Assembly: GCA_018302605.1 (NCBI GenBank)
Contig: JAGVZN010000022.1
Span: 1-46,566, forward strand
From: Candidatus Woesearchaeota archaeon
GTDB taxonomy: Archaea > Nanobdellota > Nanobdellia > Woesearchaeales > GW2011-AR9
Length of the DNA: 46,566 bases
Direction of reading: 5' to 3'
Both the position numbers and the translations under genes were made by a program. The number at the start of each line of letters is the position of its first letter. Within the stretch, counting starts at the first letter, position 1. The notes beneath the pieces are model-generated. The model ran no database searches and had not been told where the DNA came from. It was given only the letters and a program-made list of their open reading frames with translations. Of this stretch, positions 1 to 46,566 are shown in pieces.

Positions 1-96
1 GTAGTTGACAAAAAGATTCTGAAGATTGTGGCTTGGTATGATAACGAATGGGGATACAGCCAACGGATGGTCGACATGATCAAGTGGGTGGGATAG
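1..96 (+). CDS. gap: Glyceraldehyde-3-phosphate dehydrogenase, class I (bacterial type), C-terminal end
   Basis: Only the last 31 codons are in the window; the gene begins upstream. The residues around WYDNEWGYS followed by a short amphipathic helix (QRMVDMIKW) are the signature end of class I GAPDH, the glycolytic NAD-dependent enzyme of bacteria and eukaryotes. Most archaea use a different class II GAPDH, so this form is a bacterial-type gene in an archaeal context. The stop codon is followed after four bases by the next ATG, so the two genes are probably co-transcribed. The family call is firm; nothing can be said about the missing active-site half. Confidence 0.9.
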
Positions 97-100
97 AGAA

Positions 101-1166
101 ATGGTGAATCTGACGGTAGAAGAATTACGGGAAATTGCCGAAAAGAAAGTAAAGAAGCCCAGAAAATTGCTGGTGCGGTCACAGCTCTACGTCAAGAATA
201 TTCAGCGAGCAGTTGAGAGAATAGTTACAACTGCAAAAAATTTTAAAAAAGACCTTCATGCAGGATCATTTGCACAAAAAAGAGTCGTCAAGACGCACGA
301 TCAACTGGTGGGCGAGCTTAAAAAATTAGAGATGTCGCTAGAGATTCTTTTGCAGACACTGGGTGAAGAATACGCTGTCGTGCTTGCAGACACTGGGTGA
401 AGAATACGCTGTCGTGCATGCTGATTGGCCGCAAGAGTATGTTGAGAACCTGCGGTTGGTAGATGAAAAAGTCAATACAATGCTTAAAAAAATAATCCCT
501 TTAGCAAGAGAACAACTGGCTAGGATTGATCGAAGTGCTAATATTACAAAAGCCCATTATCTTTCCCCTGAGGAAGCAAAAAGTGCTCCCGTTTTTATCG
601 CCAGAGCTAGTGAGAATCTGATTCATTATCTGAAAGAAGTAATTGGTGAAAATCTCTCCGAAATAGCAAAACTACTGGCAATTGAAAAAGCATTATTCGC
701 TACGGAGATTAATTTTCTCATGAGTGAAGAAGCGGGGAAGCATTTTAAAGAAAATGGGGGCGTGTATCTAGCAGAAATAATCAGGATGCTGAATAAATTC
801 TTTGATTTGAGGGATGGGAATGGTGATAAAGTCATAAATTTTGTTGGCAGCTATAGATTAGGTACAAAAACGGAGGATGTAGGTCATTCCCCTGTTACCA
901 AAACTTTTCTCCACTTAGAAATGTGGGATTCCCATTACGATAAGAATGGACATCAAGTAGGGTATCTGAAAGCATCCGCACATATTGAATATGTCCTAGG
1001 CTCACAGAAGTTTTACGTTAAAGTCTACAAATTGTCTTCATATGGCCATTCACATCACGAACCTCCCGCCTTGTTTGGAGATATGGACTCCAACAGCATG
1101 ACTGAGATTCTGACGTATGTCCTTGGACGGTGTGGATATTATTGGGCGGGTTCTCGTCGGGCTTAA
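101..1166 (+). pseudogene. Unknown helical protein gene split by a 34-bp tandem duplication
   Basis: Two overlapping reading frames (101-400 and 363-1166) make one gene. A perfect 34-bp direct repeat (350-383 and 384-417) shifts the frame; removing one copy restores one ORF of about 343 residues, running through LGEEYAVVHADWPQEYVENL. The N-terminal part is charged and helical, probably coiled coil. The C-terminal part is rich in aromatic residues and histidines (for example SYGHSHHEPPALFGDMD). No family is recognised. It follows gap by four bases, suggesting one operon. The 5' fragment would give a 99-residue product. Either the gene is recently broken, or the duplication is an assembly error or a phase-variable slip. 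Confidence 0.7.
350..417. repeat. 34-bp perfect tandem duplication
   Basis: Units 350-383 and 384-417 are identical and adjacent, beginning TTGCAGACACTGGG. The length is not a multiple of three, so the reading frame of the host gene is shifted. Confidence 0.97.
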
Positions 1167-1211
1167 AGAGTCCTCAAAATCCGTGAAGAGCCATTGGGAG
1201 AGAAGATGAGA

Positions 1212-3104
1212 TCACGCAAAATAGATCTTCTTCCATCCCCGCACTTTGCGCAGGCGCCCGATCAACTCTTGAATCTGTTCTAAACTACGCGGAATGATGA
1301 CAAATGAACATTCCACCAGATTTTCATCCAATAACTTTGCTTTTGCTTCTTTTACTTCAAAGCCGGCAGAGGCGATCGTGTGCAGCATGTCGGCCAGCAA
1401 ACCGCTGCGCTCCTGCGCCTGGATCACAAAACGGATGCGCTGATTAAATGTCTCTTTCCACTGCACGGGAAGCCAGCGCTTTTCTTCTTTTGCCGCGAGA
1501 CGGCAGTCGCGGCGATGCACAGAGATGATCCGGCGCTTGGTGGCAATCCCAATAATCTCTTCTCCCGGCAAGGCGCGGCAGCATTGAGCAAGTTCACACT
1601 GCGCCGTGGGATGTTTTGGCGCCTGGACAAGAATCCCTTGCTCTTCAGTGGCCGCCGGTTTAATTTGGCGGAAATGGAACGGAGAAAGATGTTCAGTTGT
1701 TTTCAGTTCTTTGCGAATCTTCTGCCGGGATTTAGGGGAAGTAACGATTTTGATCCAGCTGCGGCGCGGGCGCTGATTCTTGTTAGTTAAAATATCAATG
1801 ACATCGCCGGAAGCGAGGGGATGCTTCAGCGGCACAAAAATACCGTTAACCCTTCCGCCAACGGCATGATTGCCGACTTCTTCATGGATAGTGTAGGCGA
1901 AATCGAGAAGGACCGCGCCGCGGGGCAGTTCTTTAATATCTCCTTTGGGCGTATAACAGTAGATCGTATCCCCAAAAAGATCAACTTTGATCGTTTCCAA
2001 AAATTCTTTGTTTTCTGTTGTCTTTTGAAGTTCCAAGATGCTTTTGAGCCAGGCCATCTTCTTTTCAAAGATCTGATCGGACTTCAGTCCTTTGTAGCGC
2101 CAATGCGCGGCGAGGCCTTCTTCAGCAAATTCATCCATCTCCGGAGTGCGGATCTGAATTTCCAGATTTCGGCCGTTGGGAAGCAGTACTGCAGTATGGA
2201 TAGAACGGTAGAGGTTTGGTTTGGGATTGGCGATGTAATCTTTCAGCCGCTCTTCTACCGGCTCCAGTTTCTCGTGCAGGAGGCCGAGCAGAGTGTAACA
2301 GTCTTTTTCTGTGGGGACAATAACTCTGATACCCAGGAGATCATACTGCTCATTCAGTTTCACTCCGCGCCCGGTCATCTTCCGGTAAATGCTATAAATG
2401 TGCTTAGAGCGGCCTTTAATCTTAACGATCGGGATCTTCTGCTCAGCGATGGAGTTAATCAGGGTAATGCTCTCTTCGATCAGCTGTTCACGCTGTTCAC
2501 GGGAGTCTTCCAGAAAATCCTGGATCTCTTTGTATTTCCGCGGATTGATCATCTTAAACGCGGCATCTTCTAATCTGACTCTCAATTTTTCTAAACCCAG
2601 GCGATAGGCAAGAGGCGCGTAGATGTCCAGTACTTCGGAAGCAATGCGTCTTTGTTCATTCTCTGGAAAAACGCCGAGCGTAGAAAGATTATCTATTTTA
2701 TTGGCAAGCTTGATCGTAATAATCCGCACATCACTGACGGTGGTAAGAATAATCTTACGCAGCGCTTCGGCGCTGAGCTTGTTGTTCTTGAATTTCAATT
2801 CTTTAAGACCATCGAGGCCTTTCAGCAAGGCAATCACCGATACTCCCAGCTCTCGTTCTACAGAAAGATATTCCTCCGGCGCTAAACCATGAAGCAGGCT
2901 GGCGGCAAGTGTCTCGGCATCAGCATGGAGATCGCAGAGGATCTCGGCGACACGCAGGTTATGCTGAAAAATGCTCTCTCCGGAGAGTCTTTTCTGCAGG
3001 GCAAGATGGGGCGCAGCAAGAGTGATCGCTTTCTGGAGGAGAGTACTATCTTCTGAAGAATAGCCGTTGGCCGGAAGAATGGCGAGAAAAGCAGGGACAT
3101 CCAT
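1212..3104 (-). CDS. rel: Long RelA/SpoT-type (p)ppGpp synthetase with degenerate hydrolase domain
   Basis: This 630-residue protein has the full architecture of long bacterial Rel enzymes: pseudo-HD hydrolase (about 20-180), synthetase (about 225-340), TGS (about 373-440), conserved-cysteine region (CELAQCCRALPGEE, about 503-533) and C-terminal ACT (about 557-630). Synthetase residues are kept: GRSKHIYSIYRK, YDLLGIRVIV, YRSIH and EIQIRT. In the hydrolase domain H48 and H72 remain, but the HD aspartate is G73, the following Glu-Asp is Pro-Glu, and the Asp of KLAD is N135. Hydrolysis of ppGpp is therefore probably lost, leaving a synthetase that makes the alarmone from ATP and GTP/GDP. Archaea usually lack this family. 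A TATA box 25 nt upstream points to a leaderless mRNA. Confidence 0.93.
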   Translation of the reverse strand: MDVPAFLAILPANGYSSEDSTLLQKAITLAAPHLALQKRLSGESIFQHNLRVAEILCDLHADAETLAASLLHGLAPEEYLSVERELGVSVIALLKGLDGLKELKFKNNKLSAEALRKIILTTVSDVRIITIKLANKIDNLSTLGVFPENEQRRIASEVLDIYAPLAYRLGLEKLRVRLEDAAFKMINPRKYKEIQDFLEDSREQREQLIEESITLINSIAEQKIPIVKIKGRSKHIYSIYRKMTGRGVKLNEQYDLLGIRVIVPTEKDCYTLLGLLHEKLEPVEERLKDYIANPKPNLYRSIHTAVLLPNGRNLEIQIRTPEMDEFAEEGLAAHWRYKGLKSDQIFEKKMAWLKSILELQKTTENKEFLETIKVDLFGDTIYCYTPKGDIKELPRGAVLLDFAYTIHEEVGNHAVGGRVNGIFVPLKHPLASGDVIDILTNKNQRPRRSWIKIVTSPKSRQKIRKELKTTEHLSPFHFRQIKPAATEEQGILVQAPKHPTAQCELAQCCRALPGEEIIGIATKRRIISVHRRDCRLAAKEEKRWLPVQWKETFNQRIRFVIQAQERSGLLADMLHTIASAGFEVKEAKAKLLDENLVECSFVIIPRSLEQIQELIGRLRKVRGWKKIYFA

Positions 3105-3124
3105 ATTCTGCCAGAAGGCGTTTC

Positions 3125-3133
3125 ATTTAAAAA
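3125..3133 (-). promoter_or_regulatory. TATA box of rel
   Basis: A TTTTTAAAT-like box read on the minus strand is centred about 25 nt before the rel ATG, so transcription should start at or next to the start codon. Confidence 0.6.
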
Positions 3134-3181
3134 TGTTTTCGGATTTCAGATTCAGATTAAAGTATCAGGATGAAGATTCTT

Positions 3182-4356
3182 TCATTTTTTTCTCCCCCCA
3201 ATCTCTAACAGCCGGTTATATTTTGCCAATCTCTCACCCCGACAGGGTGCGCCAGCTTTAATCATCCCGCAGCCGAGGGCGACAGCCAGATCAGCGATAA
3301 AAGAATCATTTGTCTCGCCGGAACGATGCGAGACCATCACTTTCCAGCCATTGTCAAATGCCAATGCGGCGGCATCAAGCGCTTCAGTGAGTTCGCCGAT
3401 TGAATCCGCAGAGGATTGGTAACCGTAAGATCATCGCCGACAATCTGGATGCCGGAACGGGCACGTAATTGAGAAAAATGGTGAAGATCATCCTCGTGGA
3501 AAGGATCTTCGATGGAGATCAGTTTGTACGTCCTGATTAATTGAAGATAATATCGAAGCAGCTGTTCTGCGTTACATATTCTTCCATCGAGATGATATTT
3601 TCTTTGCTGGTAAAACGAGGAAGCGGCGCAATCCAAGGCGAGGTCGACCTTTCCGGAATATCCTGCTTTGGCGATAGCTGATTTCACCAGACGCAGAACT
3701 TCTTCCGTCTTCTTCAGCGGCAGTTCAAAACCGCCTTCGTCACCGACGCCGGTAAGACCATATTTTTGCTGGATGATTCCTTTTAAGACATGATAAATTT
3801 CGCTGCCGGCGCGGAGGTTGTCGCGAAAGGACGGGAAACGGGGAACGATCAGGAATTCCTGAATGTTAATCTTGGATGTTGCATGTTTTCCGCCGTTAAC
3901 AACATTAAAATAAGGACGGGGAAGAGCTTGCGCTCGTTTGGCGAGCTGCGGAAATTGAGAAAGGTAATCATGGAGCTCTTTGCCTTTGCTTGCTGCTGCT
4001 GCCCGCGCGCAGGCAAGCGACACGGCCAGGATGGCATTGGCTCCCAGTCTGCGCTTGTCTTTAAACCCATCTTTTTCAATCATCAGCGAGTCTATTTCCC
4101 GTTGGCGAGCCGGGTCGATCCCGACCAGAAGCGGCTTGATGATTTTGTGGATGTTGTCCAACGCTTTCTGCACGCCCAGGCCATGATAACGTTTACCTTT
4201 ATCCCGCAGTTCCTTGGCTTCATGCTTCCCCGTACTCGCTCCTTCGGGAACGGAAGCGATCCCGACAGAATGTTCCGTGATCACCATCGCTTCGATGGTG
4301 GGATGGCCGCGGGAATCGAGGATCTCTCTGGCACGGATGTCGCGGATGGTGGGCAT
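3182..4356 (-). pseudogene. eno: Enolase with internal deletion and frameshift
   Basis: The first frame (4356 down to about 3400) reads as enolase: EILDSRGHPTIEAMV, EGASTGKHEA, GDEGGFE, DCAASSFY, SIEDPFHEDD and GDDLTVTNP. After TNPLRI the frame changes, and [37 protein letters not shown] and [16 protein letters not shown] follow in another frame to a stop at 3182-3184. Compared with enolases, about 18 residues are missing at the junction, equal to a 52-bp deletion, which also explains the frame change. The lost part includes the Lys of LLKxNQ, the catalytic base of 2-phosphoglycerate dehydration. If real, the gene makes no active enolase; an assembly gap is the main alternative. Confidence 0.88.
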
Positions 4357-4378
4357 GGGTTTAGGAAAGAGATATTCG

Positions 4379-4387
4379 CTTATATAG
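4379..4387 (-). promoter_or_regulatory. TATA box of enolase gene
   Basis: CTATATAAG on the minus strand is centred 27 nt before the enolase ATG. The box is nearly symmetric, so it could also serve plus-strand transcription into the non-coding element that begins at 4393. Confidence 0.6.
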
Positions 4388-4392
4388 TTTTT

Positions 4393-4682
4393 CTATCGAA
4401 TGCACAATCCCTTTTCTGAGCGATAACTCCGGAGAGTGCTGCTCGGCCAAGATGTTCTGTCTGAAGTGCTAATTCACAAAAATGTTGGAGTGAAAACTAT
4501 CTTTTTGCACGGCTCTTTGAGAAGCATTGACTTTAGTTCGGTTTTCACCAGACCGAACGGCCTGTAGCACTCTCTTCCGTTTTGGGTACTATCATTCACT
4601 CACAAAATGTGGCAGTGACCACATTTGTGCACCAGTGAAGTATTCTCTTCACTGAGTGTTTCGAATTGTGCCCTATCGAATG
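4393..4682. mobile_element. Hairpin-rich non-coding element (family D) flanked by 10-bp direct repeats
   Basis: The 366-bp gap between the divergent genes at 4356 and 4723 holds no credible ORF but dense inverted repeats. CTATCGAATG occurs at both ends (4393-4402, 4673-4682). GCACAAT (4402-4408) pairs with ATTGTGC (4665-4671). Inside, GAGAGTGCT (about 4432-4440) pairs with AGCACTCTC (about 4566-4574), and three local hairpins follow: GTTCGGT/ACCGAAC (about 4537-4558), CACAAAATGTGG/CCACATTTGTG (about 4601-4629), CAGTGAAG/CTTCACTG (about 4633-4654). It may be a small transposon-derived element with a target duplication or a structured RNA gene. RNase P, SRP and tRNA signatures were sought and not found. 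Confidence 0.6.
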
Positions 4683-4690
4683 AACGAAAC

Positions 4691-4700
4691 ATTTAAATAG
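4691..4700 (+). promoter_or_regulatory. TATA box of MNT/HEPN pair
   Basis: ATTTAAATAG is centred about 28 nt before the GTG start at 4723 and lies 8 bp beyond the right direct repeat of the hairpin element. Confidence 0.6.
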
Positions 4701-4722
4701 TATGTCTTAGTTATACTAATTT

Positions 4723-5274
4723 GTGGCTACTCCCAGCAAAGAACTAAATGTTTTGCAATTGATTTTAGAAAATAGTCCATTAAAAGAATGGCATTTTGAA
4801 GAAATAGTTAAAACTGCAAAAGTTACAAGAATAATTGCCAGCAAATGGCTCAAAAAATATGTAAAAGAAAGCTTGCTCAAAAGAATTAAAGAAAAAGGAC
4901 GATTCCCTTATTTTACTGTTGGAAGTAATAATGCTGTTTATTATTCTATGAAACGAATTTACTTATTGGAAGAGCTTCATAAAAGTGGATTATTACCAAA
5001 ATTATTTTCTTTGAAGAATGCTAAAACAATTATTGTTTTTGGAAGCTCCATTAAAGGGGATTGGTATAAAGAATCCGATATTGATCTTTTCATTTACGGG
5101 GATATAGATGAGTTTGACAAAAGTGTTTATGAACTCAAATTGAAGAGGCATATTGAACTGCATATTTTTGAAAATAAAAATGAACTGGAAAAAGTCAAGA
5201 CAGGACTAATCAAAAATGTGATTAATGGCTATATTATAAAAGGTCAAATTCAGGACATTGCTGAGGTGGCATAG
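4723..5274 (+). CDS. MNT-type nucleotidyltransferase with N-terminal winged helix (antitoxin of MNT/HEPN pair)
   Basis: The 183-residue protein starts at GTG, supported by the TATA spacing. Residues 1-75 look like a winged helix-turn-helix (ILENSPLKEWHFEEIVKTA, then ASKWLKKYVKESLLKRI). Residues 100-183 carry the minimal nucleotidyltransferase motif, GSS at about 107 followed by SDIDLFIYGD, with a third acidic position in HIELHIFE. In MNT/HEPN systems this partner AMPylates and neutralises the HEPN ribonuclease. The next gene begins directly after the stop. The pair is visibly more AT-rich and uses more AAA/ATT codons than its neighbours, which suggests transfer. The winged helix may allow autoregulation; that part is inference. 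Confidence 0.85.
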   Translation: MATPSKELNVLQLILENSPLKEWHFEEIVKTAKVTRIIASKWLKKYVKESLLKRIKEKGRFPYFTVGSNNAVYYSMKRIYLLEELHKSGLLPKLFSLKNAKTIIVFGSSIKGDWYKESDIDLFIYGDIDEFDKSVYELKLKRHIELHIFENKNELEKVKTGLIKNVINGYIIKGQIQDIAEVA

Positions 5275-5748
5275 ATGAAAATGATGATTGATGATCTTGA
5301 CAAAACATACAAACTTTGCATGAGAACTGGCAACATCAAAGAAAAAATGGTTGACGTTGAATTAATAAAATCATTGAAAATTGTTGCTGAACAAGGGCTG
5401 ATCTTTATTGCTGCGGCTTCAAAAGAGATTCCTAAGAACAGCACAAATTGGACATTTGTATTTAGGGATTATTATGAATCACTGCGCGGATTAATTGAAG
5501 CATATTTGTTATTTGATGGCATTGGGGCAGACAATCATCAATGTAAAAATGCGTACATCTGTTTTAAGCACTCCGAATTGGAACTTAATTGGGAATTTTT
5601 GGAAATAATCAGATTGAAAAGAAATGCAATTAATTATCGGGGACAATTGTTAAAATATGATGACTGGAAACAGTTCAAGCTTAATTTTGAACTTCATATT
5701 AATGCTTTGAAGAAAGAAATTGAAAAAAAGTTGATTTCTCTGTCATGA
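5275..5748 (+). CDS. HEPN domain protein (toxin of MNT/HEPN pair)
   Basis: This 157-residue, largely helical protein follows the nucleotidyltransferase with no gap. The C-terminal part has EIIRLKRNAINYRGQLL, the R-x4-6-(H/N)-Y type active-site segment of HEPN ribonucleases that are paired with MNT proteins, with Asn where many families have His. An N-terminal helical region with DYYESLRGLIEAYLLFDG matches the first HEPN helices. The likely role is an RNase toxin held in check by AMPylation by the upstream gene. The Asn variant leaves some doubt about nuclease activity. The composition is AT-rich like its partner. Confidence 0.78.
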   Translation: MKMMIDDLDKTYKLCMRTGNIKEKMVDVELIKSLKIVAEQGLIFIAAASKEIPKNSTNWTFVFRDYYESLRGLIEAYLLFDGIGADNHQCKNAYICFKHSELELNWEFLEIIRLKRNAINYRGQLLKYDDWKQFKLNFELHINALKKEIEKKLISLS

Positions 5749-5809
5749 CAGTACGGGAAAGTGCCTCACAATAGGTTAATAGACCGGCGGTATATGAAGA
5801 ATAAAATGA

Positions 5810-6868
5810 CTATTCTTGCTTACTTGCATACCCGCCCGCTTGATGCCGATAATAAGGAACGGGAACAAGCCGGCCATCAGCATTTTGTTCAACCCACTTT
5901 TCTTCTACCAGAAATTCCAGGATAGCCGTGGTCAATTTCGTCTGCCCGAGAAAACCAAAAGAATGATCGCCTTTGACGAGAGCATTGTAGATTTCAAATG
6001 TTTCATTTTTGTACGGAACTCTGGCGCAGTCATTGCAAACAGGAAGATATTTTATTCTCCCATCTTTGCTTTCTTCTATTCTCATGGTCTGATCACAGAA
6101 AGGGGCAGGAAGATATTGATCAAAGAAATGAGTTCCATCTTTATCCACAAAATCAAAAGCTGGTTCTGAGGCAAGATACTGGCTTAAACCTTGTTCTTCG
6201 GCAAATTCTCCCGACCAAACCCGTTGTGTGTGATTGGCGGTATTGATACAGGCGGTCTCCCCATTGTCGCGGAGCGCCATACAGACTGGTTTCTTTGACA
6301 GTTGAATATCTACATAAGGCAAAACAGCATGGATCTGCCCAAACGGAAGATGGCGAAAATCATATTTTAATCCAGCAAGGTAAACAGCAAGCCCTTGCTC
6401 ACGGGACCAGCTCAGAAAGTCAAGCATCTTCTGGGCATCATCAGGAGTAAGAGTAAATAAATTTGCTTCATCGATACCGACCACGCGAAGAGGATATCCT
6501 CGATGCTGGGGAATCCCCTCCTGTTCAAAAATCTTTCCGAGAGATTGACGATTAAAATGGAATGATTTGTGATCTCTTATTCTTCTTTCCAGATCCTCTT
6601 TCACTTCATCAATTGATGAAACAGTTTTCGCGGGAAATGGTCTTTCACCATCAATAACAAGCGCATCCCGCTCGCGGGTGTTCAGAGAGCTATTGTAAGC
6701 GACAGCATTGGTCTTGAAGTAAGGAGCACGACGTAATTCAGCAATCAACGCTTCGGTCTTGCCGCCATTCATCGGGTCAAAAAAGCCAATACTCAAACCG
6801 AAAAGATCTGGAATACGCACCGACTGATCTGGAATACGCACCGATTTTAAAAAATCCACATCATCCAC
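5810..6868 (-). CDS. tdk: Thymidine kinase (TK1-like), enlarged form
   Basis: It phosphorylates thymidine for dTTP salvage. GFFDPMNGGKTEALIAEL (about 29-46) is the P-loop of type II thymidine kinases, VVGIDEANLF the Walker B segment, and LAGLKYDFRHLPFGQI matches the family's dimer/lasso region. Cysteines at PVC and CNDC near the C-terminus resemble the structural zinc site, though the first pair is spread out by an insertion. At 352 residues it is much longer than the usual 190-220; extra material lies between the zinc half-sites and at the C-terminus. The start is a GTG. The first 25 residues include a direct 7-residue repeat (SVRIPDQ/SVRIPDL) from a 21-bp duplication. It is divergent from rad50. 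Confidence 0.82.
   Translation of the reverse strand: MDDVDFLKSVRIPDQSVRIPDLFGLSIGFFDPMNGGKTEALIAELRRAPYFKTNAVAYNSSLNTRERDALVIDGERPFPAKTVSSIDEVKEDLERRIRDHKSFHFNRQSLGKIFEQEGIPQHRGYPLRVVGIDEANLFTLTPDDAQKMLDFLSWSREQGLAVYLAGLKYDFRHLPFGQIHAVLPYVDIQLSKKPVCMALRDNGETACINTANHTQRVWSGEFAEEQGLSQYLASEPAFDFVDKDGTHFFDQYLPAPFCDQTMRIEESKDGRIKYLPVCNDCARVPYKNETFEIYNALVKGDHSFGFLGQTKLTTAILEFLVEEKWVEQNADGRLVPVPYYRHQAGGYASKQE
6805..6845. repeat. 21-bp in-frame tandem duplication at the start of the thymidine kinase gene
   Basis: GATCTGGAATACGCACCGA occurs at 6805 and again at 6826, spaced 21 bp. It duplicates seven residues near the N-terminus without changing frame. Confidence 0.9.
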
Positions 6869-6957
6869 CCCCCCTTCTTAAACCTTAAAAATAACCATTA
6901 CAATAATCCTTAATAAACATTCCCTCTCCCCAAAAGATATATCGCACCCGCTAAAAG

Positions 6958-6967
6958 GCTATAAACT
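6958..6967 (+). promoter_or_regulatory. TATA box of rad50
   Basis: GCTATAAACT is centred 27 nt before the rad50 ATG. Confidence 0.55.
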
Positions 6968-6989
6968 ATTTACCCGCAGACTAATACCC

Positions 6990-9398
6990 ATGATTCTGAA
7001 AGAGATGACTTTGAAGAATATCCGTTCTTACCTTGATGAAACGATAACTTTTCCAAAAGGGTCTGTTCTGCTGGCCGGAGATATCGGCTCTGGAAAATCG
7101 TCATTACTGCTGGCCGCGGAGTTTGCCCTGTTCGGCGCGTCACGCACAGATCTACCCGCTGAATCATTGCTGCGCAAGGGAACGGCGCACGGCTCGGTCT
7201 CGCTGACTTTTGAACTTCCCGGAAAAGTGGTTACCGTATCCCGCCATCTCAAAAAAGAAAAAGAAGTAATCAAGCAGACGGCCGGCGAAATCATCATCAA
7301 TTCGATCAAAAAGGAACTTACCCCAGTGGAAATGAAAGCGGAAATGCTTAAGCTGCTTGGCTATCCAGAAGATCTGCTGACCAAAAATAAGAATTATGTT
7401 TTCCGCTACACAGTCTATACACCACAGGAAGAGATGCGTTTTATCCTCCAGGAAGATGCAGAAACGAGATTAAGCGTCCTGCGCAAGGTGTTTAATATTG
7501 ACAAATATCATACGATCCGGGAGAATACGGCGTTGTATCTCAAAGCGTTGCGGGTACTGCTTGCTGAATTAAAAGCAAGGACAGAACCGTTGGCGCAGTA
7601 CCAGCAGAAACAGGCCCTCTTTCTTGACGAGGAGAAGCAGCTCAAAGAAGCGCTGGCGGGGATAGAACAAACCGCCGGAGAAATAAAACTGCGTCTGCAG
7701 GGCTTACAGGAAAAAGTCCGGGCACTGGAACAAAAGTATCAGCAGACGCAGAAGATCCGCCAACAGATAGCGGCGTTGAGCGCGCTTCTGAAAGAGAATG
7801 AAAGCCAGCTGCAGCAGATAACGGAAAAAAGAGAGCAGACACTGCAGGCGCTGTCTCAGATAAACCTGGCGGACGATCTGGAGGCGCTGACGATCACCGC
7901 AGAGATCCAGATTTTAGAGCAGAAAAGACAGCACGAATTAGAGAAAAAAACCAGCCTACGGCAACGCGTGACTCTCTTACAGAAACAGATCGGCCAGCTG
8001 CAGCAGGAATTAGCGGCGGCGGAACAAGAGAAAGCAGTGGTTGGAGAGAAACAGAAACGATCTGACCAGCTTGTCCAGGAAGTTTCACGGAAAGGAGAAC
8101 TGCTCGAGCGGAAAAAGCAGGTCGAGGAGCTTTTCGAAAAGACACAGGCTTTGATCACGCACAACCAGACGCTTCTCGCTCAATCACGAGAGATGCAGGA
8201 ACGGGTGCTGCTGCTGAATACGTGCCCTACTTGCTTGCAGGAAGTTACTGCCGAACATAAGCATAAGATCACCGGACAGGAAACGCAGAAAATACAGCAG
8301 GCGGAGATCATTTTGGGCGAACTGCAGAAGAAGCGGGCAATAATCTGGCAGCAGCGAGAGGACGCCCTGCGGAAAATTGAGGATGTTCTCCAGAAAGAGA
8401 ATGTCTTGACAAAAATCAGCGTTGAACTGGAGCATTACGCCCGGAAGTTGGAGTTAACCATCCGGAAAAAAGAGGAACTGCACGCGTACGTCCGGGAAAA
8501 TAATCTGCTGATGACCGAATGGGAAGAGCTGGAGAAGAACGACAAAGGCAGCCAGATGGAACTGCTCATCGCAGAAAAACAACAGCATCTTCAGCAGCTG
8601 GTCCGGCGCGAGTATCTGCGCAAACAGGAGCAGGACAGCCAAACGACGCTGGAAAGAACACAGATGAGGAAAGAACAGATATTACGGGAGCTAACAGAAC
8701 TGGAAGCGGCCAGGACGAGCGAGGAGAATGTCCTTCCCGAGCTGGAAACAGAAAACAGAAACCTAACCGCGGTCCGGGAAAAAGAGCGGGACATCTCCGT
8801 ACGGGCCGCAGAAGTCAGAACAAAGAAAGAGCTGATCATCACGCGGATCGAGGAGATGGAAGAGCAAATTAAGAAGCTGACAACGGAAAGAGAAAGATTG
8901 TTGAAGGTGCAGGAGATCCACCATTGGCTGGAAACCTTTTTTATCAATCTGACGCACACGATTGAAAAACACGTAATGATCCGTGTGCATCGTTCTTTCG
9001 ACCAGCTGTTTCGGGAATGGTTTGCGATGATGGTCGATGATGAACAGGTCAGCGGCCGGATTGACGACACGTTTACGCCAATCATCGAACAAAACGGACA
9101 TGAAATCTTGTTTTCCCACCTGAGCGGCGGGGAGAGGACATCGGCGGCGCTGGCCTATCGATTAGCGCTGAACCGGGTGATCAATGATGTCATCCATTCG
9201 ATCAGGACGAAAAATGTGCTGATCCTCGACGAGCCGACCGACGGTTTCAGCACGGACCAGCTCGACAAGATGCGGGATGTCCTGGAACGGCTCGGACTGG
9301 AGCAGATCATCCTCGTTTCGCATGAATCCAAGATCGAGAGTTTTGTCGAGAATGTGATTCGGATACAGAAAGAAGGGCACGTAAGTAGGGTGGTATAG
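6990..9398 (+). CDS. rad50: DNA double-strand break repair ATPase Rad50
   Basis: Rad50 is the SMC-like ATPase of the Mre11-Rad50 nuclease that processes DNA ends. The 802-residue protein has an N-terminal MTLKNIRSYLDETITFPKG and P-loop GDIGSGKSS (about 30-38). Long heptad-rich coiled coils (about 180-640) are interrupted near residue 412 by the zinc hook CPTC. The C-terminal lobe carries the signature HLSGGERTSAALAYRLAL (about 710), Walker B VLILDEPTDGF and the H-loop VSHESKIESF. Length is normal for archaeal Rad50. The usual partner mre11 is not adjacent in this window; upstream is the divergent thymidine kinase and downstream an unrelated-looking gene with its own TATA box. Confidence 0.93.
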   Translation: MILKEMTLKNIRSYLDETITFPKGSVLLAGDIGSGKSSLLLAAEFALFGASRTDLPAESLLRKGTAHGSVSLTFELPGKVVTVSRHLKKEKEVIKQTAGEIIINSIKKELTPVEMKAEMLKLLGYPEDLLTKNKNYVFRYTVYTPQEEMRFILQEDAETRLSVLRKVFNIDKYHTIRENTALYLKALRVLLAELKARTEPLAQYQQKQALFLDEEKQLKEALAGIEQTAGEIKLRLQGLQEKVRALEQKYQQTQKIRQQIAALSALLKENESQLQQITEKREQTLQALSQINLADDLEALTITAEIQILEQKRQHELEKKTSLRQRVTLLQKQIGQLQQELAAAEQEKAVVGEKQKRSDQLVQEVSRKGELLERKKQVEELFEKTQALITHNQTLLAQSREMQERVLLLNTCPTCLQEVTAEHKHKITGQETQKIQQAEIILGELQKKRAIIWQQREDALRKIEDVLQKENVLTKISVELEHYARKLELTIRKKEELHAYVRENNLLMTEWEELEKNDKGSQMELLIAEKQQHLQQLVRREYLRKQEQDSQTTLERTQMRKEQILRELTELEAARTSEENVLPELETENRNLTAVREKERDISVRAAEVRTKKELIITRIEEMEEQIKKLTTERERLLKVQEIHHWLETFFINLTHTIEKHVMIRVHRSFDQLFREWFAMMVDDEQVSGRIDDTFTPIIEQNGHEILFSHLSGGERTSAALAYRLALNRVINDVIHSIRTKNVLILDEPTDGFSTDQLDKMRDVLERLGLEQIILVSHESKIESFVENVIRIQKEGHVSRVV

Positions 9399-9444
9399 AT
9401 ATTCTGGTTGTTTCGCAAGAATCTATCTTCATCCTGCGCGAAAT

Positions 9445-9454
9445 GTTTAAATAA
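9445..9454 (+). promoter_or_regulatory. TATA box of the 9475 gene
   Basis: GTTTAAATAA is centred 26 nt before the ATG at 9475 and decides that start over the GTG at 9469. Confidence 0.6.
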
Positions 9455-9474
9455 GCGGGAAGAAGTGGGTGGGT

Positions 9475-10638
9475 ATGCTAGTAGAAATCAGGGAAGGCAT
9501 TTATCTCACAACCCCCGATGAACCTTTCTTTCAGGGAATGGTGCGTACTGATTTAAGCTTGGCGGAGAGCGTGCGGCTTTCGCTGCCTCGGGGCGATTAT
9601 CATGGACTTTTTGTCCAGACGGTGTTAGGGCATGCCAACGAAGGTCATCGGCATTTCTATAACAGGGCCAAATTTCCAGAAGTCACTCTACCTGACATCA
9701 TCATTGCCGCCGGCCTCGATCTTGATACTATCAAACAGCAGCGTCAGGATAAGATTGACGAAGTCCGCGAATGGATCGAATTAGCAAAACAAAGAAAAGT
9801 AGATCGTCTTCTGGTCAAAGGAAGACCATTGCTTGGTGTCGAGATGTTAAAAGATGAGGTCATTGACCCAGAATATGTTTTCCGCGGCATGATTCTGGCA
9901 GGTCTCATGGATAACTATGAGTGGCGGCAGAATGCGGTTGCCCATTACAATGCAAAGACGATAGATAACGATGATCTGGTCATCGGCGGTGGAACATCGA
10001 TTGTCTTGGATAAACAAAAATTGATCGAATGGAAGCCCTTTGCCATCGATGAACTGGCAAAGGGAGAGGCGACAGCCGAAATCTGGGCGGAATTAAACAA
10101 TCTGGGGATCATCACAGATACTTCCAATCCTCATGCGGAAGTGGTCTATGTGCGCAAGAAAAAAGGATTAGGAACATCAGACGACACGGCGTTCATTCTC
10201 GCAGGAGAATTATACAAAAGTGCAGGAAAAGTTGCAGCACGTTCTGCCTTCTGGGGAGCATTTATCGTTGATGGAGTAGATACTTATGACAAATGTGTGA
10301 TGACTCCGCTGGAAGGGGGATATGATGAGTTGATTGGGAGAGAATTAAAAAAAGATTTTCCTGGCCTTGTCCCTAAAGAGACGGTGTATCAACTGATCTA
10401 CTATTCGGCTAAGGGAAATAGCGGGTATGTCGTCAGTTCTTCCCACAAAAGGCTCATTGAATTTCAAGAGATGGCGAGACCGCGGCTTCCCACCCTTCAA
10501 CAACATCTGCGCTTTATGGAGGAAGGAAAAGGGCCGGATGGCTCATTTAAAGTTGGCTTTGAGAGGCAGCCCGGCAGCAATTTTTATAGCCGGGTGCGGA
10601 GAAGAGTAGAGCATTTGCAGAAAGAACTGAAAGTATAG
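9475..10638 (+). CDS. Unrecognised soluble protein, 387 aa
   Basis: I do not recognise a family. The protein is soluble, with no membrane segment. Segments that look structured and conserved are LFVQTVLGHANEGHRHFYNR, DLVIGGGTSIVLDKQ, KGLGTSDDTAFILAGELY, FIVDGVDTYDKCVMTPLEGG and YSAKGNSGYVVSS. The paired glycine-rich stretches and the Asp/His-containing motifs suggest an enzyme. It has its own promoter and lies between rad50 and the convergent yqhQ. The upstream GTG at 9469 would add two residues. Codon use resembles its neighbours, so it does not look like a recent import. Confidence 0.7.
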   Translation: MLVEIREGIYLTTPDEPFFQGMVRTDLSLAESVRLSLPRGDYHGLFVQTVLGHANEGHRHFYNRAKFPEVTLPDIIIAAGLDLDTIKQQRQDKIDEVREWIELAKQRKVDRLLVKGRPLLGVEMLKDEVIDPEYVFRGMILAGLMDNYEWRQNAVAHYNAKTIDNDDLVIGGGTSIVLDKQKLIEWKPFAIDELAKGEATAEIWAELNNLGIITDTSNPHAEVVYVRKKKGLGTSDDTAFILAGELYKSAGKVAARSAFWGAFIVDGVDTYDKCVMTPLEGGYDELIGRELKKDFPGLVPKETVYQLIYYSAKGNSGYVVSSSHKRLIEFQEMARPRLPTLQQHLRFMEEGKGPDGSFKVGFERQPGSNFYSRVRRRVEHLQKELKV

Positions 10639-10704
10639 ATTGAACTCTCTGTTGAGATCAGCCAAATATTTTTCTTATTGTCTAAATGTTCGCTGGTGGA
10701 AAAA

Positions 10705-11532
10705 TTATTCCAGCACTGCTTTCAAAGAAGCAATACCCACTTCCAGCTGCTTATCCGACGGCTCTTTGGTGGTGATGCGCTGCAGCCATAAGCCGGGAGC
10801 GATGAAGCTTTTCACAAAAATATTTCGAGAGTATTTCCCGCTCAGCTTGATGATCTCATAGCCGATGCCGGCAATCACCGGCAGGAGGAGAATGCGCCCA
10901 GATAATTTCATCCACCAGGGGCCGGTAATCAACGAGAAGACGCCGATGGAAAGAATGATAATCACAAAGAGAAAGGTCGTGCCGCAGCGCGGATGGAAGC
11001 GAGAGCATTTTCTAACATTTTCCACGGTCAATTCTTTTTTCCCCTCATAGCAATAGATGGTCTTATGCTCTGCGCCATGGTATTGAAAGAGTGTCTTGAC
11101 ATCTTTCATCAACGAAATGGCGAAGAGGTATCCCAAAAAGAGGACGGCGCGAAAGACGCCATCCAGAACATTGAACAGTACACCGCCATCTGCAGAAAGA
11201 TAATGTGCTGAAAAGAACGGGATGGCAACGAAAATAAGAACGGAGAACAGAAGGGAGAGGATAATTGTTCCCACCAATTCTTTTTTACTGAGCGCTTCTT
11301 CTTCTCCAAGATTCTGGCTGCTGCTCCAGCTTAGCGCGCGGATGCCATCATACAGCGTATATCCCAAACCCACAACTCCCCGCAGAAAATAGACATTGAA
11401 CATCTTGGGAAAGTAGGTTGAGGTGTCTTTTTTGATCTTGATCTCGCCGTTGGGCAGCCGGACGGCTACCGCGAATTTCTCTTTATTGCGCATCATCACG
11501 CCTTCGATAACTGCTTGACCGCCAACTTCCAT
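10705..11532 (-). CDS. yqhQ: YqhQ-like DUF1385 membrane protein
   Basis: The 275-residue protein begins VGGQAVIEGVMMRNKEKFAV, the hallmark N-terminus of the DUF1385/YqhQ family, and contains YHGAEHKTIYCYE and RFHPRCGTTFLF, whose His, Cys and Glu residues are the family's presumed metal ligands. Three to four hydrophobic segments are visible (about 95-115, 130-150, 190-215, 220-240). The family is widespread in bacteria and its biochemical role is unclear. A TATA box 26 nt upstream gives a leaderless start. It lies downstream of polB on the same strand but has its own promoter. The last residues (SDKQLEVGIASLKAVL) match the family's usual end. Confidence 0.9.
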   Translation of the reverse strand: MEVGGQAVIEGVMMRNKEKFAVAVRLPNGEIKIKKDTSTYFPKMFNVYFLRGVVGLGYTLYDGIRALSWSSSQNLGEEEALSKKELVGTIILSLLFSVLIFVAIPFFSAHYLSADGGVLFNVLDGVFRAVLFLGYLFAISLMKDVKTLFQYHGAEHKTIYCYEGKKELTVENVRKCSRFHPRCGTTFLFVIIILSIGVFSLITGPWWMKLSGRILLLPVIAGIGYEIIKLSGKYSRNIFVKSFIAPGLWLQRITTKEPSDKQLEVGIASLKAVLE

Positions 11533-11553
11533 GGGGATTCGGGAGGAAATGAC

Positions 11554-11562
11554 TTATATAAA
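11554..11562 (-). promoter_or_regulatory. TATA box of yqhQ
   Basis: TTTATATAA on the minus strand is centred 26 nt before the yqhQ ATG. The remaining 130 bp to the polB stop hold only a short hairpin (GTCCGC/GCGGAC, 11585-11599). Confidence 0.65.
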
Positions 11563-11691
11563 GATATCGGGTTTTTATCGGCGCGTCCGCTACGCGGACA
11601 ACTCAACGACGTACCCCACGCAGACGGCTGCCGTTATCGACGTAACGATCACCGGCATCGAAGCTGGAATTGCTAACGAAACTACTCTTTC

Positions 11692-14600
11692 TCAGAAAAA
11701 ATTCCCCAACCCCATCTGCTTGCCTTTGCGTAAAAGCTCATCTTCCGTATAGCCGAAGACATTGAAGATTCCGATGACCGCCGGGATGACCTGATGGCCG
11801 ATATAATACTCCGCATCATACGATTTGACATCTTCCCGCAGCTGTGCCCGATCACGGACCAAACCGGAACCAGCGCCGATCACATACTCAATGACCCTGC
11901 CGGGGAAAACCCGTTCGCCTTTTTCTTCCATCCGTTTGGCAACGAGAACATGCGGCCCAAGTGAAGTGTATTGATCAAGTTCACGCGTGATCTGGGTCCT
12001 GATCACCAGTTTGGACAGATCGATTTTTCCTTCTTTCAATTCAGTGATGATCTGTCTAACCTGCGTAAACGCTTCTTCGGCTTTATCTTCAAGCACAAGC
12101 TGTAAGACTTTCTCCTGGATCTCTTTGGCTAAAAACGACCAGTTTCGGCGTATGGTCTCAAAGCCGACGATCTTCAAACTCCCGCTTTCACGCAGCAGCG
12201 CATACTTCTTCTTCGCGCCAAGATCCGTTCCTTTGACTGCGACAAACAGGCCGCGCGGGAAATAACCCTCGCATTCCAATTCCATCTGGCCGGGGAGATC
12301 GACATTGATCTCATCCATGAACTGTTTGGCCTCATCAAGATTTTTTTTACCTAAAAGCAAGAAAACACTATCGGTGTTATGAACGAGCAGAAGGCCTTCC
12401 GCGTCAACAAAATTATGTGCCGTTTCAACTTCGAGATCATAAACCGACCCCTCATAAGATTCTTCTTTTATTTCTTTTATTTTTGCAGCGATATAATTGC
12501 CCCTATCAACTCCTCTTGCTCCTTGAAGGCGTAGTGAAGAAATGGAGGGTTTATCTTTTCGATAACGCCAACCAATGTGTTTTATCTCTTTACCAAAATA
12601 AGTCTTGCCGTGAGTTAGAGATTTAAGTAAATATTGAACCCCGGATGCTAGATCTTTACTTTTCGTATCGAAACGAACAAAGTGGGTATAATATCTCAGA
12701 TCTCTCGTTTTATTTCCATCACCATCTAAATACCCTTTGATAAAAGATTGTCTAATTATCTCCTCTGAAGAATAAATAAATGGGGGGACGGTTTTTCCAC
12801 TACTGCTCTTGCCACAGCCAAAACCATAAACAAATAAAGCAACGATAGGAATTCTCTGGACTCGATAATAGTACATATTCTTGTTTATTCTCTGATCAAA
12901 ATTAACGACGATTTTAAAATTTTCTTGTAAGATCGTGTCAAAATATTGCTTCACTCTCTCAATTAATCCACGATCTTGGGAGCCAAATGACAGAATGCTC
13001 TTCCAACTATTTGTTGTTTTAAGATAACTTGCTGATCCCTCCGCACAATAGAAACCAAGGATCCAGGCTAGTTCTGAATTGAGAGTAAAAAAGCGGGGAA
13101 TTTTCCCCCCTTCACCATGCTTTGTGCCGATGAATTGAAAATCCAGTGAAGGAAGACTTTGTAAACCCATTTTTCGATCATCATGTTGAGAATGGACGTG
13201 ACTGGCCAGAGATCTACTCTGATGACAATAGGGACAAATCCCCCGCCGAGGAGGGAATTGCTTCGTATCTTTGTAAGAGAATATATTTTCAGCAAAGGGA
13301 CCAAACGACATGGTGGCAAGATCAAAAATGTGCCCCGAATGATAATTCTCTTTAACTGAAATGCCCGTGAGTGAAACTAAGCTGTCCCCTTCTTTGAGAG
13401 TTAGAGCATTTACTAATTTTGGTTTACCATCTACTAATTTATAAACGGAATGTTGAGGAGTAACTACTGTTGTGCCATGTGTTGTAATAAATCGTAGAAG
13501 TTTTCCTTTTTTAAGAGAGGAATAACCATGTCGAATGACTTTCGTGATGGGGCTAAAGATTAATTTTGTACCATCAAAAGCGAGAGTCTTGTATTTGTTA
13601 AACTGAAGAGGACTCCCATTTTGGTCTACAAAATCCCCAATAGAAATTAATTCAATTTCATCTTTTTCATTCATCATAAATATCTTTCGATCTGGCGGCA
13701 AACTGTCTCCGTAAACAATGCCAAAGCCATTCTCTTCTGCTTTCTTAATCGTCTTTTGGATATAATGACGGGCGTATGCCGTCGTCGAAGCGGCGCATTC
13801 CAGACAATACCAGCGCGCGCCGAAGAAACCAAGATAACCATAGAAAGCGTTGGCGAGGATCTTCAGCGCATAGGTGCGGGCTTCTAGCACCGAAACATCT
13901 TTTCCCGTCTTCTTCTCTTCTTTTAATTGTTTTTTGACGGCGGTGCGTTTCGTGATCAGATCGTCAAGGACGAGGGGGATGAATTTTTTCTCGCGCTGAC
14001 AGAACCAATATTCTTCTTTTTCCGGAACGTGCTCTTGATCGCGGCAGCAAGAACAGCGAAAAGCCTCCGGGCCGAGATTATGGGCAGTGATGATCGTCGG
14101 GTACAATGAACGGAAATCGAAGACAACAATATCTTGATACAAACCGGGAGTTGGCTGAAAGACGAAAGCGCCTTGGATGGATTCTTCCCTTCGTTCTTCC
14201 ATTTCCGACCCCTCGGCTTTATTGGGAGCAACAACATTGAATTCGATGGCGCGCCGGAGGATGTAATTCTCGACAAGTTTGCTGAAGCGCATGCGCGTGA
14301 CATCGAAAGGAGGAAGACCGACAATAGAGGTAAATTCGAGAATGTCAGACCATAATTTTTCGCAGAGCCGGCGCGTAAGAAGGGCATCGTGAAGGTTATA
14401 AGCACAATACGGGGCAATATTCTCCGGTTCGTTGTCCCAAATACCCGCAAGATTGTCTAAATTGACTTTATGCTTGCGGTAGCCGAGCAATTCTTGGGCG
14501 ACAGCATCAAGAGTGTAGCTATCCGTCTTTAAATTGAGGCCGAAAATCTGTTTGACAAATTTAAGCATGTCCAAATGGAGAATTCCCTTGATTTTCACTT

Positions 14601-15492
14601 CCCCACTGCGGAAACCGCTCCGGGAGAAGACCTGCATCTCTGAACCATCGAGGCCAAGGTCGAGGGGAAGCTGATACTTCGCCGCGCGTGTCTTAAGATA
14701 GGGCAGATCAAAGCCGTCAGAGAAATATCCCGTCAGAATCTCTGGGTTATATTCTTTGATGACCTGTCGGAAACGTTCCAGCATCGCCTGCTCATCAGCG
14801 ACGTGTTCGATATAAGGATATTCGTGGGGGAATTGTTTCCAGGTGATTACTTTCTGGAATTCGAGATTCTGCTCGTCGATTCCGGAGAGCCCGATCATCA
14901 GGATCGGATTTTTTTCGGGATCGATCTCTTTCTTTTCAGCGTAGGTTTCAATATCAACAGCGAGGATTTTCCATTTCGTCGTTCCTGCACCGGGAGTGAT
15001 TTTTTCCGCGAGGAAAAATGATTGGTTGGAAGGCGGTTCATCAATCATCGATGGATCAATGGAATGCCCTTCTACAATCATCTTCTGCAACGGCATGATG
15101 CCCGTGTCTCGCAGATAGCGGTGGACAAAAGGGATGTCTTTTTCAAAACATTCCAACTCCCACTGCTGAAATTCTTTGGAAAACAGAGGAACAGCTTTGG
15201 GGTAGCTGACCGAGACCTGCCAGAATTGCTCTTTCTTGCCGATGTATTCACGCTCGACTTCAATGACACTGCGGACGCGGGCAGTAGTTTGGTTGTCAGT
15301 GATCGTTGCTTTGGTGATCTTTTCTAAGAGTTGTTCTTTGTTTTTTAATGGAACGTGGACATAGAAGAAGGGATAGTGTTCATCAATGACGCAGATCTGC
15401 TTCCCTTCTTCTGTCTTGGCGAAAAGATACATGTAAACTTTGCCGTTCTTGACTTTGTATTCAAAATCGTAGGGATAGCAGATAAGGGGCAT
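11692..15492 (-). CDS. polB: Family B DNA polymerase, interrupted by an intein
   Basis: The replicative/repair polymerase precursor has about 1266 residues, of which 443 are intein, leaving an 823-residue enzyme. Exonuclease motifs are present: DIETYAEK (Exo I), YFSDGFDLPYL (Exo II), YNLHDALLTRRL (Exo III). Polymerase motifs are DFRSLYPTIITAHN (A), LKILANAFYGYLGFFGARWY (B) and YGD...TDSVF (C), the last being the intein insertion point. A cysteine cluster (CSCC...FC) sits after motif A. The start is ATG 15492: the reading frame is open 38 codons further up, but the TATA box is 26 nt before 15492 and MPLICYPYDFEYK matches a normal N-terminus. It is divergent from the HAD gene. Confidence 0.94.
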   Translation of the reverse strand: MPLICYPYDFEYKVKNGKVYMYLFAKTEEGKQICVIDEHYPFFYVHVPLKNKEQLLEKITKATITDNQTTARVRSVIEVEREYIGKKEQFWQVSVSYPKAVPLFSKEFQQWELECFEKDIPFVHRYLRDTGIMPLQKMIVEGHSIDPSMIDEPPSNQSFFLAEKITPGAGTTKWKILAVDIETYAEKKEIDPEKNPILMIGLSGIDEQNLEFQKVITWKQFPHEYPYIEHVADEQAMLERFRQVIKEYNPEILTGYFSDGFDLPYLKTRAAKYQLPLDLGLDGSEMQVFSRSGFRSGEVKIKGILHLDMLKFVKQIFGLNLKTDSYTLDAVAQELLGYRKHKVNLDNLAGIWDNEPENIAPYCAYNLHDALLTRRLCEKLWSDILEFTSIVGLPPFDVTRMRFSKLVENYILRRAIEFNVVAPNKAEGSEMEERREESIQGAFVFQPTPGLYQDIVVFDFRSLYPTIITAHNLGPEAFRCSCCRDQEHVPEKEEYWFCQREKKFIPLVLDDLITKRTAVKKQLKEEKKTGKDVSVLEARTYALKILANAFYGYLGFFGARWYCLECAASTTAYARHYIQKTIKKAEENGFGIVYGDSLPPDRKIFMMNEKDEIELISIGDFVDQNGSPLQFNKYKTLAFDGTKLIFSPITKVIRHGYSSLKKGKLLRFITTHGTTVVTPQHSVYKLVDGKPKLVNALTLKEGDSLVSLTGISVKENYHSGHIFDLATMSFGPFAENIFSYKDTKQFPPRRGICPYCHQSRSLASHVHSQHDDRKMGLQSLPSLDFQFIGTKHGEGGKIPRFFTLNSELAWILGFYCAEGSASYLKTTNSWKSILSFGSQDRGLIERVKQYFDTILQENFKIVVNFDQRINKNMYYYRVQRIPIVALFVYGFGCGKSSSGKTVPPFIYSSEEIIRQSFIKGYLDGDGNKTRDLRYYTHFVRFDTKSKDLASGVQYLLKSLTHGKTYFGKEIKHIGWRYRKDKPSISSLRLQGARGVDRGNYIAAKIKEIKEESYEGSVYDLEVETAHNFVDAEGLLLVHNTDSVFLLLGKKNLDEAKQFMDEINVDLPGQMELECEGYFPRGLFVAVKGTDLGAKKKYALLRESGSLKIVGFETIRRNWSFLAKEIQEKVLQLVLEDKAEEAFTQVRQIITELKEGKIDLSKLVIRTQITRELDQYTSLGPHVLVAKRMEEKGERVFPGRVIEYVIGAGSGLVRDRAQLREDVKSYDAEYYIGHQVIPAVIGIFNVFGYTEDELLRKGKQMGLGNFF
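12376..13704 (-). other. Intein with LAGLIDADG homing endonuclease in polymerase motif C
   Basis: The in-frame 443-residue insert splits YGD/TDSVF exactly between Asp and Thr. It starts with Ser (SLPPDRKIFM) and ends HN before Thr+1, as protein splicing requires. GTTVVTPQHSVY is splicing block B with its TxxH. Two LAGLIDADG-type helices, LAWILGFYCAEGSA and SFIKGYLDGDGNK, mark a homing endonuclease. A CPYC...H...H cluster (about 130 residues in) suggests a small zinc site. VYDLEVETAHNFV is block F and LLLVHN block G. Because the intein breaks the catalytic aspartates, the polymerase can work only after splicing. The insert is more AT-rich than the flanking polymerase, which fits horizontal spread. 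Confidence 0.94.
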
Positions 15493-15513
15493 GGTGATTT
15501 CGGGAGGAAAGTG

Positions 15514-15522
15514 CTTTATAAA
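15514..15522 (-). promoter_or_regulatory. TATA box of polB
   Basis: TTTATAAAG on the minus strand is centred 26 nt before the ATG at 15492, supporting that start. Confidence 0.65.
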
Positions 15523-15537
15523 AGTATGCTCCAAGAT

Positions 15538-15546
15538 GTTTAAATA
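15538..15546 (+). promoter_or_regulatory. TATA box of the HAD gene
   Basis: GTTTAAATA is centred 28 nt before the ATG at 15570, so the ATG at 15549 would lie upstream of the transcript. Confidence 0.6.
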
Positions 15547-15569
15547 GAATGAGGGGGAAAGAGGAAAAA

Positions 15570-16397
15570 ATGAACAAAGACATCCTCTTTCTGGACAAAG
15601 ATTCAACGCTCGGTGACTGGGTATGTGGAGACGGACTCTATCCTGGCGCGAAAGAGTTTCTGCAGCACGAGAGAGAGTGGGGGAGAGAACTGTACATCGT
15701 GACAGCCGCAGGAGAACCGGGAAGAGTGCACCTCGTGGAAGTCGATCATCTGTTAACTGATTATTTTGGCGGTGAGAAGATTGATGCTTCTCGCGAGGGA
15801 TTATATTGCTTTCCTGATGGGACGTTTAGAATTATTTCTGAAGATTATCGAAGTCGTATTTGGACTCTGCCCGATGAAGAGCGAAAACAGCTTTTTGCAG
15901 AAGTAGAGAAGTTATGTGATCAAAACGAGTTTACAATCAGCGACGCTGAAAGAGAATATTTACAAAAACAAATTGATGATTTTTGGAAAAAGTGGGGCGA
16001 CAGCATCAATATTAACACCGGCGAGTCATTTGATGAGACAACACGATATCAGAACCCCTATATCAACGGAGCGCATATGAAAGATCTTCATCTGGCACGA
16101 AGATTAATTTCTCCGCAAGACTTTCAACAGCTGCGAACGGTTATGGTGGGAGATCGGGGAGATGCGGATATCTATTCTTCTGACCCATCCACCCCGCTGG
16201 TAGTCGTTTCAAAACGCGTGAGAGAAGGAGAATGGAATCTTGTTTCCGCTATTGTCGACCTTCTGTTTGACAATCCGGAGAGAATGCTGTGGGAAATGTT
16301 TGATGGGCTGCATACAGCAGAGAACGTCACTTTACAAAATGAGAATTATAAATTTGAACGTAATGAATGGAGTTCAAGATTAGTCTATTGCCCCTAA
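15570..16397 (+). CDS. HAD-superfamily hydrolase
   Basis: The 275-residue protein has the order of HAD phosphatase motifs: DILFLDKDSTLGDW (motif I, DxDxT), YIVTAAGEPGR (motif II, T after hydrophobic strand), and MVGDRGDADIYSSD (motif III/IV, GDxxD). The substrate is unknown. Between motifs I and III there is a helical cap of about 130 residues, containing KQIDDFWKKWGDS. The DKDST nucleophile loop and GDRGDAD resemble polynucleotide-phosphatase and histidinol-phosphatase-like branches more than phosphoserine phosphatases, but this is only a hint. The start at 15570 is chosen from TATA spacing. Confidence 0.8.
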   Translation: MNKDILFLDKDSTLGDWVCGDGLYPGAKEFLQHEREWGRELYIVTAAGEPGRVHLVEVDHLLTDYFGGEKIDASREGLYCFPDGTFRIISEDYRSRIWTLPDEERKQLFAEVEKLCDQNEFTISDAEREYLQKQIDDFWKKWGDSININTGESFDETTRYQNPYINGAHMKDLHLARRLISPQDFQQLRTVMVGDRGDADIYSSDPSTPLVVVSKRVREGEWNLVSAIVDLLFDNPERMLWEMFDGLHTAENVTLQNENYKFERNEWSSRLVYCP

Positions 16398-16422
16398 TGA
16401 TAGCACATAAAGCGCCCAAAAT

Positions 16423-16585
16423 GTATTTGTTTAGCTTTTCCGACAGGCCGTGAGTGAGAGCGGAAAAATGGCAATGATCTCGCTTCAAAAACAGCCGTCG
16501 CCTAAAACATTTTCCGCACATTAATTTTCAGTATAAACCGCCAATCTCACTCACCATTTGGCCTTGCCGCCAGCTAAACAAATAC
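16423..16585. mobile_element. Palindromic element, family A, copy 1 (163 bp, inverted orientation)
   Basis: Terminal inverted repeats GTATTTGTTTAGC and GCTAAACAAATAC are perfect over 13 bp. Each end then has its own arm type: TTTTCCGACAGGCC on the left and TGGCGGCAAGGCC (read inward) on the right. An inner stem GTGAGTGAGA (16450-16459) pairs perfectly with TCTCACTCAC (16545-16554), and GCGGAAAAATG pairs with CATTTTCCGC. The flanks are CCCAAAAT and CCCAAAAG, an 8-bp target duplication with one difference. The right end is 8 bp from the hicB TATA box. No ORF is inside. Confidence 0.88.
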
Positions 16586-16592
16586 CCCAAAA

Positions 16593-16601
16593 GTATTTAA
16601 A
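16593..16601 (+). promoter_or_regulatory. TATA box of hicBA
   Basis: GTATTTAAA is centred 27 nt before the hicB ATG and sits just outside the target duplication of palindromic element A1. Confidence 0.6.
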
Positions 16602-16623
16602 CACAATAGAATTATAAAGTCGC

Positions 16624-16839
16624 ATGGGTCAAAAATTTACAGTTATTGTCGAACAAGGAGAGGACGGTTATCTGATCTCTGAAGTAGTGGAGCTTCCTGG
16701 CTGCCATACTCAAGCAAAAACCTATGAAAAACTAATTGAACGGACAAAAGAAGCAATCTCTTTGTATCTTGAAGCTCAGGGTACGTCAGAAGTTAAAAGT
16801 AAATTTCTCGGGTTACAGCAAGTTGAAATTGGAGCGTAA
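16624..16839 (+). CDS. hicB: HicB-family antitoxin
   Basis: The 71-residue protein has the short HicB fold: FTVIVEQGEDGYLISEVVELPGCHTQAKTYEKLIERTKEAI. The ELPGCHTQ strand-turn followed by a helix starting EKLIERTKEAISLYL is characteristic. It lacks the C-terminal DNA-binding domain of longer HicB proteins, so autoregulation may depend on the complex. It is separated from hicA by three bases, and antitoxin precedes toxin, as in many HicBA modules. The leaderless start is supported by a TATA box 27 nt upstream, immediately downstream of a family A palindromic element. Confidence 0.88.
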   Translation: MGQKFTVIVEQGEDGYLISEVVELPGCHTQAKTYEKLIERTKEAISLYLEAQGTSEVKSKFLGLQQVEIGA

Positions 16840-16842
16840 ACC

Positions 16843-17076
16843 ATGTCTGATAAGTTGCCTTCTTTAAAGGCAAAAGAGATTGCTAAAATTCTAGAGAAGT
16901 TAGGGTTCGAATTCAAAAGACAAAAAGGAAGTCATATGTTTTTTGCCCATCCGGATGGGAGAACAACCGTGGTTCCTAATCATCCAACAGAACACGTTGA
17001 TCGTGGTTTGTTGAACAAGATAATCAAACAAGATTTGTTGATGAACAGAGAAGAATTCCTGAGATATGTGAAGTAA
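16843..17076 (+). CDS. hicA: HicA-family mRNA interferase toxin
   Basis: The 77-residue protein shows the double-stranded RNA-binding-like HicA fold: LKAKEIAKILEKLGFEFKRQKGSHMFFAHPDGRTTVVPNH. The His in KGSHMFF is the family's catalytic histidine. VPNHPTEHVDRGLLNKIIKQ is the usual C-terminal half. HicA enzymes cleave mRNA when free of HicB. The gene follows hicB directly and both lie just downstream of palindromic element A1. All key residues are present, so the toxin should be active. Confidence 0.92.
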   Translation: MSDKLPSLKAKEIAKILEKLGFEFKRQKGSHMFFAHPDGRTTVVPNHPTEHVDRGLLNKIIKQDLLMNREEFLRYVK

Positions 17077-17121
17077 AGGTTGTTAGACCATCGTTGCACA
17101 GTGTTAATGTCTTGTCAACAA

Positions 17122-17131
17122 ATTTTAAATA
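17122..17131 (+). promoter_or_regulatory. TATA box of the 17154 gene
   Basis: ATTTTAAATA is centred 27 nt before the GTG at 17154 and supports that non-ATG start. Confidence 0.55.
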
Positions 17132-17153
17132 ACCTCTTTAACCTCTATTTTCG

Positions 17154-17672
17154 GTGCTCCATCTTAATGCCCAGCTCCGCGAGCGATATGGTTTATTCTC
17201 ACGGCAGGCTCTGGAGAGCATTTTCCGTGATCCGGAATTATATGTCGCCGGAAACATCGCCGATCTCAAAACGGCGAGAATTAAAAAGACGCGATATAAA
17301 CTGTTTTCTCCGGGAAATAAATTGCCGGACAAGTCGATCATATTTATCCAATCCTGTTCTGTGGAGATGATTCGGGAAACAGCAGGAGAGTTCGCTGCGG
17401 AAAGCGGGGAAAAGCAAATCCGGCCGTTTATCCAGGCAGTGCCCAACGCATTTATTTCCGATGACAGCGGGAAACTGCCGATCATCTGCCCGTTTAAGAT
17501 TGAACAGACAATTCGATTAGAAAACGTCCTGCTTTATTATTATCACCGCTTGGGACTATACCGGCTGGAACATTCCGTGGAGACGCCAAGTCAAAATGTG
17601 CTGACCAAAACTATTCAGGAGCGCATCATCAATCTCAAGGAATCTTTTTCAGCGACTTTAAGAGATAATTAG
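17154..17672 (+). CDS. Unrecognised protein, 172 aa
   Basis: No family is recognised. The sequence is soluble and mixed alpha/beta, with LRERYGLFSRQALESIFRD near the start, a Lys/Arg-rich stretch (TARIKKTRYKLFS), IIFIQSCSVEMIRETAGEF in the middle and a C-terminal helix. The GTG start is chosen for TATA spacing. It is convergent with the HIT gene; their 3' ends overlap by 38 bp. Codon use is like the neighbouring core genes. Confidence 0.65.
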   Translation: MLHLNAQLRERYGLFSRQALESIFRDPELYVAGNIADLKTARIKKTRYKLFSPGNKLPDKSIIFIQSCSVEMIRETAGEFAAESGEKQIRPFIQAVPNAFISDDSGKLPIICPFKIEQTIRLENVLLYYYHRLGLYRLEHSVETPSQNVLTKTIQERIINLKESFSATLRDN

Positions 17673-18201
17673 GCTTCTCTTTTCCGCTGATCTTTTCTTC
17701 TTTTGGTTCAGAAACTACTTCTTTTGGCTCCACTGTTTTTTCAGCTGTTGTTGGCTTTTCTGTCTGCCCTTGCAGCGCCGCAAACTCATCTTTGAGCAGG
17801 ACAAAAGTCCGGTCCAATTCATCTTCCGAAAGCTGTTTCGGTTCCCACTGCAGGTTCAGTCCATCATTATCCTGGCGGGGGATGACTTCGATGCCAAAAT
17901 GTGGAATGTTCTGTCCGGCTCCCAAGCCGTTGCGCACGAGAATATTTGTGCCTTTAGCACCAAGACATTCAAATACGGCGATGCTGACCTTGTTCGCCAG
18001 GACAGCACAATGGCTGAGGACATCTTCGGAAACCATCTCCAGGATGGGAGCATGCTCTCTCGGAAAGACGGTAATCTGTCCGGGGGTCAGGACATGATCG
18101 CGCACGGCGATGACAGCACGATCATCTTCATGGATGATGACCGCTTTGCTTTCGCCGGCAAGAATATTACATAATTCACAGCCCATGATTGATTTTATCA
18201 C
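17635..18201 (-). CDS. HIT-family protein lacking two of three active-site histidines
   Basis: This 188-residue protein has the HIT fold: CELCNILAGESKAVIIHEDDRAVIAVRDHVLTPG, KGTNILVRNGLGAGQNIPHFGIEVIPR. In active HIT hydrolases the last motif is HxHxH; here it reads H-F-G-I-E, so the nucleophilic middle His is Gly and the third is Glu. Nucleotide binding may remain, but catalysis is unlikely. The C-terminal 45 residues are a Lys/Glu/Pro-rich tail. The first codon is a GTG overlapping the upstream stop; the ATG at 18186 (MGCELCN) is an equally good start. It overlaps and is co-transcribed with a second HIT gene. Confidence 0.85.
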   Translation of the reverse strand: MIKSIMGCELCNILAGESKAVIIHEDDRAVIAVRDHVLTPGQITVFPREHAPILEMVSEDVLSHCAVLANKVSIAVFECLGAKGTNILVRNGLGAGQNIPHFGIEVIPRQDNDGLNLQWEPKQLSEDELDRTFVLLKDEFAALQGQTEKPTTAEKTVEPKEVVSEPKEEKISGKEKPNYLLKSLKKIP

Positions 18202-18932
18202 CGAAAGAGTTCTGCAATATCATCTAAGACGGCAGTAGGATTGGTCATCTTTTCGCTGTCTTGCTCGCTGTCCTCTTCGGGAGATGTTTTTACCTCTTTT
18301 TTCTTTTTTGTTCGCGATCCACTTTGTTTTTGTTTTGGCATTGTTGTCGGTTTCTTTTTTTCCGGAGTGATCTCTGGTGATATTTTCTCTTTCTCCACCA
18401 CGCCAGCCATTTCCCCACGTACAAGCTGCGCCAGCCGATCCTGCACGGCTTCTTTCACTTTTTCCGGTAATTCCGGATCGATCAGCTTGTCTTTGACCGC
18501 GAGCAGATGATCGCCTTCTTTTCGGGGAAGAAGATGGAGAAGAAAATGCTGCGCCCGCTGACCGGCGGCTGCGCCATTGGCGATGAAGATGTTTGTGCCA
18601 GAAACGCGCAAGGCACGAAGCTGCAGGCGTGAAAGCACTTTTGAGACAGAGAAGAGATGCTCCAATTCTTGTTGAGGCACTTGCGGCATGATCGCGTAAT
18701 GTTCTTTGGGCAGGAGAAGAAGATGCCCTTTGGTCGCCGGGTTGATATCCAGAACAGCCAGACAAGAATGGTCTTCATAGATTTTCTTACTGGGAATTTT
18801 TCCCGAAATAATCTGGCAGAAGATGCACTGCTGTTTTTGCAGCTGGCGGAGCTCTTCCGGAGACATGGACTTGAGCTTCTTCTCCAATTCTTTCTGTTGT
18901 TCTTCAGTGAGTTCCAGCGGAGTATCTACCAT
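18198..18932 (-). CDS. HIT-family protein with substituted nucleophile and charged C-terminal tail
   Basis: The 244-residue protein has a helical N-terminus (about 1-33), the HIT zinc/entry motif CIFCQIISGKIPSKKIYED, KGHLLLLPKEHYAIM and GTNIFIANGAAAGQRAQHFLLHLLPR. The active-site triad reads H-F-L-L-H, so the central nucleophilic His is Leu, while the outer two are kept. The tail from about residue 170 is very rich in Lys, Glu, Thr and Ser and looks disordered. The paired downstream paralogue has lost a different set of histidines. The two probably act together, perhaps as nucleotide-binding subunits. The TATA box is 26 nt upstream, so the mRNA is leaderless. Confidence 0.86.
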   Translation of the reverse strand: MVDTPLELTEEQQKELEKKLKSMSPEELRQLQKQQCIFCQIISGKIPSKKIYEDHSCLAVLDINPATKGHLLLLPKEHYAIMPQVPQQELEHLFSVSKVLSRLQLRALRVSGTNIFIANGAAAGQRAQHFLLHLLPRKEGDHLLAVKDKLIDPELPEKVKEAVQDRLAQLVRGEMAGVVEKEKISPEITPEKKKPTTMPKQKQSGSRTKKKKEVKTSPEEDSEQDSEKMTNPTAVLDDIAELFR

Positions 18933-18953
18933 GTTATTGCAAGGGAGAAAGGA

Positions 18954-18962
18954 GTTAATAAA
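18954..18962 (-). promoter_or_regulatory. TATA box of the HIT gene pair
   Basis: TTTATTAAC on the minus strand is centred 26 nt before the ATG at 18932. Confidence 0.55.
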
Positions 18963-18989
18963 GGTATCTTTGGTAAAATGACCGGTAAT

Positions 18990-18999
18990 CTTAAATATA
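18990..18999 (+). promoter_or_regulatory. TATA box of the queuosine-salvage gene
   Basis: CTTAAATATA is centred 27 nt before the ATG at 19022. The 89-bp gap thus carries two divergent promoters. Confidence 0.55.
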
Positions 19000-19021
19000 A
19001 TTTAATTCTATAAATAGATCA

Positions 19022-19981
19022 ATGGACATACTCGCTGGCGCTAAATTTGTTGTAGAAAATGCTCAGCATATTTCTATCAACAAGAACGCATTGGTCTCGT
19101 TTAGCAAGAACTTTCATCATGGAGATGTTAACCACTGGCTTTCTGCTGCCCCCGTTGATTTTTCTGCATTGAGCGAAGAGGAAATATTAAACTTTCTCCT
19201 CGTCTACAGTACTATTGGCTTTTGCTACTGGGGGAATCAACCATGGTCAGTTAAATATCGTGGAAAGAAACACCTCGGTTCTTTTGCCATGCTCGCTGCG
19301 ATCATGAAAGCCCATGAAAAAGGCATACAAATACTTGATCCCAAATATAGAAGTCGTATCAATGCACAGGAATTCTCTGAGATTTTGGAAATCAAAGAGA
19401 ACAACCAGATTTATTTATTTCAGGAAAGGTTGGCATTTCTTCACGAAAGTGGGGCTGTCATTCTCGAAAAATACGATGGAAAAATTTCAACTCTTCTGAA
19501 GTTAGGAGATGGCGATGTCATCAAGCTTCTGGACATTCTTACGCGTGATTTTTTGGCGTATAACGATTTTTACACCTACTGCGGAAAGAAAATATCTTTC
19601 AATAAAAAAGCTCAACTTTTCATCTCTGATGTCTTCCAGATATTTGGTGGAGAGGGAATCGGTCATTTTCATAATATCCAGAAACTAACAGCGCTAGCAG
19701 ATTATCGGATTCCCCAAGTATTGCGAAACTTGGGCATTTTAGTCTACTCCCCTGAATTGGCAGATAAAATTGATCGAGGCATTTTAATCTCGAAAGGAAG
19801 TCCTGAGGAAATTGAACTTCGGGCAGGAATGATCTGGGCTGTTCATCTTATTTATAATTTAATCAAAGAAAGGGAACAGAGAGTCTTACCAATTGGGGTA
19901 AATGATCATCTTTGGTTATTGAGAAGGCAAAAATTTTCAGACGACCACATTCACCATAAGACGATTACGACCGGGTATTGA
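19022..19981 (+). CDS. Qng1-like queuosine-nucleotide glycosidase (DUF2419)
   Basis: Segments IGFCYWGNQPWSVKY, GSFAMLAAIMKAHEKG, LTRDFLAYNDFYTY and FHNIQKLTALADYRIPQVLR match the DUF2419 queuosine-salvage family, which in eukaryotes and some bacteria releases queuine from queuosine 5'-phosphate. ADYRIPQ with its Asp is the most telling motif. Length (319) is normal for the family. Archaea normally modify tRNA with archaeosine rather than queuosine, so a salvage enzyme here would mean scavenging of queuine from other organisms or a related 7-deazaguanine nucleoside. No queuine transglycosylase or transporter is nearby. It has its own leaderless promoter. Confidence 0.8.
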   Translation: MDILAGAKFVVENAQHISINKNALVSFSKNFHHGDVNHWLSAAPVDFSALSEEEILNFLLVYSTIGFCYWGNQPWSVKYRGKKHLGSFAMLAAIMKAHEKGIQILDPKYRSRINAQEFSEILEIKENNQIYLFQERLAFLHESGAVILEKYDGKISTLLKLGDGDVIKLLDILTRDFLAYNDFYTYCGKKISFNKKAQLFISDVFQIFGGEGIGHFHNIQKLTALADYRIPQVLRNLGILVYSPELADKIDRGILISKGSPEEIELRAGMIWAVHLIYNLIKEREQRVLPIGVNDHLWLLRRQKFSDDHIHHKTITTGY

Positions 19982-20028
19982 AAAGATTGATAATATTTAT
20001 CTAGAAAAAGAATAATTATCGATTAAAC

Positions 20029-20838
20029 CTATCCCAAAAACTCCCGCACATTCCGAAACTCCATTTTCACAAACAAGCGAAAATCAATCCCCCGTTCTTT
20101 CAATTCATGCAAAGCGAGCTGCACATGCGTGCTGCCTTTAGGCAAAGTAAAACCGGCTAAACTACTCAAGTACTGCAATTGCTGTAATGCGGCTGCCCGC
20201 GCCAAGATGGACGCGGCGGCGATCTCTACATATTTACTTTCACCTTTCTCAACGGCAAGGTCGCCCACCGTACAGCCAGGATATTTGTCAACCACGTGCT
20301 TGCCGGGAAAAAGGTGCTTGGCGGTATCATGATGCAGATTGTTCAGCAGGATCGTAACTTTACCAACACGGTTATATTCCTCCGGAAGCAGACCGCGGAC
20401 TTCACAGGGCGCGAGATTCTTGATCTCAACGGCCAGACGTAGAATTTCACGATCGTCAAGAAGCTTGCTGTCGGCTACGCCCAGCTCATGCAGTTTCTGT
20501 CGCAGAGCAGCATCAGCTTTGACCGCCGCAACAACCAAGCCACCAAAGGTATCGCCTTTCAATGATTCATCGCTGCCGATAATCCAGCCCGTTTCCTTAC
20601 GAAAATGCTCTTCCGGATCGGGGCGGGTGATGCCGATCATCTTCAGATCGTGAAGAACACTTTCCAAAGCATCCGCCTTGCCTTGCAACAATAATTTGCC
20701 GGAAGTGTACAGAATCAGCTTGACGCTGTTTTTCTGCAGGCAGAAAGTTTCATAGATGGTCTTTGGCTCTAGTGGGGTATAGCCCTTCTTCAGAAGCTTC
20801 TCGAGAACTTCCTGCTCCACTTTCTCAAAAACAACCAT
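20029..20838 (-). CDS. rnhC: Ribonuclease HIII
   Basis: It cleaves RNA in RNA-DNA hybrids. GWIIGSDESLKGDTFGGLVV carries the first Asp-Glu pair, LGVADSKLLDD the third acidic residue, and VVDKYPG the fourth; GESKYVEIAAASILARAAAL is the conserved RNase HII/HIII helix. A TBP-like substrate-binding domain precedes it (about 1-95: VKLILYTSGKLLLQGKADAL), which distinguishes HIII from HII. The frame stays open up to 20937, but those 33 extra codons are translated partly from a palindromic element. The ATG at 20838 has a TATA box 27 nt upstream and is chosen. RNase HIII is mostly bacterial; archaea usually have HII. Confidence 0.85.
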   Translation of the reverse strand: MVVFEKVEQEVLEKLLKKGYTPLEPKTIYETFCLQKNSVKLILYTSGKLLLQGKADALESVLHDLKMIGITRPDPEEHFRKETGWIIGSDESLKGDTFGGLVVAAVKADAALRQKLHELGVADSKLLDDREILRLAVEIKNLAPCEVRGLLPEEYNRVGKVTILLNNLHHDTAKHLFPGKHVVDKYPGCTVGDLAVEKGESKYVEIAAASILARAAALQQLQYLSSLAGFTLPKGSTHVQLALHELKERGIDFRLFVKMEFRNVREFLG

Positions 20839-20859
20839 ACCGGTAGAGATGACGTCTCG

Positions 20860-20870
20860 TTTAATAAAAT
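20860..20870 (-). promoter_or_regulatory. TATA box of rnhC
   Basis: ATTTTATTAAA on the minus strand is centred 27 nt before the ATG at 20838. It shows that the longer reading frame starting at 20937 is not the native protein. Confidence 0.6.
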
Positions 20871-20882
20871 CTTCGGCGGATA

Positions 20883-21039
20883 GTATTTGTTTAGCTGGCG
20901 GCAAGGCCACAAAGTGTATCCGAAGATGCTTGAACACCTAGCTTAGTGCGGAAATCTTCTGTTCCACAACAAGATGCAGACAAAATAGCGGCCGATTTCC
21001 GCTCGGATACACTGCCTGCCGGAAAAGCTAAACAAATAC
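20883..21039. mobile_element. Palindromic element, family A, copy 2 (157 bp)
   Basis: GTATTTGTTTAGC begins and GCTAAACAAATAC ends the element. Left arm TGGCGGCAAGGCC, right arm GGCCTGCCGGAAAA. Inner stem GTGTATCCGA (20914-20923) pairs perfectly with TCGGATACAC (21003-21012), and GCGGAAATC pairs with GATTTCCGC. No clear 8-bp target duplication remains (GGCGGATA left, GGAAGAGA right). The left end lies 12 bp upstream of the rnhC TATA box. Translation across the end produces the peptide ALPPAKQI, which artificially extends the rnhC reading frame. Confidence 0.88.
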
Positions 21040-21093
21040 GGAAGAGATGGTGCTAATCAATGAGTAAATCTAATACGTGCTCGCTCCCTAAAC

Positions 21094-21103
21094 CTTTATA
21101 AAT
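21094..21103 (+). promoter_or_regulatory. TATA box of the aIF2-gamma gene
   Basis: CTTTATAAAT is centred 27 nt before the ATG at 21125. Confidence 0.65.
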
Positions 21104-21124
21104 ATACTACTTTTTCAAGAAAGA

Positions 21125-22444
21125 ATGCCCGCAAGAAAGAAAACAACAGAAAAAACCGTTGAAAAAACAATCCTCGCTCCGAAGAAAGGGGCAGCCGCCA
21201 AGGCAAAAGCAGAGCATGCGGCGATGCCTTCCAATCAGCCAGTTGTAAATATTGCTCTTGTAGGCCACGTCGACCACGGCAAGACGACGTTAACCGAACG
21301 CTTGAGCGGGAAATGGACAGACACCCATTCTGAAGAATTAAAAAGAGGCATTACCATCCGCTTGGGCTACGCCGATTTTACGGTCTATCACTGTGAGCAG
21401 TGTGATCTTCTGACAACAAAAGAAAAATGTGTCAAATGTAATGGTGCAACAACGCCCCAGCGAAAATTATCTTTGGTCGACGCGCCTGGTCACGAATCGT
21501 TGATGGCCACGATGCTCTCTGGAGCGGCTATCGTCGATGGCGCCATCCTCATGGTGGCGGCAAATGAGAAGTGTCCGCAGCCGCAGACAAAAGAGCATCT
21601 GATGGCGCTACAGATCTCCGGAATCAAGAAAGTGATCATTGTCCAAAACAAGATTGATCTAGTGACCGAAGAAGAAGCCCTGGAAAATTACCAACAGATC
21701 CAGTCATTCCTCGTAGCAGCAGAATATAAAGATGCGCCGGTCATTCCTATTTCAGCGCGGGCAAACGTGAATATCGACATGCTGCTGGAAGCGATCCAGG
21801 AATATATCCCCACACCGCAACGGGATGTAGAAAAAGAGCCGCTGATGCTCGTTGCGCGTTCATTTGATATCAACAAGCCGGGGACACGTCCGGAAAAACT
21901 TCTTGGCGGTGTTCTTGGGGGAACGGTCAAACAGGGAATATTCCGTCGCGGCGACACGATCGAGATCGTACCGGGTTACATGGTGGAAGAAAAGAATAAG
22001 AAAATTTGGAAGCCATTGCGCACAAAAATCATCCAGATCTTTTCGGGGGGAAAGCCTGTTGAAGAGATCCACCCGGGAGGGAGCATGGCCTTGTCCACGT
22101 TATTAGACCCGTCTATTGTCAAATCAGATTCATTGACTGGCTCTCTCGTCGGGAAGACCGGGAAATTACCTCCGGTGCATTATCAGATTACGTTAGATAC
22201 CCATTTGTTAGAGAGGGTTGTGGGTGCAAAAGAAGAGGTCGAAGTCAAACCGCTGGCCAAGGCAGAAGTGTTGATGCTGAATGTCAACTCTGCTGCAACT
22301 GTGGGAGTTGTTGTCGACCCTTCAAAGAAGAATACGACCTGTGTATTGAAGAAGCCGGTGTGTGCAAACATTGGAGATCGGATTACGATTTCCCGTAGGG
22401 TGGGTGATCGGTTCAGATTGATTGGCTATGGGATATTGAAATGA
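21125..22444 (+). CDS. eif2g: Translation initiation factor aIF2 subunit gamma
   Basis: The GTPase subunit of aIF2, which delivers initiator tRNA to the small ribosomal subunit. GTPase motifs: GHVDHGKTTL (G1), switch I with LKRGITIRLGYAD, DAPGHESLM (G3), QNKIDLV (G4), ISARANVN (G5). A zinc knuckle CEQC...CVKC is present (about residues 97-113). Domains II and III follow to the usual C-terminus (GDRFRLIGYGILK). The 439 residues exceed the usual 410 because of about 35 extra N-terminal residues rich in Lys, Ala and Thr. The start is supported by its TATA box. No alpha or beta subunit gene is in the window. Confidence 0.97.
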   Translation: MPARKKTTEKTVEKTILAPKKGAAAKAKAEHAAMPSNQPVVNIALVGHVDHGKTTLTERLSGKWTDTHSEELKRGITIRLGYADFTVYHCEQCDLLTTKEKCVKCNGATTPQRKLSLVDAPGHESLMATMLSGAAIVDGAILMVAANEKCPQPQTKEHLMALQISGIKKVIIVQNKIDLVTEEEALENYQQIQSFLVAAEYKDAPVIPISARANVNIDMLLEAIQEYIPTPQRDVEKEPLMLVARSFDINKPGTRPEKLLGGVLGGTVKQGIFRRGDTIEIVPGYMVEEKNKKIWKPLRTKIIQIFSGGKPVEEIHPGGSMALSTLLDPSIVKSDSLTGSLVGKTGKLPPVHYQITLDTHLLERVVGAKEEVEVKPLAKAEVLMLNVNSAATVGVVVDPSKKNTTCVLKKPVCANIGDRITISRRVGDRFRLIGYGILK

Positions 22445-22504
22445 TCTGGATAGATCATAAACAAGCAAAGCTTTTTCTGCGAAATTGATAGGTACAAATC
22501 ACCG

Positions 22505-22663
22505 GTTTAATAGAAAAAGTCGTCCGCTTGGCCTCAAGATTGACTGTGAGAAGCGGTCGACAGGAACAGGCGCGAAAAAGATAAGATTAAATAGTCTTTT
22601 CTGCGTTCAGGAATACAACCTGTTTTCGCCGCGGTCAATGGCCAGGAGGACTTTTTCTACTAA
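22505..22663. mobile_element. Palindromic element, family B, copy 1 (159 bp)
   Basis: The ends share TAGAAAAAGTC (left, from 22511) and GACTTTTTCTA (right), followed inward by CCGCTTGGCC and GGCCAGGAGG. Inside, ATTGAC pairs with GTCAAT and AACAGG with CCTGTT. A 13-bp direct repeat, GTACAAATCACCG, flanks the element (22492-22504 and 22664-22676), as expected of a duplicated target. The right repeat ends 4 bp before the TATA box of cdc48. No ORF is inside. Confidence 0.82.
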
Positions 22664-22679
22664 GTACAAATCACCGTAA

Positions 22680-22689
22680 TCTTTAAAAA
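22680..22689 (+). promoter_or_regulatory. TATA box of cdc48
   Basis: TCTTTAAAAA is centred about 35 nt before the ATG at 22720, giving a leader of roughly 10 nt. Confidence 0.5.
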
Positions 22690-22719
22690 TCAAGCCCCTT
22701 TCGGGAGTTTAGATAAACT

Positions 22720-25038
22720 ATGGATAAACCAATAGAAAATGCCTCTCAGCTTCGGCTGAAGGTCATGGAAGCAGTACAGGATGACGTCAATCGCGGTATC
22801 GTCAAGATCGACTCCAATTTCATGAAGCAGATCAACCTCAATCCAGGCGATGTTGTGGAAATCAAAGGCGAACGCCGGACAGCAGCCATCGTCGATCGCG
22901 GCTACCCTGGTGACATCGGCCTTAATATCATCCGTATGGATGGAAATTTGAGAAAGAATGCCCGAACAAGTGTCGGAGAAATTGTCATTGTCCAAAAAGC
23001 GCAGGTAACGCCGGCCAAAAAAGTCGTCATCGCCCCGGCGAATAAAGGGTTCATGGTCAAAGCATCTCCCGATTGGTTCAAGCAGAGCCTCTTGGGAAAG
23101 ACATTTGTCAAAGGTGATCTAATCTCTCTGGGCGGCGCACCACGCCGCCGCCTTTCCTATCCCGATCGGGAGATGAGCGACATTTTTTCCATGATGGAAC
23201 GGCAGTTTGCCGGCTTCGGCTTGGGCAGTTTGCGTTTTATCGTTGCCGATACTCTTCCCAAGAAAGAAATTGTCATCGTTACGGCGGAAACAGAAGTGGA
23301 ATTAAATCCGTCAGCAGTAGATATCCGTGAGGAAGAAGGGATCAGTCTGGGCATCAACTATGAGGATATCGGCGGTCTGGGAGACGAGATTAAGAAAGTA
23401 CGCGAGATGGTCGAACTGCCGTTGAAACATCCGGAGATCTTTGACAAGCTGGGAATCGAGCCGCCGAAGGGAGTTCTTTTACACGGCCCTCCCGGAACGG
23501 GAAAGACGCTGCTCGCCAAAGCCGTCGCTTCGGAGACAAACTCGCATTTTATTCTCATCAACGGTCCGGAAGTAATTTCTAAATTTTATGGCGAAAGTGA
23601 AGCCAACCTGCGGAAGAAATTTGAAGAAGCTGAACAAAATGCGCCTTCGATCATCTTTTTCGATGAGATCGATGCCATCGCCACGAAAAGGGAAGAGACA
23701 AAAGGCGACGTAGAAAAACGTGTTGTCGCTCAACTGCTGGGGCTGATGGATGGTCTGAAATCCCGAGGAAAAGTCATCGTCATTGCAGCAACAAATATTC
23801 CCAACCAGCTGGATGCTGCCCTCCGCCGTCCTGGCCGTTTTGATCGCGAGATCGAAATCGGCGTCCCGGACAAGCAAGGCCGTCTGGAGATTCTCAAGAT
23901 TCATACACGCCACATGCCTTTGGCGAAAGATGTTTCCCTCAAAGACCTTGCCAAAGTTACCCACGGGTTTGTCGGCGCTGATTTAAGTTCTTTGGCTAAA
24001 GAAGCAGCAATGATTGTCCTGCGGCGGATCCTGCCAGAGCTGAAAGTGGAAGGAGTGGAAGAAGGCGAGCCCATTCCCGCGGAGATTCTGGAGAAACTGC
24101 AAGTCAACCAGAAAGATTTTGTAGAAGCATTGAAAGATGTTCGTCCTAGTGCAATGCGGGAAGTGCTGGTGGAAACTCCTGATGTTGGCTGGGTTGATAT
24201 CGGCGGAATGGAAGATGTCAAAAACAAATTACGAGAGGCAGTGGAATGGCCTTTAAAGAAACCGGAAGTATTCAAGCGCATGGGTATCCGCCCCCCGCGA
24301 GGTATTCTGTTATACGGTCCACCAGGAACAGGTAAAACCTTGCTAGCGAAAGCAGTCGCAAAAGAAAGTGAAGCTAATTTCATCCTGGTCAACGGACCAA
24401 GCCTGCTCAGCAAATGGGTTGGCGAATCGGAAAAGGCAGTGCGCGAAATCTTTCGTAAAGCCCGCCAGACGGCGCCGACCATCCTTTTCTTTGACGAGAT
24501 TGATGCTCTTGTTCCCCGTCGTGGCGGCGGTCTTTCTGACACAGGGAGGACGAACGAACGTATCGTCAACCAGATGCTTACCGAGATGGACGGGCTGGAG
24601 ATCCTTAATGATGTCGTGATCATTGCTGCCACAAACCGGCCGGATATTGTCGATCCCGCTCTTCTGCGGCAAGGCAGATTCGACCGCGTCATTCTGACAC
24701 CGGTCCCTGACGAAGAAAGCCGCCGCCGGATTTTGGAGATCTACTTGAAAAAGATGCCCCTGGCTGACGATGTCCACGCTGAGGAATTAGCCAAACTGAC
24801 CGAGAATTATGTCGGCGCCGATCTGGAAGGCCTTTCCCGGGAAGCCGCGATGATTGCTTTGCGTGAAGATATCCTTGCCAAAAATGTCACTCGGGCTCAT
24901 TTCAAAGCGGCGATGGAGATCGTCAAGCCGTCGGTTGATAAAGAAGTAGAAGAATCATATCAGCAATTGGAAAATTACTTCAGTTCGGCCCGCGCCAAGC
25001 AGATTAAAGAAGATCGAAAAGACAGTTATTTTGGGTAA
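22720..25038 (+). CDS. cdc48: Cdc48/VAT-type AAA+ ATPase
   Basis: A 772-residue double-ring unfoldase that prepares proteins for the proteasome. The N-domain (about 1-200) starts with the double-psi barrel (VDSN-like [20 protein letters not shown]). D1 has [17 protein letters not shown] and [13 protein letters not shown]2 has [17 protein letters not shown] and [14 protein letters not shown]. Second-region-of-homology arginines are present in both rings ([21 protein letters not shown] and [20 protein letters not shown]). The protein ends with a short acidic/basic tail rather than a recognisable HbYX motif (ends DSYFG). Length and order are normal for archaea. Confidence 0.97.
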
Positions 25039-25040
25039 AT

Positions 25041-25050
25041 AAATATATAA
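25041..25050 (+). promoter_or_regulatory. TATA box of the P-type ATPase gene
   Basis: AAATATATAA lies about 51 nt before the ATG at 25097, implying a leader of about 25 nt without a clear Shine-Dalgarno sequence. Confidence 0.5.
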
Positions 25051-25096
25051 ACTGCGCAGCACCTTCTTTCTCGTAACGTCTTTTGTTTGAGATCTG

Positions 25097-27772
25097 ATGG
25101 TGAAAGAAAAAAGAGGCCTGTCCGAAGCAGAAGCAAAAAGAAAGCTCGCCCAGTTTGGGCCTAATGAAATCACAGATATTTCAAAAACAACGGCAATCCG
25201 CATCCTTCTCCGTCAAGTAAAGAACAACTTCATCGTTTACCTTCTTCTCGGAGCAGTGCTGATCTCTCTTTTTGTCGGAAAAACGATCACCGCGTATGTC
25301 ATTTTCTGTGTGATCATCATGGTCGTGGGCTTAGGTTTTATCCAGGAATATAAAGCGGACAAAGCGATCAAAGCGCTGAAAAAGATGATCCTGCCTTCCT
25401 CTCTGGTGATCAGAGATGGAAAAGAAAGAGATGTTCTCTCTTCTGTCTTGGTTCCCGGTGATCTTCTCTTTCTGCGCAGCGGCGAGAGGATTCCGGCTGA
25501 TTGCCTCGTGCTCGAAGAGACATCTCTCTCCGTTGATGAAGCACTCCTCACCGGTGAAGCCAAAGAAGTCAGAAAAGAAGCGGCAAAAGATGTCCAGAAA
25601 CCTACCGAACAGAATCTTTTATTCATGGGTTCGTTCATCGTCAATGGCAAGTGTCTGGTCAGAGTCCAGCATACGGGGATGCGTACGCATTTTGGAAATA
25701 TTGCCAAAATGATTTCCACAGCGGAGAAAGAATTACCCCTGCAGCAAAAAATGAATAGGATTGCTAAATATATGGCTCTGGTTGCAGTGATTGTCTCTCT
25801 CTTAACCGGTTTGCTGATGATTCTGCAGGCAGAAGTGCTTACCTCAGAAGTTCTGGTATCTGTCCTCATCCTGATCATCGCTCTTTCCGTATCTGCTTTT
25901 CCGGAAGGTTTACCAGTCGTGTTGATCACCGCCCTGGCGTTCGGGGCGCGCCGCATGGCAAAACAAAATGCCATTGTCAACCGGATGTCAATTATCGAGA
26001 CATTGGGAGAAACAACCGTCATTTGTTCTGATAAAACGGGAACGATTACCAGTGGAGAGATGACTGTCCGCAAGATCGTCATGGATGGGAAGGACATTGA
26101 CGTTGAAGGTCTCGGCTACGCTGCCGTTGGAAGATTTTTGATGGAGAAGAAAGAAATACACCCTCTTTCCGATCCCGCACTCACGTTATTGTTACAGACT
26201 GCCGTCCTTTGTAATGACTCCCGCATTGAACCGGAAGGCGAAAACCAGTTTTATCGCGGCGGTGGAATGCCGACAGAAATTGCTTTATTGATTCTTGCGG
26301 TGAAAGCCGGGATCGTTAAAGAGAACTTACGCTGCCCCCGGCTGAAGGAAATCCCGTTCAGCTCTGAACGGAAGATGATGTCTGTTCTGTGTGAAATAGA
26401 GAAGAAGACTGCCGTTTTCGTGAAAGGGGCGCCGGAGGTGGTCTTAGATCATTGTACTTTTATCCGAAAACAGAATCAGATTGTTCCGCTCAGTTCCGCA
26501 GAAAAAAAACGTATCTTAAACGCGAACCAAAAGATGACCTCAAAGACACTGCGTACGCTGGCCTTCGCCACGAAAGATTTTTCCGTTGGTGAGAGAACGA
26601 AAAAAAGAAATTCCGGCGTTCAAGATGGCGAACTGGAAAACGATTTAGTCTTTCTTGGCCTAACCGGGATGGAAGATCCCCCGCGCGCAGGAGTGAAAGA
26701 AGCGATCATGCTCTGCCAGCATGCCGGCATTGAGATCAAGATGATTACGGGTGATAATAAAGAAACGGCACTGGCTATCGCCCGAGAAATAAATCTTTCC
26801 GGAGAAGTGCTGGAAGGACACGAACTGGAGAAACTATCCCCCGCGGAACTCCGGAAAGTGATCAAGAACATCGTTATCTTCGCCAGGGTCAAACCGGAAC
26901 ACAAGCTCAGGATCGTCAAGGCATTGAAATCCCACGGCGAAATCGTCACGATGACCGGAGATGGTGTTAACGATGCGCCGGCGTTGAAAGAAGCGCATAT
27001 TGGCGTAGCCATGGGCAGAAACGGAACAGATGTATCTCGGGAAGCGGCGGATTTAATCTTAAAAGATGATAATTTTATCACTATTGTCAGCGCCATCGAA
27101 GAAGGAAGGACGATTTTCCGCAATATCCGCAAATTTGTGACATACCAGCTGTCCTGTAATCTGACCGAATTGCTGATTTTATTTCTTGGTGTTCTCTTGT
27201 CTCCGCTCCTGGGATGGCAGATCCCTCTCCTACTCGCGCTGCAGATTCTGTTCATCAATTTAGTCACCGATAACCTTCCCGCCATTACTTTGGGGCTCAA
27301 TCCTTCTTCAGCAGACGTGATGAGTGAAAAACCACGCCGGAAGGCGGAGCTGCTCAGCAAAAATTTATTCATCCTGCTCTTTTTCACCGGTATTCTGATC
27401 GCTCTCTTTGTCTTGGCCGTATTTTATCTTTCTTTTAATGTCTTCCAGGAAAGCATCGGCACTGCCCGGACAACGGCTTTGGTCTCGCTGATTCTTCTGG
27501 AAATTGCCTCTGCGTTCAATTTCCGGTCTTTTCGCAAAGGTGTTTTCACCCGTTCTTTATTTGTCAACAGGCCACTCGTTTTCGCTTCGTTGATTTCCCT
27601 TGCCGCCACATTAGTGGTCATCTATACTCCATTACGGGTCATTTTCGAGACGACTGCTCTTTCTCTGGGGAACTGGGCGACCGCTGTCTTCCTGGCACTT
27701 CTTCTTGTTCTCATTTTCGATATCCTCAAAAGAATCAATAACAAGACCAAATTCATTGACTTCTGGACATGA
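25097..27772 (+). CDS. P2-type cation-transporting ATPase (calcium-like)
   Basis: An 891-residue ion pump. Cation-ATPase N-terminal domain (GLSEAEAKRKLAQFGPNEI), TGE actuator loop (LLTGEAKE), phosphorylation site DKTGTITSGEM, nucleotide-binding KGAPEVVLDHC, and hinge TGDGVNDAPALKEAHIGVAMG are all present. The M4 motif PEGLP is typical of P2A/P2B calcium pumps; M6 has NLVTDNLPAITLG, where the N-x-x-T-D pattern supports calcium or related cations. About ten membrane segments are visible. It has no cysteine-rich metal-binding extension, so heavy-metal transport is unlikely. Downstream lie palindromic elements rather than another gene. Confidence 0.93.
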   Translation: MVKEKRGLSEAEAKRKLAQFGPNEITDISKTTAIRILLRQVKNNFIVYLLLGAVLISLFVGKTITAYVIFCVIIMVVGLGFIQEYKADKAIKALKKMILPSSLVIRDGKERDVLSSVLVPGDLLFLRSGERIPADCLVLEETSLSVDEALLTGEAKEVRKEAAKDVQKPTEQNLLFMGSFIVNGKCLVRVQHTGMRTHFGNIAKMISTAEKELPLQQKMNRIAKYMALVAVIVSLLTGLLMILQAEVLTSEVLVSVLILIIALSVSAFPEGLPVVLITALAFGARRMAKQNAIVNRMSIIETLGETTVICSDKTGTITSGEMTVRKIVMDGKDIDVEGLGYAAVGRFLMEKKEIHPLSDPALTLLLQTAVLCNDSRIEPEGENQFYRGGGMPTEIALLILAVKAGIVKENLRCPRLKEIPFSSERKMMSVLCEIEKKTAVFVKGAPEVVLDHCTFIRKQNQIVPLSSAEKKRILNANQKMTSKTLRTLAFATKDFSVGERTKKRNSGVQDGELENDLVFLGLTGMEDPPRAGVKEAIMLCQHAGIEIKMITGDNKETALAIAREINLSGEVLEGHELEKLSPAELRKVIKNIVIFARVKPEHKLRIVKALKSHGEIVTMTGDGVNDAPALKEAHIGVAMGRNGTDVSREAADLILKDDNFITIVSAIEEGRTIFRNIRKFVTYQLSCNLTELLILFLGVLLSPLLGWQIPLLLALQILFINLVTDNLPAITLGLNPSSADVMSEKPRRKAELLSKNLFILLFFTGILIALFVLAVFYLSFNVFQESIGTARTTALVSLILLEIASAFNFRSFRKGVFTRSLFVNRPLVFASLISLAATLVVIYTPLRVIFETTALSLGNWATAVFLALLLVLIFDILKRINNKTKFIDFWT

Positions 27773-27788
27773 ACATTTTTTGATGACT

Positions 27789-28008
27789 CTGGAGAAAAAG
27801 TCAGCCTGGCTATCTTTAGGCCAGCGGTAATTTTTTCGTATTTGTTTAGCTGGCGGCAAGGCCAAGAGGTGCATCCGAAGATGCTTTATTCCTAGCTTGG
27901 TGCGGAAATCTTCCGGTTCACAGCAGGGAGCAGAAATGATCTTTGTCGATTTCCGCTCGGATGCACGGCCTGCCGGAAAAGCTAAACAAATACATTTTTT
28001 CTACTAAG
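27789..28008. mobile_element. Small family B hairpin, split by an inserted family A element
   Basis: Left half (27789-27837) reads GAGAAAAAGTCAGCCTGGC, loop, GCCAGCGGTAATTTTTTC. The right end TTTTTTCTACTAAG, matching the right end of the family B copy at 22651-22664, resumes at 27995 after the family A element. Joined, the halves form a 55-bp hairpin ending in a T run, just after the ATPase stop codon, so it might also act as a terminator. Confidence 0.6.
27838..27993. mobile_element. Palindromic element, family A, copy 3 (156 bp) with perfect 8-bp target duplication
   Basis: Ends GTATTTGTTTAGC and GCTAAACAAATAC. Arms TGGCGGCAAGGCC and GGCCTGCCGGAAAA. Inner stem GTGCATCCGA (27869-27878) pairs perfectly with TCGGATGCAC (27957-27966), and GCGGAAATC with GATTTCCGC. 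ATTTTTTC lies directly outside both ends (27830-27837 and 27994-28001), an exact 8-bp target duplication inside a family B hairpin. No ORF is inside. Confidence 0.92.
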
Positions 28009-28023
28009 CCATTTCCGACGTAG

Positions 28024-28191
28024 GTATTAAGTCTGTGCTTGGGCAGGTCGGCCTGCCTCGTCTCGCTAAGAAAAGGAGTTCAACTTCTCTCCCAAAATAT
28101 TCTCGAGGATGAGCGAGACTCTGAATTTCTTGCTTAAAGCCAATGCTCGGCAGGCCATCTTGACCATGCCCGCACAGACTTAACTTAATAC
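28024..28191. mobile_element. Palindromic element, family C (168 bp)
   Basis: Left end GTATTAAGTCTGTGC and right end GCACAGACTTAACTTAATAC are inverted copies with a five-base insertion. Inner arms GGGCAGGTCGGCCTGCC and GGCAGGCCATCTTGACCATGCCC also pair, and GTCTCGCT (28070-28077) pairs with AGCGAGAC (about 28112-28119). The near-repeats TTTCCGACG (28012-28020) and TTTCCGGCG (28197-28205) flank it. The right end lies 16 bp from the TATA box of the next gene. Confidence 0.75.
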
Positions 28192-28207
28192 GTACTTTCC
28201 GGCGAAA

Positions 28208-28216
28208 TCTTTATAA
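28208..28216 (+). promoter_or_regulatory. TATA box of the 28256 gene
   Basis: TCTTTATAAT-type box about 44 nt before the ATG at 28256. The stretch 27773-28207 before it is filled by three nested or adjacent palindromic elements. Confidence 0.5.
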
Positions 28217-28255
28217 TCCTAAAACCATTCCTTCTTCGATGAGCGTGATCAACAG

Positions 28256-28546
28256 ATGTTAGTCTTTGGCGTGGATATCCCTTTGGTGGAAGTGATTTTT
28301 ACTATTGCTGTTCTGATCATCATCATTCTCGTCGAAGCAGTCGTCATGTTGTTTGTTTTCATCAAGCAGATGAATAAGATGAAGAATGTGGTCACTTCTC
28401 TGGAAAACACCTACCATCTTACCTCTCACGCCAAGCGGGAAGTGCTGGAGAGGGGGAGTTTGGTCTTGGAGCGGAAAGAAGAAAGCAAGCAAGGAAGCAA
28501 GACAGACGCGGATAAAAAAGAAGAGAGTAAAAGGAATAGTAAATAA
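28256..28546 (+). CDS. Small single-pass membrane protein, 96 aa
   Basis: No family is recognised. One long hydrophobic segment (about 10-38: VEVIFTIAVLIIIILVEAVV and following MLFVF) is followed by a helical, then strongly charged, cytoplasmic tail rich in Lys, Glu and Ser (KREVLERGSLVLERKEES). The positive-inside rule puts the C-terminus in the cytoplasm. It is convergent with the uL11 gene, 22 bp away. SecE was considered because it is often near uL11, but the sequence lacks the SecE signature. Confidence 0.65.
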   Translation: MLVFGVDIPLVEVIFTIAVLIIIILVEAVVMLFVFIKQMNKMKNVVTSLENTYHLTSHAKREVLERGSLVLERKEESKQGSKTDADKKEESKRNSK

Positions 28547-28568
28547 AAAAGAAAGAAAAAACTGCGGC

Positions 28569-29306
28569 CTATTTGCCGCCAGCTTTGCCACCAGCAGGAG
28601 CTTTCTCTTTCGCTTCCGGAGGCACTAATTCGTCCACGATCTTCATCGGGATGCCCGCTTCCAGCAGAGCAGAACGGATCTTCTTTGGTTCTTTGCCTTC
28701 GTTGGCTTTCACCAATTCTTTCGCGCGCACTTCGAATTCTGCCCTCTGCTTCTCCAATTCTTTCTGCAAGCGTACTTTCTCTACTGCAAGATGTTTCTTC
28801 TCTTCTTCAGTTAATTCCGTACGTCCAGATTTTATTTTAGCGTCAAATTTGCCTTCAGCGACTGCCGCCAAAGCTTGCTGTGCAGACATCCCTTCAACTA
28901 AGACACCCATCGATTGGCAGGTTCCAATAATCTCGCGAACTTTCATCTTTAAGTCTTTGCCGAGAAGGTTGTCTTCTTTGATTTTAGCGATTTTGATAAT
29001 CTGTTCAATCAGCAGGTCTGCTACTTTTTCCCGCAGCGGGTTTCCCGCTCCCTTCTCTATGCCTGCTTCTTTTTTGATCAAAGCCGCTGCCGGAGGAGTT
29101 CCCACTTCAATCGTAAACTCTTTTGTTGCGGTATCGATAGCCACTTTGACCGGGACTTGCATCCCTTTCATGTCTGCTGTCTTTTTGTTAATCTCAGAAA
29201 TGACCAGGCCGATGTTCACGCCCGTCGGGCCAAGAGCAGGGCCGAGCGGAGGAGCGGCTGTCGCTTTTCCCCCTTCAATTAAGACTTCTACTGTTTGTTT
29301 TGCCAT
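28569..29306 (-). CDS. rpl11: Ribosomal protein uL11 with extended C-terminus
   Basis: VEVLIEGGKATAAPPLGPALGPTGVN is the conserved N-terminal domain; GTPPAAALIKKEAG follows, and the C-terminal rRNA-binding domain carries EIIGTCQSMGVLVEG. The protein contacts the GTPase-associated centre of 23S rRNA. It is 245 residues against the usual 160-165; the last 80 or so form a Lys/Glu-rich helix (LQKELEKQRAEFEVRAKEL), a segment resembling a small UBA/SAP-like helical motif (IRSALLEAGIPMKIVDELV) and a Gly/Lys tail. A Shine-Dalgarno-like AGGTGA lies 7 nt before the ATG. It has a leader of about 40 nt. Confidence 0.95.
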   Translation of the reverse strand: MAKQTVEVLIEGGKATAAPPLGPALGPTGVNIGLVISEINKKTADMKGMQVPVKVAIDTATKEFTIEVGTPPAAALIKKEAGIEKGAGNPLREKVADLLIEQIIKIAKIKEDNLLGKDLKMKVREIIGTCQSMGVLVEGMSAQQALAAVAEGKFDAKIKSGRTELTEEEKKHLAVEKVRLQKELEKQRAEFEVRAKELVKANEGKEPKKIRSALLEAGIPMKIVDELVPPEAKEKAPAGGKAGGK

Positions 29307-29369
29307 GAATGTTCACCTGAATTTGATGTTTGAAGCTGTGCGTAACGATAAGGCGTAAACTACGGTTCA

Positions 29370-29379
29370 TTTATATAGT
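29370..29379 (-). promoter_or_regulatory. TATA box of rpl11
   Basis: ACTATATAAA on the minus strand lies about 68 nt before the ATG, so the mRNA should carry a leader of about 40 nt with its own ribosome-binding site. It overlaps the end of the upstream glycosyltransferase gene. Confidence 0.55.
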
Positions 29380-30168
29380 TTGCGGAGCAGTTTGTGCTAA
29401 GCGTTCGGCAATGCCGGGATGCAGGCGCAGGCCAAGAGCGGTCAGATATTGCATCTCCTCGGCTACGTCAACCCCATATTTTAACGTTACTTCTGGGTTT
29501 GGTGTTTTCCATGATGGAAATGATGATACTTGTGAAGGTCCTTGATGGGGAATACCAGAATCCCACCAGTAGCCGAAGCTATTGTACCAATCACGACGTT
29601 TGGTTTCCATCTCTTCTGGGGAAAAGTGAAGAAGCGGAACGGTGGCAAGCTTTCCTGCAGCCGATGAAGAAGACAACTCTAGGCAGAGAGCCGTTTCATA
29701 AACAATTTTTCTAAACTCTATTTTTTTGTGGTGCGCCAAACGCGGATTCCAGAGATTCCAGAGACTTGAGTGTTCGGTCCTTCCATTGTAATGTAATACT
29801 CTTTTCATCTTGAATGATAGATAGTCTCCATAAAATGCCGTTAGCTCTTCGACAAGAGCGGTGGGTTTTTCGATCATCTCATCTGCATCAAGCATAAACG
29901 TATACTTTGTTGTGACATGGCCATTTGCCGTATTGCGCGCCGGGCCGTACCCCTCAAACCACGCATCAAATATTCGTAATTGGGGATAATCTCCCGCCAT
30001 CTGTTCTAACAGCTGTCGTGTACCATCGCCAGATCCGGTATCAAGAACAACAACATTTTCAAAGAAAGGAAGATGCCGTGCTAAGACCGCATGCAACCCT
30101 CCGGCCGGATTCATCAGTTCATCCCGGACGATCATCGTCAGGGTGATGTCTTGGAGTGGGGTGGTCAT
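29371..30168 (-). CDS. Family 2 glycosyltransferase
   Basis: A 265-residue GT-A fold enzyme. ITLTMIVRDELMNPAGGL is the nucleotide-sugar-binding first strand, VVLDTGSGDGTRQLLEQ the second, and YTFMLDADEMIEK holds the metal-binding DxD. It has no membrane segment, so it acts at the cytoplasmic face, probably adding a sugar to a lipid-linked or protein-linked glycan. It follows a close paralogue by eight bases. The first 40-45 bp of coding sequence are almost identical between the two genes, while the rest has diverged strongly. Confidence 0.88.
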   Translation of the reverse strand: MTTPLQDITLTMIVRDELMNPAGGLHAVLARHLPFFENVVVLDTGSGDGTRQLLEQMAGDYPQLRIFDAWFEGYGPARNTANGHVTTKYTFMLDADEMIEKPTALVEELTAFYGDYLSFKMKRVLHYNGRTEHSSLWNLWNPRLAHHKKIEFRKIVYETALCLELSSSSAAGKLATVPLLHFSPEEMETKRRDWYNSFGYWWDSGIPHQGPSQVSSFPSWKTPNPEVTLKYGVDVAEEMQYLTALGLRLHPGIAERLAQTAPQTI

Positions 30169-30175
30169 TTTTTCA

Positions 30176-30949
30176 TCACCGATATTTAGCGAGTTGTTCG
30201 ATAATCTTTCTATTGGGTGATAAGCCTATTGCTTCTAATCGTTGCAGGACAGCAAAAACATCAATGCCATACGAGCGTAAAGTAGTTGGAACTGGTGTTT
30301 TCCAGGAATGGGATTTGTAGGACCGCGAGGGAGCAGTACCTTGTCTGATGTGTTCTTCTAATGATGAGTACCAGATTTCACGTTTATAGCCATGGTCTGC
30401 TACTCTGAAATGAAATATTCTTGTGCTAACCTCCAAATTTTCTCTCGTATCTTCAAGGAGGGAACATTCCCACTTCAATGAACTTCTAAATCCTACTTTT
30501 CTCTTTAATGCTAGACGTGGATTCCATCCCCATCCCTGTTCAACAAACCCATCCGATAAAATGTTGAAAAATCTAAAACTGATACTTTCTTTCCCTATAT
30601 ATCCCCCCCTTTGAATCTTCTTCAACGCCCCCATGAGTTGTTCTAGTTCCTCAATTCGCTCATCTGCGTCAAGCATGAGTGTATATTCTGTCTGGACATG
30701 CTCATTCGCTTTCATCCTTGCATATCCATACCCCTCAAACTTCGCATCATACACTCTCAACTGGGGATATTCTCCCGCTAAATGTTCCAGCAGTTCTCGT
30801 GTGCCATCCACTGACCCCGTGTCCAGCACGACCGCGTGGTCAAAATAAGGTAAATGATATTCTAGCATTGGGAGCAATCCCCCTGCCGGATTCATCAGTT
30901 CATCCCGGACGATCATCGTCAGGGTAATGTCTTGTAATGGAGTAATCAT
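30176..30949 (-). CDS. Family 2 glycosyltransferase (paralogue)
   Basis: A 257-residue enzyme of the same family as its downstream neighbour: ITLTMIVRDELMNPAGGL, VVLDTGSVDGTRELLEHL, and YTLMLDADERIEELEQ with the DxD. GWGWNPRLALKRKVGFR and HFRVADHGYKREIWYSSL align with the paralogue's equivalent regions. It probably leads a two-gene operon, with a TATA box 24 nt before the ATG. Sugar donor and acceptor cannot be told from sequence. Confidence 0.88.
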   Translation of the reverse strand: MITPLQDITLTMIVRDELMNPAGGLLPMLEYHLPYFDHAVVLDTGSVDGTRELLEHLAGEYPQLRVYDAKFEGYGYARMKANEHVQTEYTLMLDADERIEELEQLMGALKKIQRGGYIGKESISFRFFNILSDGFVEQGWGWNPRLALKRKVGFRSSLKWECSLLEDTRENLEVSTRIFHFRVADHGYKREIWYSSLEEHIRQGTAPSRSYKSHSWKTPVPTTLRSYGIDVFAVLQRLEAIGLSPNRKIIEQLAKYR

Positions 30950-30962
30950 TGTGGCATAGATT

Positions 30963-31193
30963 CTATCTTATATAATGCTCTCCGATTGGAACATACATCC
31001 TTCTCCGGTATTCTTCGTCTGCTATTTTCCTATCTTCAGGATAAAAGTAATCCCTCCCGTCCATTCCTTTGAACAAAAAGTCGTCTTGTGGATTTCTCCA
31101 GAGGGCTTCTATAGATTTATCTCTCACTTTCCTCATGTCCTCATCAACCTCATTAAAAATTGAATGATTTCTATTTGTTGTGTGTATATCCAT
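30963..31193 (-). CDS. Small unrecognised protein, 76 aa
   Basis: A short, charged protein rich in Arg, Asp and Glu (DMRKVRDKSIEALWRNPQDD, DYFYPEDRKIADEEYRRR). No family is recognised. It is accepted as a gene because it has a proper TATA box 37 nt upstream, fills the gap between two promoters without overlapping known genes, and is followed by the glycosyltransferase operon. Codon use is somewhat AT-rich. Confidence 0.5.
   Translation of the reverse strand: MDIHTTNRNHSIFNEVDEDMRKVRDKSIEALWRNPQDDFLFKGMDGRDYFYPEDRKIADEEYRRRMYVPIGEHYIR
30968..30977 (-). promoter_or_regulatory. TATA box of the glycosyltransferase pair
   Basis: CATTATATAA-type box on the minus strand centred 24 nt before the ATG at 30949; it overlaps the end of the 76-residue gene upstream. 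Confidence 0.55.
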
Positions 31194-31224
31194 ATTCTCA
31201 CCGTTTTCGGCAGGGTGATATCCA

Positions 31225-31236
31225 CTTTATAAATAT
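31225..31236 (-). promoter_or_regulatory. TATA box of the 31193 gene
   Basis: ATATTTATAAAG on the minus strand centred about 37 nt before the ATG. Confidence 0.5.
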
Positions 31237-31295
31237 TTTGTCAAAATTATCACTCCCAAGTAATATCCCTCGTTTTCATTCCCAAACATCCATAT

Positions 31296-31306
31296 CTTTT
31301 TATATC
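31296..31306 (+). promoter_or_regulatory. TATA box of the glycosidase-like gene
   Basis: CTTTTTATATC centred about 26 nt before the ATG at 31327. Confidence 0.55.
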
Positions 31307-31326
31307 CCGAACATCCACCGGACGAC

Positions 31327-32409
31327 ATGACTTCGCCGTTGCACTACGCCACCCAAGGCACGCGCATTCTACTGACCAGCCTGAAGAATAAGATCAAGCC
31401 GTATCGCTATTACGGTCCCGCCGGGGATATCTGTACCAAAATCATCAACGACTGCTGGAACGGCCGGTTCTTTCAAACCTCAACAAATAACTTCCCCCAA
31501 TTCTGGTCTCGGGATTTCGGCTGGTGCACCCAGTCACTGCTCACCCTCGGCCACGAGGAAAAAGTACATCAAACCTTGCGCTATGCGCTCAATCGCTTCA
31601 AGCAGGCGAACACCATCACGACCACGATCACGCCTGGCGGAAAGCCATTTGATTTTCCTGCGCCTGCCGTCGATTCACTTCCCTGGCTGATCCACAGCAT
31701 CCGTCTGTCGGCTTTTCCTCACTATGAACATCGCGTTTTCCTCAACCAGCAGATCCAGCGTTTCTTCACGGCGTTTATCAACCCGTTAACCGGCCTGGTC
31801 AAACCAGATCTTCACGTCTCTTCCCTGAAAGATTTTGCCATCCGAAAAAGTTCCTGTTATGATAATTGTATGGTGGGCATGTTTGCGGCTGATCTAAAAA
31901 AGTTGAAATTAGACGATCCCTTTGAAAAATATGATTATCCTGCGTTACTTACAGAACAGTTCTGGAACGGCTCGTTTTTCTTTGACGATCTCACCAAGAA
32001 GAATTATGTCGCCGGCGATGCCAATATTTTTCCCTTCGTTACCGGGCTGATTTCCGACCGTGAAATGCTTGCCTCGGCCATCCAGGCGGTGGAAGGTGCC
32101 GGTTTAGCCGACCCTTTTCCGTTGAAATATACCACCAGCCGCCGCCATATACAGTTCATCTGGCAGGAAAAACTGATGTCCAATTATGAAAGCGATGCGC
32201 TCTGGACACACATGGGCCCGCTGTATATCAAATTATTACAGCACGTGGACAAAGACAAAGCTGCACTTTACAAACAACGATATAAACAGGAAATTGAAAA
32301 AGCCGGGAATTTTCTGGAAGTGTATACAAAAGATGGCCGGCCGTATGCGACCCCGTTATATACCTGCGATCGAGGGATGCTCTGGGCGGCAAATTATCTT
32401 ACGCTATGA
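31327..32409 (+). CDS. Six-hairpin (alpha/alpha barrel) glycosidase-like protein
   Basis: The 360-residue protein has the pattern of (alpha/alpha)6 glycosidases: NFPQFWSRDFGWCTQSLLTLG near residue 60 (a W-x-R-D segment as in debranching-enzyme-like families), then VDSLPWLIHSIR, KSSCYDNCMVGMFAADLKKL, QFWNGSFFFDDL, and a terminal CDRGMLWAANYL. It lacks a signal peptide, so it is probably cytoplasmic. It may hydrolyse or phosphorolyse an oligosaccharide, and its neighbours are glycosyltransferases. The exact family and catalytic acids are not resolved. Confidence 0.65.
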   Translation: MTSPLHYATQGTRILLTSLKNKIKPYRYYGPAGDICTKIINDCWNGRFFQTSTNNFPQFWSRDFGWCTQSLLTLGHEEKVHQTLRYALNRFKQANTITTTITPGGKPFDFPAPAVDSLPWLIHSIRLSAFPHYEHRVFLNQQIQRFFTAFINPLTGLVKPDLHVSSLKDFAIRKSSCYDNCMVGMFAADLKKLKLDDPFEKYDYPALLTEQFWNGSFFFDDLTKKNYVAGDANIFPFVTGLISDREMLASAIQAVEGAGLADPFPLKYTTSRRHIQFIWQEKLMSNYESDALWTHMGPLYIKLLQHVDKDKAALYKQRYKQEIEKAGNFLEVYTKDGRPYATPLYTCDRGMLWAANYLTL

Positions 32410-32470
32410 TTGACCTTCTGATCTTACACAACCACAACTATTCTTTAAAGTACATATTGCAGTGTGGTAA

Positions 32471-32480
32471 TTATTTAAAA
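32471..32480 (+). promoter_or_regulatory. TATA box of the 32504 glycosyltransferase
   Basis: TTATTTAAAA centred 28 nt before the ATG at 32504. Confidence 0.6.
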
Positions 32481-32503
32481 AACAATCGCCCCCATAGGTA
32501 AAC

Positions 32504-33196
32504 ATGCCTCCGTACATTTCTCTAATCATTCCTGCCCATAACGAGGAAAACTATCTCCGTCCGACGCTGCACAGCATTAAAAACCAGGCCTATCAGGATT
32601 TTGAAGTCATTGTCGTCGCCAACGGCTGTACAGACAAGACTGAAGAGATCATCAAGAAGCGGGAAAACGGAAAAGTGAAGCTACTGACATTGCCGGTGGC
32701 TAACGTCAGCCGCGCCCGTAATTATGGTGCAAGCAAGGCAGAAGGCGAATTACTGCTCTTTCTCGACGCCGACACCCAGCTTGCCCCCGATGCGTTGCAG
32801 AAGATGAACGAGCAGTTCACTGTGGAACATGCCGTTGCCACGACGACAGTCAAGCCCGACGAGCAAAAATTATCTTTCTCTGCCGCGATGGCTTTCAAAT
32901 CATTTCGTTTGCGCAACGGCCTCTATAAAGGCTGCAGCGGCGCTTTGCTTTGCCGGCGTGCGGATTTCGATGCTGTCAACGGCTATGATCCAGAATTGAT
33001 CATGCTCGAACATCGCAAATTGATTTTAAAATTATTGGAGAAAGGAAAATATTGCTGTGTTGATGCTCCCTCGATCACGTCGATGCGCCGTCTGAAAAGT
33101 TGGGGTGTCGGCCGGGTCACGCTTTTCTGGATTCAGCAATGGTTGAGAGATAAGGTCGGCCAGCTCCCGGGAAATGACTACGAGAAAGTACGCTGA
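32504..33196 (+). CDS. Family 2 glycosyltransferase (dolichyl-phosphate-sugar synthase-like)
   Basis: A 230-residue GT-A enzyme: ISLIIPAHNEENYLRPTLHS, VIVVANGCTDKTEEII, NVSRARNYGASKAEGELLLFLDADTQL with the DxD in LDADT. GCSGALLCRRADFDAVNGYDPELI matches the acceptor-side loop of the family. The C-terminus is a basic amphipathic helix, with no clear membrane anchor. Shares no close similarity with the two minus-strand glycosyltransferases. Donor and acceptor are unknown. Confidence 0.87.
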   Translation: MPPYISLIIPAHNEENYLRPTLHSIKNQAYQDFEVIVVANGCTDKTEEIIKKRENGKVKLLTLPVANVSRARNYGASKAEGELLLFLDADTQLAPDALQKMNEQFTVEHAVATTTVKPDEQKLSFSAAMAFKSFRLRNGLYKGCSGALLCRRADFDAVNGYDPELIMLEHRKLILKLLEKGKYCCVDAPSITSMRRLKSWGVGRVTLFWIQQWLRDKVGQLPGNDYEKVR

Positions 33197-33220
33197 TTGT
33201 TGCTTTCTCTGCTTCTAAGT

Positions 33221-33847
33221 TCATCCCAACGTACAATTCAGCAGCGAACCACCAGACCCCAAACAGACCAGCTTGTTATTGATGATATTGTAAGAATTGA
33301 TCTCCGCATTATCATACCTCTGCTTACAGCAGACACTGCGCGCCGTATTCTCGGCAAACGTATTGAAATTGCTCACCGTCTTGTCCAACTGCTCTTGCAC
33401 AACTGCCAAATCCTCTTGTGCTCCTTGTAATTCTGCACTCGTCTGATTGGCGATTGCCGCTGAATTATCGGCCAGTTCCTGGCGAAGAATCTCAGTCCGC
33501 TGCGCGCAAAGTTGTGCGGCGTAGGTACTTTCTGCCTGAAGTTTTGCTCTTTCCGACTCACAGGCCAACAGCTGAGAATTGCTTCGTTCGATAAGATCCA
33601 CTACTTTATCATTAAACGAGTCTTGCACGGAAAGGTTCTGTTCCGTAGAATCAAGCTTGAATTGCAGCGCCTGCAGGTTTTGTCCGAGCTCGTCTATGCT
33701 ATAATTGCTGTTCTTGGCCTGCAGATACACCCCGTATCCCAGAATCCCCGGCCGGATGAATAAGACGACGGCAACGATCACGGCGACGGCCAGCAATAGT
33801 TTCGTCCAATTGATCTTTCTCTTTTGCCCATCAACAATAACATCCAT
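33221..33847 (-). CDS. Membrane-anchored coiled-coil protein with a cysteine-containing tail
   Basis: A short basic N-terminus (GQKRKINWTK) precedes one membrane segment (about 15-35: LLLAVAVIVAVVLFI), then a long coiled coil (about 50-160) rich in Gln, Leu, Ser and Glu, and an external C-terminus with RSVCCKQRYDNAEIN and a terminal LVCLGSGGSLLNC. The four to five cysteines in the outside part may form disulfides. Function unknown; an envelope or surface-linked role is inferred. The frame is open 34 codons further upstream, but the TATA box favours ATG 33847. Confidence 0.68.
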   Translation of the reverse strand: MDVIVDGQKRKINWTKLLLAVAVIVAVVLFIRPGILGYGVYLQAKNSNYSIDELGQNLQALQFKLDSTEQNLSVQDSFNDKVVDLIERSNSQLLACESERAKLQAESTYAAQLCAQRTEILRQELADNSAAIANQTSAELQGAQEDLAVVQEQLDKTVSNFNTFAENTARSVCCKQRYDNAEINSYNIINNKLVCLGSGGSLLNCTLG

Positions 33848-33870
33848 CGCCCTATCTGTTTGTTTAGGGA

Positions 33871-33880
33871 TTTTTATAAC
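33871..33880 (-). promoter_or_regulatory. TATA box of the 33847 gene
   Basis: GTTATAAAAA on the minus strand centred about 29 nt before the ATG at 33847, which decides the start. Confidence 0.55.
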
Positions 33881-33993
33881 TTTCGTAAGACAGATACAAC
33901 AGATGAATTGCTTCGGCTTTCTTTTCTCACTTTTCTCTCTGCTGCCCACACCTTAAACATGAGATCTCCCATGCTGCTGATGGCAAAACTAAA

Positions 33994-34004
33994 AGTTTAT
34001 TAAT
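33994..34004 (+). promoter_or_regulatory. TATA box of cmk
   Basis: AGTTTATTAAT centred about 26 nt before the GTG at 34025. Confidence 0.5.
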
Positions 34005-34024
34005 ATTCCTCTGCTCCATTATCT

Positions 34025-34606
34025 GTGATTATCACCATTTCCGGTACGCCGGGCAGCGGGAAGAGCACCGTCGCCAAGCTTCTTGTCGAAAAAATCTCTG
34101 CTGAACGCATCTATGTTGGCGGCATTCGTCGCGCCCTGGCCCGGAAAAAAGGGATGAGCTTAGAACAATTGAATGAATATGCTCAAACACACCCGGAGAC
34201 GGACATCGATGTTGATCAGAAAGCAGCTGCCGAAGCGCGTCTTTTAGAAAAACAAGGCAAGATCGTCGTCGTCGAAGGGCGCACGCAGTTTCATTTTCTT
34301 CCGAAATCGGTGAAAATCTATATCAAAGTAGATCCTGTTGTTGGCGCCCAGCGTATCTGGAAAGATCTTCATTCAGCAGCAACCAGACAGGAACGGAACG
34401 AAGGGAATCTTCGCTCTTTGGAAGAAACAAAACAGCGGACACGCGAACGCGAAGAAGAAGATGCCCGGCGCTACAAAAAATATTATGGCATTGACCACCG
34501 TGATGAATCGCAGTATGATCTTGTGCTCGACAGCACACGGCAGAGCGCCGAAGAGATCGCCGAGAAGATTGTGGTGTTTGTTCAGAAAAAGAAGAATAAT
34601 TTTTAA
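34025..34606 (+). CDS. cmk: Cytidylate kinase, archaeal type
   Basis: MIITISGTPGSGKSTVAKLL is the P-loop of archaeal CMP/dCMP kinases; YVGGIRRALARKKGMSLEQLNEYA is the CMP-binding region; VVVEGRTQFHFLP and the lid RTREREEEDARRYKKYYGID follow, ending in a DLVLDST segment. It makes CDP from CMP and ATP. At 193 residues it has the usual size. The start is GTG, supported by TATA spacing. Archaeal genomes often have cmk beside ribosomal genes, but here it is isolated. Confidence 0.92.
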   Translation: MIITISGTPGSGKSTVAKLLVEKISAERIYVGGIRRALARKKGMSLEQLNEYAQTHPETDIDVDQKAAAEARLLEKQGKIVVVEGRTQFHFLPKSVKIYIKVDPVVGAQRIWKDLHSAATRQERNEGNLRSLEETKQRTREREEEDARRYKKYYGIDHRDESQYDLVLDSTRQSAEEIAEKIVVFVQKKKNNF

Positions 34607-34629
34607 ATAAATCTCTGTTTTTGAGATGA

Positions 34630-35292
34630 ATGGCTACCCTTCGATACAGATCAACAAACGAAAATTTACAGAACATCGTTGATGGGCTCCAGCCAGAGTC
34701 TGGTGATGTCATCGCTGCTATCTGCGGCTCTGGCGACCAGGCGTTTGCACTTGCCGAATACGGCGCGCGTGTTTTCGCCGTTGATCGAAATCCAGAACAG
34801 GTTTCTTTTGCGGAACAAAGATTGCATTCGCTGGGAACGGAAAAAGAGGAAGAGATATTTTTCAATCGAGCCTATCGCGGAGAATCAGGATCACTAAACT
34901 TCAACGTGGGGCGGAGCAATGCTTATTTTTCTCTCGGAGGGCGCCGTGAAAAAATCAGGATTCATCGTGCGAACATTCATTTTCGTTGCGACGATTTTTT
35001 TTCCTACGTTTGTGAAAACGCAGGTGCCATTGGCTTTACCAAAATATATATTTCTAATGCAATCTCTAGGTTGTGGGGATGCAAAAGTCCTCAAAAAGCT
35101 CTTGACGATATTGTTAATGTTCTCCCCAAAAGAGGCCTACTGTATGTAGCGAATGGTTTGTATGTCACGAATGGGTTTATTTTTTCTGGGTTTTCTCCCA
35201 AAGCGCTGCGGGAAGTCCACCCCCAATTAGAATGTGTATCTGTCTTCCAGAATAGCACTGGATGGGAACCCGCCGTCTTTGTTAAACGATAA
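34630..35292 (+). CDS. SAM-dependent methyltransferase-like protein
   Basis: VIAAICGSGDQAFALAEYGARVFAVDRNPEQVSFAEQRL is a Rossmann-type SAM-binding pattern: glycine-rich motif I (ICGSGD) and acidic end of strand 2 (VDRN). The rest (DDIVNVLPKRGLLYVANGLY) fits strands 4-5. It resembles DUF3419/BtaA-like methyltransferases in the motif I region; the substrate is unknown. Two possible ATGs (34626 in another frame, 34630) lie together; 34630 is in frame. A T/A-rich box about 24 nt upstream may be the promoter. Confidence 0.7.
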   Translation: MATLRYRSTNENLQNIVDGLQPESGDVIAAICGSGDQAFALAEYGARVFAVDRNPEQVSFAEQRLHSLGTEKEEEIFFNRAYRGESGSLNFNVGRSNAYFSLGGRREKIRIHRANIHFRCDDFFSYVCENAGAIGFTKIYISNAISRLWGCKSPQKALDDIVNVLPKRGLLYVANGLYVTNGFIFSGFSPKALREVHPQLECVSVFQNSTGWEPAVFVKR

Positions 35293-35317
35293 GTTTAAAA
35301 ATAATGGAGAAACTTAA

Positions 35318-35694
35318 ATGCCCTTAGAGTATTTCCAACGGACTCTGCAGATTACGCCTTTGATTAGAGATGATGTTGATCTGTGTCAGCGAATAACGAA
35401 TGCGTTCAAAGCAGTGTATGACGATCCCCTATCTGAGACGACATTCTTTCTGCCGCAAAATTTGAACAATTTGGGGCAGGGGAGAACTCACGTTGTCCTC
35501 GGATTGCCGGGATTTTGACAGAGGATATCTCCCAGGGTGGACTATTTCCCCTGCTGGTGATCCCCGATGATGATTTTTGTCAGCGGATTAATGCCTCTGG
35601 AAAAAAAGAGCGTTTCTTCATTGATCCACCGTTCCTCTCCTCTTCACAAAATAGTGACTTTTATCGCTCCATCCCCGCAAGAATCAATCTTTGA
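35318..35694 (+). pseudogene. Small unknown protein gene with a frameshift
   Basis: The frame starting at 35318 (PLEYFQRTLQITPLIRDDVD) stops at 35518, yet a second frame continues smoothly from the same point: LTEDISQGGLFPLLVIPDDD, then CQRINASGKKERFFIDPPFL to a stop at 35692-35694. A change of one base near 35508 (in the run GGATTGCCGGGATTTTG) would join them into about 125 residues. No family is recognised. It has a plausible TATA box (35291-35303). Either a real frameshift or a sequence error. Confidence 0.6.
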
Positions 35695-35703
35695 TCCCAT
35701 AAA

Positions 35704-35712
35704 GCTTATAAA
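35704..35712 (+). promoter_or_regulatory. TATA box of the FKBP gene
   Basis: GCTTATAAA centred 27 nt before the ATG at 35735; the open frame reaching back to 35567 is therefore not translated. Confidence 0.65.
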
Positions 35713-35734
35713 CACTCTGCTTCTGAATCAACGC

Positions 35735-36418
35735 ATGGCCGAAAAAATAGCACATCACGATTTTGTAGAGTTAGACTATACGGGAAAATTGGCGGACGGC
35801 ATGATCTTTGACACGACTAACGAAGAAGTCGCTCATCAAGCCGGCCTTCCTCACCACCACGGCGCATTGCATCCCGCCATCGTCTGTGTCGGTGAACGAC
35901 AGCTTCTTCCCGGACTGGATCGGGATCTGGAAGGGAAAGAAACCGGCAAGGAATATATCATTGTCCTGCCGCCAGAACATGCTTTCGGCAAGCGCGACAT
36001 AAAGAATGTCCGGATCATCCCCATGGGCACGTTCCGCGAGCATGAAGTCCAGCCGCGTCCGGGATTGCAAGTTGATGTCGACGGCGAGCGGGGGGTCGTC
36101 ACCAGTATTGCCGGCGGTCGTGTTGTCGTTAACTTCAATCATCCTCTGTCTGGAAAAGAGATTACCTATACCTACACCATCCGGCGTAAGGTGAATGATG
36201 TTTCCGAGAAGATACGTTCTTTTCTCACTGGTTCATTGAATATCCCCGCGGATCAGATGCACGTCAAAGTCGAGGGAGAAAAATCATCCGTAGAAATCCC
36301 CGTACAATTTCCCACTGAGCTCACCGATCTTCTCTCCCAGAAATTGGTAGAACTGACCGGGATTAAAACCATAGAATTTGTTTTTAAGAAGCCAGCAGAA
36401 ACAATAAAAGAGCAGTAA
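35735..36418 (+). CDS. FKBP-type peptidyl-prolyl isomerase (SlyD-like, long archaeal form)
   Basis: A 227-residue protein-folding helper. VELDYTGKLADGMIFDTTNEE and CVGERQLLPGLDRDLEGKETGKEY are the FKBP halves; the inserted chaperone flap (PPEHAFGKRDIKNVRIIPMG to HPLSGKEITYTY) follows SlyD. The C-terminal 80 residues (VNDVSEKIRSFLTGSLNIP and beyond) form the extra domain of long archaeal FKBPs. It is probably cytoplasmic. The ATG at 35735 is picked from the TATA box and the match to the family start. Confidence 0.92.
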   Translation: MAEKIAHHDFVELDYTGKLADGMIFDTTNEEVAHQAGLPHHHGALHPAIVCVGERQLLPGLDRDLEGKETGKEYIIVLPPEHAFGKRDIKNVRIIPMGTFREHEVQPRPGLQVDVDGERGVVTSIAGGRVVVNFNHPLSGKEITYTYTIRRKVNDVSEKIRSFLTGSLNIPADQMHVKVEGEKSSVEIPVQFPTELTDLLSQKLVELTGIKTIEFVFKKPAETIKEQ

Positions 36419-36440
36419 AGAGAGATGTGTGCTTTCAACA

Positions 36441-36686
36441 ATGGGATTACCAGATCTGTCTAATACGTTGGAAAAAAGATTGCGTCAAACGCTAGAGGCG
36501 GCTAGGCAGATTGAACGAGAGTGTACTACAACCCCTTGGGGAGAGCACATCGAAGCCGTTGCCGAAGCCTTGGATGTTGGTGATCGAGAGACGTTAAGAC
36601 GTTATGCGCGGGGAATAATTGCGCCAGGATTTCCCTACCGTTCATCCGTTAATCTATACATTTCCACATTAGATCGGCAAGTCTAA
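36441..36686 (+). CDS. Small unrecognised protein, 81 aa
   Basis: A short helical protein (PDLSNTLEKRLRQTLEAARQ, then EALDVGDRETLRRYARGII). No family is recognised; an alternative GTG start at 36429 adds four residues. It follows the FKBP gene by about 20 bp with no clear TATA box, so it may be co-transcribed. The RET-LRRYARG stretch hints at a helix-turn-helix-like fold but this is weak. Confidence 0.5.
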   Translation: MGLPDLSNTLEKRLRQTLEAARQIERECTTTPWGEHIEAVAEALDVGDRETLRRYARGIIAPGFPYRSSVNLYISTLDRQV

Positions 36687-36725
36687 TCTCCTTGCCTAAA
36701 CTCTTCTATTCCCCATCACAAAAAT

Positions 36726-36735
36726 CTTTATATAG
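36726..36735 (+). promoter_or_regulatory. TATA box and ribosome-binding site of ftsZ
   Basis: CTTTATATAG lies about 48 nt before the ATG at 36778, giving a leader of about 20-25 nt that contains the Shine-Dalgarno-like GGTGGGGG (about 36765-36772). Confidence 0.55.
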
Positions 36736-36777
36736 CCTTTCCCTTTCCAGCTTTTATCTAGAAAGGTGGGGGAATGA

Positions 36778-37905
36778 ATGGATTCATATAGTCAAGATAA
36801 GCGTACGTTTTCTTCGGTAACCGTATCCGCCGACGAAGTGGCTCGCAAACGCGCCACACTTGACGTTGATGCAGAATTGGAGCAGCTCTTAGCTAACCAA
36901 AAGACGAGGATAAAAGTAGTCGGCTGCGGCGGCGCTGGAAATAACACGATCAATCGTATTTCAGAAGTGGGGATCAAAGGTATCGAGACAATTGCCCTCA
37001 ATACTGATGCGCAGGATCTTCTGTACACAACTTGCGACAAAAAACTGCTGATCGGAAAGCAGTTGACCAATGGCCTTGGCGCTGGTTCCAATCCGCGTAT
37101 CGGTGAAGAGTCCGCAAAAGAAAACGAGCAGGACATCAAGAAGCTCCTGGAAGGTTCGGACATGGTCTTTATCACCTGCGGCTTAGGTGGGGGTACAGGC
37201 ACGGGCAGTGCGCCATTTGTTGCTCAAACTGCCCGCAAGATGGGTATTCTGAGCGTTGCCATTGTGACCATTCCTTTCTCGATGGAAGGCACGCATCGTT
37301 TTGAGAACGCGATGATGGGCTTGGAGAAATTAGAGCAGAACGTCAGTACGCTGATCGTCATCCCCAACGAAAAGTTATTGGAACTTGCTCCCCAACTGCC
37401 ATTACAAACGGCGTTTAAAGTCGCAGATGAAATCTTAACAAATGCGGTGAAAGGAATTGCTGAGTTAGTAACAAAGACAGGGCTGGTCAATCTTGATTTT
37501 GCGGATGTGAAAGCGATCATGGGTGAAGGCGGCGTGGCGATGATCGGCGTCGGCGAGTCTGATTCGGAAAACCGGGCCAGCGAATCTGTCGAGAAAGCTT
37601 TGGAAAATCCTTTAATCGATGTTGATGTCACTAATGCCACTGGCGCGCTGATCAATATCTCCGGCGGCGAAAATTTGACATTGGACGAATCACGGCAGAT
37701 CGTTGAAGCCGTCTCCAGCCGCTTAGATCCGGGGGCAAAGATCATCTGGGGGGCGCAGATCTATAAAGACTTGGAAAAGACGGTGCGCACGATGGTGATC
37801 ATCACCGGTGTAAGTTCTGATCAGATCTTTGGAGGAGAGCATAAATATTTCAAGAAGAAGAAAGACGATCTGGAAGATGATTTGGGAATTAAGTTTATGA
37901 GATGA
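36778..37905 (+). CDS. ftsZ: Cell-division GTPase FtsZ
   Basis: A 375-residue tubulin-like protein that forms the division ring. KVVGCGGAGNNTINRI is the nucleotide loop; CGLGGGTGTGSAPFVAQTARK the tubulin signature; NLDFADVKAIMGEGG the T7/synergy region. An N-terminal extension of about 40 residues (with DVDAELEQLLANQ) precedes the GTPase, as in archaeal FtsZ1. The C-terminal tail is short (KKKDDLEDDLGIKFMR) with a possible binding motif at the end. The starts at 36774 and 36778 are in different frames; 36778 is used. Confidence 0.97.
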   Translation: MDSYSQDKRTFSSVTVSADEVARKRATLDVDAELEQLLANQKTRIKVVGCGGAGNNTINRISEVGIKGIETIALNTDAQDLLYTTCDKKLLIGKQLTNGLGAGSNPRIGEESAKENEQDIKKLLEGSDMVFITCGLGGGTGTGSAPFVAQTARKMGILSVAIVTIPFSMEGTHRFENAMMGLEKLEQNVSTLIVIPNEKLLELAPQLPLQTAFKVADEILTNAVKGIAELVTKTGLVNLDFADVKAIMGEGGVAMIGVGESDSENRASESVEKALENPLIDVDVTNATGALINISGGENLTLDESRQIVEAVSSRLDPGAKIIWGAQIYKDLEKTVRTMVIITGVSSDQIFGGEHKYFKKKKDDLEDDLGIKFMR

Positions 37906-37915
37906 GTTTAATCGT

Positions 37916-37941
37916 GGCCTCGCCGCCAGCTAAAAAAATAC
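37916..37941. repeat. Remnant of a family A palindromic element end
   Basis: GGCCTCGCCGCCAGCTAAAA plus AAATAC matches the TGGCGGCAAGGCC-type end of family A (reverse orientation) with two to three differences. Only the single end is present, between ftsZ and the convergent methyltransferase gene. Confidence 0.7.
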
Positions 37942-37942
37942 C

Positions 37943-37951
37943 TTTTTTTTT
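37943..37951 (+). terminator. T-run after ftsZ
   Basis: Nine T residues follow the palindrome remnant 38 bp after the ftsZ stop. Archaeal termination uses such T-runs, so this is a reasonable candidate terminator. Confidence 0.35.
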
Positions 37952-37968
37952 CTTCGTTATTTTCTTTG

Positions 37969-38913
37969 TCATAATCGATCAATCGCCAGGAGGCCGGTGG
38001 CTTGCTGTTCATCTTCTGTGTAGACACATTGAATCGACTCTCTTCCACTGTCGTCTTTGATTGTTCCCAAGTACATATCTGTTCTAAACGGTTCATCCCC
38101 CTTTCTGATGACGGCAGTAGTAACAGGAACCTCGTCCGAAGAAGTAAATAAATCATAATTGGAATGGTTGCTTTCTCTTAATTGGTTAAGTAAAAATGAA
38201 TCATTGATCATTTCTCCTGAAACATCTATGACCACTCTTTCGGGAATTGAATATATATTATTGGTGAGAGTCCTCACTAAAGCTACGCCCCCAACAGCCA
38301 ATCTTTCTACGGTTCTCTTAAAAGCCAGCCAAGGAGCAAGAAGATGCATGTAGGTCATATCAGAGAAGACTAAATCTAATTCGTAAGGGAATTCTTTCAT
38401 CACTCGATGAAGGTCGTCGGCAATGCCATAAAAACGAACATTCTGCTCAACGCCATGGCGGTTTGCTGGTTTGGGAAAATGATAGATTTGTGGCACTGTC
38501 TTTTTTTCTTCCGCAGGCGGGGTGTTTCTCCGTGCTCTTCCCAAAGCAGTCATCTGTTTTAAAGCACCGCCTACCGCGTATCCTTCAAAACAAATAGTAT
38601 GCCTGCTCATAAATTCGTAATCGAATGTTGCTACTCTGATACTAAAAGCCTTGCCACAGCCCTGATCCATGATCCGGCATGTCTGCTGCTGTTTTTCCTG
38701 CTCGTCAAAATGGTCAAATATCTTGTCTTCCAAGAATTGTCTTGTTTGTCGGTCAAATGATTCTAAAAGACGAGGAAAGGTATGCTTTATCTTCCGTCTC
38801 CTTTCATCCTCCCCGAATCCCTGATCAAAAAAAGTATACTTTTTGTCTTTAATATGATCAAATTCTTGAGCTAATTCCTGTTCCAGTTCCACTTCTGTTA
38901 TTCCTGTTAGCAT
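37969..38913 (-). CDS. Putative SAM-dependent methyltransferase (paralogue 2 of tandem pair)
   Basis: The 314-residue protein has RIMDQGCGKAFSIRVA as a motif I glycine loop and ICFEGYAVGGALKQM with an acidic residue near strand 2. DLVFSDMTYMHLLAPWLAFK looks like motif IV and AVGGVALVRTL like the later strand. It aligns along its length with its neighbour (same RIMDQGCG, FEGY, APWLxFKRT). Substrate unknown. It begins nine bases after the neighbour's stop, so the two form an operon. Confidence 0.65.
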   Translation of the reverse strand: MLTGITEVELEQELAQEFDHIKDKKYTFFDQGFGEDERRRKIKHTFPRLLESFDRQTRQFLEDKIFDHFDEQEKQQQTCRIMDQGCGKAFSIRVATFDYEFMSRHTICFEGYAVGGALKQMTALGRARRNTPPAEEKKTVPQIYHFPKPANRHGVEQNVRFYGIADDLHRVMKEFPYELDLVFSDMTYMHLLAPWLAFKRTVERLAVGGVALVRTLTNNIYSIPERVVIDVSGEMINDSFLLNQLRESNHSNYDLFTSSDEVPVTTAVIRKGDEPFRTDMYLGTIKDDSGRESIQCVYTEDEQQATGLLAIDRL

Positions 38914-38922
38914 TTTTTTTTC

Positions 38923-39795
38923 CTACAATTCATCGATACTCAAAAAATTATCATTCGGTGTTTCTCTGAAATAATGGCTGAGATCCCATCTCACACTCCG
39001 CAGAGAGATGTTTGTTCTAAAAGGAACGTCTTGTCTTTTTCTGATGATCGCGAGGGTGGCGCTGATCCTATCAGTTTCTTCGAGCAGGAATTCGTATCCC
39101 TGATTGATTTCTTCCAAGCGTCGTACGATTTCTGTTGGTCGTAAACCTAGTACCTCCTCAGGCCTGATGTATACGGGTTCATAAAACAAATTTCTGATGA
39201 TTGCCGTTCCCCCTGTCCGCAGCCGGTCCGCCGTGCGTTTGAAAACCAACCATGGCGCAGCAAGATGAAAATAGGTGTGGTCAGAAATGGCTAGGTCTAA
39301 CTGTCTCGGAAAATCTCTCATTGCGGTATGGAGATCCTGTTCCAATCCATAAAGAGAAGCATTTTTCACGGTTGATGCAAAAGGATACATGTCGTACTGG
39401 TGAGCAAACTCATCTTCTTCTTGCGACCATTCTGCTGGATCTTTTGTGCTGTTTCCTGATTTCATGTACTCCAACGCCGCCGTTACACCATAGCCCTCAA
39501 ATTGATTGTCGGGGTGTGCTTGTGCAAAATTGGATGTTATTTTCCAGATGGTGTTGCCCTCGCCGCAACCCTGATCCATGATGCGATGGACACCCGGTTT
39601 GGCCATTGTCCTGCTAATCTGCTGCAACAGCCGCTCTTGCTGTTCGGCGGAAAAATTTCTCAGAAGTTCATCATACACGTTTCCCTCTTCGTCCAAAAAA
39701 GAATAACTTGCACCTCGCACTTGTTCAAAGGCAGTAGCGAGGTAGCGTTCTAATCGGGAGATCTGTTCTTGTTTCTTAGCTTCATTGGTTTGCAT
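38923..39795 (-). CDS. Putative SAM-dependent methyltransferase (paralogue 1 of tandem pair)
   Basis: A 290-residue protein with RIMDQGCGEGNTIWKI (motif I), NQFEGYGVTAALEYM, LDLAISDHTYFHLAAPWLVF (motif IV region) and TGGTAIIRNLF. It is clearly related to the gene immediately downstream. The SAM-binding pattern is convincing but the catalytic part is not assigned. The TATA box is 28 nt upstream. Tandem duplication with strong divergence suggests different acceptors. Confidence 0.65.
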   Translation of the reverse strand: MQTNEAKKQEQISRLERYLATAFEQVRGASYSFLDEEGNVYDELLRNFSAEQQERLLQQISRTMAKPGVHRIMDQGCGEGNTIWKITSNFAQAHPDNQFEGYGVTAALEYMKSGNSTKDPAEWSQEEDEFAHQYDMYPFASTVKNASLYGLEQDLHTAMRDFPRQLDLAISDHTYFHLAAPWLVFKRTADRLRTGGTAIIRNLFYEPVYIRPEEVLGLRPTEIVRRLEEINQGYEFLLEETDRISATLAIIRKRQDVPFRTNISLRSVRWDLSHYFRETPNDNFLSIDEL

Positions 39796-39817
39796 TCTTC
39801 ACAGTGTACACACCAAC

Positions 39818-39826
39818 ATATTAAAA
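39818..39826 (-). promoter_or_regulatory. TATA box of the methyltransferase pair
   Basis: TTTTAATAT on the minus strand centred about 28 nt before the ATG at 39795. Confidence 0.5.
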
Positions 39827-39858
39827 CCAGAACTTTTGTATCCTGTACTTTTCTAATC

Positions 39859-40086
39859 CTATTTCTTCGCCGTATATTCCACATACGCGCATTTGCCGCA
39901 GACTAATCTGTTCGCATGCACCCCTAAAAAATAACCCTGGCCGCATTTTGGACAAGAACGATTTTTTCGCTGTGCTTTATCACCAGAAAGAGTATACAGC
40001 GTATGTAACTTGCGGGTTTTCTTTGTACTTTTCGCCGGACCGCCTTTCGCGGCCGGTTTCTTTGCGCCGCCTTTTGCTGCTGCCAT
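39859..40086 (-). CDS. rps27ae: Ribosomal protein eS27-like zinc protein (S27ae)
   Basis: The 75-residue protein of the small subunit has CPKC...CGKC as its zinc finger (RSCPKCGQGYFLGVHANRLVCGKCAYVEY). An Ala/Gly/Lys-rich N-terminus of about 25 residues precedes it. It is the last gene of the rpoE1-spt4-eS24-S27ae cluster, an order typical of archaea. The stop of the upstream gene directly precedes its ATG. Confidence 0.95.
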   Translation of the reverse strand: MAAAKGGAKKPAAKGGPAKSTKKTRKLHTLYTLSGDKAQRKNRSCPKCGQGYFLGVHANRLVCGKCAYVEYTAKK

Positions 40087-40386
40087 CTATGCTTCACCTT
40101 TCTTGCTTTCTTCCATTTTCTTGCGGAGGTGCTTGGTTGTCTTTTCTATTTGCTGCCTGGCCTCCGGCGTTTTGTAGGCCACCGCCTCAAAACTGGCTTT
40201 TTGGTGGCCAAATTGCGTGTAGATGTGCTTCACCACAACCGAACTACCTTCCACTTTCAATTGTTTGCTGAGTGCTTCTGCTAATTCGTTGTTGCTTGGT
40301 GTTGCTTTTTCAAAAGTGACTTCACCGCGCACACTGGTCCTGTCCAGGAGAACGTTTTCCACTTTTTCTTGTATAGTTAATTGCAT
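40087..40386 (-). CDS. rps24e: Ribosomal protein eS24
   Basis: A 99-residue small-subunit protein: VLLDRTSVRGEVTFEKATPSNNEL is the typical N-terminal half (LLxRxEVxxxVxF-ATPS), and VVKHIYTQFGHQKASFEAV the RNA-binding strand. Third gene of the RNA polymerase/ribosomal protein operon, 12 bp from spt4 and with no gap to S27ae. Confidence 0.94.
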   Translation of the reverse strand: MQLTIQEKVENVLLDRTSVRGEVTFEKATPSNNELAEALSKQLKVEGSSVVVKHIYTQFGHQKASFEAVAYKTPEARQQIEKTTKHLRKKMEESKKGEA

Positions 40387-40397
40387 GGTAAATCCCC

Positions 40398-40586
40398 CTA
40401 TCTGATCTTGATCGCGTATTCTCCTCTTGCCGTAATTCCGACCTGCTTGGCGACAAGTGAGTTTTCCGGTTCAGCGATAAATAGTCTGCCTTGCCAGCTT
40501 GTCGTGAACGAACTCGTGGCACAGGTTGGACAGAGATCTCCTTCGACAAACAACTTACAGCGCTTGCAGGCTTTTTTCTTGGTCAT
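40398..40586 (-). CDS. spt4: Transcription elongation factor Spt4 (RpoE2)
   Basis: A 62-residue zinc protein: KKKACKRCKLFVEGDLCPTC holds the C-x2-C...C-x2-C site; SWQGRLFIAEPENSLVAKQV and GEYAIKIR are the conserved Spt4 core. It binds the NusG-like factor Spt5 and supports processive transcription. Its start overlaps the rpoE1 stop by four bases (ATGA), showing translational coupling; the frame is open further upstream, but MTKKKAC is the family start. Confidence 0.95.
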   Translation of the reverse strand: MTKKKACKRCKLFVEGDLCPTCATSSFTTSWQGRLFIAEPENSLVAKQVGITARGEYAIKIR

Positions 40587-41155
40587 GATGATTCCTCTTC
40601 TTTTCCACTTTTCGCTTCGGCAGCTGCCGGCTCTTCCAGCCACTCTAATTTGCCTAGGCCTTCCTGACGCATGGTCAGGCCAATTTTAGGATTATTAATG
40701 TCTTTGTAACTTACGGCGATGATCCGCGCCTTGCAGCGATCGCCAACTTTCACCGTCCGGGTTGTTTTTCTTCCTTGCAGGACTTTTTCCTTGCTGAATG
40801 AAACAAAATCATCCATGCTCTGAGAGATGTGCACCATCCCCTCGACGGAACCGATGTCCATGAACGCACCAAAATCGGTGATGTCCCTGATCTTTCCAAA
40901 GACCAGCTCGTTTAATTCCGGATTGAACGTGAGCAATTCAAATTCAGTTTCATAATATCCCGCCCCATCGCCAGGTACGATAACGCCTTCTTTGACATCT
41001 CCAACGTCGAGAACTCCGACGACGAAGCCCATCTCTTTAGAAAGGTATTCTTCGTAGGATGACTTCACATTCTGGAGCACCGCTTCTTTTGTGCTTAGAT
41101 TAAACATACTTGGTGGCACGCGGATGAAATCTTTGACTTTGACTCGATAGAACAT
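40583..41155 (-). CDS. rpoE1: DNA-directed RNA polymerase subunit E' (Rpo7)
   Basis: A 190-residue stalk subunit. MFYRVKVKDFIRVPPSMF is the tip domain; DVKEGVIVPGDGAGYYETEFELLTF the linker; and GKIRDITDFGAFMDIGSVEGMVHISQ the S1 domain. The C-terminal 15 residues are acidic. It leads the operon with spt4, eS24 and eS27-like genes. A purine-rich GGGAGGAC sits about 14 nt before the ATG, and a TATA box lies about 50 nt upstream. Confidence 0.96.
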   Translation of the reverse strand: MFYRVKVKDFIRVPPSMFNLSTKEAVLQNVKSSYEEYLSKEMGFVVGVLDVGDVKEGVIVPGDGAGYYETEFELLTFNPELNELVFGKIRDITDFGAFMDIGSVEGMVHISQSMDDFVSFSKEKVLQGRKTTRTVKVGDRCKARIIAVSYKDINNPKIGLTMRQEGLGKLEWLEEPAAAEAKSGKEEESS

Positions 41156-41199
41156 GGGTAAGCTGTCCTCCCTAGGTTTTGGGATGTATTTTGAGTGTT

Positions 41200-41210
41200 T
41201 GTTTATAAAA
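41200..41210 (-). promoter_or_regulatory. TATA box of the rpoE1 operon
   Basis: CTTTTATAAAC on the minus strand about 50 nt before the rpoE1 ATG, giving a leader of about 25 nt. A family B palindrome end begins 26 bp further upstream. Confidence 0.55.
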
Positions 41211-41235
41211 GTTTCGGAGGAGGGGACGGTGTTGT

Positions 41236-41282
41236 GGAAAAAGTCAGCCGCCTGGCCGCAGCGGGGATCTTCAGTCTACTAA
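41236..41282. repeat. Remnant of a family B palindromic element
   Basis: GGAAAAAGTCAGCCGCCTGG plus CC (41236-41257) matches the end of the family B copy at 43345-43366. TCTACTAA (41275-41282), the outermost end seen in other family B copies, follows. The middle is missing. Confidence 0.65.
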
Positions 41283-41285
41283 TTT

Positions 41286-41639
41286 TCAGCGATGATACCC
41301 AAAGAATGGAGAAAACCGGCTGTACCAGGGGCCATCATTGCGTAGCGTTAGCAGGCCGATCTGCGCGTATGTACCTTCCCGTGCCCAGCAGACAATTCCG
41401 AGCTGAAGGCCGTAGAACGGAGAAGAATCTTCCGAAAAATCGATTCCTCCTATCTGTACGCCACGAAATGCTCCTTTGTTGAAGTTTAGGAATCCCAATT
41501 GCACTCCTGCGCTCTTGCTGTCGGGGCATGGCGCACACTCCGGCGCCGGACTTTCGTTGGCCGTGTTTGAGAAGCCGAGTTGTAATCCCGTAAATGCGTC
41601 ACGGGCATTGTCCATTCCTATCAAAAGGTCTAAAGTCAT
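41286..41639 (-). CDS. GxQxG-repeat protein (LA_2272-like surface repeat)
   Basis: The 117-residue protein is made of short repeats: GLQLGFSN, GVQLGFLNF, GVQIGGIDF, GLQLGIVCW and AQIGLLTLR, each G-(L/V)-Q-(L/I)-G with a spacing of 12-25 residues. Such repeats occur in LA_2272-type bacterial surface repeat proteins and are expected to form a beta-solenoid-like stack. There is no signal peptide, so location is unclear. Three cysteines (ECAPCP, CW) sit between repeats. The TATA box is 26 nt upstream. Confidence 0.7.
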   Translation of the reverse strand: MTLDLLIGMDNARDAFTGLQLGFSNTANESPAPECAPCPDSKSAGVQLGFLNFNKGAFRGVQIGGIDFSEDSSPFYGLQLGIVCWAREGTYAQIGLLTLRNDGPWYSRFSPFFGYHR

Positions 41640-41659
41640 TGTGTTGATTTTTTATTTTT

Positions 41660-41669
41660 TCTTTAATAA
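41660..41669 (-). promoter_or_regulatory. TATA box of the repeat-protein gene
   Basis: TTATTAAAGA on the minus strand centred about 26 nt before the ATG at 41639. Confidence 0.5.
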
Positions 41670-41783
41670 TTACGTACTCTAATACTCATTAATTTGAACT
41701 AATAATCAGAATCTTTTATAAATTTTCACTTATTTTTTCTTCTGAACTCTGTTTCACCGCCATTCAAAAATCACCAACACAAT

Positions 41784-41793
41784 CTTTATATAT
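41784..41793 (+). promoter_or_regulatory. TATA box of the 41815 operon
   Basis: CTTTATATAT centred 27 nt before the ATG at 41815. Confidence 0.65.
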
Positions 41794-41814
41794 CGCCAAG
41801 CCAGTATCTCTACT

Positions 41815-42408
41815 ATGGATTTACGTGCCTTGCGCAAGGATATTCAGAACCTTCCCCGCATCCCCGACCACATTGAACAATTTCAGGAGAACTGGATCAA
41901 GCCACTGCGGACAAACACCAATCGACGTCTTCCTTTCCTCCACCAATTACCTCCCGCCGCAAAGAAAGAACTTAACCAGAAAGTAATGGAATGTTATGGT
42001 TCTCTCGCCGTTCTGCGCAGGGAGGAAAACATCCAGGAAAAATTGCGCATCTATGCCCATTACCTCGTCGATCTTAAACTTGCTTCATTGCGCGGCGATC
42101 AGGAAAAAGCGGCAATGCTCACCAACCGGCTGCTCAAAGACGAATTCCTGAGCATGTCGCAGACATTGACCGAGATTCAGGAACTTGATAAAACTGTCCA
42201 TCTGATCGAAGAGCAGTACGATGAGATCAACAAACTACTGGAGAAACATCTCTCCCTGGAAGAAACTATTTTTTTCATGGACTTGCCGCATAAGATCTAT
42301 CTCTATGCGCTGCTCAAGACGGCGCGTGAACATCAACGCATCGCGCGTGATTTGGGCCGGCATTTCGTCGAGATGGCCAGAAGCACGCCGAATGGGAGGA
42401 GACGATGA
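41815..42408 (+). CDS. Unrecognised helical protein, 197 aa
   Basis: A soluble, almost wholly helical protein (NIQEKLRIYAHYLVDLKLAS, LTEIQELDKTVHLIEEQYDE and KHLSLEETIFFMDLPHKIYL) with coiled-coil character between about 110 and 160. No family is recognised. Its end overlaps the start of the next gene by four bases (ATGA), so the two are translationally coupled, linking it to a small membrane protein. Leaderless start. Confidence 0.65.
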   Translation: MDLRALRKDIQNLPRIPDHIEQFQENWIKPLRTNTNRRLPFLHQLPPAAKKELNQKVMECYGSLAVLRREENIQEKLRIYAHYLVDLKLASLRGDQEKAAMLTNRLLKDEFLSMSQTLTEIQELDKTVHLIEEQYDEINKLLEKHLSLEETIFFMDLPHKIYLYALLKTAREHQRIARDLGRHFVEMARSTPNGRRR

Positions 42409-42638
42409 GCCTGTACTTTGGAATTATCGGCATGCTCTTTATTTTAGTGGCATTTATTCTGGACGAATTCTTCAAAGCCTGGCAGCAGAACTCCATGAAG
42501 TATAACCTCCTGAACATCATCGGCTCCGGCCTGTTGGCGTATTACGCTTTCACGATCAGCAGCTGGCCGTTTATCATCCTGAATGTGGCCTGGTTCAGCG
42601 CCGCCGGATATAAGCTGGTTGTTTTGATGAGAAAGTAG
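42405..42638 (+). CDS. Small CBU_0592-like membrane protein
   Basis: A 77-residue protein with three hydrophobic segments (about 3-20, 33-50, 52-70): YFGIIGMLFILVAFILDEFF, YNLLNIIGSGLLAYYAFTIS, WPFIILNVAWFSAAGYKLVV. The NLLNIIGSxLL and WPFIILNVxW patterns match the CBU_0592 family of small membrane proteins of unknown role. It overlaps the upstream gene. Confidence 0.75.
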   Translation: MSLYFGIIGMLFILVAFILDEFFKAWQQNSMKYNLLNIIGSGLLAYYAFTISSWPFIILNVAWFSAAGYKLVVLMRK

Positions 42639-42654
42639 AAAATATTTTCCCTGG

Positions 42655-43293
42655 TTATTTCTTACAGGGCCCAAAATCACAATACTTCAAAATGGGGCAG
42701 ATTCCGCACTGTGGATTTCGCGGCAGGCAGATCGTTTGTCCATGACCGACAAATAACCTATTGACTTTAATCCATTCTTCCCGAGGGACCATTTTCTTCA
42801 ATTCTTCTTCCGTCTCTTCCGGCTTTGTTGTCTTTAGCCATCCGAGACGGTTAGCGATGCGGTGGACGTGGATATCGACGGCGATCGCCGGTTTTTTGAA
42901 TGTATACGCTAAAATACAATTTGCCGTCTTTCGTCCTACGCCGGGGAGAGATGTTAATTCTTCAAATGTATCCGGTACGGTGCCATTATACTTCTCTAAT
43001 AAGATCTTACTCAGCGCTTTGGCATGTTTTGCTTTCGCGCGGAAGAAGCCGATTTTATAGATCATCTTTTCCAACTGCTCTTGGGGCATCTCCGTAAAAT
43101 CTTTTGGCTCCGGATAGTGTTTAAACATCGCAACAACAATCGGGATCGTCGTCGAATCTTTCGCCCGCGCACTTAACAAGGTCATCACCAGCATCTGAAA
43201 CGGCGTATAATGGCCGAGTTCTTCCAGCATCGTTGGCTTGTGTTCTTTTTCGAGAAGAGAAAAGACGGTGAGAATTTGCTGTTGGGTAGGCAT
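42655..43293 (-). CDS. nth: Endonuclease III (DNA glycosylase/AP lyase)
   Basis: A base-excision repair enzyme for oxidised pyrimidines. LTSLPGVGRKTANCILAY is the helix-hairpin-helix with catalytic Lys, AVDIHVHRIANRLGW carries the catalytic Asp, and CLPRNPQCGICPILKYC is the [4Fe-4S] cluster (C-x6-C-x2-C-x5-C). The 212 residues are the usual length. The TATA box is 25 nt upstream, and a family B palindromic element ends just before it. Confidence 0.96.
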   Translation of the reverse strand: MPTQQQILTVFSLLEKEHKPTMLEELGHYTPFQMLVMTLLSARAKDSTTIPIVVAMFKHYPEPKDFTEMPQEQLEKMIYKIGFFRAKAKHAKALSKILLEKYNGTVPDTFEELTSLPGVGRKTANCILAYTFKKPAIAVDIHVHRIANRLGWLKTTKPEETEEELKKMVPREEWIKVNRLFVGHGQTICLPRNPQCGICPILKYCDFGPCKK

Positions 43294-43313
43294 GATCGTT
43301 TTACTCCCAGAGA

Positions 43314-43322
43314 TTATTTAAT
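43314..43322 (-). promoter_or_regulatory. TATA box of nth
   Basis: GATTAAATA on the minus strand centred about 25 nt before the ATG; the palindromic element at 43337 lies 15 bp upstream of it. Confidence 0.55.
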
Positions 43323-43336
43323 CTTTCCGGATCAAC

Positions 43337-43489
43337 GGGCTCTGTCAAAAAAGTCAGCCGCCTGGCCAAGAGGTTGCCTGAGAACTGCAATCTCCCAAAG
43401 TTATTGGTGCTTCTTAACCATCCCCTGAGTAGCTGGAGAAGCACGAAGGCAACGGCCAGGCTGACTTTTTGGAGATTTTTGACAGAGCC
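43337..43489. mobile_element. Palindromic element, family B, copy 3 (153 bp) with 8-bp target duplication
   Basis: GGCTCTGTCAAAAA opens and TTTTTGACAGAGCC closes it. Inner arms AAAGTCAGCCGCCTGGCC and GGCCAGGCTGACTTT pair, then GGTTGCC pairs with GGCAACG-side bases. The 8-mer GGATCAAC directly abuts both ends (43329-43336 and 43490-43497), a perfect target duplication. No ORF is inside. Confidence 0.88.
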
Positions 43490-43501
43490 GGATCAACAGG
43501 C

Positions 43502-43537
43502 GTTGTGAAGAAAGTCTGCTGCTTGGCTCGGCGGGTA
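43502..43537. repeat. Degenerate family B end
   Basis: GTTGTGAAGAAAGTCTGCTG followed by CTTGGCTCGGCGGG aligns base for base with the remnant at 41231-41266 with about nine changes in 36. It follows the B copy at 43337 and precedes the DsbD-like gene's stop codon. Confidence 0.45.
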
Positions 43538-43557
43538 GCTTTCGGAACAGAACGGTT

Positions 43558-44709
43558 TTACACAAACAATAATACCAATCCCACAATCATCATCAACGAA
43601 TTCACCACAACCTGAAAAATCAAATGGTTGTGCCGCTTCCATTTTGCCCGCTGCACGTCCGAACTAAAATTCTCCGTGCGCTTTGCGGCAAAATCTTTCT
43701 GTCTCTCACGCATCAGATGAAGCAGTGATACGATTACGATCAGCGGCAAGACTAACAGGACTGAATAATAGAGCATCAACGGCACGGCTGCTGCCCGAAA
43801 TTCGCCTTCCACAAGCAGGCTCTGGATGATAAAGAAGACTTTACTTAATCTGGCTGAAGTCAGCAATGAGCTAAAGAAGCCCAGCAAGACTACCCCCCAG
43901 ACTGAAATAAAATATTTTCGGGAATTAACCAGCCATTTCTCAGTCTTGCCTGTCACATTTTCCCGCCAGATCTGCCAGGTCTGAATAAACGTGCGTGTTC
44001 GGATAATACCCACAACCAAAGCGGCAATCCCGATCACTTTATAGAATATCACGTAGGCGGTCGGCTCTGTGAACCGAGCGAGGATGCCTACACCGATCAG
44101 GAGGTAGGTGAAGAACGAAGCAAGGATGAATGACACTGTTCTCTTGATCATCGTCACTTCGTCTTTGATCAGAGCGATCAGGCTCAACAGGATGAGCAGC
44201 AGCGCGAGCATCCCCGGGTTGAAACTATCACTGACGGCGGAACTGGTCACGCCGACAAAAGTTAATGTCTTCAAAACATCATGTGCTGCTTTTTCCCCGA
44301 CCACCCCCACCCACGGGGCGGGGTCTAATTCCGGACAGCTGGGATCGATATTCTCTTTTATCCGCCCATCGAGAAGATTGACAATCGGCGTACTGCCGAC
44401 AAGATATGAACCGGGCAAGAATACTGCGGGAATTCCTTGGGCTTTCTCGGGGATGGCATGCGCATCAAAATATTGCTGGAGCAGACGGGCATTCTTGAAA
44501 TTCTGATAGACCTCGTATTTCTGGATATTCAACTCCGGATATTTTATCTGGAGCTCTTTGATCTGGGCTTCGGCGGGAGCGCAGTGGTCGCAATCGGCGC
44601 CGTGAAAATAATAGATACAGTCGTTCTCCGTTGCTGCTGCTGCGGGAACAAGTGCAGAAACTAGTAATAAAAAAACAATCAAGCACAATATTCGTCGCAC
44701 ATCAATCAC
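43558..44709 (-). CDS. Exported thioredoxin-fold domain fused to a CcdA/DsbD-like membrane domain
   Basis: A signal peptide (RRILCLIVFLLLVSALVPAA) precedes a thioredoxin-like domain with YYFHGADCDHCAPAEAQI (CxxC, about 36-40) and GIPAVFLPGSYLVGS (cis-Pro). From about residue 155, six or more membrane helices include SDSFNPGMLALLLILLSLI, like the CcdA/DsbD segment though with Gly in place of Cys. It probably moves electrons between cytoplasm and outside. The first codon is GTG at 44709; a second GTG at 44700 has a better-spaced AGGTGA and would start three residues later. Divergent from a cytoplasmic thioredoxin, its likely reductant. Confidence 0.8.
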   Translation of the reverse strand: MIDVRRILCLIVFLLLVSALVPAAAATENDCIYYFHGADCDHCAPAEAQIKELQIKYPELNIQKYEVYQNFKNARLLQQYFDAHAIPEKAQGIPAVFLPGSYLVGSTPIVNLLDGRIKENIDPSCPELDPAPWVGVVGEKAAHDVLKTLTFVGVTSSAVSDSFNPGMLALLLILLSLIALIKDEVTMIKRTVSFILASFFTYLLIGVGILARFTEPTAYVIFYKVIGIAALVVGIIRTRTFIQTWQIWRENVTGKTEKWLVNSRKYFISVWGVVLLGFFSSLLTSARLSKVFFIIQSLLVEGEFRAAAVPLMLYYSVLLVLPLIVIVSLLHLMRERQKDFAAKRTENFSSDVQRAKWKRHNHLIFQVVVNSLMMIVGLVLLFV

Positions 44710-44726
44710 CTTTATATCAATCTTCG

Positions 44727-44745
44727 ATTGCCAGTAGATGGCAAT
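44727..44745. promoter_or_regulatory. Inverted repeat in the leader of the DsbD-like gene
   Basis: ATTGCCA, five bases, TGGCAAT: a perfect 7-bp palindrome between the TATA box (44749-44758) and the start codon, near the expected transcription start. It could be an operator or an mRNA hairpin. Confidence 0.5.
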
Positions 44746-44748
44746 TCA

Positions 44749-44758
44749 CTTTTATAAA
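44749..44758 (-). promoter_or_regulatory. TATA box of the DsbD-like gene
   Basis: TTTATAAAAG on the minus strand about 45 nt before the GTG start. Confidence 0.55.
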
Positions 44759-44813
44759 CCTTTTTGTTAACCTCAAGTACCCGTTCTCTTTTTTTCTTCA
44801 GATTCAACAATAA

Positions 44814-44823
44814 TTTTATAAAG
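44814..44823 (+). promoter_or_regulatory. TATA box of trxA
   Basis: TTTTATAAAG about 48 nt before the GTG at 44866. The roughly 22-nt leader holds the Shine-Dalgarno AAGGAG at 44851-44856. Confidence 0.6.
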
Positions 44824-44865
44824 TGCTCTTCCTTTCCAGCTTTTTTTCATAAGGAGAAACAAACA

Positions 44866-45189
44866 GTGATATTGGAATTAACACAGGATTCATTTCAGAA
44901 AGAGATCAATACGGCAACGCCGGTCATCGTCGACTTTTGGGCTAGCTGGTGCGGTCCTTGCAAGATGATGGCGCCGGTCTTTGAGGAACTCAGTGGAGAA
45001 TATGCTGGAAGATTGCGTTTTGGCAAGCTCTCTACGGAAGATTACCCGGAAGTAGCAGAAGAACACGCCGTTTCCGGCATTCCTTGCCTGATCGTTTTCA
45101 AAGATGGTGAGGAAGTCGAGCGGATCGTCGGCTTTGCTCCCCGGCCGCTGCTGAAACAGAAGATTGATGCTATTCTGCAAAAAATCTAA
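44866..45189 (+). CDS. trxA: Thioredoxin
   Basis: A 107-residue disulfide reductase. [20 protein letters not shown] is the active site (WCGPC); [20 protein letters not shown] carries the cis-Pro (with an extra Cys before Leu) and the conserved glycine. The GTG start is preceded at 9 nt by AAGGAG; the frame open further upstream lies ahead of this site and is not translated. It shares a divergent promoter region with the DsbD-like gene, which fits a common redox pathway. Confidence 0.95.
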
Positions 45190-45225
45190 AAGAAATAAAA
45201 TCTAAATGAAGAGGTTAACCACAAT

Positions 45226-45570
45226 ATGACACCACCAATCAGACGGGAAGATTTGCCTTTGGAAGAAAGAGTTGGGTATTTTATAGTTGTTGGTAAGAAA
45301 AAAATGGGTCAAGATTTTCCAGACCCAGTTATATCTTCATGCTATCTTGCTCTCACCGAGTTGGACTTAAGCAACCCCGGGGGAAACGCATCACCCAGAA
45401 CTGCTTTTGTAGTGGAAGTTGACAACCGTGAATATGCCAAAGTAGGAGTTGGTGATACTATTCAACGCACTTTATATTCAACTAACCGATTCGATTGGTA
45501 CCACTCAGAGCAAGATGCCAGAGATTTTTTCCAATACAAATTACGTAGGCAAGGAGAGTCTTGGACATAA
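45226..45570 (+). CDS. Small unrecognised protein, 114 aa (tandem paralogue 1)
   Basis: No family is recognised. Segment ERVGYFIVVGKKKMGQDFP is similar to ERLAQFTVIGKGPIPRVG in the next gene, and both have a following hydrophobic strand (SSCYLALTEL/GYALVLQK) and an aromatic C-terminal part (DWYHSEQDARDFFQYKL versus YWFFQPEAARRF), so the two are paralogues. A GAGG lies about 10 nt before the ATG. It follows trxA by 36 bp and may be co-transcribed. Confidence 0.65.
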   Translation: MTPPIRREDLPLEERVGYFIVVGKKKMGQDFPDPVISSCYLALTELDLSNPGGNASPRTAFVVEVDNREYAKVGVGDTIQRTLYSTNRFDWYHSEQDARDFFQYKLRRQGESWT

Positions 45571-45571
45571 A

Positions 45572-45922
45572 ATGACCCTAATCTACGAGCAAGCCGTAAC
45601 GTCTGGACGAGAAGAATCCTCTTTGGAAGTGAGAATTGCAGAGGAAGTTGTCGTTGCAGAAAGACTTGCCCAATTTACCGTCATTGGAAAAGGGCCGATC
45701 CCTCGCGTCGGAGCGGATACCGGACCGCAGGGATATGCTCTCGTTCTGCAAAAAAGAGGGGAGAGAGATGCCCTGATGCTTCCTGTTTCGCCAGAAGTAT
45801 ATCAAACTACTCAACTTTGGGAAGAAAGAGAAATGACCACCTATTCCCCAGATGGAAAGTATTGGTTTTTCCAACCAGAAGCAGCGCGGAGATTTTCTCG
45901 CTACTCGAAGCCACGTCAATAA
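45572..45922 (+). CDS. Small unrecognised protein, 116 aa (tandem paralogue 2)
   Basis: Related to the gene just upstream (ERLAQFTVIGKGPIPRVG, GPQGYALVLQKRGERDAL, SPDGKYWFFQPEAARRFSRY). The ATG at 45572 lies one base after the previous stop; the frame is open further back but overlaps that gene. The 3' end overlaps the convergent gene by seven bases. Mixed alpha/beta, no membrane segment. Confidence 0.65.
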   Translation: MTLIYEQAVTSGREESSLEVRIAEEVVVAERLAQFTVIGKGPIPRVGADTGPQGYALVLQKRGERDALMLPVSPEVYQTTQLWEEREMTTYSPDGKYWFFQPEAARRFSRYSKPRQ

Positions 45923-46497
45923 TTCCTGACTTCCCAGATCACCGTATTTCTTCCGGGAATATCGCCCAGACAAATCGAGTACGTGCTGAATTCCACCACG
46001 CTATCGGGATGCTGTTCCAGTAATGCTCCCAGATCGGCAAAACTGGAAGGCGTCATTGTCCCTTCCAAGAGCATTTTAGCCGTCAGACCATATACTTGCT
46101 TTCCCTCGCGCCGCAAGGCATCTCGCATCTTGGCCGGCGTGGTTGCATAAAATAGGGCGTAGCCATATCCTCCCCGTATCATGACTTCTCCTTGGATTGT
46201 CAAGAAGCGGTCCGGCGCGCTTTCATTAAACGTTATCAACTCTTGCCGCGCCCCTTTTTTGATCCATTCTTCTTCCACGGCCGGAATTTCCTCAATCGGT
46301 ACTTCGTAGCGCACAAAACCGCCGCCGGCGTTTCCTTTGTAGCGCATGGATAGCGTTCCAACGTATCCTGCTTCCAGAATCTCCTGAAAGGAATTCCACG
46401 TCCGCAATTTGTTTCCAAAACTACCACCCTCCCAGAGGTCGTAACTCTTTCTTTTGGTTGAGATGTCCAGAGAAGTTTGCAAAATTATTAGTTCCAT
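45916..46497 (-). CDS. Unrecognised protein, 193 aa
   Basis: A soluble protein with SYDLWEGGSFGNKLRTWNSF, SMRYKGNAGGGFVRYEVPIE, RGGYGYALFYATTPAKMRDA and FADLGALLEQHPDSVVEFST. No family is recognised. The ATG at 46497 (MELIILQTSLDIS) is preferred; the frame continues 19 codons upstream, where it crosses the plus-strand promoter of the next gene. The repeated Gly-aromatic pattern suggests beta structure. Confidence 0.6.
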   Translation of the reverse strand: MELIILQTSLDISTKRKSYDLWEGGSFGNKLRTWNSFQEILEAGYVGTLSMRYKGNAGGGFVRYEVPIEEIPAVEEEWIKKGARQELITFNESAPDRFLTIQGEVMIRGGYGYALFYATTPAKMRDALRREGKQVYGLTAKMLLEGTMTPSSFADLGALLEQHPDSVVEFSTYSICLGDIPGRNTVIWEVRNY

Positions 46498-46544
46498 AAA
46501 ACCTTTAAACGGATTCTCTTTTCTTTTTCTTTGAGGTGATAATA

Positions 46545-46566
46545 ATGCATACATTAACTGATTTTG
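46545..46566 (+). CDS. Start of an unidentified plus-strand gene
   Basis: ATG followed by HTLTDF runs off the window. GAGGTGAT (46534-46540) is a well-placed Shine-Dalgarno site and CTTTAAACG (about 46503-46511) a possible TATA box, so a real start is likely though no product can be named. Confidence 0.5.

Follow-up and report, generated by a model that had tools for sequence, protein, structure and literature searches.

How an archaeon would clear an alarmone that its only Rel can apparently make and no longer degrade is the question raised by a contig of a Candidatus Woesearchaeota archaeon (JAGVZN010000022.1), the whole 46,566 nucleotides of which are referred to here as the window. The genome to which it belongs (G000; 1.16 Mb in 32 contigs, 90% complete) has Woesearchaeota MAGs as its closest named relatives. 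Published work has already noted the presence of RelA/SpoT in DPANN, the proteins occurring in 41.7% of Woesearchaeota with a predicted bacterial origin, in a passage that does not take up the state of the hydrolase site (PMC8407392); as of 2021, (p)ppGpp had been detected in no archaeon (PMC8646023). The evidence assembled below favors a RelA-like, synthetase-only Rel that probably works together with a trans-acting hydrolase in this Woesearchaeota-like lineage.

The product of the window's rel gene scores 548 bits against TIGR00691, exceeding the cut-off of the model, and among solved structures B. subtilis Rel, the 797-aa RelA in 8fr8 and E. coli RelA lie closest to it. A preliminary description of this DNA credited it with all five domains of long bacterial Rels, and HD, synthetase, TGS, zinc-finger and ACT domains are indeed found (Table 1), with the zinc-finger residues C508, C509, H530 and C534 present in the alignment. 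An HD and a synthetase domain followed by TGS and ACT define a long RSH, to which class the protein belongs. What is missing is the helical domain that long RSHs usually have after TGS and before the zinc finger, although the published HD-SYNTH-TGS-ACT definition does not demand it. In the window Rel, 67 residues separate TGS from the CC motif, compared with 125-153 in E. coli RelA and SpoT and four of five other bacterial Rels, and 81 in the fifth, a Streptomyces plasmid paralogue; the model of the helical domain, RelA_AH_RIS, reaches only E=0.15. This spacing indicates that the domain is absent here, as it is in all 116 archaeal Rels compared, where the TGS-to-zinc-finger stretch measures 58-75 residues. 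An AlphaFold model of Rel with four sequences as input was confident for the HD part and poor for the remainder (mean pLDDT 62), and a fold search with it, in which Rel/RelA structures came first, added little beyond the sequence comparison.

Table 1. Features of the rel locus in the window and the candidate hydrolase gene elsewhere in the same genome
Feature	Position	Strand	Extent or context	Basis or remark
rel, long RelA/SpoT homologue	3104..1212	-	630 aa, ATG start	putative pseudo-hydrolase HD, synthetase, TGS, zinc finger, ACT
HD_4 (hydrolase) domain, degenerate	2592..3029	-	residues 26-171 of Rel	Pfam
RelA_SpoT synthetase domain	2088..2414	-	residues 231-339 of Rel	Pfam
TGS domain	1785..1964	-	residues 381-440 of Rel	Pfam
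Zinc-finger motif CC...HxxxC	1503..1583	-	residues 508-534 of Rel	alignment
ACT domain (ACT_4)	1236..1436	-	residues 557-623 of Rel	Pfam
Enolase gene	3188..4356	-	immediately upstream of rel, same strand	one frameshift near 3410
GAPDH C-terminus	1..96	+	convergent with rel	identity read from translation
HD400 in the window's own genome	G000:C30:18899-20086	+	395 aa	family-specific profile

The synthetase site is intact. Residues R232, K234, S238, K242, D255, R260, K295, N297, Y299, H303, E315, Q317 and R319 are all in place and nearly invariant across the Rels with a dead hydrolase site, and the motif preceding Y290 is of the RxKD type (R286-L-K288-D289), so that on the synthetase side the protein looks like a bifunctional Rel[HS]. 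In most of the dead-site family the stretch YQSLHT reads YRSIHT, the exchanged residue being R300 of the window Rel.

The hydrolase site was read from an alignment with E. coli SpoT, E. coli RelA and five other bacterial Rels (an Azospirillum row that was a wrong-frame ORF was left out), with the numbering and residue roles of S. equisimilis Rel. From S. equisimilis to the window Rel, the equivalences are R44=R39, H53=H48, H77=H72, D78=G73, E81=P76, D82=E77, D144=N135 and N148=N139. Thus, the HD motif does read HG (H72-G73), the following acidic pair is lost (P76-E77 in place of E-D) and the KLAD Asp is Asn (N135), as had been noted from the letters alone, and the intact metal site (H, HD, D) and ED pair of a bifunctional Rel[HS] are gone. 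All 40 Rels of the window's family (f1) are degenerate at this site, in letters that differ between members, which excludes chance or an assembly error: D78 is kept in 1/40, E81 in 2/40 and D144 in 3/40, none keeps the whole set, and the replacements vary by genus (G, S, R, T or K; N, A, S, T or I). A basal member (L038, in genome G139) has lost D78 and still has D144, an intermediate state. Other positions of the domain are uniform: the equivalents of R44, H53 and N148 are present in 40/40 family Rels, and the R145 equivalent is K in 40/40. H72 is kept in the window Rel and in 25 of the 40. In active enzymes H53 is a metal ligand, and R39, H48 and N139 of the window Rel are residues that we take to contact or hold the nucleotide. 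Drift at the catalytic sites combined with fixity at these presumed contact sites leads us to read the HD domain of the family as a regulatory pseudo-hydrolase, for which nucleotide binding is predicted; a purely structural role of the three residues is possible.

A long Rel occurs in about 115 of the 371 genomes of the phylum sample. Their phylogeny, a check proposed in the preliminary description, was reconstructed from the columns after the HD domain, leaving the hydrolase columns out, with a quick tree carrying SH-aLRT support only and weakly supported deep branches. In this tree 50 dead-site Rels from families f1, f80, f7 and f34 form one clade (SH-aLRT 99), which stands apart from E. coli RelA. 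Further losses of the hydrolase site outside this clade are seen in f64/f6, f69, f12, f16 and f78, bringing the number of changes in hydrolase state to seven, E. coli RelA counted. The other 54 archaeal Rels have an intact site, with H, HD and D kept and ED nearly always. Synthesis under strict selection and hydrolysis discarded several times together argue that these archaea make and use the alarmone. One family genome, G054 (loci L032, L039 and L043), holds a dead f1-type Rel, an intact Rel grouping with the f4/f50 type and a small alarmone hydrolase, reflecting either the acquisition of a second Rel or an error in binning.

If the window Rel is synthetase-only, another protein would have to remove its product. 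The preliminary description called for a search for clearance enzymes, the outcome of which was divided: no second Rel and no further hydrolase matching the HD_4 model were found in the window's own genome, where the single PF04607 match and the single PF13328 match both lie in the window rel, and a family-specific profile recovered a candidate. We refer to this family of HD proteins of about 395 aa as HD400. It was recognized from weak PF13328 matches of 386-431 aa in sister genomes, which proved to be a distinct family with an intact signature; the member in the window's genome scores 21.0 bits against PF13328, whose gathering score of 27.2 is passed by two others (L086 and L087). The signature R..HP..HDxxE..KLADRxHN is invariant in 21/21 aligned proteins, so that all signature residues of (p)ppGpp hydrolases are present, save that either E or D stands as the second acid of the pair. 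Among PDB relatives, the HD400 profile retrieved Rel hydrolase domains first and MESH1 next. No synthetase domain was matched in HD400, and signature residues without such a domain are what defines a small alarmone hydrolase. HD400 resembles these enzymes and MESH1 in its signature and HD_4-related sequence, but is set apart from them by its length, by a longer insert separating HDxxE from KLAD, and by a C-terminal region, about 190 aa long, for which Pfam gives no convincing match. At the loci examined, its neighbors include tatD (15 loci) and rpoL (10 loci), the names being read from translations. Other large HD_4 proteins of 336-465 aa with a partly intact signature occur more widely, in other families, including beside intact Rels (L236-L252, L203-L205).

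The distribution of HD400 follows that of the family. The profile search found it in 36/49 family genomes, the window's own included, and in 23/25 of the high-quality ones; 37 genomes reached the threshold, one of them solely through a small hydrolase. In the phylum sample, full-length HD400 is present in 27/30 f1 genomes and in 0/341 others. A dead Rel occurs in 40 f1 genomes, of which 31 encode HD400 and another 2 encode a small alarmone hydrolase; neither was found in the remaining 7, of which 5 are 68-83% complete and two (G095 and G387) 92-93%. A genome in which the loss was independent (G066) encodes an HD400-like protein of 427 aa. The plain Fisher p of 3e-10 overstates the association between dead Rel and HD400: one clade supplies most of it, no more than 3 independent contrasts are well supported, and no significance is left once the tree is allowed for. 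In f80, small alarmone hydrolases occur in 7/8 dead-Rel genomes. In one of these (G336) the small hydrolase gene lies 0.7 kb from the dead rel and shares its strand, with only a glutamine-amidotransferase-like gene between them. Extra HD_4 proteins are also present in 17/66 genomes with an intact Rel.

Taken together, this suggests that making and destroying the alarmone are split between two genes in f1 archaea. With its synthetase site intact, the window Rel would use GDP/GTP and ATP to make (p)ppGpp. The N-terminal HD domain, bereft of metal binding and catalysis, would be retained as a folded, nucleotide-contacting regulatory domain, and the TGS, zinc finger and ACT would be retained as sensor or regulatory parts, the C-terminal half presumably reading ribosomes. 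Removal of the alarmone would fall to HD400 acting in trans through its intact signature, and in f80, another branch of this Rel clade, the stand-alone small alarmone hydrolase would take its place. More tentative is a fuller version, possible in our estimation, in which the two proteins form an archaeal stringent-response circuit: the former hydrolase pocket of Rel would serve as a nucleotide-binding allosteric sensor, and the HD400 proteins, as a novel family of large HD hydrolases, would clear the alarmone in trans.

A rather unlikely alternative is that the Rel is synthetase-only and its product is cleared by dilution or by general enzymes such as Nudix hydrolases, HD400 acting on something unrelated. 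In agreement with it, two Nudix proteins are encoded in the window's own genome, no extra HD_4 protein was seen in the dead-Rel genomes of f7, f34, f69, most of f64, f6, f12 and f78, and G051 (95% complete) keeps HD400 although Rel was not detected there. However, Nudix matches occur in 14/14 control genomes, archaea without Rel among them, a ubiquity that makes them uninformative, so they were dropped as evidence; and an unrelated substrate fits poorly with the complete signature of HD400 and with the relatives that its profile retrieves. Much less probable is that the enzyme makes a different pyrophosphorylated nucleotide, (p)ppApp for example. Synthesis of pppApp is reported for an RSH enzyme (PMC6491832), and the YQ to YR exchange that most family members show at position 300 could be taken in favor of this reading, but Y299, E315 and the RxKD motif are the same as in ordinary long Rels.

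A hydrolase site that is still active with altered ligands appears more doubtful still. The invariance of R39, H48 and N139 and the retention of H72 would suit it, yet the catalytic acid has gone together with two of the four metal ligands, and replacements that differ between genera are unlike a retuned active site. Contamination with bacterial DNA, or a pseudogene in decay, might be suspected from the mainly bacterial occurrence of long RSHs, and the bacterial derivation predicted for DPANN RelA/SpoT in the work cited above (PMC8407392) would agree with a foreign gene. Against this, rel ORFs are full-length or nearly so in 40 family genomes, the synthetase residues are strictly conserved, and the contig is Woesearchaeota-like. 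Enolase lies within 5 kb upstream of rel on the same strand in 23/42 related loci, often directly adjacent, and GAPDH lies downstream and convergent in 30/42, the window being arranged likewise in both respects. This shared neighborhood marks rel as a long-standing resident of the lineage, and the conserved eno-rel-GAPDH synteny together with the full-length ORFs refutes contamination, which would have overturned the original claim, and a pseudogene as well. The frameshift in the window's enolase gene may be a true lesion or an indel introduced in assembly.

The preferred reading, a synthetase-only Rel with a hydrolase in trans, invites comparison with E. coli RelA, the RelA[hS] type of beta- and gammaproteobacteria, which likewise combines synthetase, TGS, zinc finger and ACT with an inactive HD domain and is synthetase-only by sequence. 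The likeness drawn in the preliminary description is well supported at this level, given intact synthetase residues, clade-wide loss of hydrolase residues and no second Rel. The two differ, however, in several respects: the archaeal hydrolase loss is independent on the tree, where E. coli RelA falls among the bacterial Rels (with weak basal support); the window Rel has RxKD in place of the proteobacterial ExDD; it has no helical domain; and the equivalents of R44, H53 and N148, lost in RelA, are kept. Separate origin, motif, architecture and pocket residues thus place it outside the proteobacterial RelA subgroup. Closer in architecture, the missing helical domain included, are the 54 Rel[HS] of other Woesearchaeota-like archaea, which differ in that HD..ED and KLAD are intact. 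The proposed archaeal partner, unlike SpoT beside RelA, is no second long RSH. A dead-site Rel paired with HD400 would repeat, independently, the division of labor between RelA and SpoT. HD400 is a previously unnamed protein with an intact hydrolase site, present in nearly all well-sequenced family members, and together with Rel it provides a concrete two-gene test of archaeal alarmone turnover.

Several other features of the window deserve mention. A 34-bp unit stands twice in tandem at 350-421 with a 97% match and shifts the frame between the ORFs at 101-400 and 363-1166, which are likely one gene. A nucleotidyltransferase gene (Polbeta/NTP_transf_2) at 4723-5748 (+) is followed directly by a small HEPN-partner-like ORF with no Pfam match, and the two possibly form a toxin-antitoxin pair. 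Finally, a B-family DNA polymerase ORF of 1304 aa at 11692-15606 (-) contains an intein-like insert ending in VHNTDS.

Follow-up and report, generated by a model that had tools for sequence, protein, structure and literature searches.

The Qng1 gene (DUF2419, Q_salvage) considered here occupies positions 19022..19981 of the plus strand in a window of 46,566 nucleotides, the whole stretch of DNA analysed, which is a contig from the metagenome-assembled genome (MAG) of a Woesearchaeota archaeon of the order Woesearchaeales. An ATG-initiated frame spans exactly this interval and encodes 319 amino acids and a stop codon; the product is proposed, from the frame, Pfam, PDB and a structural model, to be a queuosine-5'-phosphate N-glycosidase. 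A chance frame is rejected at this place, the probability of such a length at the local base composition being about 2e-8. The Qng1 gene is solitary, flanked by a divergent HIT-domain gene (18198..18932, minus strand; PF01230, E 9e-20), which lies outside any Qng1 operon, and a convergent gene of the RNase HII family (20029..20937, minus strand; PF01351, E 3.6e-20), given for context only. The A/T-rich stretch before the start codon (18988..19021, plus strand) has, by reading only, no obvious Shine-Dalgarno sequence, and may serve as an archaeal promoter for a leaderless unit of one gene. The same 46.6-kb contig codes for archaeal eIF2-gamma, Cdc48 and a family-B DNA polymerase (PolB), and the G+C content of the Qng1 gene is 39.5% compared with 44–50% in seven genes nearby, a difference that fits lateral gain. 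Elsewhere in the window, the family-B DNA polymerase gene (11692-15606, minus strand) is split by an intein that comprises a splicing part and a LAGLIDADG part, and a small gene pair lies at 16624-17076 (plus strand), the second member of which encodes a HicA toxin (PF07927, E 4.5e-21), while the first, with 0 Pfam matches, may encode its HicB-like partner. No tRNA genes were found in the window or in five other loci of the same genome.

The identity of the protein is well defined by sequence and fold. The Pfam profile PF10343 (Q_salvage) matches it with an E value of 2.6e-72 (244.2 bits, cut-off 25) over residues 51–316, corresponding to profile positions 6–282 of 285 and thus nearly the full length. 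The closest PDB sequences are those of a bacterial Qng1 (E 3e-52), which we take to be of the Sphaerobacter type, and of human Qng1 (E 2.3e-43). An AlphaFold model of the protein, built with 20 archaeal sequences, reaches a pLDDT of 91.4 and a pTM of 0.91, with 0 residues below a pLDDT of 50, and superimposes on the bacterial Qng1 structures with a TM score of 0.92, a Z score of 43.2 and an rmsd of 1.6 over 314 residues. All Qng1 structures score between Z 41.5 and 43.2 against this model, and the next fold, that of the 8-oxoguanine DNA glycosylases, scores Z 14. With the bacterial Qng1/DUF2419 proteins (PDB 7u07, 7u91, 7ulc; Z 42–43, rmsd 1.6–1.7 Å) and with the human protein (7ugk; Z 41.5, 27% identity), it shares the fold, the full length, and the catalytic Asp and Lys. 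It differs from the solved bacterial enzymes in its archaeal owner, in an identity of 31–32%, in the lack of an adjacent Tgt gene, and in belonging to a sequence group of DPANN archaea and CPR bacteria.

The D231N and K199C mutants of the solved bacterial enzyme, taken from PDB titles, allow its two mutated residues to be traced in the alignment. K195 (codon 19604..19606, plus strand) aligns with K199, which is changed to Cys in PDB 7u5a, and the position holds Lys in 100/100 aligned Qng1 rows. D227 (codon 19700..19702, plus strand) aligns with D231, the Asn mutant of which was solved with queuosine-5'-monophosphate in PDB 7ulc; this position holds Asp in 99/100 rows. The remaining row, from the woesearchaeal genome G010 (locus L008), is the sole Qng1 of the 100 with Glu for the catalytic Asp, in a genome that is rated as 100% complete and has a Tgt. 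Most of the columns invariant in 20 Qng1s of the order are also invariant across the 100 sequences of all groups. Short of an assay, it is close to certain from the sequence and the model that the window gene encodes a true Qng1. The preliminary description had called it a DUF2419 glycosidase and had made that call depend on an active-site Asp; the sequence, fold and catalytic residues all bear this out, the Asp being D227. The enzyme family itself is known and the protein adds a member to it; the interest lies in the archaeal setting and in the missing arcTGT around it.

Genes that could accompany Qng1, for which tgt/arcTGT and YhhQ-type transporters had been suggested in the preliminary description, were sought throughout the genome, the MAG of which has a contamination of 0.3% and a completeness of 90%, so that absences are provisional. 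There is a single TGT-family gene, a member of the G34 type (TIGR00430, 416 bits, cut-off 306.75), lying near an archaeal-type uS7 gene; against the arcTGT model (TIGR00432) its product reaches only 155 bits (cut-off 350), and the TIGR00432 search returned no arcTGT over the cut-off in this MAG. A transporter of the YhhQ/QPTR type (queuosine-precursor transporter) is present as well (TIGR00697, 91.2 bits, cut-off 50.95; PF02592, E 5e-44); judged by its family, it may bring in queuosine precursors. The genes for Qng1, Tgt and QPTR are each on a different contig. As for the synthesis of queuosine (Q), profile searches of the MAG gave no match for QueA or QueH, and the best QueC match, at 26 bits, exceeds the Pfam cut-off of 22 but falls far under the 104–206 bits that the order's four clear QueCs reach. 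The QueE profiles find an orphan radical-SAM protein of the QueE family (C19:25606-26298; L161 8604-9524), which passes none of the curated QueE cut-offs (highest score against TIGR03963, 73 of 260 bits). Without QueA, QueH and a convincing QueC, there is no sign that the organism makes preQ0 or finishes Q, and, with a Q-type Tgt and a QPTR present, the scavenging proposed at the outset is favoured.

The most likely role of the enzyme, and one that we consider somewhat better than an even proposition, is scavenging that serves a Q-type modification of the wobble base. The QPTR would import precursor bases, while Qng1, with a chemistry deduced from its family, would hydrolyze queuosine-5'-monophosphate, which would arise from the breakdown of Q-containing tRNA, possibly that of a bacterial host or prey, or the cell's own, to queuine and ribose 5-phosphate, and the Q-type Tgt would then swap G34 of GUN-anticodon tRNAs for the recovered base. 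The substrate, the direction of flow and the acceptance of queuine or a derivative by Tgt are all inferred. Such an arrangement would resemble queuine salvage in eukaryotes and Chlamydia, which combines a Tgt of changed specificity with queuine uptake: this genome likewise has Tgt and QPTR without QueA, QueH or a convincing QueC, and eukaryotes possess Qng1 too. Its Tgt, however, is not of the queuine type by motif, as set out below, whereas GGSLG Tgts do occur elsewhere in the order, in genomes that lack QueA and often beside a QPTR.

Archaeosine is generally taken as the mark of archaea, queuosine being assigned to bacteria and eukaryotes. The preliminary description started from the same division, in which archaeosine but not queuosine is an archaeal product, and this premise fails in the present order. 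A TGT-family match is found in 117/193 genomes, 114/193 of which pass the Q-type cut-off, and arcTGT (TIGR00432) exceeds its cut-off in 0/193, the genome under study included, although 117 genomes have matches below it; as a control, the same model passes its cut-off in 4/14 control genomes, which equals the number of archaea among them. The sampled members of the order thus do not make archaeosine by the known enzyme, and Q-type modification is common among them. For QueA, 31/193 genomes score over the cut-off, every one of them with a Tgt; QueH is found in 29/193, and QPTR in 57/193. Although 174/193 genomes match QueC at an E value of 0.001, only four score above 100 bits across the whole model and a fifth scores 56, and the others look, by their scores, like cross-matches to related ATP pyrophosphatases; similarly, 70/193 genomes have a QueE-like match but only four exceed 50 bits, the remainder looking like radical-SAM cross-matches. 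Qng1 exceeds the cut-off in 23/193 genomes, and 22 are counted as full-length, namely 25 matching genomes minus G013 and G183 (partial and below the cut-off) and G084 (a fragment with stops). The archaeosine-only premise is also at odds with Castelle et al. 2021 (PMC8204110), in which genes of Q synthesis (QueA, QueH and Tgt) are already reported in 12 DPANN genomes. That study has the Q-type Tgt of DPANN archaea in common with the present analysis, but it concerns QueA, QueH and Tgt; the word "salvage" is absent from its main text, and "duf2419" has a full-text count of 0. Within those parts of the open-licence PMC literature that could be searched, no report of Qng1 or of queuine salvage in archaea was found.

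Which base the Tgt of this genome inserts depends on its pocket. When 111 archaeal Tgts from 110 genomes of the order were aligned with that of E. coli, leaving out seven genomes with split or partial Tgts (G029, G032, G033, G048, G064, G117 and G179), three pocket types emerged. The first, GG-xLG and mostly GGSLG, occurs in 26 genomes, 0/26 with QueA and 20/26 with QPTR, which lies within 3 kb of Tgt in 16 of them. The second, GG-xFG, occurs in 12 genomes, eight with QueA, and the third, a long-loop pocket (e.g., GGLAIG/GGVAIG with LDDM/LDDV), comprises 73 Tgts, the one under study among them, with QueA in 21. The differences in QueA between xLG and xFG (p 1e-5) and in QPTR between xLG and long-loop (p 4e-6) are significant by values that are optimistic, given that the genomes are related. 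According to PMC11570991, the signature of a queuine pocket is GG[LS][AS]G; GGSLG, which is close to, yet distinct from, this signature, looks like a queuine pocket from these associations and from its occurrence beside bacterial Qng1. The GGVAIG of the Tgt studied here, accompanied by Met where bacterial Tgt has Cys158, fails the published motif and also differs from the GGSLG of the Tgts that adjoin bacterial Qng1. Since a change of Val233 to Gly gives room for queuine in the Tgt pocket, as stated in PMC3660597, this Tgt should resemble preQ1 enzymes. It must be added that Ile, found at the corresponding place in 17/21 long-loop genomes with QueA and in 37/52 without it, is similarly frequent in both, so that the pocket does not separate the two sets. 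As a separate observation, 52/73 long-loop Tgts, including that at L002 1468-2607, belong to genomes without QueA. While the protein is classified here as Qng1, direct queuine salvage is not assigned to the genome, because its Tgt lacks the queuine motif. Possible candidates for the inserted base are queuine, preQ1, or preQ1 made from queuine, and possible ways round the mismatch are a pocket widened elsewhere, preQ1 as the end product, or trimming of queuine by a QueL-like enzyme.

If Qng1 serves Tgt, the two genes might be expected to keep company, and the extent to which they do bears on an alternative in which Qng1 is catabolic, stripping the base off deazaguanine nucleotides, whether taken up or produced internally, to gain ribose 5-phosphate or to remove the modified nucleotide, with no link to a Tgt that inserts salvaged preQ1 or preQ0. 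Across the order, a general association is rejected, with Tgt in 12/22 full-length Qng1 genomes compared with 117/193 overall (Fisher p 0.64), which leaves 10/22 with no Tgt match. Among the 20 genomes placed on the tree (G129, G167 and the second copy of G041, having no locus, are not placed), Tgt is found in 7/10 of the clade studied here (p 0.74), in 3/3 of the bacterial clade and in 1/7 of a third, divergent one. The lack of a statistical link, the clade with 1/7 and the preQ1-like pocket of the Tgt thus all fit the catabolic reading, which is nevertheless unlikely, if still to be reckoned with, given the 7/10 of the relevant clade, the QPTR of the genome and the strong pairing of the two genes in bacteria. 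The divergent Q_salvage clade (L011, L013, L015, L016, L018, L019 and L020), marked by inserts such as 'NNRLFDNGNG', probably does something else, to judge from its 1/7 with Tgt, and may have another substrate.

The bacterial pairing is seen in named bacteria, in which 24/48 Qng1 loci have a Tgt 9–880 bases downstream on the same strand, with GGSLG in 22/22 readable motifs; where the locus has none, 22/22 further genomes carry a Tgt elsewhere. In the records from CPR bacteria, DPANN and other archaea, some of them cut by contig ends, none of the 32 loci has a Tgt within 6 kb of Qng1, and a Tgt is seen in 17/28 of these genomes, many of which are small or partial. Of 80 named Qng1 loci, 50 had their genomes included in the genome-wide check, the other 30 being 24 bacteria with an adjacent Tgt, two other bacteria, and four archaea taken as already in the order set. 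Within the order, Qng1 and a GGSLG Tgt stand side by side in two genomes, G015 and G091, where the pair was apparently taken over as an operon. The markers near Qng1 in G015, including a ClpX-like protein, are not decisive, and that operon could be a binning error, while G091 has a TruD, the best model family of which is presumably the archaeal one.

A second alternative keeps the link to tRNA but makes it indirect: Qng1 frees queuine, a QueE-like radical-SAM enzyme trims it to preQ1, and the preQ1-like Tgt inserts preQ1 as the final modification, QueA being missing. Its model is the indirect salvage by QueK and QueL, which we take to be that of Clostridioides difficile and which has in common with this genome a nucleosidase that frees queuine (here a predicted activity), a preQ1-type Tgt pocket and a radical-SAM protein of the QueE family; in contrast, the nucleosidase here is of a different family, and there is no QueA to finish Q. 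The QueE-family protein is an orphan without a convincing QueC partner, and clear relatives occur in three other genomes of the 193; Qng1 is present in three of these four (hypergeometric p 0.005, among several comparisons made). The QueE-like orphans of this genome (L161 8604-9524) and of G114 (L174 1489-2256), both Qng1 genomes without a convincing QueC, have additional residues separating the second cluster cysteine from the third. In keeping with such a route, PMC11130926 describes QueL as an enzyme that restores preQ1 from queuine for use by a canonical Tgt, and PMC11570991 reports preQ1 as a natural trace in the tRNA of Bartonella. The protein could, however, be an ordinary or relic QueE, the relatives in G158 and G174 sharing a contig with QueC; other Qng1 genomes with the same Tgt class, such as G010, have no QueE-like match, and the tie to QueL was made by family and description, not by the sequence of QueL. 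On balance, this route is rather improbable, a little more so than the catabolic one.

It is also conceivable that the protein acts on another substrate, either a nucleotide of the preQ1 or archaeosine type or a damaged one. A ureide-permease-type transporter adjoining a bacterial qng1 carried preQ0/preQ1, to the surprise of its authors (PMC11130926), and the identity to the solved bacterial enzymes is 31–32% only. However, the two residues targeted by mutation in the solved enzyme are conserved, the columns invariant within the order are mostly invariant in all groups, and no arcTGT over the cut-off is seen in the genome to supply archaeosine, which together make a changed substrate decidedly improbable.

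Several observations bear on the origin of the gene. In a tree of 100 sequences, the Qng1 studied here falls into a group of 40, almost only DPANN archaea and CPR bacteria, which are intermixed, with a support (85/93) below the starred level; its best identity, 45%, is to a Diapherotrites protein. The clearest case is a pair of Qng1s that are 93% identical, one from a Moraniibacteriota bacterium and one from the woesearchaeon G136 (L192 5974-6945 and L007 1498-2460); the former follows directly after murF and lies near a PBP gene, showing that this copy is bacterial, while the domain markers around the archaeal copy are not decisive. Another Moraniibacteriota and a nanoarchaeote have Qng1s that are 91% identical. 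The 93% pair offers a concrete case of gene traffic between two ultra-small radiations. As to carriers, a search for Qng1 in viral contigs gave 24 pattern stretches, none a relative, and a single-protein scan of named genomes gave 27, again none a relative. That the gene is foreign to this archaeal genome through contamination of the MAG, a reading to which its G+C content and CPR relatives could be turned, is scarcely credible, since the low G+C fits lateral gain, the contig carries the archaeal eIF2-gamma, Cdc48 and PolB, the MAG contamination is 0.3%, and full-length Qng1 is found in 22 genomes of the order.

A wider view of the order, which we put forward tentatively and regard as possible rather than probable, is that this DPANN order gave up the G15 archaeosine enzyme, that any deazaguanine modification would be carried out by G34 Tgts fed largely by scavenging, and that the Qng1 of this genome came from a pool circulating between CPR and DPANN, its Tgt taking either queuine, via a pocket unlike that of known queuine Tgts, or preQ1 carved from queuine. 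If the order does lack arcTGT, has a Q-type Tgt in most of its members and salvage genes in some, it would be well suited for asking why a reduced genome should retain a micronutrient for its wobble base, from where a symbiont obtains it, and which pocket changes let a Tgt switch from preQ1 to queuine. The transporter has a relative of its own among the Diapherotrites: the QPTR of this genome is 79% identical to one lying 4 kb from Qng1 in a Diapherotrites record, a linkage in line with the scavenging role, the next best among the loci compared being 50%. On that contig (L197 1275-6948), QPTR and Qng1 lie on one strand, and a NUDIX-like gene, recognized by reading only, ends right before the start of Qng1.
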